From: Coriobacteriia bacterium
Lineage (GTDB): Bacteria; Actinomycetota; Coriobacteriia; Coriobacteriales; UBA8131
DNA length: 51,005 nt
Reading direction: 5' to 3'
Assembly: GCA_009784945.1 (NCBI GenBank)
Contig: WQXH01000011.1
Span: forward strand, 1 to 51,005
The first letter of the stretch is position 1, and the number at the start of each line of letters is the position of its first letter. A program made the position numbers and the translations under genes. The notes below the pieces were generated by a model. That model searched no databases and had not been told where the DNA came from. It saw only the letters and a list, made by a program, of their open reading frames with translations. This document shows, piece by piece, positions 1 through 51,005 of this stretch.

Positions 1-132
1 GCTGGTCTTTTCTCCGTTATGCTGCGTAAGGGTTATGTGGCATTACCGCAAGTAGTGCCACATAACCCCGCCTTGCCTAACGAAGAAAATCCTCACCCAT
101 AAAGCTGCATTTTAGCTGACGCAGTGTACTAG
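1..132 (-). repeat. Truncated copy of a 167-bp palindromic (MITE-like) element
   Basis: This is the same element as at 34409-34575, in opposite orientation and cut by the window edge. It ends in CTAG at 129-132, the same terminus as the full copy. A 13-bp perfect stem (30-42 with 56-68) encloses a 13-base loop identical to that of the other copy. The third stem pair is G-C here and A-T in the other copy, so pairing is kept. There is no coding capacity. It looks like a non-autonomous element or a structured repeat; no transposase is seen in the window. Confidence 0.75.
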
Positions 133-186
133 AAGCTCGGACTACGGCGCGCCACTGGCGCCCCGCTTAACGCCCTCGCCCTTCAC

Positions 187-274
187 AGGTTCAAGTCCTT
201 TCACCCTTACGCAAACTGGTCGACCAGCTGTTAGCTGGCCGACCAGTTTGGTGCGGGCGAAAGGACTTGAACCT
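187..274. repeat. Long inverted repeat duplicating the 3' third of tRNA-Leu
   Basis: Positions 187-229 are an imperfect inverted copy of 233-274, with a 3-base loop (gtt). The right arm contains the tRNA-Leu T arm, 3' acceptor strand, CCA and trailer. The left arm repeats them with a few changes: one base in the acceptor, a small cluster at the CCA and one base in the stem next to the loop. The inner stem (212-229 with 233-250) has a single mismatch that becomes a G-U pair in the minus-strand transcript. It could act as a terminator-like hairpin after the tRNA, although no U-run follows. Confidence 0.8.
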
Positions 275-336
275 TCACGAGGGTTAACCTCACTAGCACC
301 TGAAGCTAGCGCGTCTGCCAATTCCGCCACGCCCGC
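249..336 (-). tRNA. tRNA-Leu (anticodon CAG)
   Basis: Read on the minus strand, the 7-bp acceptor stem GCGGGCG/CGCCCGC, discriminator A and an encoded CCA (249-251) are present. The anticodon loop is TTCAGGT, giving anticodon CAG, flanked by CTAGC/GCTAG. A class II variable arm (GTGAGGTTAACCCTCGT) precedes the T arm with loop TTCAAGT. The length of 85 bases without CCA fits tRNA-Leu. The trailer is unusual because it is complementary to the tRNA's own 3' third. Confidence 0.95.
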
Positions 337-345
337 ACGCACTGC

Positions 346-356
346 GGTATAGTACC
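346..356. promoter_or_regulatory. Palindromic -10 region between tRNA-Leu and the amidohydrolase
   Basis: GGTATAGTACC reads TATAGT towards the amidohydrolase (348-353) and TACTAT towards tRNA-Leu. It is placed about 10 bases before the tRNA 5' end and about 40 before the amidohydrolase ATG. No strong -35 box is seen on either strand, so a shared divergent promoter is inferred from the -10 and position only. Confidence 0.4.
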
Positions 357-392
357 ATATATTGCGCCATTTAGAAGAGTGAGGTATTAAGC

Positions 393-1199
393 ATGAAGCA
401 AGATGGAATTGTCCGCATTGACATACACAACCATATTTACCCAGAACAGATTGCCCAGCGAGCCGTTGAGGGGGTTGGTAAGTTCTATAACATCAACATG
501 GCATGTGGCGGCACAACGAATGAATTATTAGTCTTACAAAAGCAAGCCGGTCTTAATTACTCATTGGTGCACTCGGTGGCTCTCAGGCCTGAGCAGGTCA
601 CCACGATAAACGACTTCATTGCCGAGCAGTGCAGCATGCACCCCACACTCATTGGCTTTGCCACTATGCACCAAGACTTTGACGATAAGGCAGGCGAGAT
701 TGAACGCATACAAAAACTTGGTCTCACTGGCTTCAAGATGCACCCCGACTCCCAAGGGGTTAATATAGATGATGAGCGACTTATGGAGTTTTACGCACTC
801 CTAGAAGGACGCCTGCCGGTCATGCTACACTGCGGTGACTATCGCTATGACTACTCTCACCCCAGGCGCACCAAACGTGTCTTGCAGGAGTTCTCTCAGC
901 TCAAGATTAACTGTGCACATTTTGGCGGATGGTCACTATGCGATTTAGCAGTAGAGTATTTAGAGGACGAGCACTGTTTTATGGACATATCCAGCGCCTC
1001 TATCTACCTTGGGCCACGGAGAACAACCGAGCTTATTAGGCACTATGGTGCCGAACGCATCCTGTTTGGCTCAGACTACCCCATGTGGAATCCAGTAGAA
1101 GAGATGGGGCGTTTCTTCCTGAATGACCTTTCCACAAAGGAACAGGAGCAGATTCTTTTGCGCAGCGCCGAGGCTTACCTGGGGAGAGACTTATACTAA
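393..1199 (+). CDS. Metal-dependent hydrolase, amidohydrolase-2 type
   Basis: A 268-residue cytoplasmic TIM-barrel hydrolase of the amidohydrolase-related family (the COG2159 type that includes decarboxylases and lactonases). The N-terminal metal motif is visible as D10-I-H12-N-H14. A histidine in the GFKMHPD stretch (near 117), another in MLHCGD (near 147) and the late aspartate in FGSDYP (D228) complete the usual set. The substrate cannot be told from sequence. The start is supported by GAGTGAGG eight or so bases upstream of the ATG. It is monocistronic and convergent with the DUF1461 gene, whose stop lies 12 bases away. Confidence 0.85.
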   Translation: MKQDGIVRIDIHNHIYPEQIAQRAVEGVGKFYNINMACGGTTNELLVLQKQAGLNYSLVHSVALRPEQVTTINDFIAEQCSMHPTLIGFATMHQDFDDKAGEIERIQKLGLTGFKMHPDSQGVNIDDERLMEFYALLEGRLPVMLHCGDYRYDYSHPRRTKRVLQEFSQLKINCAHFGGWSLCDLAVEYLEDEHCFMDISSASIYLGPRRTTELIRHYGAERILFGSDYPMWNPVEEMGRFFLNDLSTKEQEQILLRSAEAYLGRDLY

Positions 1200-1211
1200 G
1201 CGTATCGCTTT

Positions 1212-1892
1212 TTACCTAGCATCAAAGGCCTCGCTCTTTGCTCTCCGTCCAAGGCGCACCAGCAAGATGCCAACAGCAATGCTGATGACGCACAGCAAAA
1301 CCATGCTGCCTGCCCAAACAAAAGCGGAGGCAATCCAAAATTTATATGGCAACGAGCGAATTAGCAGAGAATCGGCAGGAAAAGTCCACGTGCCGTCGGC
1401 AAAGAAAATACCATGCATCCACACAAAGAACGCGCCAAAGTCTACTGCGATTACTATGGCAAGTAGCAAGGCTGCCACAAGGGGGATGATCCCGCCAATA
1501 ATAAGAGGACGCACGAGGTAGCCAACTCTAGAGCCAGCCTTGGTGCGCCTTACCGCAACTATCATCAAAATGGTGAGCGCTAAGAAAAGCACGAAAAATG
1601 CAAGCTCCGAAGCCAGGAAGACCACACGCACGTCAAGGAGATGGGCAATCGCATCAGGGGTAATAGCGTTGCGATAGTCCTCCCCCGCCGGCATGGGGGC
1701 TGCATTATTGCCTAAGGAAAAATCTCTTACTGCCAAAGCGGTATCCACTAAAAACGTCTGTTCATTTGGGTCGGAAACATGCTCAGCAATAGAGGTCTCG
1801 GCCAATGCCCGACACACAGGCTCAGATAGCACCACCATAAGACCAGCCAGAGGCAAATAGAGAGTCAGTAATATTGCTATTGCTACTCGCAC
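1212..1892 (-). CDS. DUF1461 (TIGR01906-like) integral membrane protein
   Basis: A 226-residue membrane protein with about four hydrophobic segments: near 3-22, 95-117, 128-152 and 188-215. The extracellular stretch between the first two contains the family-like motif AITPDAIAHLLDVR before the second helix. This matches DUF1461/TIGR01906, a family of unknown function common in Gram-positive bacteria. It starts at GTG with GAGGT just upstream, nine bases after the truA stop, so it is translated with truA. The C-terminus is basic (RLGRRAKSEAFDAR). No catalytic motif is visible. Confidence 0.7.
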   Translation of the reverse strand: MRVAIAILLTLYLPLAGLMVVLSEPVCRALAETSIAEHVSDPNEQTFLVDTALAVRDFSLGNNAAPMPAGEDYRNAITPDAIAHLLDVRVVFLASELAFFVLFLALTILMIVAVRRTKAGSRVGYLVRPLIIGGIIPLVAALLLAIVIAVDFGAFFVWMHGIFFADGTWTFPADSLLIRSLPYKFWIASAFVWAGSMVLLCVISIAVGILLVRLGRRAKSEAFDAR

Positions 1893-1901
1893 TTTAACCT
1901 C

Positions 1902-2864
1902 TTAATACTCCACGCGCCACAAGGTGAGACCCTTGGCTGGCGCGGTTTGTCCTGCGGATTTGCGGTCGCGAGCCAAGAGCACTTCGCTGATCCAAGATGG
2001 GTCACGCTTACGCAGGCCAACTTCAACCAAGCTGCCAACCATAACGCGCACCATGGAGTGCAAGAAGGCGTTTCCAACGACCTGCACTACCAGACACTTT
2101 TCTCCCAGATGCTGCGAACCAAAGATGAATACTCTGAAGACCTCTCGGACAGTAGGCCCAAGATCTGCCGACTTGGCAACACAAAAGCTGCGAAAATCAT
2201 GCTCACCTTCAAAGAGCAGGGCAGCTGCCTTCATGGCAGCAACATCGATATACTCAGAGGATTTGAGCCACCATACGTAGGGCTCCAGAAACACTGGGGG
2301 CGTCTCGGAAGGGTAAATGCGATACCGATACTCACGCAGGCGGGCAGAAAAACGGGCAGAAAAATCGGCTGACCTTTGATCGACCTGCTTGACCACCAGC
2401 TCATCGGGCACCAAGGCGTTCAAGGAGCTTTGCAGCCTATCCAAGCCGCGCACGTTAAACTCTTCTTGCGAAAGACCAAAGCTCACGACGTTTCCAAGGG
2501 CATGCACTCCAGCATCAGTACGTCCAGCGCCAGTCGTAACAATCTCTCGGCCATAAAGCGTTTGTAGAGCCTGCTCCAGAGCTCCTTGAACTGTCTGTAG
2601 GCCCTCCTGACGGGCAAAGCCTGAAAAGCCAGTGCCCTTATATGCCACGGTGAGTGCCACAACTGTGTCAGGATAATCCGCATGCGTGGCTAGATCAACA
2701 AGCCTTGGCGCTTGACACTCCTTGTTCGGTGTGGCTACAGGCGCTCTAGGGCCGTTTTTCGCCAACGAGCGCACAAGAGCGTTAGATGCAGCCTCATTTG
2801 CCCCGCAGCTGTCGTTTTCTGGCATTGGAAGGAATATGTTACCTACTGGTTGTTTATCTGTCAT
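1902..2864 (-). CDS. truA: tRNA pseudouridine(38-40) synthase TruA
   Basis: Converts uridines 38-40 in the tRNA anticodon arm to pseudouridine. The catalytic aspartate lies in GRTDAGVHA (D117 from the start chosen). LTVAYKGTGFSGFARQ opens the catalytic domain, and FLHSMVRVMVG is the conserved C-terminal motif. The open frame reaches 2966, but a TATAAT box at 2908-2913 would start transcription near 2900, so the ATG at 2864 (with GGTGAG upstream) or at 2885 is likelier. Even so, an N-terminal extension of some 60 residues precedes the family core. It is first in a pair with the DUF1461 gene. Confidence 0.93.
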   Translation of the reverse strand: MTDKQPVGNIFLPMPENDSCGANEAASNALVRSLAKNGPRAPVATPNKECQAPRLVDLATHADYPDTVVALTVAYKGTGFSGFARQEGLQTVQGALEQALQTLYGREIVTTGAGRTDAGVHALGNVVSFGLSQEEFNVRGLDRLQSSLNALVPDELVVKQVDQRSADFSARFSARLREYRYRIYPSETPPVFLEPYVWWLKSSEYIDVAAMKAAALLFEGEHDFRSFCVAKSADLGPTVREVFRVFIFGSQHLGEKCLVVQVVGNAFLHSMVRVMVGSLVEVGLRKRDPSWISEVLLARDRKSAGQTAPAKGLTLWRVEY

Positions 2865-2907
2865 ACTTCGTTCACTCACCGTCATCGTATCTCTACAAAG
2901 AGCCTTT

Positions 2908-2913
2908 ATTATA
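2908..2913 (-). promoter_or_regulatory. -10 box of truA
   Basis: A perfect TATAAT on the minus strand (ATTATA on plus). No good -35 box is seen 16-18 bases upstream. Transcription would begin near 2900, inside the longest truA open frame, which decides against the start at 2966. Confidence 0.55.
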
Positions 2914-3006
2914 GTAGATGCGATTTGGAATTCTCCGCCGTTTCGCACACCATGGCTGACTACCATGAAGACGCGTCAAGCGTCGCATCCCCTCCTTGTT
3001 GAGCGG

Positions 3007-3032
3007 CCTGGGTCACTAAAGTGACCTGGGTC
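3007..3032. repeat. Short palindrome with direct-repeat flanks
   Basis: GGTCACT-aa-AGTGACC (3011-3026) is a perfect 7-bp inverted repeat. CCTGGGTC occurs on both sides (3007-3014 and 3025-3032). It lies 8 bases past the regulator's stop and upstream of truA. There is no T-run, so it is more likely a binding site or weak hairpin than an intrinsic terminator. Confidence 0.4.
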
Positions 3033-3039
3033 GCTTACC

Positions 3040-3498
3040 TTAAAGAGCCTTTGAAGAGCATCCGTCGCTGGTTGCGTGCCACTTATCCATAAACTCACAC
3101 CAACGATTAAGTGTTTCATCGCTAATGGCATGCTCCATAGTACACGCCTCCTCTTGAGCTTTGGCTGACTCGACTCCCAAGACTTCAATAAGAAACCGGC
3201 TTAAGGTCTCATGCCGGCTTTGCACCTTGCGCGCATAAAAAAGCCCTTCTTGTGTAAGGGAGATATCTCCATAGTGTGGCTGTTTAACAAGCCCGGCGTT
3301 CTTTAGGTTGTTAATAGCTTTATTGACGCTGGCCTTTGATACATCCATCTGGCTGGCAAGGTCAACAGAACGTATCGCCTTAGACGCCCCACCAAGCAGA
3401 AATATCGCCTCAAGATAGTCCTCGCTCGAAGGAGAGAGCTTTTCTGGCTGTTCTATCCTGGCTGGCTTATCTTGCTGTTCTGACCCTTCTTTATACAT
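3040..3498 (-). CDS. DtxR/MntR-type metal-dependent regulator
   Basis: A winged-helix metal sensor. SSEDYLEAIF opens the DNA-binding domain with a ligand-type Asp and Glu, followed by the helix-turn-helix (SVDLASQMDVSKASVNKAINNL) and a wing ending in GDISLTQEG. The dimerisation domain carries the remaining ligand residues: His in SRHETL and the CTMEH motif. The Cys-x-x-Glu-His pattern resembles the iron sensors DtxR/IdeR more than MntR, which has Glu-x-x-Glu-His. At about 152 residues it lacks the C-terminal SH3-like domain of DtxR. The frame extends to 3549, but GGTGAT ahead of the ATG at 3498 suits that start better. It is last in the long operon, behind the MFS gene. Confidence 0.8.
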   Translation of the reverse strand: MYKEGSEQQDKPARIEQPEKLSPSSEDYLEAIFLLGGASKAIRSVDLASQMDVSKASVNKAINNLKNAGLVKQPHYGDISLTQEGLFYARKVQSRHETLSRFLIEVLGVESAKAQEEACTMEHAISDETLNRWCEFMDKWHATSDGCSSKAL

Positions 3499-3532
3499 AA
3501 ATATCACCATTCCATTACCACAAGAAACACCG

Positions 3533-4813
3533 TTAACTGAGCTCTTCATCGATAGACGCTAAATCTGCCTTATAGAGTTTGCCAAAGACCAAGGTTCCCA
3601 CAAATGCCACCGCTGTAAAGAAAGCTAAGATACCATAAATGAGCGATCCGTTGTCTCCGGCCGGAGAGCCCAAAAAAGCGGTAATGATTATATTGATAGT
3701 TGCTGCCACAGCAATGCAGCAGCTGAAGATGCCCAGATTCATAGCAAAGTTCTGGGAGCCGAATCTCTGGCGCGAAAATGAAGCGCCCATTACCGGCACA
3801 GAGCCATAGGCAAGAGCCACTAAAATGCCTGCAACAATGTAGAGCGGACCGATCTTAAAGGCAAGAGAGAGCGAAAGGCCTACCATGCAAAGAAAGCACA
3901 GGACACAGGCCGCAAGCATGACAGGAAGCAGCCCCACTTTGTCAAAGCTTACCCCGCTTACTATGCGACTCAGGCCATTCATGCTGGCTACCAAGCCAAC
4001 CATGAGGGCGCCAAAGCCTACAAATATCTTCTCATCGAGCTCGAGCACGGCGGCACCCTGAGCTGCAGTGCCAATGAGTGCAAGACCGGAAGCAACTACA
4101 AAAACCGACCAAATGCTAAACACCCAAAAGACCCTTGTTTTGAGGATGAACTTTTGTTGTGTGAACGAGGTCTTGGTTTGAGCAGAAGCACGTTCTACTC
4201 CAAGCCTTGACCCTATGTCTTCAGGAGCCGGTTTAACCACAAATGCCAGGATAAACATAACCGTAAAGGTGAGCATGGCAATGAGCATGAAGACTATGCC
4301 CCAGTCTAAAATGCCAAAAAGGACATTGGCTAAAGACCCAAACACCAGGCTGGAAATACCAAATCCCATCATCATGACGCCAGAACTAAAGCCTACCCTG
4401 TCGGGAAACCAAGTGTTGACCAAGGTGATTATGGCGTTAAAGCCTATTCCGCAGCCTGACCCAACCAAGATGCCATAAAAGATAAAGAGCGCCCAGATGC
4501 TCAGACCGGCAAACAGAGCCGTTAACGAAAAGCCAATAGCCAATAACACAGCTGCCACGACTATTGATGCCTTAGCAGAGAACTTCTTGATTATCTGTGC
4601 ACCGAGTAAGGCGGCAAAGCAAAAGGAGAACATTGATACTTGAAACACCTGCGACAAGTAAGGCCCGTAACTGCCAAAGGTTTTTCCAATGGGAACCGCA
4701 AAGATTGACCAAGCGTAAATCAGGCCGAGCACCAGGAGGGTGGCCGTGGCAAATACCAGATTCAGCATTCTCTTTCGTTTTATCATCTTGCTCGTCAATT
4801 CAGCAGAACTCAT
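3533..4813 (-). CDS. MFS transporter, oxalate/formate antiporter (OFA)-like
   Basis: A 426-residue, twelve-segment major facilitator. The first helix carries the OFA-family signature YAWSIFAVPI near residues 33-42, and the segment around residue 113 reads GILVGSGCGIGFNAI, also typical. The substrate is probably an organic anion or monocarboxylate, but it cannot be fixed. The ATG is preceded by AAGGAG at ideal spacing. It sits 32 bases after steA and just ahead of the DtxR-type regulator, so both may be co-transcribed. Nothing in the sequence shows that the regulator controls it. Confidence 0.82.
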   Translation of the reverse strand: MSSAELTSKMIKRKRMLNLVFATATLLVLGLIYAWSIFAVPIGKTFGSYGPYLSQVFQVSMFSFCFAALLGAQIIKKFSAKASIVVAAVLLAIGFSLTALFAGLSIWALFIFYGILVGSGCGIGFNAIITLVNTWFPDRVGFSSGVMMMGFGISSLVFGSLANVLFGILDWGIVFMLIAMLTFTVMFILAFVVKPAPEDIGSRLGVERASAQTKTSFTQQKFILKTRVFWVFSIWSVFVVASGLALIGTAAQGAAVLELDEKIFVGFGALMVGLVASMNGLSRIVSGVSFDKVGLLPVMLAACVLCFLCMVGLSLSLAFKIGPLYIVAGILVALAYGSVPVMGASFSRQRFGSQNFAMNLGIFSCCIAVAATINIIITAFLGSPAGDNGSLIYGILAFFTAVAFVGTLVFGKLYKADLASIDEELS

Positions 4814-4845
4814 TATCTACTCCTTATCGCGTTTTTCACAACAGA

Positions 4846-5967
4846 TCAGATGCCCAGTTGGGCACGGATATTAAGCCAGAAGAGCGCAAGCGCACTCCTC
4901 AAAGGCTCTGATACCATAAAGATGGCACCAACCACCAAAAGAGCGGCCAAAACAACCACAGAAACATGCCAGGTTTGCGGAGAGGCACGATACAGCTTGC
5001 TCACGCCCTTGGCATCAACCAGCTTTGAGCCAGCCTTGAGTCGCACCAAAAAAGAGGAGGCCATGCCGCTGCGCCCCTTGTCCAGATACTCCACCACATT
5101 TGAATGAGTGCCCAAGGCTACGATAAGGTCGGCCTTCTTCTCCCAGGCAAGCAGCAGTGCTAAATCCTCGCTGGTTGCCGAGAGAGGCCAAGACTTAAAT
5201 GGCACACCCAAAGCCTCCAAGCGAGGAGCTGAAGGGCATTCGCCGCTTTCATAGGCATGGGCAATCACTTCGGCACCAGATAGCAAGGCCTTGTCTGAGA
5301 CTGAATCCATGTCGCCGATGATAATGTCTGGCCTAAAGCCTGCTTCAAGAATAGCATCTGCTCCACCGTCTACTCCTATGAGTACCGGTCTGACCTCGCG
5401 AATATAGGGCTTGAGCGCATCGAGGTCGTCTAGATAGTCATAACCACGCACAACCACAAGCACCTGACGTCCTCTTATGGCGGTTTCTACTTGAGGCACA
5501 AAGGGATCATAGATGAGCGCCACGGACTCTCGATCGAGGAACTGAATTGTATTTTGCACAAACAGCTCCAGCTCGGTATCCATCCTAAGCTCAGCTGCAG
5601 CAAGCAACTCCTCAAGCCTGGCTTTATCCATAATCGTTGCCTTGGCAATGAGCACCTCGCTCTTATAAAGCGAGCCATCGGCTTCTATGCGTAGCTCATC
5701 ACCGTCTTCCAAGTCATCAAAAATCGCCTGTCCGGCATCGTCGAAGAGCGGAATACCGCTTTCCAGCAATATGCCCGGACCAAGATTTGGATAGCGCCCG
5801 CTCACCGATCTTGCAGCATTGACTACCGCCTTGACACCTCTAGCCGCCAAAGTCTCCCCTGAAATTCGATCCAAATCCTCGTGATCTATGATGGCTATGT
5901 TGTCAGAACTCAAAAGAGGCACCAGATGCTTGGTTCTCTTGCCCTTGAGCACTTTGCCCGTAGTCAT
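4846..5967 (-). CDS. steA: SteA-like cytokinetic ring / cell-separation protein
   Basis: A 373-residue protein of the actinobacterial SteA family (M. tuberculosis Rv1697 type), with an internal domain resembling thiamin pyrophosphokinase (VLIGVDGGADAILEAGFRPDIIIGDMDSVS, about 195-224). It ends in one membrane segment (WHVSVVVLAALLVVGAIFMV) and a short tail. In Corynebacterium, SteA and its partner SteB control a peptidoglycan hydrolase during daughter-cell separation. The order nadK-recN-steA is the classic actinobacterial one, but SteB is replaced here by an MFS transporter. The start overlaps the recN stop (ATGA). Confidence 0.82.
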   Translation of the reverse strand: MTTGKVLKGKRTKHLVPLLSSDNIAIIDHEDLDRISGETLAARGVKAVVNAARSVSGRYPNLGPGILLESGIPLFDDAGQAIFDDLEDGDELRIEADGSLYKSEVLIAKATIMDKARLEELLAAAELRMDTELELFVQNTIQFLDRESVALIYDPFVPQVETAIRGRQVLVVVRGYDYLDDLDALKPYIREVRPVLIGVDGGADAILEAGFRPDIIIGDMDSVSDKALLSGAEVIAHAYESGECPSAPRLEALGVPFKSWPLSATSEDLALLLAWEKKADLIVALGTHSNVVEYLDKGRSGMASSFLVRLKAGSKLVDAKGVSKLYRASPQTWHVSVVVLAALLVVGAIFMVSEPLRSALALFWLNIRAQLGI

Positions 5968-7592
5968 TGGCGCGCCTCCTCAAGCATTTTTTTTGCATGC
6001 GCAAGCGCTTCTTCGTCCGATGATCCAGAAAGCATGCGGGCAACCTCTTTGATGCGCTCGTCTTGGTCTAATTGGGTGATAGTAGTGCGAATGTGCTTTT
6101 CCACGCTGCTCTTTTCCACTACAAAATGGGCATCAGCCACTACTGCAATCTGAGCGAGATGTGTAATGACTATAACCTGATGTACCTGTGCCAACCTGGC
6201 TAAGCGCTCGGCCACAGCATGTGCGGTCTTGCCTCCTATGCCAGCATCTATCTCGTCAAATACCAAGATCATGCCCTGTTCACTCGCTTGCAAGAGTCCC
6301 TTAATGGCCAGCATGACACGAGAAAGCTCGCCGCCCGAAGCAATCTTTGCCAAAGGTCTGGCGCTGGCCTCAGGAGCTGGACGATACAGTAATTCATAGT
6401 TTTGTGAACCGCGCTGGTTCCATTTTTCAAAGGGGAGATCTTGGATGGAAAACTCTAGACTGGCGCCAGCCAAGGCCAGGTGGGCTATGCTCTCATTAAG
6501 CAAACCAATAAACTGTTGAGCGCCTGTTGCACGCGCTAAAGAAAGCTCGTCAGCACAAGTCACAAGCGCACTTTGAGCTTTTGCAAGCTTTTCTGTGGCC
6601 TCTTGTATGCGCATGGCGCTATCCTCAGAGCCTAAAAGCAGCTCTCTGGAACGCTCCAAGTGAGCAAACACCTGATCCATACCAGGGCCAAAGCGCCTGC
6701 TCAAACCGTCCAACGCCCCAAGGCGTTCCAGCGCCCTTTGCAAGGCCTCAGGGTCATGTTCAATTCCAGAGGCGTAGCGCCCCAAGTCTCCGGCAAGCTC
6801 CTCTAACCCTACAAGATAGCTACTAAGCTGCCCGCGGGGCTCATACAAAAGCGTATCGATGTCAACAAGCTTCTCGAGTGTTTTGTCTGCTGCACTCAAG
6901 CGTTCAAGCACGCCCTGCTCGCCTCGCAGCATCTCCATAACTTCGCGAGTAGCCTCTGCAAGTTGCTCGCCATGCGTAAGCCGGGGAAGCTCTTGCTCAA
7001 GCAACTCATACTCACCTTCTTCGGGAGCAAGCTTTTCTATCTCTCGCACAACAAAGGCAGCCTGCTCTCGCTCGGCACTAGAGCTGCTTGAGAGTTCTTG
7101 TAGCTTTTCCAGCTGCACATATGCGTCTTGGTAGCTTTCTAGAGACTCCTGATAGTTACCTAAGGCTACCGCAGATGACTCACCACCAAACTCGTCCAAG
7201 ATACGGAGCTGTTCTGCTGCCTTAAGAAGAGACTGGTGCTCATGTTGTCCATAGAGATCAACCAGGGGGCCCAGCGACTCTCCGAGCTTGCCAACCGTAA
7301 CCAGTGTATCGTCCAGGTAACAGCGCGAACGCCCCTCAGCAGTGATGCGTCGCACAGCCAAACACTCTTCGGTAGAGTCCCCAAAAGCAAAGAGCGCCTC
7401 AACGCGAGCCTCGTCTCCCTCAGCTCCTACCATGCCAGAGTCTCCCCTCTCGCCAATCAGTAACTTGAGAGAAGAAAGAAGCGCAGTTTTTCCGGCACCT
7501 GTCTCGCCAGAAAGTACGGTAAGACCCGGCCCAAGTTCAAGGTCGGCACGGGCAATGAGCGCTATGTTGCGCACCCGAAGCTCAGTGAGCAT
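5964..7592 (-). CDS. recN: DNA repair ATPase RecN
   Basis: An SMC-like ATPase acting early in double-strand break repair. Walker A is GETGAGKT (29-36). A long central coiled coil rich in Glu, Leu and Arg (about 130-340) is followed by the ABC signature ASGGELSR and Walker B LVFDEIDAGIGG. At 542 residues it is full length. The frame opens at 7619, but the ATG at 7592 begins the canonical MLTELRVRNIAL, has GGGGG upstream and overlaps the nadK stop by 11 bases. Confidence 0.95.
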   Translation of the reverse strand: MLTELRVRNIALIARADLELGPGLTVLSGETGAGKTALLSSLKLLIGERGDSGMVGAEGDEARVEALFAFGDSTEECLAVRRITAEGRSRCYLDDTLVTVGKLGESLGPLVDLYGQHEHQSLLKAAEQLRILDEFGGESSAVALGNYQESLESYQDAYVQLEKLQELSSSSSAEREQAAFVVREIEKLAPEEGEYELLEQELPRLTHGEQLAEATREVMEMLRGEQGVLERLSAADKTLEKLVDIDTLLYEPRGQLSSYLVGLEELAGDLGRYASGIEHDPEALQRALERLGALDGLSRRFGPGMDQVFAHLERSRELLLGSEDSAMRIQEATEKLAKAQSALVTCADELSLARATGAQQFIGLLNESIAHLALAGASLEFSIQDLPFEKWNQRGSQNYELLYRPAPEASARPLAKIASGGELSRVMLAIKGLLQASEQGMILVFDEIDAGIGGKTAHAVAERLARLAQVHQVIVITHLAQIAVVADAHFVVEKSSVEKHIRTTITQLDQDERIKEVARMLSGSSDEEALAHAKKMLEEARQ

Positions 7593-8451
7593 GGCTGCCC
7601 CCGGCAAGCGAGTGCGCAATGCGGGCGTAGAAATCTGGTGTATTGTATCGCAGGAGCACCATGGGGCGCTCTGCCTTGGTTACCACCACTGAGCACACAT
7701 GATTCTCTCCCAGGTTGGTTTCCAAAGGCTGCCCATCTATGCAAAGCAGTGGGTACTGGTCGGCATGGGGCTGCGCAGACAGGTGAATGACATCGCTTGG
7801 CGCAGACACCAAAGCTGCTGCATGAAAACCCAGACAAGAAACGGGCACGATGCAAAGCCCCTGATGATCGGGGGTCAAAAGCGGGCCACCAGCAGAAAGA
7901 GCATAGGCAGTTGAGCCCGTGGCCGTTGCCACGATGACGCCATCTCCTCGTGGCGCTGGAAGCGGGTTTCCGTTAACAGAGATATTAACCACTATGACCT
8001 TTCCTATGGCGCTTCGCCCAATGAGTATTTCATTGAGCGCCGTGTAGTGCACTACGCTGCCGTCGCTAAAGGTGGCATCAACGCTTAACATGCCGCGAGA
8101 ATCCTCATGGAGCTCGCCTGCTAAAAATGCCTCCAGCGCAGGAAAGAGGGCACCCGAGGTAGCGCCCGAGAGAAAGCCCAGGTTTCCAAAATTAACTCCC
8201 AAAAGAGGCACTTCAAGTGCATAGGCCAGGCGTGTTCCTCTTAAAATAGTTCCATCGCCGCCCAGTACACATACCAAAGAGATGTCCTTGGCCTCCTCAG
8301 TAATCTGAGAAAACTCGGGAGAGTCTATCAGCAATTGATTACTATCGACCTCTACTGCCTCAACGCCGCGAGCCGCGAGCCACTTGACACAGGCTATACG
8401 CTGCTCGGTGGCATGAGCCAGTTTGGGGTGAACGCAAAAAGCTATTCTCAT
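7582..8451 (-). CDS. nadK: NAD kinase
   Basis: Phosphorylates NAD to NADP in the cytoplasm. GGDGT (64-68) and GVNFGNLGFLS are the signature motifs of the fold, and TGSTAYALSAGGPLL marks the second conserved region. The length of 289 residues is usual. The open frame reaches 8502, but the ATG at 8451, with GGAGG seven bases upstream, starts at MRIAFCVHPK, where the family begins. Its start lies 13 bases after the tlyA stop. Confidence 0.95.
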   Translation of the reverse strand: MRIAFCVHPKLAHATEQRIACVKWLAARGVEAVEVDSNQLLIDSPEFSQITEEAKDISLVCVLGGDGTILRGTRLAYALEVPLLGVNFGNLGFLSGATSGALFPALEAFLAGELHEDSRGMLSVDATFSDGSVVHYTALNEILIGRSAIGKVIVVNISVNGNPLPAPRGDGVIVATATGSTAYALSAGGPLLTPDHQGLCIVPVSCLGFHAAALVSAPSDVIHLSAQPHADQYPLLCIDGQPLETNLGENHVCSVVVTKAERPMVLLRYNTPDFYARIAHSLAGGSHAH

Positions 8452-8464
8452 GCAGACCCTCCTG

Positions 8465-9280
8465 CTAATTTTGGCACTGATCCAACAACTCCTCATGCGC
8501 ACGGCACACAGTTTCCATAATATCTTCTCTTTTAATGGTAGCAGTTGAGCTAGACTTTACAGCCCAGATCCAAAACTCAGTATTGCCTTTTGGCCCTAAC
8601 AGGCAAGAAAAACTCAATCCCCTAACCGCCAAGCCATTGTTTTCGAAGGATTGAGCCACTTCTGCCAAAGCCTGCACATGCAAATCAAAACTGTGAACCA
8701 CCCCATCCTTAACGCATTCTTTAGGCAATTCAAACTGCGGCTTAACCAAAACAAAACCGTTGCCATTGCTCTCTAGCAAACAAGCTAGCTGGGGAGCCAG
8801 GCGAGAAAGAGAGGTAAAACTGAGATCAACAACCATGAGCGCGAAGGGAGCCCCCAGGCAAGCCGGATCAACAAGAGCAATGTTTGTGCGCTCAAACAGC
8901 TTCACACGGCTGTCTCCCCGTAATGTCCAGTCAAACTGCCCATACCCTACGTCTACCGCAGTTACTTGAGCGGCACCATGCTTGAGCAGACAGTCGGTAA
9001 AGCCCCCGCTTGAAGCTCCTGCATCTATACAATTGAGCCCGCCAGGCTCAAAGGCAAAATCCCTCAGGGCGCCCTCAAGTTTATAACCACCGCGCGAGAC
9101 ATACTTCTTGCTTTCTTTAATATGTATGAGTGCATCAGCCCTTACCAGCATTCCAGCCTGACATACTGTGGAGCCATCTACCTGTACCTGAGCTGCGATA
9201 ATAAGCCGCTCTGCCTCGCTTGAGCTCTGCGCAAGACCCCTTTGCACCAGGAGGTTCTTGAGATGTTCTCTTTGCCTCAC
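8465..9280 (-). CDS. tlyA: TlyA-family rRNA (cytidine-2'-O)-methyltransferase
   Basis: An S4 RNA-binding domain (about 1-60: LVQRGLAQSSSEAERLI) is followed by an FtsJ/RrmJ-type methyltransferase. The SAM-binding loop is DAGASSGGFTD, and SRGGYKLEGAL carries the conserved lysine. Family members methylate 16S and 23S rRNA; the M. tuberculosis protein sets sensitivity to capreomycin. It begins at GTG, overlapping the dxs stop as GTGA, so translation is coupled. Length 271 is typical. Confidence 0.93.
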   Translation of the reverse strand: MRQREHLKNLLVQRGLAQSSSEAERLIIAAQVQVDGSTVCQAGMLVRADALIHIKESKKYVSRGGYKLEGALRDFAFEPGGLNCIDAGASSGGFTDCLLKHGAAQVTAVDVGYGQFDWTLRGDSRVKLFERTNIALVDPACLGAPFALMVVDLSFTSLSRLAPQLACLLESNGNGFVLVKPQFELPKECVKDGVVHSFDLHVQALAEVAQSFENNGLAVRGLSFSCLLGPKGNTEFWIWAVKSSSTATIKREDIMETVCRAHEELLDQCQN

Positions 9281-11199
9281 TTAGTTTTATTATTGTGCTT
9301 TAGTAGTATTTGCTGAGCAATTTCCTTAGCTGTGAGCCCCAGCTCCGCAAGCAGGGCTGCCTGGCTTCCATGTTCAACAAAGCTATCGGGCAAACCATAG
9401 GTCATGATACGAGGGTACAGCTGTTGGGCAACCAGCTCTTCAAGCACCGCAGAACCAAAGCCACCCTTGAGGCTGCCATTTTCCAGCGTGACAACACAGC
9501 CAGTGCTGGCCGCATGGGCTACAGCTTCTCCGTCGAGAGGTTTAACCCAAAGCATGTCATATACGCTGGCTTTAAGCCCGTTTGCAGAGAGTATCTCTGC
9601 GCACTCCAATGCCACTGACACCATGCTTCCCACAGCAAGAATCGAGATATCCTTACCATCTTGCAGCCTGCGTGCCTTGCCAACCGGCAAGAGGTCAGAG
9701 ACAGCCTGGTCATCTTGATCTAAGGCACAAGAGGCATAGTAGCTGGCGAGTGATTCCTTAACAGGCACCCTTCCCCGGGGGTAACGAATAGCAGTGGGAC
9801 CATCAGTAAGGCTCAGTGCCGTGCGAAGCGCACGATGCATGTCAATGGCAGTATATGGCGCTATGATACGCATGTTGGGAATGCTGCGCAGATATACCAG
9901 GTCAAAGGCGCCTTGATGGGTACAGCCATCGTCGCCCACCAGACCGGCTCTGTCTACACAAAAGACCACCGGTTGGTTTTGCAAAGCAACATCAATGGTG
10001 ACCTGATCATAGGCGCGCTGCAAAAAGGTGGAGTACATCGCCACGACTGGACGTTTGCCGCCCAGCGCCAAGCCCGCAGCCAATGCTACTGCATGTTCTT
10101 CTGCAATACCTACGTCAACAAAGCGACTGGGATAGAGCTCCTTGAACTCCGTGAGCCCGGTGCCCGTAGTCATTCCTGCCGTTATGGCCACAATGTCTTG
10201 ATTGCTGGTGGCCTCCTGCACAATCGAAGCGCCAAAAATCTCGGTATAGGTAGGAGCTCCTGAGGTGTCTACACCGGCAAGTCCGGTTTCGCGATTAAAG
10301 GGCCCCACGCCGTGATAGTATTCGGGCATGGCCTCAGCGTGAGCATAACCGCGGCCCTTTTGTGTTACTGCATGTATCAACACAGGGCCTTCAGTAGAGC
10401 GAGCAGCAACCAGAGCTTCTTCAAGGCTGCTGATACAATGGCCGTCGATAGGCCCAATGTATTTGATGCCCATGTCCTCAAAGAACATACCTGGCACCAC
10501 CAGTTTTTTAAATGAGGCCTTGGCAGCTTCGCCAGCATTTACAAGGGCACGTCCTACTCTGCCTGTGCTGCCAAGCCTGCCTTCAACCGTGTCTCTCGTA
10601 AGTGTATAGGGCTTGCTCATACGCGCTTTGCCTAAATAGAGCGAAAGAGCGCCTACGTTTTTAGAGATGCTCATCTCGTTATCATTGAGCACGATGGTGA
10701 TGTTTTTGCCATCATGTCCAATATGGTTTAATGCCTCAAATGCCATACCTCCCGAAAGCGAAGCATCGCCAATGACAGCCACAATTTGCTCAGAGCTGCC
10801 TTTGAGATCGCGCGCAGCGGCTAAGCCACAGGCAATGGAAAGCGAGTCCGAGGCGTGCCCGGCATCATGTGCATCGTAGGCAGACTCTTTTCGCTTGGGA
10901 AAACCGCTCACTCCTCCCTGTTGGCGCAAAGTGTCAAACGCTTCGTTTCGTCCGGTAATGAGCTTATGGGCGTAAGATTGATGTCCCACATCAAAAACCA
11001 AGCGATCAACAGAAAAATCAAATACTCTATGAAGTGCGAGCGTAATATCTACCGCACCAAGAGAAGAGGCAAGGTGTCCTCCTGTTTTTGAGGTAACCGA
11101 GACTATTCGCTCTCGTATTTCTGCCGCCAGAGTCGATAATTCTTCCAAAGAAAGATCCCAGATATCATCTGGCCTCTCTATGTTTTGTAAAAGATCCAA
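9277..11199 (-). CDS. dxs: 1-deoxy-D-xylulose-5-phosphate synthase
   Basis: The first enzyme of the MEP isoprenoid pathway; it condenses pyruvate with glyceraldehyde 3-phosphate using thiamine diphosphate. The thiamine motif GDASLSGGMAFEALNHIG...NDNEMSIS lies near 140-170. The transketolase pyrimidine domain (MYSTFLQRAYDQ) and the C-terminal transketolase domain follow. It has 640 residues, full length. It starts at TTG, with GGTGGAG just upstream. The product feeds undecaprenyl phosphate, which links it to the wall genes elsewhere in the window. It lies 2 bases after xseB. Confidence 0.97.
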   Translation of the reverse strand: MDLLQNIERPDDIWDLSLEELSTLAAEIRERIVSVTSKTGGHLASSLGAVDITLALHRVFDFSVDRLVFDVGHQSYAHKLITGRNEAFDTLRQQGGVSGFPKRKESAYDAHDAGHASDSLSIACGLAAARDLKGSSEQIVAVIGDASLSGGMAFEALNHIGHDGKNITIVLNDNEMSISKNVGALSLYLGKARMSKPYTLTRDTVEGRLGSTGRVGRALVNAGEAAKASFKKLVVPGMFFEDMGIKYIGPIDGHCISSLEEALVAARSTEGPVLIHAVTQKGRGYAHAEAMPEYYHGVGPFNRETGLAGVDTSGAPTYTEIFGASIVQEATSNQDIVAITAGMTTGTGLTEFKELYPSRFVDVGIAEEHAVALAAGLALGGKRPVVAMYSTFLQRAYDQVTIDVALQNQPVVFCVDRAGLVGDDGCTHQGAFDLVYLRSIPNMRIIAPYTAIDMHRALRTALSLTDGPTAIRYPRGRVPVKESLASYYASCALDQDDQAVSDLLPVGKARRLQDGKDISILAVGSMVSVALECAEILSANGLKASVYDMLWVKPLDGEAVAHAASTGCVVTLENGSLKGGFGSAVLEELVAQQLYPRIMTYGLPDSFVEHGSQAALLAELGLTAKEIAQQILLKHNNKTK

Positions 11200-11201
11200 G
11201 C

Positions 11202-11432
11202 TTACTCCACCTTCTTGCCGCTCAGCTCCACCTCAGGATGCTCAGCAACAGATTCCAACTCATCAGCAGTAAAGTCTGTCATTTCCAACTGCTCAACACA
11301 GCGAGTGCCAATGGCGAGGGCTTCATCATAGAGATCAAGGCTCTTTTCTAAAGGCACTTCCTTTGCGCGCGTCTGCAAGACGATCTCTTCCAGGCGCTGT
11401 TTTTCACGGCTATACGAATTGGCATCAGACAT
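11202..11432 (-). CDS. xseB: Exodeoxyribonuclease VII small subunit
   Basis: A 76-residue protein with the XseB helical hairpin: EKQRLEEIVLQTRAKEVPLEKSLDLYDEAL followed by a second helix with TRCVEQLE. XseB partners the large subunit XseA in single-strand exonuclease VII. XseA is not in this window, although the two genes are often adjacent. The start overlaps the end of nusB by 8 bases. Confidence 0.85.
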   Translation of the reverse strand: MSDANSYSREKQRLEEIVLQTRAKEVPLEKSLDLYDEALAIGTRCVEQLEMTDFTADELESVAEHPEVELSGKKVE

Positions 11433-11889
11433 CTTCTACTCCCTGCACGTTGAACTGATCACTTCTTGCAATGTTTCCTAAGACTCCATTGATGAATCCG
11501 CCGGATTCGTCTTCTCCGCCAAACTCATGTGCCAACTCAATGGCTTCATTAATGGTCACACTCACGGGAACCCTATCCATAAAACGCATCTCGTACACAG
11601 CTAGCTGCAAAATGCAACGGTCTACCAGCGGCATCCTGTCCAAAGACCAGTTATCCGAAGATTGTGATAGGCAGCTGTCAACTTCTTCTAAGTGCTCGGC
11701 CAGACCCTTGATGAGAATGCGCGAATACTCGGGCAAAACACCTACCTCCTCAATGAATGAGTCGTAGGCCAACATCTCACTCGGAGGCCTTCCCAAGATG
11801 TGCGCTTGGTATAACACCTGCACAGCCTTACGGCGAGCGACGGTACGGTCGTAGTGAACACCTTTGCTCTTTACCGTACTGTCATCCAT
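11425..11889 (-). CDS. nusB: Transcription antitermination factor NusB
   Basis: An all-helical RNA-binding protein that, with NusE (S10), nucleates antitermination on rRNA operons. ARRKAVQVLYQAHILG opens the fold, and VPVSVTINEAIELAHEFGGEDESGGFINGVLGNIAR is the conserved C-terminal signature. The 154-residue length includes a short N-terminal extension. It lies 11 bases downstream of the Asp23-type gene and overlaps xseB. Confidence 0.93.
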   Translation of the reverse strand: MDDSTVKSKGVHYDRTVARRKAVQVLYQAHILGRPPSEMLAYDSFIEEVGVLPEYSRILIKGLAEHLEEVDSCLSQSSDNWSLDRMPLVDRCILQLAVYEMRFMDRVPVSVTINEAIELAHEFGGEDESGGFINGVLGNIARSDQFNVQGVEDV

Positions 11890-11900
11890 AAAACGTAGTA

Positions 11901-12250
11901 CTAGGCTCCAAAGATGATGCCGTCAATGGTGATATTGACTCTATCGATCTCGATGCAAGCCTGGGCGAGCAAGGCATCGGCAGCCGTGGCACGAACACTG
12001 GCAGCCACCTCTTGGAGCTTATAGCCGTAGAACACCTTAATGCGCAGTTCTACAACAATAGAGCCTTCTTCTTCCAAGATCAGCACGCCGCTAATCACGG
12101 GGTTTTTGCTCATCACTCCAAAAAGTCCGCCGCTTACCTGCGACACCTTAGAGCCAATTTGTGCCACACCTTCAACCTGAGCAACAGCCAGAGCAACGAT
12201 ACTCTCCGCTACTCCCGGGGCTATTACTACAGCTTGTCCTTCTGTTTCGT

Positions 12251-12254
<4 letters not shown>
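11901..12254 (-). CDS. Asp23/Gls24-family envelope stress protein
   Basis: A 117-residue Asp23/Gls24 (DUF322) protein. The hallmark opening VVIAPGVAESIVALAVAQVEGVAQIGSK and the repeated strand motif IVVELRIKVFYGYKLQEVAASVR are clear. Gram-positive members associate with the membrane or the stress response. In many genomes a paralogue sits between accC and nusB, as here, without an established role there. The start overlaps the accC stop (ATGA). Confidence 0.88.
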
Positions 12255-13591
<1,337 letters not shown>

Positions 13592-13648
13592 ACTGCGCTC
13601 CTTTTCTATGCATCAGCTTCCTGCAGCCTTGGCCGCAGGTATTACATG

Positions 13649-15532
13649 CTAGTTACCTGTGGTGTCAGCCAGGGGTTGATCGGTAGTGGGCTCGATATAA
13701 AACATTACCGTGTCATACTCAACCGGCATGGAGTTTTCAATACACACCTCTCGTACCGTGCCCATTTGCTCTGCAGTAATCTCGTTCATGAGCTTCATAG
13801 CCTCAACGATGCAGAGGGTTTGACCTGCTACTACTTCGGTGCCCACCTCTACAAAGGGTGGCTTATCAGGAGCCGGCGCAGCATAGAAGGTGCCTACCAT
13901 GGGTGCCTTGACCGCAATCCAGTGCAGGGGAATGTTGCCTGGGGCTGCTGGTGCGGCAGCTGGAGCAGCAGCTACCGAGTCGGCCGGAGCGCTCTCTGCT
14001 TGTACGAGCGGTGCTGCGCCCTCGCTTGAGCCCACGGCACGAACCGTAATCTTGCTACCAGCTTCTTCTACAACAACCTCGCCTATTCCAGTTTCTTGGA
14101 CAGTCTGAATCAGTTCTTTAATCTGTGCTATATCCACAGTCTCTACCTCCTTGGTACCATGGGATTGTTCTCTTAACATCCAAGGTGTCTTCTCAGATGT
14201 GCGATGCTTTTCGAGATAGGTGCGCGCTTCGTTGGGAAAGAGCGCCCACATCAATACGTCTTCTTCGCTGCGAGCCAAGTCGCCAGCTTCTGCGGCTACC
14301 TCGTCGTAAGTGGTTGTGACCAGGCTCGACGGAGGAGTCTCTGGGTCTAATGGGGCTTGATTGCCCAGTGCCTTGGCAACAATATCTTTGTCCAGGGGGC
14401 CTGGCGCCTTACCGTAGTAGCCAGCCAGGTAGTCTTTCATCTCAGAAGAAATGACGCTCCAGCGCTTGCCAGTAAGAACATTAAAGACCGCCTGCGTGCC
14501 TACGATCTGGCTCATGGGGGTTACCAGGGGTGGATAGCCCACTTCAGCACGTACACGCGGAATCTCATCCATTACGTCATTGATACGGTTTGAAGCCTTT
14601 TGGATCTCCAGTTGACTCACCAGATTGCTCATCATGCCGCCAGGAACCTGATGGTTATAAACCTGCATATGAATGAGCGATGATACGCCGCGCTTGTACT
14701 GACCACGTTGACGAACGCTCTCCCAATACTCAGAAATCTCAAAGAGTTTGTCGAGGTCTAAGCCGGTGTCGTAGCTGCTCTCTTTGAGTGCGGCAACGAT
14801 CATCTCTACCGCCGGTTGGGAGTTTCCAAAGGCAAGAGGTGCACTGGCGGTATCTACGATAGCAGCGCCTGCCTCAGCAGCCTTAATGTAATTAGCCGGT
14901 GCCATACCACCTACGTAGTGACAGTGGATATGAATGGGAAGCTCAATGGCCTCGCGAAGCGCCTTGACCATTCGCTCGGTGCGATACGGTGTGAGCATGC
15001 CTGCCATGTCCTTAATACAAATAGAGTCTGAACCCAGATCTTTGAGCTTGAATGCATAGTCGATATAGCTATCCAGCGTATGCACCGGGCTCATCGTATA
15101 GGAGATAGCGCCCTCTAAGTGCGCCCCCGATTCCTTGACGGAGCGAGCACAGTCCTCAACATTACGAATGTCATTGAGAGCGTCAAACACACGAAAGACA
15201 TCAATGCCGTTGCGGTGTGATGCTTTGATGAAGTGGTCAACAATCTCTCGTGAATAGTGACGATAGCCCACGAGGTTTTGCCCACGCACTAACATGGAAA
15301 GCGGTGTGTTAGGGCAGTGCTTCTTAATAGCACGCAGGCGCTCCCAGGGATTCTCATCCAAAAAACGCAGGCAGGTGTCAAAGGTAGCTCCGCCCCAGGC
15401 TTCGATGGCCCAATAACCCACCTCGTCTATTTTTGAGAGTATGGGTAGCATGTCGCCGATGGTCATTCGGGTTGCCCATAAGCTTTGATGGGCATCGCGA
15501 ATTGTGGTGTCCATTAAATATAGATTTCTCAT
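13649..15532 (-). CDS. Carboxyltransferase-biotin carrier fusion (OadA/PycB-like plus AccB)
   Basis: Residues 1-450 form an HMGL-like carboxyltransferase of the oxaloacetate decarboxylase alpha / pyruvate carboxylase B type: DTTIRDAHQS with metal-binding Asp, CIKDMAG with the active-site Lys, and the HIHCHYVGG metal site. Residues 466-627 match a whole AccB: VDIAQIKELIQTVQETGI, an Ala/Pro linker (505-532) and a biotinyl domain with EAMKLM (Lys580). The carboxyltransferase makes or uses oxaloacetate from pyruvate. No sodium-pump subunit (OadB) is nearby, so pyruvate carboxylation is likelier. GGAGG precedes the ATG. A second ribosome-binding site and GTG start lie inside the frame at the AccB junction. 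Confidence 0.9.
   Translation of the reverse strand: MRNLYLMDTTIRDAHQSLWATRMTIGDMLPILSKIDEVGYWAIEAWGGATFDTCLRFLDENPWERLRAIKKHCPNTPLSMLVRGQNLVGYRHYSREIVDHFIKASHRNGIDVFRVFDALNDIRNVEDCARSVKESGAHLEGAISYTMSPVHTLDSYIDYAFKLKDLGSDSICIKDMAGMLTPYRTERMVKALREAIELPIHIHCHYVGGMAPANYIKAAEAGAAIVDTASAPLAFGNSQPAVEMIVAALKESSYDTGLDLDKLFEISEYWESVRQRGQYKRGVSSLIHMQVYNHQVPGGMMSNLVSQLEIQKASNRINDVMDEIPRVRAEVGYPPLVTPMSQIVGTQAVFNVLTGKRWSVISSEMKDYLAGYYGKAPGPLDKDIVAKALGNQAPLDPETPPSSLVTTTYDEVAAEAGDLARSEEDVLMWALFPNEARTYLEKHRTSEKTPWMLREQSHGTKEVETVDIAQIKELIQTVQETGIGEVVVEEAGSKITVRAVGSSEGAAPLVQAESAPADSVAAAPAAAPAAPGNIPLHWIAVKAPMVGTFYAAPAPDKPPFVEVGTEVVAGQTLCIVEAMKLMNEITAEQMGTVREVCIENSMPVEYDTVMFYIEPTTDQPLADTTGN
14135..14152 (-). 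promoter_or_regulatory. accB: Internal ribosome-binding site and GTG start for a free AccB
   Basis: AAGGAGGT (14145-14152), a perfect anti-Shine-Dalgarno match, lies seven bases before an in-frame GTG (14137-14135). Starting there gives a 162-residue protein (13649-14137) beginning VDIAQIKELI, where free AccB proteins normally begin, with the biotinylated Lys at 115. The codons also encode the fusion linker (TKEVET), so both a fused and a free carrier could be made from one mRNA. This is inferred from sequence. Confidence 0.6.
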
Positions 15533-15670
15533 AGTGCCTCCAAGAGGATAAGTGGATATTACATTGTAACAGTCAAGTCAAGAATTATATGAAATAGTAG
15601 CGGTGTGGTTACTGCTCCGCTGATTCTCTCTGATATTCTTGCGTCTGGACGGACAAAAATGGGCGGTGAG

Positions 15671-16231
15671 TTACACTCTGGTGATATAACGAGCGTCTCG
15701 CGTATCGATTTTGAGTACATCTCCGCTGTTTACAAACATGGGAACCTGCACTACTGCCCCGGTTTCCATAGTGGCTGGCTTGGTACCTCCTTGAACAGTA
15801 TCGCCTTTAAACCCTGGCTCCGTCTCGGCTACCTCCAGCTCCACGAACATCGGCGCTTCCACGCCTATCAACTCGGTGCCTGCGTATTGCAAGGCAACCG
15901 TGTCGTTTTCTTTGAGCCATTTGGCTGTGTCGCCCACTACGTCGGCTGCAAGCGCCAATTGGCTGTAATCGCTGGTGTCCATGAAATGATAGTCTTCTCC
16001 ATCGTTATAGAGATATTGCATTTCTTTGGTCTCCATGCGTATTTCTTCGAATTTCTCGCCACTCCTAAAGGTCATGTCATTGACCCTGCCACTACGTATG
16101 TCGCGGAATTTTGTGCGCACAAATGCGCCGCCCTTACCAGGCTTGACGTGTTGAAATTCGATGATAACACAGGGCTTGCCTTCTATCATTATGGCTTTGC
16201 CGTTCTTAAAGTCTGCAGTTGAAATGGTCAC
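15671..16231 (-). CDS. efp: Translation elongation factor P
   Basis: EF-P rescues ribosomes stalled at polyproline. The KOW-like N-domain ISTADFKNGKAIMIEGKP leads to the tip loop HVKPGKGGAFVRTK, where a lysine (K33) occupies the position that is modified in other bacteria. Two OB domains follow, ending TGAVVQVPMFVNSGDVLKIDTRDARYITRV. At 186 residues it is full length. The open frame runs to 16531, but GTG at 16231 with GGGAGA upstream is the fitting start; the TATAAT at 16265-16270 excludes longer forms. It is divergent from larE. Confidence 0.93.
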   Translation of the reverse strand: MTISTADFKNGKAIMIEGKPCVIIEFQHVKPGKGGAFVRTKFRDIRSGRVNDMTFRSGEKFEEIRMETKEMQYLYNDGEDYHFMDTSDYSQLALAADVVGDTAKWLKENDTVALQYAGTELIGVEAPMFVELEVAETEPGFKGDTVQGGTKPATMETGAVVQVPMFVNSGDVLKIDTRDARYITRV

Positions 16232-16264
16232 AGTGTCTCCCTTAAGCTTGTTTCGAATCGCTAA

Positions 16265-16270
16265 ATTATA
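16265..16270 (-). promoter_or_regulatory. -10 box of efp
   Basis: TATAAT on the minus strand, predicting transcription from about 16258 and a leader of about 27 bases that holds the GGGAGA ribosome-binding site. Its -35 region overlaps the larE -10 box on the other strand, so the two promoters may compete. Confidence 0.55.
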
Positions 16271-16291
16271 GCAAAGCCTGAAAAAAATACC

Positions 16292-16304
16292 TATAATCAA
16301 CCCA
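16292..16304 (+). promoter_or_regulatory. larE promoter, apparently leaderless
   Basis: A perfect TATAAT (16292-16297) is followed by six bases and then the ATG at 16304. With standard spacing the first transcribed base is the A of the ATG. No Shine-Dalgarno sequence is present. Confidence 0.6.
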
Positions 16305-17113
16305 TGAACAGTCAATTGCAAGAAAAAGAAAGCTTGCTGCGCAGTAATTTGCAGGCCTATGGCTCTGTAGCTATTGCCCTGAGTGGCGGAGTTGATTCCA
16401 CGCTCCTGCTGGATGTAGCGCACGAAGTATTGGGTCAACGAGCGGTGGCCATCACTGCCACAATGGCAAGTTTTCCTGCTCGTGAGCTCAGCGTCGCAAT
16501 GAGCTTTTGTAGTGAGCGAGGCATACCCCACTCCCTTATGGAATTTGATGAGCTTGCCGTAGAGGGCTTTGCCTCCAACCCGCCAGAGCGTTGTTATCTC
16601 TGCAAGCGTGGGCTGCTTACAGCCATGCTTGCTCTTGCCAGCAAGCTGGGCTTTGAAGTGCTGGCCGAAGGCTCTAACCTTGATGACGACTTTGATTATC
16701 GCCCCGGCGCAAAGGCCGTGCGAGAGCTCGGTGTGGCCTCGCCACTCAAAGAAGCCGGGTTTACCAAGGCAGATATTCGCAAGCTCGCAAAGTTTAGAGG
16801 ATTGGCAGCTTGGGATAAACCAGCCTTTGCCTGCCTCTCCACCCGCCTACCCTCTGGCACCCCCCTCACCAAAGAGCTGCTGAGACGCATCGACGAAGCA
16901 GAGCAGTGCATCTTAAGCACCGGAGCCAGGCAAGTGAGGGTGCGCATCCACGAAAACCTGGCACGCATAGAAGTAGACGAAGAGAGTATGCTGCTTTTAA
17001 TGGAGCGCCCAGCCAGACAGCAGGTGGTAGCTGCTTTACAGGCTTTGGGCTTTGACAACATAACCCTCGACCTACAAGGCTACCGCACCGGCTCAATGAA
17101 CGAACGCCGGTAA
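16304..17113 (+). CDS. larE: Sacrificial sulfur transferase LarE
   Basis: LarE inserts sulfur into the pyridinium dithiocarboxylate precursor of the nickel-pincer cofactor of lactate racemase. The PP-loop SGGVDST is at 27-33. NPPERCYLCK places C97 and C100, and FACLSTR places C177 near the position of the sacrificial cysteine. Three such cysteines suggest the subtype reported to use an iron-sulfur cluster and an external sulfur donor rather than a consumed cysteine. At 269 residues it is full length. LarB, LarC and LarA are not in the window, so the client enzyme is unknown here. Confidence 0.88.
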   Translation: MNSQLQEKESLLRSNLQAYGSVAIALSGGVDSTLLLDVAHEVLGQRAVAITATMASFPARELSVAMSFCSERGIPHSLMEFDELAVEGFASNPPERCYLCKRGLLTAMLALASKLGFEVLAEGSNLDDDFDYRPGAKAVRELGVASPLKEAGFTKADIRKLAKFRGLAAWDKPAFACLSTRLPSGTPLTKELLRRIDEAEQCILSTGARQVRVRIHENLARIEVDEESMLLLMERPARQQVVAALQALGFDNITLDLQGYRTGSMNERR

Positions 17114-17145
17114 ACGATACAACGGCTCACCTTGCCTCGCTAGGC

Positions 17146-17160
17146 TTGCAGCGCCTGCAA
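17146..17160. terminator. Small hairpin between convergent larE and M24 peptidase genes
   Basis: TTGCAG-cgc-CTGCAA is a perfect 6-bp stem lying between two converging stop codons. No T-run follows on either strand, so a terminator role is weakly supported. Confidence 0.3.
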
Positions 17161-17173
17161 AATCTACAGCGGT

Positions 17174-18295
17174 TTATCTCACTTCTATGAGCTCTCTCGG
17201 CGAGCGGGTAAAGCAGCTAAAGCCTGCGTCTGTTACCAGGCCAAAGTCTTCGATCCTCACACCGCCATAGCCGGGCAGGTAGACACCAGGCTCTATGGTT
17301 ACCACGTTTCCAGCAACGAGAGGATCTGTGCTCTTTGGAGAGAGCGAGGGCAGCTCATGTACCTCTATGCCCACACCGTGTCCGAGTGAATGCGTAAATG
17401 CCTTTTCCAAGTCTGCCTTTTTTAGCACTTCCAAAGCCAGCTCATGAGCTTGCCGACCGGTAATGCCTGCCTTGATGCCTGCCTTTGTGCGAGCCTGTGC
17501 AGCTAAAACCGCTTCGTACATCATACGTTGCTTACAAGATGCCTCGCCGATGACCAAGGTGCGGGTCATGTCGGAACAGTAGTCGTGATAGCGAGCGCCA
17601 AAGTCCAGCGTAAGAAAGTCCCCCCGCTTAAGGCAGCGTTTTGTGGGACGGGCATGCGGCAGCGCCGAATGGGAGCCCGAGGCCACTATTGAGGGAAAGG
17701 CTCTACCGTGAGCACCCTTTTCTCGCAGAGCAAACTCCAGGCGGTTGGCAATCTCCAGCTCGCTCAAACCAGGCTTGACCCAGGTGAGCAGCTCGCCAAA
17801 GGCAGCATCAGTAATGCTTTGCGCCTTGCGAAGCAGGCGAACTTCCCCTGCATCCTTAAGGGCTCTGAGTTCACCAAAAAGCCCCTTGGTCTCAACAAGT
17901 TTAACCGGGGTTTTTGAGAGGGCTTTTTTGAGAGCCTTGTAGTGATCAAGGCGAATCGTCGTTTCGTAGCCAAGGCAAAGGCTTTGCTTCTTTGACCTTG
18001 CCAGCACTGACTGCACAAAGCTAAAACGACCGGCCGGATCAACGCTGATCTGCCATAGTCCTCCAGAATTATTTGCTTTCATAGCCTCGCTATAGCGAGT
18101 ATCAGTATGTATATAAAGTCTTGAGGGAGTAACGAGTGCCCCATGCGACTGCTCGTCGTCAAATATCTCAGTCCAACCGCTGAGCCAGCGCATAGTGGCG
18201 GAGTCTAACGTAAGCAACGCGTCTAGCTTAAGCTCGCGCATGCGCAGACGCAAACGCTTGGCCCGCACAGCGCAATCGGCCTCGAGGCTACCCAT
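17174..18295 (-). CDS. M24-family aminopeptidase (Xaa-Pro peptidase type)
   Basis: A 373-residue creatinase-fold metallopeptidase. An N-terminal creatinase domain (1-130) precedes the pita-bread catalytic domain. All five metal ligands are visible: Asp in LTLDFGARYHDYCSD (two), His in HSLGHGVGIEVHE, Glu in VTIEPGVYL and Glu in GGVRIEDFG. This is the pattern of Xaa-Pro aminopeptidases and prolidases; which one cannot be told. It is last in the alaS operon; its ATG follows the yqeG stop by two bases. Confidence 0.9.
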   Translation of the reverse strand: MGSLEADCAVRAKRLRLRMRELKLDALLTLDSATMRWLSGWTEIFDDEQSHGALVTPSRLYIHTDTRYSEAMKANNSGGLWQISVDPAGRFSFVQSVLARSKKQSLCLGYETTIRLDHYKALKKALSKTPVKLVETKGLFGELRALKDAGEVRLLRKAQSITDAAFGELLTWVKPGLSELEIANRLEFALREKGAHGRAFPSIVASGSHSALPHARPTKRCLKRGDFLTLDFGARYHDYCSDMTRTLVIGEASCKQRMMYEAVLAAQARTKAGIKAGITGRQAHELALEVLKKADLEKAFTHSLGHGVGIEVHELPSLSPKSTDPLVAGNVVTIEPGVYLPGYGGVRIEDFGLVTDAGFSCFTRSPRELIEVR

Positions 18296-18297
18296 CG

Positions 18298-18774
18298 CTA
18301 ATCAGCAAGCCTTTGTTCGACGGCACGAAATATCTTGGTGTACCAAAGATCGGTCGAAGACAGCGGCTTAACCAAGATGCAGTCAATAACGCACAGACGT
18401 GCGCCCAAGATGTCAGTAAAGATTTGGTCGCCCACCACAACAGTGCTCGCCCTCTTGGCTCCTATGGTGTTAAGCGCCTTGACATAGGCCACCGGCAGCG
18501 GCTTCATGGCCTTGGCAACGATGGGCACGCCGAGCTCGGTGGCATAGTCATGCACCACAGCATGCCAATTATTTGAAAGCAAACAGCACGAGATTCCCGC
18601 CTGCTTAAGCCCTTCCAGCCATGCAAGCACCGAGCTCTCTATGGCTGCTGTAGCACGAGAGACCAAGGTGTTATCCACGTCGAGTATCAAAGCGCTATAG
18701 CCTTTACTTGCAAGGAATTCCAAGGTGATATCCTCGACCTTCTCAAAGCGTACATCAGGCTGTAATAATTCCAT
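18298..18774 (-). CDS. YqeG-family HAD IIIA phosphatase
   Basis: A 158-residue haloacid dehalogenase-type phosphatase. The nucleophile motif is LDVDNTLV (near 31-38), motif II is LLSNNW, the lysine is in AKAMKP and motif III is VVGDQIFTDILGA. YqeG proteins are widespread in Gram-positive bacteria; the related mitochondrial enzyme acts on phosphatidylglycerophosphate, but the substrate here is not known. Its ATG shares one base with the mltG stop (TAATG). Confidence 0.85.
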   Translation of the reverse strand: MELLQPDVRFEKVEDITLEFLASKGYSALILDVDNTLVSRATAAIESSVLAWLEGLKQAGISCCLLSNNWHAVVHDYATELGVPIVAKAMKPLPVAYVKALNTIGAKRASTVVVGDQIFTDILGARLCVIDCILVKPLSSTDLWYTKIFRAVEQRLAD

Positions 18775-20066
18775 TAGCGCGGCACCTCAAAAATGCGCAG
18801 ATATTCTTCTTTGGCAACCTCAAATTCGTCGTTGGTTACGCAAAAAGTGTGGTAGCCCTCTTTGGAAGTAAGAACGTAGTAAAAGTAGTTGGTATCCGCG
18901 GGATGGGCTGCCGCAATAATGGACTGTATGCTGGGAGAGCATATGGGGCCAGCCGGCAGCTCGTAGTGCAAATAGGTGTTATAGGGGCTATCAACTTCGA
19001 GATCCACATAGAGCAGGGGGCTGCCATCGTAGCTTGGTCCCAGAGCATAGACAACCGTAGCATCGATTTGCAGCTTCATGCCGTCTTTGAGACGATTATA
19101 GATGACCGAAGATACGAGGGGGCGCTCTTCGTCTATGGCCGTCTCCCTCTCGATGAGGGAGGCCAGGGTCACCACATGAAAGAGGTTCAAACCGCGCGCC
19201 TCGGCTACAGAAAAGTCCACGTCTTTGGTTTCAAGGACAAATTGGTCAAGCAGCACCCGTATGACGTAGCTCGCATCTGCATCTTTAGGAATAGCATAGG
19301 TCTTGGGGTAGAGAAAACCTTCAAGTGAGTTGTTATACACGTCGTGTAAGAAGGGGTAGTCTACAGCATAGCTGTGGGCAGAATAAACCTCTGCCAAGAA
19401 GTCGGCCTGTGCAATGCCGCAGGACTCTTCTACAATGCGTGCAGTCTGCTCAACCGTAAGCCCCTCAGGAACGGTAAGTCTGTTGCCGTCTTCGATAGGC
19501 CCAGCTACCAAGATGCCAATAAGGGTGGGCAAATCCATGAGCGTTTCAAGATCATAGACACCTGACTTGAGATACTGATCTGCATTCATGCTTCTGGCCT
19601 GCGCCAAGAATGACTGCGTATCGGCTATCACTTGCTCATCTTTTAAAATGGAGGCAATTTGGCTCGCCGTACCCACATTGCTGGGAATAGTCACCGTTAC
19701 CGCAATGCCGGGCACTATCTCCTGCTTTTCGAAAAATGGGCTGATGAGCTTAAAACCAAAGATCCCTGCCAAAGCAATGGCGGCAATAAGCGGGAGTACA
19801 ACTAAAAGGGTTTTTCTTTTGGAGTGTCTACGAGGCATGCCCGCCTCAAGGATGGCGTCATGCTGCTTAAATGCATGAGGCGAGGGCGAACCCGGACGAA
19901 CCCGTTGAAACCTGCCCGTAAGAGAACCGCTTCTTGGGGTTTGAACGGGTCTGGGTCTGCTGGTAGTAGTTCGTTCAGTCCGTGGCGGCCTGCTTGAGGC
20001 AGGTCGCGCATTCACCTGTGGAAAATCTCGTCTTGAACGACTATGCTTACCGCGATAATCAGTCAT
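18774..20066 (-). CDS. mltG: Endolytic murein transglycosylase MltG
   Basis: A membrane-anchored lytic transglycosylase that cuts nascent glycan strands and so ends their synthesis. A basic, Ser/Arg/Pro-rich cytoplasmic tail (1-85) leads to one membrane helix (86-105). The extracellular YceG domain carries the catalytic Glu at 306 in ASLIERE, followed by SSVIYNRLKDGMKLQIDATVVYALG. The long cytoplasmic tail is typical of actinobacterial forms. It overlaps ruvX by four bases (ATGA). Confidence 0.93.
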   Translation of the reverse strand: MTDYRGKHSRSRRDFPQVNARPASSRPPRTERTTTSRPRPVQTPRSGSLTGRFQRVRPGSPSPHAFKQHDAILEAGMPRRHSKRKTLLVVLPLIAAIALAGIFGFKLISPFFEKQEIVPGIAVTVTIPSNVGTASQIASILKDEQVIADTQSFLAQARSMNADQYLKSGVYDLETLMDLPTLIGILVAGPIEDGNRLTVPEGLTVEQTARIVEESCGIAQADFLAEVYSAHSYAVDYPFLHDVYNNSLEGFLYPKTYAIPKDADASYVIRVLLDQFVLETKDVDFSVAEARGLNLFHVVTLASLIERETAIDEERPLVSSVIYNRLKDGMKLQIDATVVYALGPSYDGSPLLYVDLEVDSPYNTYLHYELPAGPICSPSIQSIIAAAHPADTNYFYYVLTSKEGYHTFCVTNDEFEVAKEEYLRIFEVPR

Positions 20067-20503
20067 CTATCCCTTTTCGTTGATGGCTCACAGTCAGGCC
20101 TGTTTTCAAGCCACGCTTGCAACATTATGCATGCAGCTATTTTATCAGTCTTTCCACGCATGTTCTTCTCGTTGTAACCAAGCTGTCTTAGTACTTGCTT
20201 AGCCTCTTTGCTTGAAAGACGCTCATCAGCATAGACAATGGGGAGGGCATAGAGTGTTTCAAGCTGCGTTGCCATGTTGCGAATTCGAGCAGCCTGCGAA
20301 TGCTCCCGCCCGTCCAGAGAAACAGGCAGGCCTACTACCAGCAGCTCCACATCGTAGTTGTCTAACAATCGTTTAAAGGAAGGTGCGTTGCCTATGACTT
20401 CGTGAGTAGGAATGACCTCCAAGGGGTGTGCAAGCAAGCCAGAAGCATCGCTTATCGCAATGCCCGTGCGCTTTTCGCCCAAATCCAAGGCCATGATGCG
20501 CAT
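20063..20503 (-). CDS. ruvX: Putative Holliday junction resolvase RuvX (YqgF)
   Basis: A 146-residue RNase H-fold protein. ALDLGEKRTGIAISD holds the first catalytic Asp, and ELLVVGLPVSLDG and VYADERLSSKEA hold the other acidic residues. E. coli YqgF is implicated in pre-16S rRNA 5' processing, so the role may be ribosomal rather than recombinational. It follows alaS by three bases, the usual order in Gram-positive bacteria. Confidence 0.92.
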   Translation of the reverse strand: MRIMALDLGEKRTGIAISDASGLLAHPLEVIPTHEVIGNAPSFKRLLDNYDVELLVVGLPVSLDGREHSQAARIRNMATQLETLYALPIVYADERLSSKEAKQVLRQLGYNEKNMRGKTDKIAACIMLQAWLENRPDCEPSTKRDR

Positions 20504-20506
20504 GGT

Positions 20507-23212
20507 CTATGCCTCCAGGATACGACAAACCTCAGCGAGCGCTGCATCAAGACCGGTGGCATCTTTGCCACCTGCCTGTGCCATAGAAGGCTTACCGCCG
20601 CCCCTGCCCCCTATAACAGGCGCAAGCTCGCGGACGAGGGCTCCCCCATCAAAGCCAGCCGCAACCGCCTTGTTAGTGGCAGCGGCCAAGAGGGAAGGCA
20701 TGCCGTCTGCATCAAGACTGCCTAAGACAACAGCGGAGCTGTCTCCTAGTTTTTGTCGTAAAAAGTCAGCAGTCTCCCTCAGCTCTCCACCGTTAAGCCC
20801 GTCTTGCCTATGAACCAACAGCCAATAACCCTGCTCACCACCAATGAGTATGGCTTCATCCAAGTGCTGGGCAAGAGCTCCCGTAGCACTCTCGGACTTA
20901 AGCTGGGTAAGTTCGTCATGAGCCTTGCGGAGGCTGTCGTGTTGAGCCTGTATTCGCTGTGATACTTCATCGGGCGTAGTTTTAAGGAGGGCAGCACAGC
21001 GCTCCAGCTCTTGTTCTGCCCGTTTGTAGCGATCAAGAGCATCAAGAGAGGTGAGGGCCTCAATCCTGCGCACGTTGGCACCAATGGAAGACTCGCTGAT
21101 AATCTTAAAAAGGCCAATTTGAGAGGTGTGGCTCACGTGCGTGCCACCACAAAGCTCTCGACATTCTTGACCTAGTGCCAGCACTCGAACCTGGTTGCCA
21201 TATTTCTCGCCAAAAAGCGCAGTAACGCCGTCTGCCCGAGCCTCTTCGAGCGTGGTTGTGTAGGCATGAGCCAGGCGGTCTTCTACTATCATGGCATTAA
21301 CCAGTTCTTCTACTTCTGTAAGCTCCTCACTGGTCAGTGGCTCAAAGTGCGTAAAGTCAAAACGGAGGCGCTCTGGCGCCACCAGGGAGCCCGCCTGAGT
21401 AATATGATCGCCGAGCACCACGCCAAGCGCGTAGTGCAGCAGGTGTGTGGCTGTATGATTGCGCTCGATGCGCTTGCGTCTTGTTAGATCGATGGTGGCT
21501 AATACCGAGCCTCCCACACTCAGCTCACCTCGAGCCTCACCAACGTGCGCAATAATACCCTCACTGTGCTCAACAGTGTTTGAAACAATAAAACTGGCGC
21601 TAAAGGGCATGTCACTTGAGCCATCGAGCAAGACGATGGCGCCTTTGTCGGCCATTTGGCCACCCTTCTCAGCATAAAAGGGAGTTCTACTTAAGATGAG
21701 TTCTGCAGTCTCGCCGTCTTGTACGGTTTTAACGGTTTGCCCATCCACCAGTATGCCCAGTATCTGCGCATTGGCCGAAGCACTCTCATAGCCTACAAAC
21801 TCACTGGGGCCTTGCTCGGCGAGCAAGTGCTCATAGAGACTGTTTGCTGTTGCGCTCCACGCTTCTCCCTTAGCGTGAGCACGTGCCTGTGTTCTTTGTT
21901 GTTCCATGAAAGTATCAAAGCCGGCTCTGTCAAGGTCAAATCCCTGTTCATGAGCAATTTCAATAGTGAGGTCAATAGGAAAGCCAAAGCGATCATGGAG
22001 GATAAACGCCGTGTTGCCATCGAGCTGCTCACCTGGTTGAAGGGCGTCAAGGTGCTCAGACAAAAATCCCTGCCCCAGGTGAAGCGTTTGAGCAAAGCGT
22101 TCTTCTTCTGAGTGTGCGATGCGCTCTATAAGCACGCGATTTTCAACAATCTCGTGGTAGACAGCGCCCATCTCGGCAATGACGGCGTTGATGTACTCGC
22201 TCATGAAGGGCGACTCTATGCCCAGCAACAACCCGTGACGCATGGCGCGACGCATAAGGCGTCGCAGTACATAGCCTCGACCTTCGTTGGATGGCAAGAT
22301 GCCATCGCCAATCATAAAGGTGATAGCACGCGCATGGTCGGCAAGGATACGCAGCGAAAGATCGCTCTTTGGCTGACCAGATGCCAGCTTGGCAGATGCG
22401 TCATCGCCTTGAGATGCAAAGCTATTGGTATAGCTTACGCCACTCAGGCGCTCCCCTACCTCTATAAGACCTCTGAGCATATCCGTCTCGTAATTGGAGT
22501 GCACACCCTGCAAGATTGCTGCAGTACGCTCAAGGCCCAAGCCCGTATCGATGTTCTTCTTGGGCAAATCAATGAGAGAGCCATCTTCTTGCAGGTCATA
22601 TTGAGTAAAAACACAGTTCCAAAACTCAATGTAGCGAGCACAGTCGCATCCAGGGGCGCAGTTGGCACTCTCGCAGCCAAACTCCTTGCCTTGATCATAG
22701 TAGAGCTCGCTGCAAGGTCCCGATGGCCCCGTAGTACCGGCCACCCAAAAGTTATCGTCCTTGCCAAGTTTGGAAATATGGCTCTTGTCTATGCCAAGGC
22801 TCTCCCAGATGCCCAGAGTTTCGTTATCATCTTCGTATACGGTAAAGTAGAGCTTGTCAACGCTAAAGCCCAGCACCTCGGTAGAAAACTCCAAAGCCCA
22901 CTCACACATCTCCTGCTTAAAATAAGCGCCAAAGGAAAAGTTGCCCAGCATCTCAAAGAAGCTCAGATGGCGCCCGGTGGTTCCAATGATGTCTATGTCG
23001 GTGGTGCGTACGCATTTCTGTACGGTAGTAGTGCCGATATAGGGAGCCTCAAGTTGCTTTTTCTGCATGAAGTAGGGCTTAAACTGCACCATGCCAGCAC
23101 TGGTAAGCAGCATAGAGGGATCATCGGGAATAAGCGAGGAAGAAGGCATTCGCTTGCAGCCTTTTGACTCAAAGAAGGCAAGGTACTTCTCCCTCAGTTC
23201 TGCAGTTTTCAT
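20507..23212 (-). CDS. alaS: Alanyl-tRNA synthetase
   Basis: Charges tRNA-Ala and edits Ser/Gly mischarging. The class II catalytic core starts AELREKYLAFFESKGCKRMPSSSL and carries WVAGTTGPSGPCSELYYD. The editing domain shows both zinc motifs, HTATH (around 570) and CRELCGGTH (around 670). The C-Ala domain ends with a Gly-rich GGRGGGKPSMAQAGG stretch. At 901 residues it is complete. It overlaps the AI-2E transporter stop (ATGA). Confidence 0.97.
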   Translation of the reverse strand: MKTAELREKYLAFFESKGCKRMPSSSLIPDDPSMLLTSAGMVQFKPYFMQKKQLEAPYIGTTTVQKCVRTTDIDIIGTTGRHLSFFEMLGNFSFGAYFKQEMCEWALEFSTEVLGFSVDKLYFTVYEDDNETLGIWESLGIDKSHISKLGKDDNFWVAGTTGPSGPCSELYYDQGKEFGCESANCAPGCDCARYIEFWNCVFTQYDLQEDGSLIDLPKKNIDTGLGLERTAAILQGVHSNYETDMLRGLIEVGERLSGVSYTNSFASQGDDASAKLASGQPKSDLSLRILADHARAITFMIGDGILPSNEGRGYVLRRLMRRAMRHGLLLGIESPFMSEYINAVIAEMGAVYHEIVENRVLIERIAHSEEERFAQTLHLGQGFLSEHLDALQPGEQLDGNTAFILHDRFGFPIDLTIEIAHEQGFDLDRAGFDTFMEQQRTQARAHAKGEAWSATANSLYEHLLAEQGPSEFVGYESASANAQILGILVDGQTVKTVQDGETAELILSRTPFYAEKGGQMADKGAIVLLDGSSDMPFSASFIVSNTVEHSEGIIAHVGEARGELSVGGSVLATIDLTRRKRIERNHTATHLLHYALGVVLGDHITQAGSLVAPERLRFDFTHFEPLTSEELTEVEELVNAMIVEDRLAHAYTTTLEEARADGVTALFGEKYGNQVRVLALGQECRELCGGTHVSHTSQIGLFKIISESSIGANVRRIEALTSLDALDRYKRAEQELERCAALLKTTPDEVSQRIQAQHDSLRKAHDELTQLKSESATGALAQHLDEAILIGGEQGYWLLVHRQDGLNGGELRETADFLRQKLGDSSAVVLGSLDADGMPSLLAAATNKAVAAGFDGGALVRELAPVIGGRGGGKPSMAQAGGKDATGLDAALAEVCRILEA

Positions 23213-24477
23213 TGTTGGTCTTCTCCTGTTGAATCATCGCTCGGCTGCTTGCGTTTCTTGATGAAGGGAAACCATTGGTACAGGCCGCCGCTTCTTGCGC
23301 CCGAGGCTTCAGACTGCAAGTTGCCACCAAGAGGGCGGCTCTCCATAAAGAGTGCTCCATGCTCGCTCGTCAACTGACGTCCCGTCTTCTTTTCAAAGTA
23401 ATGTATGAATATTGTTTTGATGGCCGATGCTATGGGAATTGCGCAGAGCATGCCAAAGATGCCGCCTAAGGTTGCACCAACGAGAATGGCCACGAGCACC
23501 ACTGCTGGATGAAGGGCAACATGGCTTCCCATAATTCGTGGAGCAACAAGATAGTCGTAGAGCAGCTGGCAGGTAATGGTGAGGAGCACTGCCAAAACCG
23601 CCGTAAGCGGCGATACAAGAAGCCCAATAAGCCCAGAAAACACCCACGCCGAAATAGGGCCAAGAATGGGAATGAAAACCATCAGACCGGTAAAGAGGGC
23701 TACAACCAGCGGATAGGGCACACCGATAATCGAGTAGGCAATAAATGCCAAGGTGCCGGTGCAGATGCAGGCAACTACCATGCCTCGCAGGTATCCACCA
23801 ATAGCTCGAGAAAAGGCGTTGGCAATAACCAGTGCTTCTGGTAAGTACCGAGGCCCAAGGAGGTTGCGAGCCTCAGCTCTGAATCTCGGTAAATCCTTGA
23901 GTATCCAAAAACATACCACCGCTGAAACACCGGCAACAACCAGGGAGGTTCCCAGTGACGTAGCAGCGTTAACCATGGCAGTGGCGCTACTGGAAGCAAA
24001 GGTGGTTGCAAACTTGGCGAGCTCTATGGAAATAGTGGTGATTGCATCTTGAATACCCGTTTGCTTAAGGTATTCATCGATTTGTGTAAAGGTCTGAGAG
24101 ATAAAAGTTTGAGCCTGTTGTAGATACTGTGGCACCGTGCTAAAGAAGCCTATGACCTGCTCAGCTGCCACTGGTACAAACAGCAGAATGATTGCCGCTA
24201 GTATCGAAAGCGCTATCACGTACATGATGAAGGTGCCAATGACCCGAGGCAGCCCCTTGCGCTCAAAGAAATCAACCGGCGCTCGAAGTAGAAATACCAA
24301 AAAGGCCGAAAAGAGTATTATGGCGATTGGCGTCCAAACCTGTTGAACCAGCCAAAATGCCCCGGCAAGCAATATGATGGCACCAATGATGGTGAAGGTG
24401 ATATAGAAACGTCGCTTTTCTGGTGCCATTGCTTCTAGTTTAGAAACACCTTCTTCTCCAGGTTGTTTTATGCTCAC
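23209..24477 (-). CDS. AI-2E family (PerM-like) membrane transporter
   Basis: A 422-residue polytopic membrane protein with about eight hydrophobic segments between residues 28 and 350. Family motifs include FWLVQQVWTPIAIILFSAFLVFLLRAP after the first helix and LVVALFTGLMVFIPILGPI in the conserved core. Known members export autoinducer-2 or act in ion exchange; the function here is open. Many actinobacteria and Firmicutes place such a gene directly before alaS. The basic tail (KKRKQPSDD) is cytoplasmic. It overlaps the DUF948 gene by four bases. Confidence 0.85.
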   Translation of the reverse strand: MSIKQPGEEGVSKLEAMAPEKRRFYITFTIIGAIILLAGAFWLVQQVWTPIAIILFSAFLVFLLRAPVDFFERKGLPRVIGTFIMYVIALSILAAIILLFVPVAAEQVIGFFSTVPQYLQQAQTFISQTFTQIDEYLKQTGIQDAITTISIELAKFATTFASSSATAMVNAATSLGTSLVVAGVSAVVCFWILKDLPRFRAEARNLLGPRYLPEALVIANAFSRAIGGYLRGMVVACICTGTLAFIAYSIIGVPYPLVVALFTGLMVFIPILGPISAWVFSGLIGLLVSPLTAVLAVLLTITCQLLYDYLVAPRIMGSHVALHPAVVLVAILVGATLGGIFGMLCAIPIASAIKTIFIHYFEKKTGRQLTSEHGALFMESRPLGGNLQSEASGARSGGLYQWFPFIKKRKQPSDDSTGEDQQ

Positions 24478-25745
24478 TCGTCACGCTTGCCCTCTTTGAC
24501 ACCGTCCTCATCGGTATAAAACAGATAGAATCCGTCGACCTGCTTGGATTCAGCACTTGCCGTCTGAGAAGTATCAATGTCGTCGTCCGGCTCAAAATCG
24601 GGAGTATAGTTGACCTGCATTGCGCTTCCCTGCTGAGCGGTATCGCCTTGATTGGTCTGGCCAAGACCCGCAGCAGGGCTACTGGTTGCAGGAATATGAG
24701 AGGGCGCTGACGCGGTCTGTGTTGACTCAGTTGCAGACTGGCTGGAGCTTGCGGCGTGGGCAGGGCTTGCAGCCTGGGTGGCGCTGGCAGCCTCTGGGCT
24801 CTGGGTGTTTTGTGTTAGCTCAGAATAAGCGGCGGCATATGCGTTGCGCGCTGCAACAAATGCCGGGTCAACTGCAGGTGCAGTCTGTTGCTCAGGCACT
24901 GGCGTTGGTGCTGGTGCTGGCGTGGGCTCAGGAGCCTGCTCTGGCGTAGGCTCTGGTGCTGGCGTAGGCTCAGGTATGGGATCTGGCATGGGCTCCAGTA
25001 TGGGCGCAGAAGCAGCAGCGGCCGCAGCGCTTAATTCGCCCTGATCGTAAATAGGTTCAAATTCAAGTGTTGGCTCAAATTCGGTAATGGGCTTTGGCGC
25101 AGGTGCACTCACGCTTGCCACAACCGATGCAGCTTCTGCTGCAAGCGGCGTGCTTGTATCTGGTTGCACCTCAAGCTCCGGCTCAGCGCTTGCCTGATAG
25201 GCAGGTGCACGTTTAAAAAGTGGGGTATCAGCGACCCCTGAGTCCTCGCCTTCGCTGTAGGTTGGCTCCTCGTATCCGGCCTGGAGAGCAGAAGCACGTC
25301 TTACCACATCTTCTGCATTCTTTCGCTCCTTAGAAGTTCCAAAGAGATCACGAACCTTATCTGTTGCAGCGTTAAGCAAGTTGAGGGGGGCGTCGGTTAT
25401 TTCTGCCACCTTACCAACGGCATCTGAAGCGGTTGCAGTTACCCGCGAAACATCAGAAAGAATGGTATCGGCACGCATTATTTCCAGATTGACCGCATCA
25501 ACCGTAAGTGAGATACGCTCAATCAGGGGGTCAAGGCGCTGCACAGCTGGCTGTATATCTTCTAGCACCTTGTTAGCCTGGTCTATGGTTGGCTGAATAT
25601 CATCAATAGTCTTATTGACCTTGCGGATGGTGCCAATTACATTGACTACCAGCACAATTAACGCTATGACAAATACAATTATTACCACTACCAGTACCAG
25701 TATGGCTACATCATTCATTGCGGGCTCTGTGACCACATCATTCAT
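24474..25745 (-). CDS. DUF948-type membrane protein with a Pro/Glu/Ala-rich tail
   Basis: One N-terminal membrane helix (VAILVLVVVIIVFVIALIVL, near 11-30) is followed by a DUF948-like helical domain (about 35-125; repeated IDDIQPTIDQANK-type heptads). The tail is long and low in complexity (about 170-400), with Pro-Glu-Pro/Ala-Pro runs near 260-300 and Ser/Ala/Gln/Thr runs after that. The role is unknown; DUF948 proteins are thought to be envelope-associated. The start at 25745 is preceded by AAGGAA. The first codons are duplicated 27 bases downstream, giving two MNDV starts nine residues apart, so either could be used. Confidence 0.72.
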   Translation of the reverse strand: MNDVVTEPAMNDVAILVLVVVIIVFVIALIVLVVNVIGTIRKVNKTIDDIQPTIDQANKVLEDIQPAVQRLDPLIERISLTVDAVNLEIMRADTILSDVSRVTATASDAVGKVAEITDAPLNLLNAATDKVRDLFGTSKERKNAEDVVRRASALQAGYEEPTYSEGEDSGVADTPLFKRAPAYQASAEPELEVQPDTSTPLAAEAASVVASVSAPAPKPITEFEPTLEFEPIYDQGELSAAAAAASAPILEPMPDPIPEPTPAPEPTPEQAPEPTPAPAPTPVPEQQTAPAVDPAFVAARNAYAAAYSELTQNTQSPEAASATQAASPAHAASSSQSATESTQTASAPSHIPATSSPAAGLGQTNQGDTAQQGSAMQVNYTPDFEPDDDIDTSQTASAESKQVDGFYLFYTDEDGVKEGKRDE

Positions 25746-25769
25746 TACAGGTTCCTTCCCTACTAAAAC

Positions 25770-25789
25770 TGTTATCCCTAATGATAACA
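25770..25789. promoter_or_regulatory. Inverted repeat TGTTATC-N6-GATAACA upstream of the DUF948 operon
   Basis: A perfect 7-bp inverted repeat with a 6-base centre lies between the rarA stop and the DUF948 ribosome-binding site. On the minus strand it is followed by GTTTTAG. It may be an operator for the alaS operon or a weak rarA terminator hairpin; the sequence does not decide. Confidence 0.4.
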
Positions 25790-25803
25790 CAGCCTATTAA
25801 GCA

Positions 25804-27096
25804 CTATGGCTTCCTGTCATTTCTGCGTTGCTCTGTTCGGTATGCCTCCCACCCTCGCTCCCCAGGAGTGTAGAAGCAACCGGTCTCAAGCCCCTCGGGC
25901 AAATACTGTTGATCCACGTATCCAGAGGGATTACTGTGCGGGTAATGATAGGCACCATAGTTTTCTGAGCCAGGACGATGCCTGTCGCGCAAATGATTGG
26001 GCACCTGCCTCAGTGGCCCTTTGGAAACCTCGGCCAAAGCTGCGTCTATGGCGATATATGAAGCGTTAGACTTGGGTGCCAGAGCCATGTACACTGCTGC
26101 CTGCGAAAGATTGATGCGGCACTCAGGCATACCAATCCTCTCAACCGCCGCAAAGGCTGCATGGGCTACGAGCAGAGCCTGTGGATCAGCATTGCCCACG
26201 TCTTCCGAAGCAAAGATCATGATACGTCGAGCGATGAACTTGGGGTCTTCCCCACCATCGAGCATGCGGGCAAGCCAGTAGGCAACAGCATCGGGCTCCG
26301 AACCACGCATGCTCTTAATAAAGGCACTGACGACGTCGTAGTGCATGTCGCCCTTTTTATCGTAAGGAAGAGTCGTGCGCGGTGCGGCTTCCATAACGCA
26401 TGAGAGCTTAATGCTTTGTTCTGGCGTAACATTGACCGCAAGCTCCAGAGTGGTAAGCGCACTACGTGCATCCCCACCTGCCATGGTTACGATGGCATCC
26501 AAGGCATCATCACAAAGCTCATAGGCTCCAGCCAACCCACGTTCATCAGCAAGTGCTCGCTTGATTACTGTTGCAACCGCCTCATTGCTCAATACGAGAA
26601 ACTCGATAACTCTCGAACGACTGATGAGCGCCGAGTTAACCTCAAAGGCCGGGTTTTCGGTGGTGGCTCCAATGAGAATAACGACTCTGTCTTCCACTGC
26701 GTGCAAAAGCGCGTCTTGCTGCGATCGAGAAAAGCGGTGGATCTCATCCACAAATAGGATGGTTTTGAGGTGGTAGTGGGTCAGGCGCTGTGCAGCCTCA
26801 TCAATAACCCTGCGTAGATCGCTCACACCGCCACTGATGGCACTGACCTCGGTAAAGTGAGCCTTGGTTTGCGCAGCAATGATGCGCGCCAAGGTGGTCT
26901 TGCCCGTGCCAGCCGGGCCAAAGAGGATGATAGACGAAAGACTGTCGGTTTCTATGGCTCCCTTAAGCCAGCTGCCCTGCCCTAAAATTTCTTCTTGCCC
27001 TACCAACTCGTCAAGATTTCGAGGTCTCATGCGCACGGCCAAAGGGGCTACGCTGCCCAAGGCCTCTCGCTCAGTTTTAGAAAAGATGGTTTCCAT
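25804..27096 (-). CDS. rarA: Replication-associated recombination protein RarA (MgsA)
   Basis: An AAA+ clamp-loader-like ATPase acting at stalled forks. PLAVRMRPRNLDELVGQEEILG opens the domain, Walker A is GPAGTGKT (60-67), and Walker B with its sensor is LFVDEIHRFSRSQQDALL. The C-terminal MgsA domain ends HYPHSNPSGYVDQQYLPEGL. The frame opens at 27120, but the ATG at 27096 gives the proper N-terminus and lies exactly six bases after a TATACT box, implying a leaderless message. A 6S-like RNA gene lies directly upstream on the same strand. Confidence 0.95.
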   Translation of the reverse strand: METIFSKTEREALGSVAPLAVRMRPRNLDELVGQEEILGQGSWLKGAIETDSLSSIILFGPAGTGKTTLARIIAAQTKAHFTEVSAISGGVSDLRRVIDEAAQRLTHYHLKTILFVDEIHRFSRSQQDALLHAVEDRVVILIGATTENPAFEVNSALISRSRVIEFLVLSNEAVATVIKRALADERGLAGAYELCDDALDAIVTMAGGDARSALTTLELAVNVTPEQSIKLSCVMEAAPRTTLPYDKKGDMHYDVVSAFIKSMRGSEPDAVAYWLARMLDGGEDPKFIARRIMIFASEDVGNADPQALLVAHAAFAAVERIGMPECRINLSQAAVYMALAPKSNASYIAIDAALAEVSKGPLRQVPNHLRDRHRPGSENYGAYHYPHSNPSGYVDQQYLPEGLETGCFYTPGERGWEAYRTEQRRNDRKP

Positions 27097-27108
27097 GCTC
27101 TCAGTATA
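27096..27108 (-). promoter_or_regulatory. rarA promoter, apparently leaderless
   Basis: TATACT (27103-27108, minus strand), then six bases, then the ATG at 27096. Transcription would start on the A of the ATG. There is no Shine-Dalgarno sequence in between. Confidence 0.6.
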
Positions 27109-27139
27109 GCTGCCTAGCACTCTGTAAGCTTTTAATTAA

Positions 27140-27307
27140 GTACCTCATTCTTGGTCCGACGGGATGAACCCACCTATCAAAAGGTGGGTACCCGCACCAC
27201 TGCTTCCAACTTCCGCTACCATGTAGGGGGATACCTGTCTACAGCAGTATCTGGGTTCCCTATTCATTCATGTCGGTCCATCGATCAAGCCGGCCAAGAA
27301 TGAGGCA
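27140..27307 (-). ncRNA. ssrS: Probable 6S RNA
   Basis: A transcript of about 168 bases closed by a perfect 12-bp stem (27294-27305 with 27143-27154). Inside are a hairpin ACCCACC/GGTGGGT on the 3' side, an ACTGCT/AGCAGT stem and a GTAG/CTAC hairpin at the far end, leaving a wide unpaired middle as in 6S RNA. Its promoter (TTGAAA, 18 bases, TAGAAT) puts the first base at the foot of the closing stem. The position immediately upstream of rarA matches a neighbourhood known for 6S genes. The region has no open frame. The family assignment rests on structure and position, not on a covariance search. Confidence 0.62.
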
Positions 27308-27312
27308 ATTCA

Positions 27313-27342
27313 ATTCTAACGGAAACTAAATTGCTATTTCAA
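27313..27342 (-). promoter_or_regulatory. Promoter of the 6S-like RNA
   Basis: TTGAAA (-35, 27337-27342) and TAGAAT (-10, 27313-27318) with an 18-base spacer on the minus strand. This is the best sigma-A-type promoter in the window. Predicted start is near 27306, next to the base of the closing stem. Confidence 0.65.
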
Positions 27343-27411
27343 GCGGATATTTTGCGGAGCCCTCATCAGTATTGCAGGGGTTAACTGCTTTAGATCCTCG
27401 CCTGGGGCATC

Positions 27412-28002
27412 TTAAGCTCTAGCCAGACTTAAACCCAAAACGGCGCGGATGGGCTGAATGCAGATAAGAGCGGCAGCGGCCTTTATGATATCTACCACCA
27501 AAAAGGGGGCAACGCAGGCTGCCACAGCAGCTCCAAAGCTTGCACCGGTAGAGACCATAAACCATAAACTACCCAGCAGATAATAGACGAGAGAGAAAAC
27601 CACGAGCGATGCAATATCTACCGTTGGCAAAAGCCAGTGAGGGCGCAATGGTTTCTGGGGTGCGTCATCATCATCTTTGAGCACCCTGCTCCTCATGAAA
27701 GCGATGATGATGGCAGCAACAAGAAAGCCTACGAGAAAGCCTCCTGTAGGGCCAACCAGCATGGCTATGCCACCACGCATGCCCGAAAACACCGGCAGTC
27801 CTATAGTGCCCAGCGCCAAATACCCACCTACAGCTGCCACCGAATAGGCAGGGGGCAACAGGCATATGACAATGCCCAGCATCATAGTCTGCAAGGTAAA
27901 GGGAATCGGACCAAAGGGCAGGGTAATAAGCGCTCCCGCAGCAATGAGCGCAATACTCAAACCAGTAAGCACCAAAGACTGTGTACGCGACCTTTGTAGC
28001 AT
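27412..28002 (-). CDS. bioY: BioY biotin transporter, S component
   Basis: The substrate-binding membrane subunit of the biotin ECF transporter, with about six helices. LPFGPIPFTLQTMMLGI and GMRGGIAMLVGPTGGFLVGF are family signatures. At 196 residues it is full length. The generic EcfA/EcfT units are not nearby. AAGGAG lies six bases before the ATG. Biotin uptake fits the biotin-dependent carboxylase genes at 12-15 kb. The C-terminal half has a hydrophilic loop (LKDDDDAPQKPLRPH). Confidence 0.92.
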   Translation of the reverse strand: MLQRSRTQSLVLTGLSIALIAAGALITLPFGPIPFTLQTMMLGIVICLLPPAYSVAAVGGYLALGTIGLPVFSGMRGGIAMLVGPTGGFLVGFLVAAIIIAFMRSRVLKDDDDAPQKPLRPHWLLPTVDIASLVVFSLVYYLLGSLWFMVSTGASFGAAVAACVAPFLVVDIIKAAAALICIQPIRAVLGLSLARA

Positions 28003-28027
28003 TAAACACTCCTTTCAGGGTGCTAAT

Positions 28028-28077
28028 ATTATAGCGCACAGGGCAACCACTCTCCTGTACACTGGCGTAAACACTGG
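28028..28077 (-). promoter_or_regulatory. bioY promoter region with a direct repeat
   Basis: TATAAT at 28028-28033 (minus strand) predicts transcription from about 28021, just ahead of the AAGGAG site. Upstream, ACACTGG is repeated at 28059-28065 and 28071-28077 (plus-strand reading), a 12-base period that could be a regulator site. It does not match the classic BirA operator well enough to name it. Confidence 0.4.
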
Positions 28078-28142
28078 AGTAAGGCACACAGAAACAAGCA
28101 GGTGGGCAACCTGGCTTGGCCTTAAGCATTGAGGAGTCCACC

Positions 28143-28694
28143 ATGTATTACGCAACACAGTATCACTCGCCCATAGGTCTACTCACGCTTGCCTGCAAAG
28201 ATGAGAAGCTCGCTGGCCTTTGGGTGGAAGGACAAAAGCACCATGGGGCAGGCATGACAAACGAGCTGGTATTCAAAGATGACCCTTTGGTGTTTGGTGC
28301 AACCAAACTGTGGCTTGACAGATATTTTGGTGGACTTGCACCAGAGCCCGAAGAGCTTGCCTTGACTTTTCAGGGCAGCGACTTTAGGCGAGGCGTCTGG
28401 AGCATACTTTGCAAAATACCCTATGGCAGCGTGATTACCTATGGTGAGATTGCCAAACGAATGGCAGCGTCACTGGGCAAAGCTCACATGGCAAGTCAGG
28501 CCGTGGGTGCTGCAGTTGGCCGCAATCCTATTTCAATTATCGTCCCCTGCCACAGAGTCGTTGGAGCAAGCGGTAACCTCACTGGCTACGCAGGTGGTTT
28601 GGCCAGGAAGCTGAGCCTTCTCAAACTCGAAGGGGTTGATACCTCCCATTATTCTCATCAAATAGACAGCAACATGGAGGCCTGCGGTTTCTGA
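28143..28694 (+). CDS. ogt: Methylated-DNA-protein cysteine methyltransferase
   Basis: Repairs O6-methylguanine by transferring the alkyl group to its own cysteine. The active site is PCHRV with C136. FRRGVWSILCKIPYGSVITYGEIA, the helix-turn-helix and AVGAAVGRNPISIIVPCHRV are in the family's order. At 183 residues it is the Ogt/MGMT form without an AdaA domain. GAGGAG precedes the ATG at 28143; an upstream TTG in frame is rejected. It is convergent with the carbonic anhydrase gene. Confidence 0.94.
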   Translation: MYYATQYHSPIGLLTLACKDEKLAGLWVEGQKHHGAGMTNELVFKDDPLVFGATKLWLDRYFGGLAPEPEELALTFQGSDFRRGVWSILCKIPYGSVITYGEIAKRMAASLGKAHMASQAVGAAVGRNPISIIVPCHRVVGASGNLTGYAGGLARKLSLLKLEGVDTSHYSHQIDSNMEACGF

Positions 28695-28745
28695 AACAGG
28701 ATATAACCCAGTCAATGATTTAAAGCAGCAACCTCAACCAAAGGG

Positions 28746-29303
28746 CTACGCTACTACGGTCAGCTCGCCGGTTTGCGTATCAATAACAAAGCCGTGCACA
28801 TTAACATACCCAGGCATCAGTGGGTGGTTTGCTAAAAGTGCAACGTCCTTTTGCACTGAGCCCTCAAGCTCTCCAAAGCCCTCAAGCCACTCATGTAAGC
28901 TTACACCTTCTGCTTCAACCGCTCTAAGGGACTCATCAGAAATACCCGCATTCTTAAAGAGGGCGCTCATGCCAGTGCAGTTCATATGCTGGGCTCCACA
29001 TTCGGTGTGGGCAACGACCATGATGTCTCTTACACCCAGCTCATAGACCGCAACGAGCAAGGAGCGCACCACCGCACCATAGGCATCGCCTACCGTGGCG
29101 CCGGCAACGGTAATAATATTTGCATCGCCATTTTTGAGACCCAGGGCAGCGGTAAACATCGTGGTAAGCCTCGTGTCCATACAAGTAACAATTGCCAACT
29201 GCTTTCTGGGCTTGACTTCGGCTCTAAAGGAGCTTCCTTTGTCCTCAGCAACAAAGCTTGCGTTGTGTTCAAGGATATCCGCTATTACTAAATCATTGTT
29301 CAT
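28746..29303 (-). CDS. Beta-class carbonic anhydrase
   Basis: A zinc enzyme interconverting CO2 and bicarbonate. Ligands C41 (TCMDTRL), H99 and C102 (AHTECG) and the catalytic Asp43-Arg45 pair are visible. At 185 residues it resembles the short Rv1284-like group. Bicarbonate made here could feed the biotin carboxylase. AAGGAA lies six bases before the ATG. It is downstream of ftsQ on the same strand, 67 bases away. Confidence 0.9.
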   Translation of the reverse strand: MNNDLVIADILEHNASFVAEDKGSSFRAEVKPRKQLAIVTCMDTRLTTMFTAALGLKNGDANIITVAGATVGDAYGAVVRSLLVAVYELGVRDIMVVAHTECGAQHMNCTGMSALFKNAGISDESLRAVEAEGVSLHEWLEGFGELEGSVQKDVALLANHPLMPGYVNVHGFVIDTQTGELTVVA

Positions 29304-29370
29304 GGTGTTTCCTTTTCTGTTTGGGCATGGCTGCCTCTTTAGTCTGCTCTATCGGTGGCAAAAAGCCTTG

Positions 29371-30471
29371 TTACTCCGTGTCTGGCTTCTGGTCGGTTGC
29401 ACGATGGGAGGTGCGGTCTGGCATGCGCACATTGATATATGTTATGGTTCCTGCGTACTCCTCCAGCAAAGAGGCAATGGCCAGCTCCTTTGCCTCAATG
29501 TTTTCTGCTGCGCCAAAGGCTACGCGCACATTATTATAGAGTGTCAGGCTGGTCTTGATTGCATCAGGTGCAGATATGGCAGCCACCATCCCCCTCATTT
29601 CTGGCGAGAACTCGCGCAGAAGCGTAAGGGCATTGGCTATACCTTCGTCTGTCTCCGTCAAACCTGACACTGGTCTTACCGCAGCCGAAACATCTTTGAT
29701 TTTAGGTAGCTTGACCAATTCCTCAGGACTGATGCGCGCACTTCCTACCACGTCCTTATCTACCTCAGCAATCCAAGCGCCGTCTTTAGAAATAACCCAC
29801 TGCTGAACAGCGTCGTAGGCTGTCTCAGGCACAATGCTCACCACTGCAGCTATTGGTTGTTCGGTAATGCGCAGCATCACTGTGTCAGGAAAACCTCTTT
29901 CCACGCTGACGTCACTAATCCACGGTTCGGTCAACAATCGTTGCCTGATTGCCTCGGTATCTGTTCTAAAAAAGGTGGAATCCTCAGGAACAGCTGCAAG
30001 ACTGATCACATGGCCGCTCAGCAGTTTTGAATTGCCCACAACCGTTACCTGGGTAATGGGCAAGAAGCCCGAAAAGTATAGCGCTATGGCACCACCACAG
30101 GCAGCAATGGTAACCACCAAGGTGATAAGCAGCCTTACCCTCGCTTTGCTCATCAGCCCCTTGCTGCCAGAGGATCGTGCACCACGCGAGCCTCCACGCG
30201 AGCTTCTAGAGCTGCGGCGGTCGCCGGAGCGTTCGTAGGCTTCGTCACCGTTGTCATGAGCGAATCGCGAGCCCGACGGTGCGCCCAATACATAGGGTGT
30301 TCGAGGGCGCACTTGACGAGCGGCTCTCGCATGAGAGCGCTCGGGTTGATACTTACGCCTGTTAGAGGCCGATGTACGAGGGTTTCGTTTACTCGAAGCC
30401 GATGAACTGGGTCTTCGTCTATTCGAAGCCGACGAATCGGATCTCCGTCTGGAGTTTTGTGCCATACTCAT
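29371..30471 (-). CDS. ftsQ: Cell division protein FtsQ (DivIB)
   Basis: A bitopic divisome protein linking the cytoplasmic ring to wall synthesis. The cytoplasmic tail (1-111) is unusually long and Arg/Ser-rich. It begins with three tandem 10-residue repeats of the pattern RRRSDSSASN (8-37). One membrane helix (112-134) and a POTRA domain starting FLPITQVTVVGNSKL follow, then the FtsQ beta domain. Its start overlaps the end of murB by 53 bases (ATG at 30471, or 30465). That is long for a translational overlap, so a later start cannot be fully excluded. Confidence 0.88.
   Translation of the reverse strand: MSMAQNSRRRSDSSASNRRRPSSSASSKRNPRTSASNRRKYQPERSHARAARQVRPRTPYVLGAPSGSRFAHDNGDEAYERSGDRRSSRSSRGGSRGARSSGSKGLMSKARVRLLITLVVTIAACGGAIALYFSGFLPITQVTVVGNSKLLSGHVISLAAVPEDSTFFRTDTEAIRQRLLTEPWISDVSVERGFPDTVMLRITEQPIAAVVSIVPETAYDAVQQWVISKDGAWIAEVDKDVVGSARISPEELVKLPKIKDVSAAVRPVSGLTETDEGIANALTLLREFSPEMRGMVAAISAPDAIKTSLTLYNNVRVAFGAAENIEAKELAIASLLEEYAGTITYINVRMPDRTSHRATDQKPDTE
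30361..30450 (-). repeat. Three tandem 30-bp repeats inside ftsQ
   Basis: Diverged in-frame 30-bp units encode the three basic/Ser-rich decapeptides at the FtsQ N-terminus. The reading-frame-preserving period suggests copy number could vary between strains. Confidence 0.65.
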
Positions 30472-31366
30472 CTTTCACACGACGACTTACTTCTCTGATT
30501 ATAGCAAGCACATCAGCAGCAGTTGCTGATCCGTTATTAACAATAAAGTTTGCATGCTTTAAAGACACTTCTGCCCCACCAACGCGGTAGCCCTTGAGCC
30601 CCAGGTGCTCAATCATTCTTCCCACAGAAGTATCGGGCGGATTGCGAAAAACCGACCCAGCCGAGGGCTTGGTTAGCGGCTGTGTTGCTTTGCGGCGACC
30701 CAAAGCAGCTTCCATTTTAGCCTGAATCTGAGAAATGTTTCCTGGCTTGGTGAGCAGTTCTGCTTCTACGATAATATCCCCTGGCGAGATACCGCTGCTT
30801 CTATAGCTCCAAGGAAGATCGCTTCCCAAAACGCGCATCAAACCCACTTGAGGTCGATAGACCGTGAGCTTGGAGACAATCGAGCCAATGCCCTCAGTTG
30901 CTGTTCCTGCATTCATTGCCAGGGCACCGCCTAAAGAGCCAGGTATGCCCACTGCAAACTCAAAGCCACTAAAGCCATGCTTAAAAGCAGTCTGCACCAG
31001 ATTGGCCAGGATTACTCCTGCCCCTACCACCATGCTCTGCGAGCACAAAGCACCCTCGCCTGGTTGCTCATCGGCCAGTGTGGGTATGATAATCTCTCTA
31101 AACTGACCGGCAAGAGTTAAGACCATGCCACGCCATCCCTCGTCGCTTACCAAGAGATTGCTGCCTTTTCCTATGACAACCCAAGGCATCTGCTCGGCAG
31201 TTATTACCTTGAGGCAGGTGTGCAAATCGCGCACGCTGGCACACTCAACATAGAGCGACACCGGGCCACCAATATGAAAACTGGTGTGGCGATTCATTGG
31301 TTCGTCTAAATAGACGTTGCCGTCAAGGCTGCCTCTCAGCTCGCTATATGCATCAAGAATGGGCAT
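30419..31366 (-). CDS. murB: UDP-N-acetylenolpyruvoylglucosamine reductase
   Basis: An FAD enzyme making UDP-MurNAc from the MurA product with NADPH. NRHTSFHIGGPVSLYVE and VIGKGSNLLVSDEGWRG bind FAD. PSAGSVFRNPP holds the catalytic Ser. The final Glu is in LQTEIRFVGFE. The length of 315 and the missing extra loop suggest the type II (Gram-positive) form. It overlaps murC by 14 bases and ftsQ by 53. Confidence 0.95.
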   Translation of the reverse strand: MPILDAYSELRGSLDGNVYLDEPMNRHTSFHIGGPVSLYVECASVRDLHTCLKVITAEQMPWVVIGKGSNLLVSDEGWRGMVLTLAGQFREIIIPTLADEQPGEGALCSQSMVVGAGVILANLVQTAFKHGFSGFEFAVGIPGSLGGALAMNAGTATEGIGSIVSKLTVYRPQVGLMRVLGSDLPWSYRSSGISPGDIIVEAELLTKPGNISQIQAKMEAALGRRKATQPLTKPSAGSVFRNPPDTSVGRMIEHLGLKGYRVGGAEVSLKHANFIVNNGSATAADVLAIIREVSRRVKDEYGTKLQTEIRFVGFE

Positions 31367-32759
31367 GTGTTTCTTCTCTACGCTTGAGTTCTTCCAGTAT
31401 CTCTGGAGCCAGGTAGGTCACATCGCCAGCACCCATGGTAATAATGACGCTGCCTCGCTCAGCCACATCTGCCATGGTCTTGGCTAGAGACATGCGCTCA
31501 TCGATAAGACGCAGATGCGCCCTGGGATTATGCTGCTTGATAGCCTTGAGCAGTCGGTTTGAATCTATACCAGGTATGGGAATCTCCCCTGCGGTAAAGA
31601 CAGGCATCAGGGTAATGGTAGTGGCGTCATCAAACGAAGTGGCAAACTCGGTGAGAAAGGCCTGAGTTCGCGAGAATCGATGCGGCTGAAACAGGAGGTG
31701 GACTGCCGAATAACCCTGGCCTTTTGCCGCAGCCAGCGTGGCTTCAACCTCAGTGGGATGGTGGGCATAGTCGTCTATCACCTTGACTCCGTTAGCCTCG
31801 CCAATGAGGTCATAACGGCGATGCGCGCCTTCATAGGTGCTCACTGCAGCGGCTGCCTGTGCGCAATCAAAACCCAGCCAGTCCAGCGTGGCCATTACCG
31901 CAGTGGCATTGAGAAGGTTGTGTAACCCGGGCGACTTGCTCAAACTGATAAGCGAGCTTTTTCCTTGGGCAAAGTGCACTTGGCCTGTCAAAGGGTGCAG
32001 TCGTACATCTGCTGCCTCGGCAGTGCCGTAGCTGATGAAGGGCTTGCCGCTTTTTTGCACCAACTCCACCAGGCCAGGACTGTCTGCGCATACAACGGCA
32101 ATGCCTCGCGAATCCAGTTTTTCCAAAAACAGCAAAAAACATTGCTTGATTTCATCCAGGCTCTTGAAGTGATCCATGTGATCAGCCTCGAGATTGGTGA
32201 TGATGGCAACATGGGGGTCCAGGTGCACAAAAGAGGAATCTGATTCATCAGCCTCTGCCACCATAAAACCGCCCTCAGTGTAATGGGCGCTGGACTCATA
32301 GGCGTTCAGAACGCCGCCAATGAGAAAGGCTGGATTTGCCCCCAGCTCCACCAGAGCAGTAGCGAGCATGGCCGAGGTTGTGGTTTTACCATGGGTGCCT
32401 GCCACCGCCAAGGTCTGATGATTGCGCCCGAGCCAGGCAAGCATCTGGGCACGATGCCACACGGGAATGCCCCTCTCATGTGCAGCGATGATCTCGGGGT
32501 TGGTTGAAGGTATGGCAGTTGAGGCCACCACAACTTCTATCGAAGAATCGGCTACATTAGCTTCTTTATGCTCAAAAACCAGCTCGATTCCTTCGCGCAG
32601 CAAGGCCTGGACGTAGGTGCTCTCGCGCAGGTCAGACCCAGACACCTCAAGACCGCTCTTATGCGCTACGTAGGCAAGCCCAGCCATGCCAGAACCAGCC
32701 ACGCCTACAAAGTGAACACGTCTATAATCGTTTTGAGGGGAATGCTTGCTCAATGCCAT
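31353..32759 (-). CDS. murC: UDP-N-acetylmuramate-L-alanine ligase
   Basis: Adds L-Ala to UDP-MurNAc. VHFVGVAGSGMAGLA is the N-terminal nucleotide-sugar motif, GTHGKTTTSAML (near 119-130) is the ATP loop, and DDYAHHPTEVEATL is the MurC signature. At 468 residues it is complete. The first ATG directly abuts AAGG; a TTG two codons on (32753) has better spacing to AAGGA and may be the true start. It is first gene of the murC-murB-ftsQ set and divergent from murJ. Confidence 0.95.
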   Translation of the reverse strand: MALSKHSPQNDYRRVHFVGVAGSGMAGLAYVAHKSGLEVSGSDLRESTYVQALLREGIELVFEHKEANVADSSIEVVVASTAIPSTNPEIIAAHERGIPVWHRAQMLAWLGRNHQTLAVAGTHGKTTTSAMLATALVELGANPAFLIGGVLNAYESSAHYTEGGFMVAEADESDSSFVHLDPHVAIITNLEADHMDHFKSLDEIKQCFLLFLEKLDSRGIAVVCADSPGLVELVQKSGKPFISYGTAEAADVRLHPLTGQVHFAQGKSSLISLSKSPGLHNLLNATAVMATLDWLGFDCAQAAAAVSTYEGAHRRYDLIGEANGVKVIDDYAHHPTEVEATLAAAKGQGYSAVHLLFQPHRFSRTQAFLTEFATSFDDATTITLMPVFTAGEIPIPGIDSNRLLKAIKQHNPRAHLRLIDERMSLAKTMADVAERGSVIITMGAGDVTYLAPEILEELKRREETHAHS

Positions 32760-32816
32760 CCTTGCTGGAATACGAATTTTTCACGCATGGAATCCTACCA
32801 CAAATCGCCCCTGTGT

Positions 32817-32829
32817 TATGCTACAGCTA
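32817..32829 (+). promoter_or_regulatory. murJ promoter, apparently leaderless
   Basis: TATGCT (32817-32822), six bases, then the ATG at 32829. No Shine-Dalgarno sequence is seen, and the -35 region is weak. Confidence 0.5.
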
Positions 32830-34412
32830 TGAAACGTAATCAACCAACAGTTGCCCGCTCTGCTGCATTGATGTCTGTGGCAACTCTTGCTTCACGCATT
32901 ACTGGCTTGGCTCGTGTCTTTGTTATGGCCGCAGCCGTAGGCACAACCTATGTCTCCTCGGCCTATGAAATTGCCAATACGGTTCCCAATATGATCTACG
33001 AACTGGCGATTGGCGGGCTCTTAAACGCTGCCTTTGTGCCTCTCTATCTTTTGCAGATGGAAAAGTACGGACGCGAAGGGGGCAACCGCTACGCCTCTAA
33101 CTTGCTCAACATCGTAGTGCTGGTTATGGGCACTTTAACGCTTTTCGCTACTTTCTTTGCGCCTCAGGTCATTGCCACTCAAACTTTTACCCAGCCTGTT
33201 GATGCTGAGGTCACCACAACCGCTATCTACTTCTTTCGTATCTTTGCCGTTCAGCTGCTGCTCTACGGCATTGGTGGCGTGGTGACGGCTCTGCTCAACG
33301 CAAACCGTGTCTTTGTGCTCCCCTCGGTGGCACCTGCCTTTAACAACCTTTTGGTAATAGGCTCGTTCATAGCCTATATGCTCTTGGTTCCTACTAACAG
33401 CCAGCTTGCCCTGCTGATACTTGCAGTTGGTACTACGGCAGGAGTGTTCATGCAAGTGGCAGTGCAGGTTCCTGCACTTATCAAGCAGGGTTTTAGATGG
33501 ACGCCGCGCATCGACTTTAGAGACCCAGGCTTTATTGACACACTCAAAACCGGTGTGCCTATGATTATCTACCTGGTGGGCATGACCGCAGCCTTTACCT
33601 TCCGAAATAACTTTAGTCTTTATGCAGACCCCACGAGCGGCAAAGCTATACTCAGCTATGCTTGGATCTGGTTTCAACTGCCGCATGGGGTCATTGCGGT
33701 CTCGCTCTCAAGGGCACTCTTTACCGAAATGTCCAAATCCGCTGCAGCCGAGGACATGGGAGCCTTTAGGCGCTTCATGCAGCTGGGCAATACGGGTACC
33801 TTGCTCTGCATAATACCTCTTGCCGGACTTATGAGCCTTCTCTCCGAACAAATCATGCAAATGTTTCAAATGCGCGCCTTTACCGCCGATGATGTAGCAG
33901 TGGTAGGGCTTGTGCTGAGTGTGTGGGTGGCGGCACTGCCTTTCTACTCCTTTCAGCTTCACCTGTTTAATGTCTATGCCTCGCTCAGACGCTTTATGAC
34001 CTTTTCGCTCATATGTACCGGTTTTTGTGCCTTACAATGCGCTCTTTATGCAGCGCTCTCTTCGCCTGACCTACTGGGGCTTTTGGGAATCTGTTTGGCT
34101 GACATAGCCTACTACGCCATTACGGTGGTCATTTTACTTGCCGTGCTGCGACGCTATGTGGGCGAAGTGGGTATAAGGGGCACACTTACCAGCGGCCTCA
34201 AGGCTCTGGCGGCCAGTTTGGTAGTATTAGTCTTGCTCTGGCTTGCCTTACCCCACCTCCCCCACTGGAGTGGCCCCCTAGGCGGCTTTGCCATGACGGT
34301 ACTCTACGGCAGTGTAGGCCTGGCAGCCATACTTGCCCTCTACAAGCTCTTTAGAATTCAAGAAATGGATTTGCTGGCCAAAGCAGCCAAGCGCATTGTC
34401 AAGCGCAGCTAG
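32829..34412 (+). CDS. murJ: Lipid II flippase MurJ (MviN)
   Basis: A MOP-superfamily flippase that moves lipid II across the membrane. It has about 14 hydrophobic segments in 527 residues. ARSAALMSVATLASRITGLARVFVMAAAVG and NTVPNMIYELAIGGLLNAAFVPLY are family motifs at the start, with the conserved Arg residues. The frame extends upstream to 32568, but that stretch is antisense to murC. The TAG stop is part of the terminal CTAG of the palindromic element that follows, so the element sits exactly at the gene's end. Confidence 0.92.
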   Translation: MKRNQPTVARSAALMSVATLASRITGLARVFVMAAAVGTTYVSSAYEIANTVPNMIYELAIGGLLNAAFVPLYLLQMEKYGREGGNRYASNLLNIVVLVMGTLTLFATFFAPQVIATQTFTQPVDAEVTTTAIYFFRIFAVQLLLYGIGGVVTALLNANRVFVLPSVAPAFNNLLVIGSFIAYMLLVPTNSQLALLILAVGTTAGVFMQVAVQVPALIKQGFRWTPRIDFRDPGFIDTLKTGVPMIIYLVGMTAAFTFRNNFSLYADPTSGKAILSYAWIWFQLPHGVIAVSLSRALFTEMSKSAAAEDMGAFRRFMQLGNTGTLLCIIPLAGLMSLLSEQIMQMFQMRAFTADDVAVVGLVLSVWVAALPFYSFQLHLFNVYASLRRFMTFSLICTGFCALQCALYAALSSPDLLGLLGICLADIAYYAITVVILLAVLRRYVGEVGIRGTLTSGLKALAASLVVLVLLWLALPHLPHWSGPLGGFAMTVLYGSVGLAAILALYKLFRIQEMDLLAKAAKRIVKRS

Positions 34413-34575
34413 TGCACTGTGTCAGCTAAAAAGCAGTTTTATGGGTGAGAGTTTTCTTCGTTAGGCAAGGCGGGATTATGTGGCACTACTTGCGGTAATG
34501 CCACATAATCCTAACGCTGCATAACGGGGAAAAGACCAACCAGAAAGCTGCTTTTTAGCTGACACAGTGTACTAG
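34409..34575 (+). repeat. Complete 167-bp palindromic (MITE-like) element
   Basis: Terminal inverted repeats of 28 bp (34409-34436 and 34548-34575) match at 27 of 28 positions and both end in CTAG. A central 13-bp hairpin (34473-34485 with 34499-34511) has a 13-base loop. A second copy lies at 1-132 in reverse orientation. It holds no gene. It could be a non-autonomous transposon or a transcribed structure acting as the murJ terminator; there is no T-run. Confidence 0.78.
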
Positions 34576-34581
34576 GCAAAC

Positions 34582-35250
34582 TTAGGGCGACACTATCTTC
34601 TTGACAACACGTACGGCATTACCCTGGGCATTGATGAATAAGTCGGTTTGCGAGCCAGTTTCAAAATCGTAGCCTTGAACCTCCGTAAACAACGAGGCCA
34701 GCTCACGTGCGTCAACTCCAAGACGAGAAGAAATGTGATCATAGTTTTGCATGAGCCGAGTTACCAGCATCATAACAAAGGCATGCAGCGAGCCAGGCAC
34801 GCCGTGCACGCGCACTCCCATGGGAAGCTGGCCCAAGCGGCTGTTCTTGATCACAAATACCATGGAGACGTAAGAGCCGCCCTCGCTCCTTAAAGAGCCC
34901 AAAGAGAGCGAGCGCAGCTCGGGATAATAGTAAAAGCCCGAGGTTGCATAGCTTGCCTGCTTGGCAGCACTGCTGTATTGCTTGGCGCAGTCGGGAGAAA
35001 AGAAGCTTACACGTTTGTCAGAAAAGCCTATCTCCCAACGCATGCCCTCTGCGGTGCTGGGATTTCTTTGATAGGTCGAACCCATGCTGATAAAGGCATA
35101 GAGGTCAAGACAGCCCAGAGGCAAGATTTCAAAGGCCTCCCCCGCATGCGGAGTGAGGCGCCCCGTTGCATCGGTGGCAAAACCATCCGCAGCATGCGTG
35201 CGCCCTTTATAGGCAGTAGCAACCTTACGTCTTTCAATCAGCGTTCCCAT
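34582..35250 (-). CDS. Unrecognised protein, 222 residues
   Basis: I do not recognise a family. It has no signal peptide or membrane helix; it is mixed alpha/beta in character, with several aromatic patches (SGFYYYPELRSL, FDYG-free). Two near-central stretches look structured: VSMVFVIKNSRLGQLPMGVRVHGVP and LHAFVMMLVTRLMQNYDHI. The ATG lies eight bases after a TATAAT, giving a leader of only about two bases. It sits between the palindromic element and the 102-bp repeat, in the accessory block. It is likely a real gene given the promoter and full open frame. Confidence 0.6.
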   Translation of the reverse strand: MGTLIERRKVATAYKGRTHAADGFATDATGRLTPHAGEAFEILPLGCLDLYAFISMGSTYQRNPSTAEGMRWEIGFSDKRVSFFSPDCAKQYSSAAKQASYATSGFYYYPELRSLSLGSLRSEGGSYVSMVFVIKNSRLGQLPMGVRVHGVPGSLHAFVMMLVTRLMQNYDHISSRLGVDARELASLFTEVQGYDFETGSQTDLFINAQGNAVRVVKKIVSP

Positions 35251-35264
35251 ATCAAAGCATTATA
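35250..35264 (-). promoter_or_regulatory. Promoter of the 222-residue protein, near-leaderless
   Basis: TATAAT at 35259-35264 (minus strand) with eight bases before the ATG at 35250; the predicted leader is about two bases. Confidence 0.5.
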
Positions 35265-35339
35265 GCGGATTAGCACGTACAGCTCGCAACTCGCAAGTGC
35301 CGTCTGCTGTTACAGCGCTGCTGCCGTTACTGTGCTCAC

Positions 35340-35441
35340 ACTCTGTCCGTCATTGCGGCCTCCGTGCCGCAATCCTACCAACATGAATTATTGATTCAGG
35401 GTCAAGCCCACAGTGACGATGTATAGACTGAACTGTAACCT
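35340..35441 (+). repeat. 102-bp repeat, copy 1
   Basis: Matches 41189-41290 at 96 of 102 positions in the same orientation. A first hairpin (TTGCGGC/GCCGCAA) is intact. The second, around GGGTCAAGCCC, is degraded relative to copy 2. The rest of the non-coding stretch 35251-35604 shows weak continuing similarity (GGTCAGACCCTCGC-like) and nothing else I can name. Confidence 0.8.
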
Positions 35442-35604
35442 GCTGCCAAGGTTGACTGGTCAGACCCTCGCTTGATACCGGCAGATTTGAGCCAGTAATA
35501 GTTGACGCGGCATAGTTGGCATAGTTGTTATAGAATGTCCAGAGCAAAATGGAGATGAGGTGGCGCTAGGTAGCCTCCTGCGTCTGAGTTGAAGGGATAT
35601 GAGT

Positions 35605-36930
35605 ATGAAGCAACGTAGAGTAATCATCATAGGTGCGGCAGGGCGCGATTTTCACAATTTCAATACGGTGTATCGAGATAATCCTGCTTATGAGGTGGTT
35701 GCGTTTACCGCAGCACAGATTCCTGACATTGCCGACAGAAAATACCCGGCTTCTCTTGCTGGCAGCCTGTACCCTCAGGGTATTCCCATTTATGAGCAAG
35801 AGGATCTTGCCTCTTTGATTGTTGAGCTCGCAGCTGATGAGTGCGTCTTTTCTTATAGCGATGTGCCCTATACCGCTGTCATGGAGGTAAGTGCACTGGT
35901 TAACGCTGCTGGTGCAGACTTTACCCTGCTTGGCCCCAAGGCTACCATGCTCAAGAGCACCAAGCCGGTCATTGCCGTAGGTGCCGTGCGCACCGGCTGC
36001 GGCAAAAGTCAAACTACCCGACGCATCACTGAAGTGCTCAATGCTCATGGCCTCAAGGTTATCTCCATTCGCCACCCTATGCCCTATGGCAATCTTGAAG
36101 CACAAAAGGTTCAGCGTTTTGCCACCATTGAAGATTTGACCCTGCATCAGTGCACCATAGAAGAGATGGAAGAATACGAGCCGCATATTGCGAGTGGCAA
36201 CATCATCTATGCTGGCGTAGACTATGAAGCCATCTTGCGTGCAGCAGAAAATGACGAGTGTGGCTGCGATGTAATCTTATGGGACGGCGGCAATAACGAT
36301 TTTTCCTTCTACGAGCCCGATCTTATGATAACGATCGTAGACCCTCATAGGCCAGGTCACGAGCTTTCCTACTATCCTGGAGAAGTGACTCTGCGTCTGG
36401 CCGATGTGGTAATCATCAACAAGATAGACAGTGCCGATTACGAGGGCATCCAGGCAGTGAGAGCCAACATAGAAAAGGTTAACCCACGTGCCATAGTAGT
36501 AGATGCTGCCTCAACCCTCATTGTTGATAGACCCGAAGTCATCCGAAACAAAAGCGTGCTGGTTGTTGAGGATGGCCCAACGCTGACCCATGGCGAGATG
36601 AAGATTGGTGCAGGCACGGTGGCTGCTCGCCGTTTTGGGGCTGCGCACATAGTAGACCCCCGCCCCTTTGCCGTAGGAAAGCTTACCGAAACCTTCGATA
36701 TCTATCCCAAGATTGGACAGCTGCTGCCAGCAATGGGCTACGGAGAGCAGCAAATGAAAGACTTGGCTGCCACCATCGAGCAAACCGTCTGCGACTCAGT
36801 GGTCATAGGCACGCCCATCGATTTATCCCGGGTTATCGAGATAAACAAAGACTGTGCGCGTGTGCAGTATGATCTCCAAGAGATTGGCACTCCAACCTTA
36901 GAGGACGTCCTGGCTCCCTTTATCAAGTAG
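35605..36930 (+). CDS. Cyclic 2,3-diphosphoglycerate synthetase-like GTPase
   Basis: A 441-residue cytoplasmic P-loop protein of the COG2403 family, whose archaeal founder makes cyclic 2,3-diphosphoglycerate. An N-terminal nucleotide-binding half (MKQRRVIIIGAAGRDFHNFN) precedes the P-loop GAVRTGCGKS (126-135). WDGGNNDFSF and VVIINKIDSAD (NKxD-like) follow. In bacteria the role is unproven and may not be cyclic-DPG synthesis. GAAGGGAT abuts the first ATG (35599), so the ATG at 35605, with eight-base spacing, is chosen. It stands alone, convergent with the histidine kinase. Confidence 0.8.
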   Translation: MKQRRVIIIGAAGRDFHNFNTVYRDNPAYEVVAFTAAQIPDIADRKYPASLAGSLYPQGIPIYEQEDLASLIVELAADECVFSYSDVPYTAVMEVSALVNAAGADFTLLGPKATMLKSTKPVIAVGAVRTGCGKSQTTRRITEVLNAHGLKVISIRHPMPYGNLEAQKVQRFATIEDLTLHQCTIEEMEEYEPHIASGNIIYAGVDYEAILRAAENDECGCDVILWDGGNNDFSFYEPDLMITIVDPHRPGHELSYYPGEVTLRLADVVIINKIDSADYEGIQAVRANIEKVNPRAIVVDAASTLIVDRPEVIRNKSVLVVEDGPTLTHGEMKIGAGTVAARRFGAAHIVDPRPFAVGKLTETFDIYPKIGQLLPAMGYGEQQMKDLAATIEQTVCDSVVIGTPIDLSRVIEINKDCARVQYDLQEIGTPTLEDVLAPFIK

Positions 36931-36948
36931 GCCAAAGCTGCCCTCACG

Positions 36949-39936
36949 CTACTTCTTGGGTAAATAGGTTTCCAGCGCCTCTAAGACTTCGGCAAAGTCG
37001 AGTGGCTTGCCCAGGTGACTATTCATGCCAGCGCCCAGACACCTCTCGACATCTTCACGAAAGACGTTGGCAGTCATGGCAATGATGGGTATGGAGCTGG
37101 CTTTTTCTGTGCCGAGGGCTCGAATACTCTTTGTTGCCGTAATTCCGTCCATCTCGGGCATCTGCACATCCATGAATATCAAATCGTAGCGCTCGGGTGC
37201 GTCCGAAAACATCTGTACAGCTTCAATGCCATTGAGCGCGCAGTCTACCTTCATCTGCGTGGGCTCTAAGAGCGCCAGTACGATTTCGCGGTTAATGTCT
37301 ATATCTTCGGCCAACAAGATACAGTGCCCATCAAAGGAAGTGCTGTCATCGGCCTTGGCTCCCACCGTATCGTGACTGCCTGCTACAGAGAAGTACTCGC
37401 CCACTATGCCCTCAATAGTCGAGGGGAACAACGGCTTTTGGAAGAACTTCCTAATGCCCACTTCCTTGACTTTTTCTACAATCCCGCTGTCATCAACGGC
37501 AGACATCATAATAAGAACGGCGTCTCCCACCTGCGGCATGAGCTTGTTGAGCTCTGCTGCCAGTTCGATGCCGTCCATGACGGGCATCCTCCAGTCTATG
37601 ACCACCAGGTTGTAGTCTCCCTTTTGCGCAAAGAGATCAAGTGCTTGCTGGGCGCTCATGGCAGTGTCGCACGCAGCGCCAAACTTGTTCATGATTCCCT
37701 TGAAATCATCAACTATGTACTCTTCGTCATCCACCACGAGGGCTTTGATGCGCCCCCACTCAATAACCTTTTTGTTAACATCGGGTTCAACGGTTTTGCC
37801 GCGTTGCAGCTTGGCAGTAAAGGAGAACTCCGCACCCTCGCCCAGCGTCGACCTCACGATGATGGAGCCTCCCATCATCTCTACAATGCTCTTAGAAATC
37901 GAAAGGCCCAGTCCGGTGCCACCAAATTTTCGAGAGGTGTCATTTTCGGCCTGTTGGAAGGCCTGGAAGAGTTTTTCTTGCTGCTCGGGGCTGATGCCGA
38001 TGCCGGTGTCGGACACAGAAACCATGAGCTTGCAAACTCCATCTTCTTCTCCCAAGTAGTAAGTCTTGATGAAGATGGAGCCATTTTCTGGAGTGAACTT
38101 CATGGCATTGCCCAACAAATTGGTAATCACCTGGGCCAAGCGCTGATCGTCGCCGATGAGCATCTTGGGGATGTCTCTGTCCATGTAGATGGAGAGCTTT
38201 TGGTTCTTCTCTCCCACGCGCATGCTGATGACGTTGACCACGCGCTTGAGCAGCTTCTCAAAGTCAAACTCCGCATAGGAGAGCTCAAACTTACCCGACT
38301 CTATCTTTGACACGTCAAGAATGTCGTTGATGATACCAAGCAGGTGATTTGATGCATCCTTAATACGCGCAAAGCTATGATCCTTCTGCTCAACGCTGGT
38401 GGCAGCCTCCCCAATGCTGGTCATACCAATGATGGCATTCATGGGAGTGCGAATCTCGTGACTCATATTAGAGAGGAATTCGCTCTTTGCCTTTGATGCC
38501 GCTGTGGCTAGGACTACCTGTTCTTCGAGCTGCTTCGTACGCTGCTTAACTGTGGTTTCGAGTGTCTCGTTCATCAGTGAGGTGGCTTCAAAGCGCGAGG
38601 TATATTTGCGCGCCAGCATAAAGGCCATCCAGAGCATGAAAAGCGAAAAGCCATAGCGCGAGGTAAGGGCTCCGGTGTGGAAGAACGCCAAATCGAGCAT
38701 ATCAAAAGAAACCGTGAGAAACACCACCAGCATGGGGATGAAGATATTGCCCAGCTCTGTTTCTCTGAGCGTTGCAATGAATAGATCGCTGTGTTTGGTA
38801 GATTCGCCTTTTTCTTCTCTATCAATTTTTTTCTGCTTCATGTTTTTGAGAAAGATAAGAGCCAGGTTAGTTACAAAGATATAGGCAAGAAAAACGCCTG
38901 CGCAGGCCAGCCAAATCGTAGCGAGGTCATTGGCAAACCAAATCGGAAAGAACCACTGTAAAACAATGAGGATGGCGCTCAGCACACCATAGGCAATGGT
39001 GACCTTTCTCACCTTGCCAAAGTTGAGGTTCTCCAAAAAAACTGCCAAAGCCAGCCCCAGCAAATAGAGTGCGGCAAATTCAATCCGCTGAGCAACGGCC
39101 GTGTTCTCAAACAGATAGTATATGAGCGGGCTTCGGGCAAAGTAAAACGCTGCTAAGATGCCCGCAAAAAGACCAAAGAAGAGGTTGGAGCGGTCTGCCT
39201 TGCGCAAATAGAACAAAAGGATATGGTAAAGACCCAAGAATATGAAAAAGGTGCAGAGCGCCACCGTGATGGCATTGGTGCCCACACTGGATATCTTTGT
39301 GTAGTTTCCAATGTAATAGGGGCCTGTATAAAACAAGCCGGTCGTTTGGCTGCTGCGCGAGCCGATGATATGGAAGACCAGCTGGTTTTCGCCCTCGTTA
39401 AGAAATCTCTTGTCAAAGGGAATGCAGACTCCTCTTTGGCTTTTAAAAATCGTGATTCGGTTGTCTGAGTCCCGATAAACCTGCTTGGCAATGAGGTCAC
39501 CATTTATATATATCTCCCAGTTTTCGCCTATGCCAGCCAAGTACATACCCGGTGCAATGGGGTTGTCGCTATAGAGGCTGTCGATTTGTTCTTGGCTCAA
39601 TTCAAAAGAGATGAGGATGGTAAACTCTTCAATGACACGCTCTTCGCGCGATAAGAAATCTGAGGAAGCTTCCAGATAAGCTCTCTGGGGCAGTCTGCTC
39701 ATTCGAATATCATGATTGTGGTTTGCCTCAAGCTCCAGGTCCCAGTCGGTCAATCCTGGGCTCAGCGAGGCATAGGCAGGCTCATAGCCGTTTTTGACAT
39801 AGGCCGGAAAAGCAGTGAGGTCGGTATAGAGGGAGTCTCTGGCAACGGAACCACCGCTTCCCAGACTAAAAAAGAAGACTATCGCTATCACACTGACCGA
39901 TAAGAACGCAAGCCAAACAGGCAAGTTCTTACGCAT
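36949..39936 (-). CDS. Hybrid sensor histidine kinase with two receiver domains
   Basis: A 995-residue membrane kinase. After one N-terminal helix (about 7-23) comes an extracellular beta-rich domain (about 40-215, 7TMR-DISM-like). Seven or so membrane helices (about 225-445) are followed by a short coiled coil. The HisKA box FLSNMSHEIRTPMN carries H493, and a HATPase domain follows (DTGIGISPEQQ, GTGLGLSISK). Receiver 1 (Asp in VVIDWRMP) and receiver 2 (Asp near 923 in IFMDVQMPEMDG) close the protein. There is no HPt or output domain, so the phosphate must go to another protein. GGGGAGGTG supports the ATG at 39936. It is downstream of a sugar-binding lipoprotein. Confidence 0.93.
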   Translation of the reverse strand: MRKNLPVWLAFLSVSVIAIVFFFSLGSGGSVARDSLYTDLTAFPAYVKNGYEPAYASLSPGLTDWDLELEANHNHDIRMSRLPQRAYLEASSDFLSREERVIEEFTILISFELSQEQIDSLYSDNPIAPGMYLAGIGENWEIYINGDLIAKQVYRDSDNRITIFKSQRGVCIPFDKRFLNEGENQLVFHIIGSRSSQTTGLFYTGPYYIGNYTKISSVGTNAITVALCTFFIFLGLYHILLFYLRKADRSNLFFGLFAGILAAFYFARSPLIYYLFENTAVAQRIEFAALYLLGLALAVFLENLNFGKVRKVTIAYGVLSAILIVLQWFFPIWFANDLATIWLACAGVFLAYIFVTNLALIFLKNMKQKKIDREEKGESTKHSDLFIATLRETELGNIFIPMLVVFLTVSFDMLDLAFFHTGALTSRYGFSLFMLWMAFMLARKYTSRFEATSLMNETLETTVKQRTKQLEEQVVLATAASKAKSEFLSNMSHEIRTPMNAIIGMTSIGEAATSVEQKDHSFARIKDASNHLLGIINDILDVSKIESGKFELSYAEFDFEKLLKRVVNVISMRVGEKNQKLSIYMDRDIPKMLIGDDQRLAQVITNLLGNAMKFTPENGSIFIKTYYLGEEDGVCKLMVSVSDTGIGISPEQQEKLFQAFQQAENDTSRKFGGTGLGLSISKSIVEMMGGSIIVRSTLGEGAEFSFTAKLQRGKTVEPDVNKKVIEWGRIKALVVDDEEYIVDDFKGIMNKFGAACDTAMSAQQALDLFAQKGDYNLVVIDWRMPVMDGIELAAELNKLMPQVGDAVLIMMSAVDDSGIVEKVKEVGIRKFFQKPLFPSTIEGIVGEYFSVAGSHDTVGAKADDSTSFDGHCILLAEDIDINREIVLALLEPTQMKVDCALNGIEAVQMFSDAPERYDLIFMDVQMPEMDGITATKSIRALGTEKASSIPIIAMTANVFREDVERCLGAGMNSHLGKPLDFAEVLEALETYLPKK

Positions 39937-40022
39937 GACGACACCGCACCTCCCCTTTTCCTCCAACCTCTGATTTGCTTATGCATGTCCTCACCAAAAA
40001 ACAGCGAGGGCACCTTGCCTCA

Positions 40023-41012
40023 TCAATATGCGCGCTGGTCAATAATTTCTTGAGTAATGGTTGTTGCGTCAAAAGCTGCTTCCTCCACATATACCAGCTT
40101 GTCCGGGACTCCACCACTTTCCAGCTGCAGTATTATTGCTTCTACACGAGGGCCGTGTAGCGGATTACACTCAACATTATAGTTAATCTTGCCTCTGAGT
40201 GTATCTTCCAATCCTGCCTGTGTTGCGTCAAAGGATATGACCGTAATTGCGCCACCAACGCCGTAGCTCCGTTGTGCTGCGTCCATAGCCTCTATGGCAC
40301 CAAAAGCCATGTTGTCATTTTCGCAGTACAGTACATCAATTTGGTCAAATTGCTTGAGAACATACTCCATGATCTCCTTGCCCTTGACCTGGGTAAAGTC
40401 GCCCGAGGCACTGTAGATGATTTCCCAACCTGGATAGCTATCTACCGCTGCCATCAGGCTTGCCGAGCGACCAATCTGTGCAGATGAGCCCATGCTCCCC
40501 TGCAAGTGGACAATTTTGAGAGTAGGCCTGTCCCAAAAGGTCTGACCTATCCAAGCCACTGCGGCTTCTCCCTCTTTTCTAAAGTTTGAGCCCACCCAGC
40601 AGGTGTAGAGACTGTTGTCTTCAGTACTAATCATGCGGTCCACGATAATCACAGGGATTCCTGCAGCCCTCGCTTCTGAGAGCACTTGATCCCAGCCCTC
40701 TTCAGTTATGGGAGCCAGAACTATGTAGTCCACTCCCATTTCGATAAACTCACGAATGGCGGCGTATTGATTTTCTGGCTTTTGCTGTGCATCTCTGAGA
40801 ATCAGACGGTAGCCGTTTTCCTCGCTCAAGGTCTCCCTCATGGATTTTGTATTTGCCAGGCGCCAATCGGACTCTGCGCCCACCTGAGAAAAGCCTATGA
40901 CTATCAACCCTTCATCGTTATTTGACAGAGCGCCATCATTTGAGCTGCCCCATCCACACGAAACAAGGGTAGTTGCCAATATGCACATCAATATGACTAA
41001 TAACTTTTTCAT
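40023..41012 (-). CDS. YtfQ-like sugar-binding lipoprotein
   Basis: A 329-residue periplasmic-binding-protein-like lipoprotein. The signal peptide MKKLLVILMCILATTLVSC ends in a lipobox with Cys19. IVIGFSQVGAESDWRLANTKSM is nearly the YtfQ (galactofuranose-binding) signature. YIVLAPITEEGWDQVLSEARAAGIPVIIVDR continues the type I binding fold. No ABC permease or ATPase is nearby. It ends 86 bases before the hybrid kinase on the same strand, so it may be the kinase's ligand-binding partner rather than a transport subunit. GAGGGAG precedes the ATG. Confidence 0.88.
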   Translation of the reverse strand: MKKLLVILMCILATTLVSCGWGSSNDGALSNNDEGLIVIGFSQVGAESDWRLANTKSMRETLSEENGYRLILRDAQQKPENQYAAIREFIEMGVDYIVLAPITEEGWDQVLSEARAAGIPVIIVDRMISTEDNSLYTCWVGSNFRKEGEAAVAWIGQTFWDRPTLKIVHLQGSMGSSAQIGRSASLMAAVDSYPGWEIIYSASGDFTQVKGKEIMEYVLKQFDQIDVLYCENDNMAFGAIEAMDAAQRSYGVGGAITVISFDATQAGLEDTLRGKINYNVECNPLHGPRVEAIILQLESGGVPDKLVYVEEAAFDATTITQEIIDQRAY

Positions 41013-41188
41013 AGCAGTTTCTCCCTCACAGCGTCATTATCCAACCGAGCCAAAAACGACCTACTTTAACTCAGCACCCCTTTTCCACATACCACACTCT
41101 GTGATTGTGACAGTATAGCAGCAATTTACACTTGGTTGCTAACTGGTTGCAAACCTGTGTACTTTCTGTGCTACCAGTGTCACTGCTC

Positions 41189-41290
41189 ACTCTGTCCGTC
41201 ATTGCGGCCTCCGAGCCGCAATCTTACCAACATGAATTATTGATTCCGGGTCAAGCCCGGAATGACGATGTATAGACTGAACTGTAACCT
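41189..41290 (+). repeat. 102-bp repeat, copy 2
   Basis: Same orientation as 35340-35441. It contains two intact hairpins (TTGCGGC-N6-GCCGCAA and ATTCCGGG-tcaag-CCCGGAAT) and ends CGTCATT...AATGACG. The design resembles widespread bacterial interspersed palindromic repeats. The rest of the non-coding stretch 41013-41431 holds the kinase-operon upstream region, the hairpin below and the murD promoter. Confidence 0.82.
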
Positions 41291-41299
41291 ACCAGTACC

Positions 41300-41354
41300 C
41301 TGAGTCAGACACTCGCCTGGAGCATACCCTGCTCCAGGCGAGTGTCTGACTCAG
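41300..41354. repeat. Perfect 25-bp hairpin upstream of murD
   Basis: 41300-41324 pairs perfectly with 41330-41354 around a 5-base loop (taccc). Outside it, CTGTAACC (41282-41289) and GGTTACAG (41363-41370) also pair, so the structure spans nearly 90 bases and reaches into the 102-bp repeat. No T-run follows. It may be part of the repeat element, or a strong barrier between the kinase side and murD. Confidence 0.85.
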
Positions 41355-41419
41355 TGCCCAGGGGTTACAGCTTATTAACAGAGTTGGGTAATCTGCGACT
41401 TTTTTGGGCAGTTATCGGG

Positions 41420-41432
41420 TATACTGGGTTCA
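41420..41432 (+). promoter_or_regulatory. murD promoter, apparently leaderless
   Basis: TATACT (41420-41425), six bases, then the ATG at 41432; no Shine-Dalgarno sequence. The upstream extension of the frame to 41342 would start inside the perfect hairpin and is unlikely. Confidence 0.58.
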
Positions 41433-42889
41433 TGAGCGCAAAACGAAACCTAAACAAAGCAAGCGCCATAAATGAAACACCGTTTTTTGGCGACGTCTGT
41501 CTACTGGGCCTGGGGGTCACCGGTCGAGCAGTCGTTGACTTTTTTTTGGGGCATCCCCACTATCTTAATACGTTAACTGTCTACCCCGGCAGCTTGGAGG
41601 GAGAGAGTCTTTCCTTCCTCAAGGGGCTTCCCGAGTCTGTTGTCGTTAAGAGCGGCGAAAAAGCAGTGACGGGAAGCTACGACCTTGCAGTAGCAAGCCC
41701 GGGCATACCTCCCCAGAGCGCCTTGTACCTCAGCGCTGACAAAGCAGCAGGCGAAATAATCAGCGAGCCCGAGCTCGCTTGGCGCATTGCGCCCGAGAGG
41801 TGGATTGCCATCACCGGCACCAATGGCAAGACCACCGTTACCGAACTCGTTACTGCATTGCTTGAAGCTGCTGGAAAGACCGCCTGGGCGGCGGGCAACA
41901 TTGGCATCCCCTGCATAAAGGTGGTAGCAAAGCGCGACCCAGAAGACTGGATCGTAGCTGAGCTCTCTTCTTATCAACTCCACTCCACCAGGCAGTTTGC
42001 GCCCAGCATAGCCATTCTTCTCAATATCACCCCGGATCATCTCACCTGGCACGGAAGCCATGAGTGCTACATCGAAGATAAAAAGCGTATCCTCGCCAAT
42101 TTGGCTTTAGACGCCCCTGCCATCATAGCGGTTGGTCAGCCAGAAACCAGAGCCATGGCCGATGAGCTTGCCAGCCAGGGTAAACGAGTCATCTACGTTG
42201 GCAGTACCGAAGAGCTGCAAGAAGCTGCGCCTAGGCAACACCAAGAACTTGCCTATGTGGAGCCAACAAGCGGCATGCTCGTCTTGGAATCCGAGCGAGG
42301 GGTCTCTCGCTTGTTGCACGCCGACGAGCTTCTTATCAAAGGTCCTCATAACCTCTCAAATGCCTTGGTAGCCGCTGCTGCGGTAGCCGAGCTGGGCGCT
42401 ACGATAGACGAGCTCGCTGCCGGGTTGGCAAGCTTCTTTCCTCTTCCTCATCGATTTGAGCCCTGTGGCGAGGTGGACGGAATCTACTTCATCAACGACT
42501 CAAAAGCTACCAACATCGATGCCGCCATCAAGGCTCTCTCGTCTTTTAACGAAGACGGGCAGACCGGCAGGGTGGTGGCGCTGTTTGGTGGTCTTGACAA
42601 GGGAACCAATCTCGACGAGTTGGCAGAAGCCTGTCAAGGAACTTGCCGTGATGTAATCTGCTACGGCGAGGCTGGTCAAAGATTCCAGGCTGCCCTTGCC
42701 ACTAAGGTGCCCGCCCTCTATGCAAAGACCTTTGATGAGGCCTTTGATGCGGCCGTGGAGCTGGCCAAAGAGAGTGACACCGTCCTTCTTTCTCCGGCTT
42801 GCGCTTCTTTTGACGAGTTTAACTCCTTTGAAGCGCGTGGCGAGCAGTTCAAGAGAAAGGTTGCTCAGCTCAAAGGCGAGCGGTCATGA
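41432..42889 (+). CDS. murD: UDP-N-acetylmuramoylalanine-D-glutamate ligase
   Basis: Adds D-Glu to UDP-MurNAc-L-Ala. CLLGLGVTGRAVVDFFL is the N-terminal nucleotide-sugar loop and GTNGKTTVTELV the ATP loop. LNITPDHLTWHGS and FINDSKATNIDAAIKAL are MurD signatures. At 485 residues from the ATG at 41432 it is full length; the open frame runs 30 codons further upstream. It overlaps ftsW as ATGA. Confidence 0.95.
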   Translation: MSAKRNLNKASAINETPFFGDVCLLGLGVTGRAVVDFFLGHPHYLNTLTVYPGSLEGESLSFLKGLPESVVVKSGEKAVTGSYDLAVASPGIPPQSALYLSADKAAGEIISEPELAWRIAPERWIAITGTNGKTTVTELVTALLEAAGKTAWAAGNIGIPCIKVVAKRDPEDWIVAELSSYQLHSTRQFAPSIAILLNITPDHLTWHGSHECYIEDKKRILANLALDAPAIIAVGQPETRAMADELASQGKRVIYVGSTEELQEAAPRQHQELAYVEPTSGMLVLESERGVSRLLHADELLIKGPHNLSNALVAAAAVAELGATIDELAAGLASFFPLPHRFEPCGEVDGIYFINDSKATNIDAAIKALSSFNEDGQTGRVVALFGGLDKGTNLDELAEACQGTCRDVICYGEAGQRFQAALATKVPALYAKTFDEAFDAAVELAKESDTVLLSPACASFDEFNSFEARGEQFKRKVAQLKGERS

Positions 42890-44508
42890 GCAACAGAAGC
42901 GCCATGCAAGGAGCTTCTTCGACCCCTGGACAAGGGGTCGCTTCGTCCATAGTGATAGCGCGTATTGGCTTTCTTATCATAGTGGCCATCTTGCTGGTGT
43001 TTGGGCTGATTATGCTCTACAGCGCCTCAAGCATCTATAGTTACAACTTAAGTGGCGACTACACCTCGGTTTTCTACCGGCAGACAATTTTTGTGGCTAT
43101 TGGCGTAGTTGTAGCCTTGGCCATTGCGCTCATACCATACAAACAGTATTCGCTGCCTGTATGCGCAATAGCACTCCTGATTACTATTCCCCTTTTGATA
43201 TTAGTGCTCACCGATGGAAGCGATGCCTTAGGTGCCAGGCGTTGGATTGACTTGGGCTTTACTACCCTGCAGCCAAGTGAATTTACCAAGATTGCCCTTA
43301 TTTTGGTCATGGCTCACCTGGTGGATAGGTGCAGGACTAACGGCTATTCGGTGGCACTCATAGTGGTGATGATTATTGCCTGTATTATCCCCATTGGCCT
43401 CATCGTGGTAGAGCCCGACTTGGGCACCACCATCATTGCCGTTGTAGGCATTTTGGCGGTACTGTGGTTTGGCGGCGTACCCAAACGGATTGTGGGTGCA
43501 CTGGCCATAGGCCTTGTAGTGCTGGCGGTAATCGCCATTGTTGGCTCTGGATTTCGCCAAAGCCGTATTACGGCATGGCTCGACCCCTGGTCTGACCCAC
43601 AGGGAAGCGGCTACCAGCTCATCAATTCTTATTATGCCTTTGGTGGAGGCGGAGTGCTGGGTGTTGGCCTGGGACTCTCCAAGCAAAAATTCAGCTGGCT
43701 ACCACAAAGCGAGAACGACTTTCTCTATGCCATCGTTGGCGAGGAGTTGGGTCTGCTCGGAGCTTTTGCCGTAGCGCTGCTCTTTGTTGGCCTCATCATC
43801 ATGGCTCTCAGGATTGCCCGAGATGCGCCCGATGCCTATGGAGCCATGATAGTGGGTGCTTCGGGGGTGGCCATTGGTTTTCAGGCCTTCTTAAACATGC
43901 TTTGCGTTGTAGGAGCACTTCCTATTACCGGCAAACCCCTTCCCTTCTTTAGCGCAGGTGGTACCTCAATCATCAGCACCATGATTTTAGTGGGACTCAT
44001 ACTCTCTGTTTCGCTTCAGTCTTCAAGCTCTAACGTGCATGACTTCAGGCGCGAGCAATTTGCGGTAGTTTCGGGAGGCAGGCGGCTGGGTTCATCTTCT
44101 GGGAGCCAGAAGCTGGCTCTTCCTGCACTCCCTAATCCGGCTGCTCTCGTAGGAGCTTTGCTCTCCAAGCAACCAGCTCAAAGTCAAGGGCGCCGCGAGC
44201 GCCCTGCTGCCGTTGCACAAACAAACAGCAGGTCAAATGCCCGCCCCATAGGCAGAAATAACGAAAGACCTCTAGAGGGCATGCCTCGCACGGGCAGGAC
44301 GCTTGATAGCAAGGTGATTCCCATCTCGCGTGGCAGAGCAGACAGGGCAACGCGCGAAAAGCACGAGCAGCGCAAACAGCATGAGGTGCGTACAAGCAAT
44401 GCTTCCTCTGAACGCAGCAATGCTCCCGTTTCTATGTCCTCGCTACGACGCAACCGCGTACGAAGAGAACTCGATGAAGACAGGTCAACCGGAGGCAGAT
44501 CAGCATGA
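42886..44508 (+). CDS. ftsW: Peptidoglycan glycosyltransferase FtsW
   Basis: A SEDS-family polymerase of septal peptidoglycan with about ten helices. LYSASSIYSYNLSGDYTSVFYRQ follows the first helix, GARRWIDLGFTTLQPSEFTKIA is the core signature, and LPQSENDFLYAIVGEELG and LPFFSAGGTSIIS complete it. The last 150 residues form an Arg/Ser-rich, disordered cytoplasmic tail, long for the family and similar in make-up to the FtsQ tail. Context between murD and murG favours FtsW over RodA. Confidence 0.93.
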   Translation: MSNRSAMQGASSTPGQGVASSIVIARIGFLIIVAILLVFGLIMLYSASSIYSYNLSGDYTSVFYRQTIFVAIGVVVALAIALIPYKQYSLPVCAIALLITIPLLILVLTDGSDALGARRWIDLGFTTLQPSEFTKIALILVMAHLVDRCRTNGYSVALIVVMIIACIIPIGLIVVEPDLGTTIIAVVGILAVLWFGGVPKRIVGALAIGLVVLAVIAIVGSGFRQSRITAWLDPWSDPQGSGYQLINSYYAFGGGGVLGVGLGLSKQKFSWLPQSENDFLYAIVGEELGLLGAFAVALLFVGLIIMALRIARDAPDAYGAMIVGASGVAIGFQAFLNMLCVVGALPITGKPLPFFSAGGTSIISTMILVGLILSVSLQSSSSNVHDFRREQFAVVSGGRRLGSSSGSQKLALPALPNPAALVGALLSKQPAQSQGRRERPAAVAQTNSRSNARPIGRNNERPLEGMPRTGRTLDSKVIPISRGRADRATREKHEQRKQHEVRTSNASSERSNAPVSMSSLRRNRVRRELDEDRSTGGRSA

Positions 44509-45635
44509 GCTATGTCATCACCTCTGGAGGCACCGCTGGACACATCAACCCCGCTTTGGCGGTAGCCACAGAGCTGGAGCTATTGGGCAAGGAGGTCATC
44601 TTTGCCGGCAGCACCCACGGCATGGAGGAGCGCTTGGCTTGTCAGGCAGGCCTGGGGTATCGCGCTTTTGAAGCGCGGGGTTTTAATCGCCAAAGGCCAT
44701 GGACTCTCATCAGCTCAAGCATGGTGCTCGCCCGTTCTACCCGTACGGCACGCGGGTGGCTGTCCGAGATCAAAGCAGAGGCAGTGGCTGCCTTTGGCGG
44801 CTATGTTTCGGTGCCGGTAGGGCGTGCTGCTGTACGCGAGGGGCTTCCTCTTTTGATTCATGAACAAAACTCCCACATGGGTTGGAGCAACAAACACTTG
44901 AGTAGGCATGCCACGGCTATTGCTCTTTCCTATGACAACGTAATTGATGCCTTGCCAGAGAAAGCTCGAGAGCGCGTGCACGTAACCGGCAATCCGGTGA
45001 GGTCAGAGTTTTCAGTGTTGGCAAACCCTGAAGAAGCCAACCAGTTACGTATGAACCTCAGACAGAAGCTCGGCTTTACGAGCAATAGTCTTGTTGTCTT
45101 GATATTTGGTGGGTCGCAAGGTGCCCGACATATCAATCAAGCCTTGGTAGAGCTGGCTCCAGAACTGTTGCGGCGCCCCGAGCTGTGCGTACTGCACCTC
45201 ACCGGGCAAAAAGAGTATGCGAGCGTACAAGCAGCCTTGGCGCAAAAGCTCAGTAGCGCGGATATTCATCGTTGGCAGACCCTCGCTTATTGTGACGAGA
45301 TGCCCGCAGCCTTTGGGGCTGCAGATATCGTGGTTTCACGCGCTGGTGCTTCCTCACTGGCAGAATTGGCAGTGGCTGCCAAGCCTGCCTTGCTCGTTCC
45401 ATTTCCCTATGCCACTGCCAACCATCAACATAAAAATGCCCAGTCTCTGGTAGAAGCAGGCGCGGCCAAAATGATTATCGACTCCGAGCTCAAAAGCCCC
45501 CGTTTCCTGGAAACGCTCACTGCTCTGATAGATGACGAATCACTTCGCCAGAACATGCTCAAGGCAGCCAAAAGCCTCACCCAGGCAAACGCAGCCAAGC
45601 ACGTTGCCCAACTCCTCATTGATATAGCTGAGTAA
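44505..45635 (+). CDS. murG: MurG (lipid I to lipid II GlcNAc transferase)
   Basis: A GT28-family enzyme on the inner membrane face. SGGTAGHINPALAVATELE is the first glycine-rich loop; HEQNSHMGWSNK, FGGSQGARHINQALVE and SRAGASSLAELAVAAKPALLVPFPYATANHQHKNA are the signatures. At 376 residues it is complete. It overlaps ftsW as ATGA. The plus-strand wall cluster ends here; murC, usually next, is 12 kb away on the other strand. Confidence 0.95.
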   Translation: MSYVITSGGTAGHINPALAVATELELLGKEVIFAGSTHGMEERLACQAGLGYRAFEARGFNRQRPWTLISSSMVLARSTRTARGWLSEIKAEAVAAFGGYVSVPVGRAAVREGLPLLIHEQNSHMGWSNKHLSRHATAIALSYDNVIDALPEKARERVHVTGNPVRSEFSVLANPEEANQLRMNLRQKLGFTSNSLVVLIFGGSQGARHINQALVELAPELLRRPELCVLHLTGQKEYASVQAALAQKLSSADIHRWQTLAYCDEMPAAFGAADIVVSRAGASSLAELAVAAKPALLVPFPYATANHQHKNAQSLVEAGAAKMIIDSELKSPRFLETLTALIDDESLRQNMLKAAKSLTQANAAKHVAQLLIDIAE

Positions 45636-45645
45636 GAATCACTCT

Positions 45646-46908
45646 TCAGACTTGCCAGCTGTTGAGATAGGTGGTTTGCTCTGGCGTAAGCGTATCTATG
45701 CTTACGCCCCAGGCTGCGAGCACCTCTTTTGAGATGAGGTTATCGATTTCTTCGGACACGTCAATCACCTTGGGCTCAAGCTTTTCATGGTGCTTAAGTA
45801 GATAGAGCACCGAGTGGTATTGCACAGCAAAGCTCAAATCCATAATCTCGGCGGGATGACCATCGGCAGCAGCAATATTTACCAGCTTGCCCTCGGCAAT
45901 GATATTGATGCGTTTGCCACCAGGCAGCACAAAGGTCTCAATATGGGGGCGTGGTGCATGCTGCGACTCAGCAAGCTCAGCAAGCCCTGCCACATCCACC
46001 TCTACGTTAAAGTGCCCCGCATTGCACAGCAGCACCATATCCTTCATCAGTCGCATATGTTCAATCGTAATAACGTCCCTGCAGCCGGTTGCGGTGATAA
46101 AAAGATCGCCCAGAGGAGCAGCCCTGGTCATGGTCATGACAGAATGCCCGTCCATGCGTGCCTCGATTGCCTTAACCGCATCTATTTCGGTGACGATTAC
46201 AGAGGCACCCAAAGCAGCAGCACGCATAGCAATACCGCGCCCGCACCAACCATAGCCTGCAACTACCACGGTCTTGGAAGCAACAATCAGATTGGTGTTG
46301 CGCAAAATGGAGTCCCAGGTGCTTTGCCCGGTTCCGTAACGGTTATCAAAAAGGTACTTCATGCGGGCATCGTTAGCAGCAATCATGGCAAAGCGCAAAA
46401 GCCCCTCGGCCTCAAGCGCTCTGAGACGCATAACTCCGGTGGTGGTTTCTTCAGATCCTCCCCACATCTCTACTGCCAGGTCTGGTCGCGCAGTGTGCAG
46501 CATGTGCGTGAGGTCTCCGCCATCGTCTATGATGATATTGGGTTGGTGCTCAAGGCAAAGCTCAATGTGCCTGAAATAGTCTGCATCGCTCGCACCATGC
46601 ACCGCGTAGACGCTCACGCCACTTTTTGCAAGCGCAGCTACCACATCATCTTGTGTGGAGAGCACATTGCTGGCAGTGGCCACAACCGAAGCACCTGCCT
46701 TGGACAGCACCTGACAAAAGTAGGCGGTCTTGGCCTCCAAGTGGATGGAGACGCTCAGCTTGACTCCCGCCAAGGGCCGCTCGCACGGGGGCAGTATCTC
46801 CATGCTCTCTTCAAGCGCTCTCAGCAAGGGCATATGCTCTCGCACCCAGGCAATCTTGAGCGCCCCGCTTGGTGCAAGCGCCAGATCTTTTATCTCGTAG
46901 CGGTTCAT
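45646..46908 (-). CDS. ahcY: Adenosylhomocysteinase
   Basis: Hydrolyses S-adenosylhomocysteine, the product of methylation, using tightly bound NAD. VSIHLEAKTAYFCQVL is the N-terminal signature, VVAGYGWCGRGIAMRAAALGA is the NAD loop, and CNAGHFNVEVDVAGL and VNIAAADGHPAEIMDLSFA follow. The start at 46908 has GAGGAC at good spacing; the in-frame ATG at 46920 has none. It is convergent with murG, ten bases apart. It is likely the short, archaeal-like form of about 420 residues. Confidence 0.93.
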   Translation of the reverse strand: MNRYEIKDLALAPSGALKIAWVREHMPLLRALEESMEILPPCERPLAGVKLSVSIHLEAKTAYFCQVLSKAGASVVATASNVLSTQDDVVAALAKSGVSVYAVHGASDADYFRHIELCLEHQPNIIIDDGGDLTHMLHTARPDLAVEMWGGSEETTTGVMRLRALEAEGLLRFAMIAANDARMKYLFDNRYGTGQSTWDSILRNTNLIVASKTVVVAGYGWCGRGIAMRAAALGASVIVTEIDAVKAIEARMDGHSVMTMTRAAPLGDLFITATGCRDVITIEHMRLMKDMVLLCNAGHFNVEVDVAGLAELAESQHAPRPHIETFVLPGGKRINIIAEGKLVNIAAADGHPAEIMDLSFAVQYHSVLYLLKHHEKLEPKVIDVSEEIDNLISKEVLAAWGVSIDTLTPEQTTYLNSWQV

Positions 46909-46985
46909 AGATGTCCTCATACCTCTCTATAGCGTGCGCTGGCGTGTATCGTTTTCGTAGGCGCGTTGCGCTAATGCTCAGGCAA

Positions 46986-47029
46986 TGATACCTCAATAGT
47001 GCCCGTATCACTTCGAGCAAAGTCGCTCG
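46986..47029 (-). other. Two adjacent hairpins in the ahcY upstream region
   Basis: CGAGC-N6-GCTCG (47014-47029) and TGATAC/GTATCA (46986-46991 with 47005-47010) lie three bases apart, about 80 bases upstream of ahcY. Further GCG-rich complementarity lies between them and the gene. It could be a structured 5' leader; the SAH riboswitch consensus was not matched. Confidence 0.35.
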
Positions 47030-47125
47030 CCTCAGCGCTCTCCTTGGCGCAGGCAGGCACAAGCAGCGCCGTCTGAGGTACAATGTTTGAATCTAGTTCT
47101 ACAAACAGATTAAGAAAGGTCAGCC

Positions 47126-47782
47126 ATGAATATTATTCGTACCAAAGCAGTGGAGCTCTCGGTGATACCAGCTATTGCCTACAAACAAAAACTTGCCTCA
47201 GGGGGCGCAGGCATCAAGATAATGCTCACCAGCGGTCAAACCGCTGTGAGAACCATAGACAAGCGTTCTTCTGACATGGTGGCTTACGGAAAGATTGATG
47301 AGGAGCTGTTTCCTTATGAGGCCTTTGACGAAGCCTTCGAACTCACCAGCAGCCTACCCTATTCGTCAAGGGGTAATATCAAGGTCGTCGAGATTGAAGA
47401 AGTCCAAGAATGCGATGTAACCGAAGAAGCCCCTGCCGAACAGATAGACATGACGCTCTCTCCAGAATATGAGGCTATAGTCGAGCGCTACTGCGACGAA
47501 AAGGGTGGGCTCAACTACACGCTCATGAACAAAGACTTCATTCAGTTTGCCTCCAGGAGCAAGACAGTGTCGTCCATGATAGGCCAAGGCGCTGGACAAG
47601 AAGACATCTTGCTGTTTATCGTCAAAAGCCGAGCCGCAGAGATCTCGCGCCAAAAAGAGAGCCTTGATGACGCAAGCGTCTGGCTCCTCATTGAATCTTT
47701 GGACGAGATGAACCCACGTAGCGCTTACAAAGAGCTCAAGGCTCATATCAACCGTATGCTCTCGAGAGGCAAGATGCGCTAA
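47126..47782 (+). CDS. Unrecognised protein, 218 residues
   Basis: I do not recognise a family. It is soluble and acidic in the middle (EIEEVQECDVTEEAPAEQ, near 90-107), with a more helical basic C-terminus (AYKELKAHINRMLSRGKMR). The N-terminal 40 residues (SVIPAIAYKQKLASGGAGIKIML) look like a beta-rich element. The GAAAGG site seven bases before the ATG and a TACAAT upstream (about 47074) support it as a real gene. It stands alone and is convergent with the recombinase. Confidence 0.65.
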   Translation: MNIIRTKAVELSVIPAIAYKQKLASGGAGIKIMLTSGQTAVRTIDKRSSDMVAYGKIDEELFPYEAFDEAFELTSSLPYSSRGNIKVVEIEEVQECDVTEEAPAEQIDMTLSPEYEAIVERYCDEKGGLNYTLMNKDFIQFASRSKTVSSMIGQGAGQEDILLFIVKSRAAEISRQKESLDDASVWLLIESLDEMNPRSAYKELKAHINRMLSRGKMR

Positions 47783-47809
47783 AGCATCCTTGCTTTGAAG
47801 CGTCAATCA

Positions 47810-47827
47810 GATGGCAATATTGCCATC
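47810..47827. repeat. Perfect 18-bp palindrome GATGGCAATATTGCCATC
   Basis: It lies between two convergent genes. With no loop it is more a protein-binding site than a terminator. An AAAGCA-TCCT-TGCTTT hairpin right at the preceding stop codon (47781-47796) could act as a weak terminator. Confidence 0.45.
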
Positions 47828-47909
47828 ATCATCAAGAGCCTGACTCAGTAGGCCTGGGAGTTCTTGACACCAGAACCTGTGCATTGTGGCCTGCCTGGTC
47901 AATGCCGAC

Positions 47910-48821
47910 TTACTTCAGTTTGGCGCGGGGATGACAGGTGAGGTATTCCTCTCTCAGGTGAGTGCGCCCCACATGTGTGTAAACCTGCGTGGTAGAGATG
48001 GAGGCATGGCCAAGCAACTGCTGGATGGAGCGCAGGTCGCATCCGCCCTCAAGCAGGTGGGTGGCATATGAGTGCCTGAGGCTGTGTGGATGAAGGTTGG
48101 CAAGCCCCACGCGCTCACCGTAATCTACGACGAGGTCATAGACTCCATGACGAGAGAGGCGACGTCCGCGTGCATTGAGGAAGACAGCGCTGCCCTCGGG
48201 AGGTGCTGTGGCCTGCTTGGTGTGCAACATACCACGTGCCTCGCTCAGATAAGTACTCAGCGCCCGTGCCGCTGCGCCTTCCAAGGGAACCAGGCGCTCT
48301 TTGGAGCCCTTGCCAAATACCCGAATAAGGCCGCCATTTAAGTCGCATTCTGCCAGATCCAGGCCAACGAGCTCCGAAACGCGCATCCCACAGCCATAAA
48401 GAAGCTCCAGCACGGCTTTATCGCGTAGACCCCGCGGCGTCAGATCAAAGGCTTGATCGAGCAGCTCGCCTATTTGTTCTATACTCAGAGCGCTGGGGAG
48501 GTGTGCGGGCACCTTGGGTATTTTAAGGTTTTCCGCGGCGTTATTAGTAGCCAGTCCATCACGCACCAAGAAGCCACAAAAGCTTTTTATGGCGGCTACA
48601 TTACGTTTAAGCGATGCGGGAGCAAGCCCCAGATCAACCAGTAGGCTGAGGTAGGAAAGAATACCCTGATAGCTCAGCGAGTTGGCAGGAGCTGCTTGAT
48701 CCATCTCGCAGATAAAGCGATTTAGATCGCGCTGATATGCTTCTAAAGTTGCTGGCGAGGCACCCTTTTCTACCCGCATGTATTGCAAATACTCTTTAAG
48801 GGCGGCAGCGAGGCTGTTCAT
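47910..48821 (-). CDS. xerD: Tyrosine recombinase XerD/XerC type
   Basis: A site-specific recombinase, most likely the chromosome-dimer resolution enzyme. An N-terminal SAM-like domain (1-95) precedes the catalytic domain with R147 (GCGMRVSE), a lysine in FGKGSKER (about 171), H246 and R249 (HPHSLRHSYATHLL), H272 and Tyr281 (STTQVYTHV). At 303 residues it is of usual Xer length. GGAAGG precedes the ATG at 48821. No mobile element surrounds it. XerC versus XerD is not certain from sequence. Confidence 0.9.
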   Translation of the reverse strand: MNSLAAALKEYLQYMRVEKGASPATLEAYQRDLNRFICEMDQAAPANSLSYQGILSYLSLLVDLGLAPASLKRNVAAIKSFCGFLVRDGLATNNAAENLKIPKVPAHLPSALSIEQIGELLDQAFDLTPRGLRDKAVLELLYGCGMRVSELVGLDLAECDLNGGLIRVFGKGSKERLVPLEGAAARALSTYLSEARGMLHTKQATAPPEGSAVFLNARGRRLSRHGVYDLVVDYGERVGLANLHPHSLRHSYATHLLEGGCDLRSIQQLLGHASISTTQVYTHVGRTHLREEYLTCHPRAKLK

Positions 48822-48853
48822 GCAGACCTTCCTGTAGCGAGGCTGTTCATGCA
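48807..48853 (-). other. 29-bp tandem duplication of the xerD start, creating a small upstream ORF
   Basis: An 18-bp segment covering the xerD ATG (48807-48824) recurs at 48836-48853. The upstream copy opens a ten-codon frame, MNSLATGRSA (48850-48818), whose TGA overlaps the xerD ATG. GGAT lies upstream of it. It could be a translationally coupled leader or an accident of duplication. Confidence 0.45.
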
Positions 48854-48875
48854 ATCATCCAAGGGTGCAGCAGTC

Positions 48876-49958
48876 TCATGCAATCATTTCTGCCGCCAGG
48901 ACGCCGGCCGCAAAAGTCGTGTTAAAGAATTCTGGGTCATCAAAGCGCGTTCTGCCCATAGTGGTAACCTCTACGCCACGAAGATCAATATCACAATAGC
49001 TCGCTTCTACTAAGGAAACGTCATGCCCTTTTTGGGTCTGAAGCAAGCTCAGCTTCTTTTCTATTTGTTCAAGCTTGCACGGTGAGAGATTGGCCGCAAT
49101 GGGAGCACTTACCGGGGCAAGGCATATTTGCCTCAGTACGGTTTGGCTATGATGACTTATTCCCTGATGGCGATTGCGAGCATCTTGCCATGATAACCTG
49201 AGCGCCGCTATGGCGCGTCCGCCGAGAGCATTCACCGCGTTGAGTGCCTCTCCCTGGGCAACACTGCTGTGGCCAAGGGCAGTGCCCGTGCCTACCGAGC
49301 CTGGCCCTGGTGCCACTATGGCCACATCGGCCTTGCAGACCAAATGAGCCGAAAGCAATGCGCTATGGAGATTGACAGCCTCATACTGCCCGCCAAAAGC
49401 ATGACCGCTGCTGATGCTGGTATCTACGAGCTCTGCTTCCAAAGACTGCTGCACCAATTTCGAAAACGCCAGTGGCAGGGCTGCAGAATCGTCCATGATG
49501 TATGCCACGTGCGCCTTGGGCGCCTGGTGCTTGAGCGCTGCAGCAATGAGCGGCATTTGAGAGTGAAGTTCGCAGCAGACCACCGGCATCCCCTCAATGC
49601 TCTGAGCATTTTGCAACAACTCATGAAACGATGACTCCTGCTCCTCCACGCTGTCAACAACCAACTGTAGTGGGGTATAGCGCAGTTTGATTACATGACC
49701 GTAACTCGCCTTACCCTCGTAGTATTGATTGGGCACTACAAAAGCAAAGCCGCCTGTGCCGAGCTCAAGGTCAATACCCGTGGTATTTACCAGCACGCTT
49801 TGCCCTGGGCTCACGCATGTATTCAATTGTAGATAGTTATAGGCGGTTACCACTTTATCTAAGCAGTCGCAATACGACTCATCAATACGCACCCTCAAAA
49901 TTTGCAGGTTTTCGCTAGTTGCAAGCACTTTTTTCACTGACGCCTGTTTGAGATTCAT
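48876..49958 (-). CDS. DUF3866 family protein
   Basis: A 360-residue protein of the actinobacterial DUF3866 family, function unknown. Matching stretches are VLVNTTGIDLELGTGGFAFVV, VIKLRYTPLQLVVDSVEEQ, HAFGGQYEAVNLHSALLSAHLV, DVAIVAPGPGSVGTGTALGHSS and RHQGISHHSQTVLR, then VTTMGRTRFDDPEFFNTTFAAG. No signal peptide is present from the chosen start. The frame runs back to a GTG at 50075, but the family core begins at the ATG at 49958, which has GGGG upstream. It lies upstream of the recombinase gene. Confidence 0.82.
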   Translation of the reverse strand: MNLKQASVKKVLATSENLQILRVRIDESYCDCLDKVVTAYNYLQLNTCVSPGQSVLVNTTGIDLELGTGGFAFVVPNQYYEGKASYGHVIKLRYTPLQLVVDSVEEQESSFHELLQNAQSIEGMPVVCCELHSQMPLIAAALKHQAPKAHVAYIMDDSAALPLAFSKLVQQSLEAELVDTSISSGHAFGGQYEAVNLHSALLSAHLVCKADVAIVAPGPGSVGTGTALGHSSVAQGEALNAVNALGGRAIAALRLSWQDARNRHQGISHHSQTVLRQICLAPVSAPIAANLSPCKLEQIEKKLSLLQTQKGHDVSLVEASYCDIDLRGVEVTTMGRTRFDDPEFFNTTFAAGVLAAEMIA

Positions 49959-50084
49959 CTCTACTTTGCCCCTTAATCCTACCAAACCTGCCAAATGCCC
50001 TGAGGCGCTTGACGTGTCACTCACTTTATTGTTGCTTGAGTGTGCACAGCTTGCAGACAGCAACATGGTGAGCACTTTTGGTTT

Positions 50085-50843
50085 TCACTCGTCTAAAGCC
50101 GCTGCAATCTCTTCGGTTATCTGCATGGAATGGTAGACGTTTTGCAAATCTTCCAACTCTTCAAGCTTATCTACCAACTTCATAACCTTTTTAGCCTGCA
50201 CAACGTCTACCTCGGTGGGGGTCGAAGGCTCCATGATGAGTTCATAGCCCTTAATCTCCAAGCCTTGAGCAACAAGCGCATCACGTACACTGGCAAGCTC
50301 AGTAGGGCCGGTAAACACTACCCATTCATCGTCTGCATCCTCGTAGTCATCGCCTCCAGCTTCGGCCACGGCGAGCATAAAATCGTCTTCGTCGGGCATT
50401 TGAGCCTTGCTGAGAGCAATCTGCCCCTTGCGCTCAAATTGAAAGGCAACCGAGCCCGTAGTACCCAGATTGCCATCGGTATGAGAAAAGGCAGCACGTA
50501 CGTCGGCTGCGGTGCGATTGCGGTTGTCAGTTAGTGCTTCAATGTAGATGGCAACACCCGCGTGCCCATAGCCTTCGTAGATAACGGTCTCAAACACCGC
50601 ACCATCGGAGCCAGAGCCAAAAGCCTTCTTGATAGCCGTGTCAATCTTATCTTTTGGGAGACTGTAGCTTTTTGCCTTGGCAACTGCTGCTGCCAGGCTT
50701 GCGTTGTTTTCTGGGTTGGGATCCCCGCCCTCCTTTGCAGCTACCGTGATATTGCGGGAGAGCTTGGAAAAAAGTGCGCTCCTCTTTTTATCCTGTGCTG
50801 CTTTGCGATGTTTTGTTGTGGCCCATTTTGAGTGTCCGGCCAT
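50085..50843 (-). CDS. yebC: YebC/PmpR-family regulator
   Basis: A conserved 252-residue protein of the YebC (TACO1) family. MAGHSKWATTKHRKAAQDKKRSALFSKLSRNITVAAKEGG is the hallmark N-terminus, and TDNRNRTAADVRAAFSHTDGNLGTTGSVAFQFERKG the middle signature. Members bind DNA or RNA; recent work links the family to translation through polyproline stretches, alongside EF-P. It is normally beside ruvC, which is not seen here because the window ends. AGAGGA precedes the ATG. Confidence 0.94.
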   Translation of the reverse strand: MAGHSKWATTKHRKAAQDKKRSALFSKLSRNITVAAKEGGDPNPENNASLAAAVAKAKSYSLPKDKIDTAIKKAFGSGSDGAVFETVIYEGYGHAGVAIYIEALTDNRNRTAADVRAAFSHTDGNLGTTGSVAFQFERKGQIALSKAQMPDEDDFMLAVAEAGGDDYEDADDEWVVFTGPTELASVRDALVAQGLEIKGYELIMEPSTPTEVDVVQAKKVMKLVDKLEELEDLQNVYHSMQITEEIAAALDE

Positions 50844-51005
50844 GTGATCCTCTCTCTTCTGTATAGCTTCTTAGTATTGTAGCAGTTTGGAAGCAGTTAA
50901 GGTCTTGCTTAGAGTTTTGAATCCAGCAAGGCGCAGTAGGGCAATAATTAAGATTCGGTCGTTACAATAGCTAGAGAGTCAGGTCAGTCAGCCACAATCA
51001 GGTCA

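Follow-up and report, generated by a model that had tools for sequence, protein, structure and literature searches.

A Covarying 6S RNA Gene With a Promoter of Its Own Upstream of rarA in a Coriobacteriales Bacterium

The window, a stretch of 51,005 nucleotides (contig WQXH01000011.1, assembly GCA_009784945.1), contains a conserved, covarying and non-coding structure of full-length 6S type, found in a single copy in almost all genomes of the class Coriobacteriia. 6S RNA is a small RNA that imitates an open promoter and thereby traps RNA polymerase. With a probability of about 0.9, this locus is where the Coriobacteriales bacterium encodes its one 6S RNA, with a promoter of its own and with predicted holoenzyme binding and pRNA release. 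It is predicted from this structure that the RNA is transcribed, binds the holoenzyme, templates pRNA and then lets the enzyme go. The novelty is a class-wide member of the known 6S family, and the mechanism ascribed to it is ordinary.

Locus, Fold and Promoter

The gene and the elements that delimit it are the following:

27139 to 27306, minus strand: 6S RNA gene with a predicted transcript of about 168 nt, matched by Rfam over 27137-27310 and by the clade model R1 over 27139-27307
27294 to 27305, minus strand: 5' arm of the closing stem P1, CCTCATTCTTGG; the aligned helix covaries
27143 to 27154, minus strand: 3' arm of the closing stem P1, CCAAGAATGAGG; the aligned helix covaries
27313 to 27342, minus strand: promoter, TTGAAA (27342-27337), 18-nt spacer and TAGAAT (27318-27313), kept in same-genus genomes

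The two arms of P1 (27305-27294 with 27154-27143) pair perfectly over 12 bp on the minus strand. This is the longest perfect pairing between arms at least 100 nt apart, and 200 dinucleotide shuffles of the region reached a maximum of 9 nt, with 10-bp arms in 0/200. The minus-strand fold has a free energy of -74.3 kcal/mol (z = -5.0), and none of 200 shuffles was equally stable. The TTGAAA-18-TAGAAT promoter matches 10 of the 12 consensus positions, and its position predicts a transcription start close to G27306, at the base of the closing stem; in same-genus genomes it reads TTGAAT or TTGCAA, 18 nt and TAGAAT. The perfect stem, the promoter and the start at the stem foot, all part of the preliminary description of this DNA, were thereby borne out. 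Its coordinates for a 6S-like locus were also correct, and the strand can now be specified as minus.

Family Assignment and Coding Potential

At its own cut-offs, Rfam reports nothing at the locus. The best permissive match is 6S RNA (RF00013), which covers model positions 1-187 of 187 with 29.3 bits (E = 4.9e-4 for a search of 701 bases, 3.7e-4 genome-wide) and is the sole RF00013 match in the genome. Because this score lies below the gathering cut-off of 46.4, standard annotation misses this 6S gene. The same holds for most relatives: among 60 genomes of Coriobacteriales, mostly metagenome-assembled, 45 give an RF00013 match, generally one apiece, and only 2 have one above the cut-off. The close homologues that reach it are L001/L039 (48.1) and L040 (48.7).

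Two open reading frames of 40 and 50 aa overlap the RNA, at 27145-27267 (minus) and 27151-27303 (plus), and could speak for a short coding gene, just as the stem could be put down to a chance inverted repeat. However, any one frame is open in at most 8 of 42 aligned relatives, and the lengths of these sequences vary by single bases, which means that the RNA is not coding. The stability of the fold, the strong covariation and the near-universal presence in the class also stand against both ideas, whose probability is practically negligible; the conservation data already refute them. The earlier view of the stretch as non-coding thus holds across the 42 relatives. Its assignment to 6S RNA is supported by this lack of a conserved frame, by a full-length covariance match, albeit below the gathering score, and by the link that a clade model makes to 6S RNAs above the cut-off.

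Covariation and Distribution

The sequences of the 42 relatives form alignment A1, from which the clade covariance model R1 was built. In A1, 91.3% of cells are paired in the 6S-like structure, compared with 82.3% after shuffling, and sliding the partner strands lowers pairing to only 41-55%. Changes on both sides of a pair were found at 23 pairs (shuffled mean 14.8; 0/500 shuffles as high), distributed over P1 (8 pairs), helix 3 (3), the upper stems (11) and the nearly invariant P2 (1). The long interrupted hairpin, made up of closing stem, central bubble and upper stem, is therefore backed by compensatory changes. R1 scores 142-148 bits on the forward strand and 13-14 bits on the reverse, where the reverse is reported at all, and this difference settles the strand.

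Among Coriobacteriia genomes of at least 90% completeness, R1 matches 292 of 298 genomes and 117 of 120 genera, in single copy except for one genome with two matches; as the model was trained only on Coriobacteriales, these class-wide matches indicate conservation, not function. A divergent 6S member of the source family, L165 (G017; 3399-3558, minus strand), scores 69 bits with R1 and has an altered bubble hairpin, CCCACGUUAAUUAAAAUGGGUUC.

In a sample of 296 Actinomycetota genomes, 98 had an RF00013 match at E up to 0.1; in 70 of them the match was above the cut-off, so the phylum does contain 6S RNA. Outside the class, all 18 R1 matches with E < 1e-4 fall on RF00013 loci above the cut-off. 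This overlap between the two models is the strongest argument that the RNA belongs to the 6S family. E. coli ssrS escapes R1 even with filters off (4.1 bits), and the link to the model 6S RNAs accordingly passes through intermediates.

Predicted pRNA Synthesis and Release

The central bubble contains the following elements:

27275 to 27282, minus strand: 5' strand of P2, GAUGGACC, also the template for the predicted pRNA (A1 alignment, covariation analysis)
27163 to 27170, minus strand: 3' strand of P2, GGUUCAUC (A1 alignment, covariation analysis)
27168 to 27189, minus strand: 3' central-bubble hairpin, ACCCACCU(UUUGAU)AGGUGGGU, which shares 3 nt of its 3' arm with P2
27272 to 27286, letters of the plus strand: predicted pRNA 5'-GUCGGUCCAUCGAUC from the CCGAC site (by homology and the rules of PMC8414754)

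The 5' bubble reads GGACCGAC-A, with GGACCGAC at 27279-27272. Starts of pRNA follow a rule of GG at pRNA positions 4/5 or 5/6 and an adenine immediately upstream (PMC8414754), and GGACCGAC, judged by its letters, fits this signature with CCGA, GG at positions 4/5 and an adenine just upstream. P2 (GAUGGACC with GGUUCAUC) and the hairpin (ACCCACCU with AGGUGGGU) share 27168-27170 and are mutually exclusive. Both are nearly invariant in A1, where 97.9% of cells are paired in P2 and 98.5% in the hairpin. In the source sequence the two states are 0.8 kcal/mol apart, with ensemble probabilities of 0.42 for P2 and 0.60 for the hairpin. When 8 nt at the pRNA site are masked, the hairpin probability climbs to 0.97, a purely thermodynamic value in which P2 is removed by construction.

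In E. coli 6S RNA, the opening of P2 leads to an extended 3' bubble hairpin that drives enzyme release (PMC8876501), and by analogy the exclusion of P2 by the hairpin would be the same release switch here. The RNA would be transcribed from the TTGAAA-18-TAGAAT promoter, mimic an open promoter and bind the housekeeping sigma-RNA polymerase holoenzyme, which would then take the 5' central bubble as template, begin at the C of CCGAC and yield the pRNA GUCGGUCCAUCGAUC, so that the expected products begin with 5'-GUCGGUCC. Synthesis would unwind P2 and free GGUUCAUC, allowing the 8-bp 3' bubble hairpin to form, and this hairpin would let the enzyme go when NTPs rise.

These bubble elements also bear on a second identity, that of an Ms1-type RNA. 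Such RNAs, as in Mycobacterium and Streptomyces, attach to the core enzyme of RNA polymerase in the absence of sigma. According to PMC9130861, Ms1 RNAs occur widely in Actinobacteria and are related to 6S RNA in structure; they share with this locus the phylum and a 6S-related shape. Nevertheless, the Rfam scan up to E = 10 gives 6S and no Ms1 family, R1 joins the locus to 6S RNAs above the cut-off, and the RNA contains a pRNA start motif and a candidate release hairpin. An Ms1-type RNA is quite unlikely and was rejected.

The rarA Neighborhood

Two features lie directly downstream of the 6S RNA gene:

25804 to 27096, minus strand: rarA (MgsA), a separate transcription unit that commonly adjoins 6S in the clade; start probably ATG 27096
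27103 to 27108, minus strand: -10-like TATACT of rarA, 6 nt before the ATG; the mRNA is predicted to be leaderless

The open reading frame of rarA extends over 25804-27120 on the minus strand (Pfam MgsA_C, 2e-62). Given the TATACT box 6 nt before the ATG at 27096, the GTG start at 27120 is predicted to be too early, and similar boxes precede rarA in several relatives. The preliminary description had also taken this neighborhood as fitting 6S RNA. The position directly downstream stands for this genome, but as a defining mark of the RNA it does not, since rarA is a frequent neighbor only and is divergent or unlinked in some families.

The arrangement could alternatively reflect a cis-acting leader of rarA, a riboswitch or attenuator cotranscribed with the gene and controlling it. 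The RNA precedes rarA by 40-50 nt in the same orientation, no intrinsic terminator was found 3' of it in the source genome, and the gene order is the same in many relatives of the source family, most of whose genomes have rarA downstream on the same strand. In family f2, however, 6S RNA and rarA are divergent, and several f5 and f10 genomes have no rarA within about 5 kb of 6S; this varied synteny argues strongly against a leader. Unlike in the source genome, the 6S RNA of most relatives is immediately followed by a terminator. The terminators of the relatives and the -10 box of rarA itself make the 6S RNA an independent gene, and its fold is that of 6S RNA end to end. A leader of rarA is very improbable; the constant same-strand position upstream of rarA that it implies is not found in several families, and it was rejected. 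As the source genome has no terminator after its 6S RNA, transcripts there may run on into rarA and then be processed at the 3' end.

In three close relatives (L115, L118 and L023), the gap between 6S and rarA contains long imperfect palindromes rich in GGGACGGGG/CCCCGTCCC, which resemble mobile repeats of REP type.

Upstream Elements in Relatives

In other families of Coriobacteriales (f2, f5, f6 and f10), the 6S promoter combines GTCAAGACT with a TAnnnT -10 box 19-22 nt further downstream (L002, L003, L006, L007, L009-L011, L016, L018, L019, L024-L026, L028 and others). This combination is nearly confined to the 6S gene. The source genus is without GTCAAGACT and has a near-consensus -35 box in its place. 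A strict pattern, GTCAAGACTGGTAA with TAT, matched just two loci, and a looser pattern was used instead. This pattern, GTCAAGACT-N19-22-TAnnnT, has 50 matches in 60 near-complete genomes, compared with 16 in all for a backwards control pattern; at least 39 of the 50, tallied by hand from coordinates, lie within about 10 nt upstream of the R1 6S match. In 185 kb around 62 6S loci, GTCAAGAC occurs 31 times, 29 of them at the place of the 6S promoter. The core of GTCAAGACT, GTC-AA-GAC, forms an inverted repeat, as would suit a dimeric regulator; the element may be a dedicated regulator site.

In some genomes of the source family (L008, L013, L015, L020, L023 and L111), a different conserved element precedes the -35 region, namely GGTGAACGGT or a close variant of it.

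Relation to Known 6S RNAs

With E. coli ssrS (RF00013) the RNA shares its length, the long interrupted hairpin with a central bubble, the CCGA start, GG at 4/5 and the competition between P2 and an extended 3' bubble hairpin, which has 9 bp in E. coli (PMC8876501) and 8 bp here. By contrast, the sequence is below the Rfam cut-off in nearly all Coriobacteriia members, their hairpin ACCCACCU:AGGUGGGU hardly varies, and the neighbor of ssrS is the folate gene fau (ygfA) instead of rarA. The rarA neighborhood is common to the Firmicutes 6S-1 RNAs (B. subtilis bsrA, lactic acid bacteria; PMC8414754), as is a 3' central-bubble hairpin predicted to be partly formed in the free RNA (PMC8876501). Nonetheless, GG is found at 4/5 here and at 5/6 there, the hairpin is longer here, and rarA is downstream, whereas it is upstream in lactic acid bacteria and reported in the opposite orientation in B. 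subtilis.

In the literature, 6S RNAs are described as widespread except in Actinobacteria (PMC9130861), where none has been identified apart from one Streptomyces candidate (PMC11077062). The main texts of both studies, the former a 2022 search for Ms1, leave Coriobacteriia unmentioned. A literature search combining 6S RNA with names of Coriobacteriia returned no report, although Wehner 2014 and Barrick 2005 may list some members. Judging from the matches described above, Coriobacteriia are an exception to the published absence.

Implications

A wider and tentative reading, somewhat less than probable, is that 6S RNA is universal in Coriobacteriia, that much of the order drives it from a near-exclusive GTCAAGACT promoter, and that, taken with the 6S matches in further non-model lineages of Actinomycetota, the absence described for the phylum is a trait of the Ms1-bearing model lineages. 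If this is true, a dedicated regulator or sigma contact would be reserved for 6S RNA. A single-copy and near-universal 6S RNA that lies mostly below the cut-off calls for a correction of annotation, for which a covariance model is ready, and a class-wide 6S RNA offers a point for dating the change from 6S to Ms1. The class also includes culturable gut bacteria, in which RNA polymerase binding and pRNA synthesis are directly testable.
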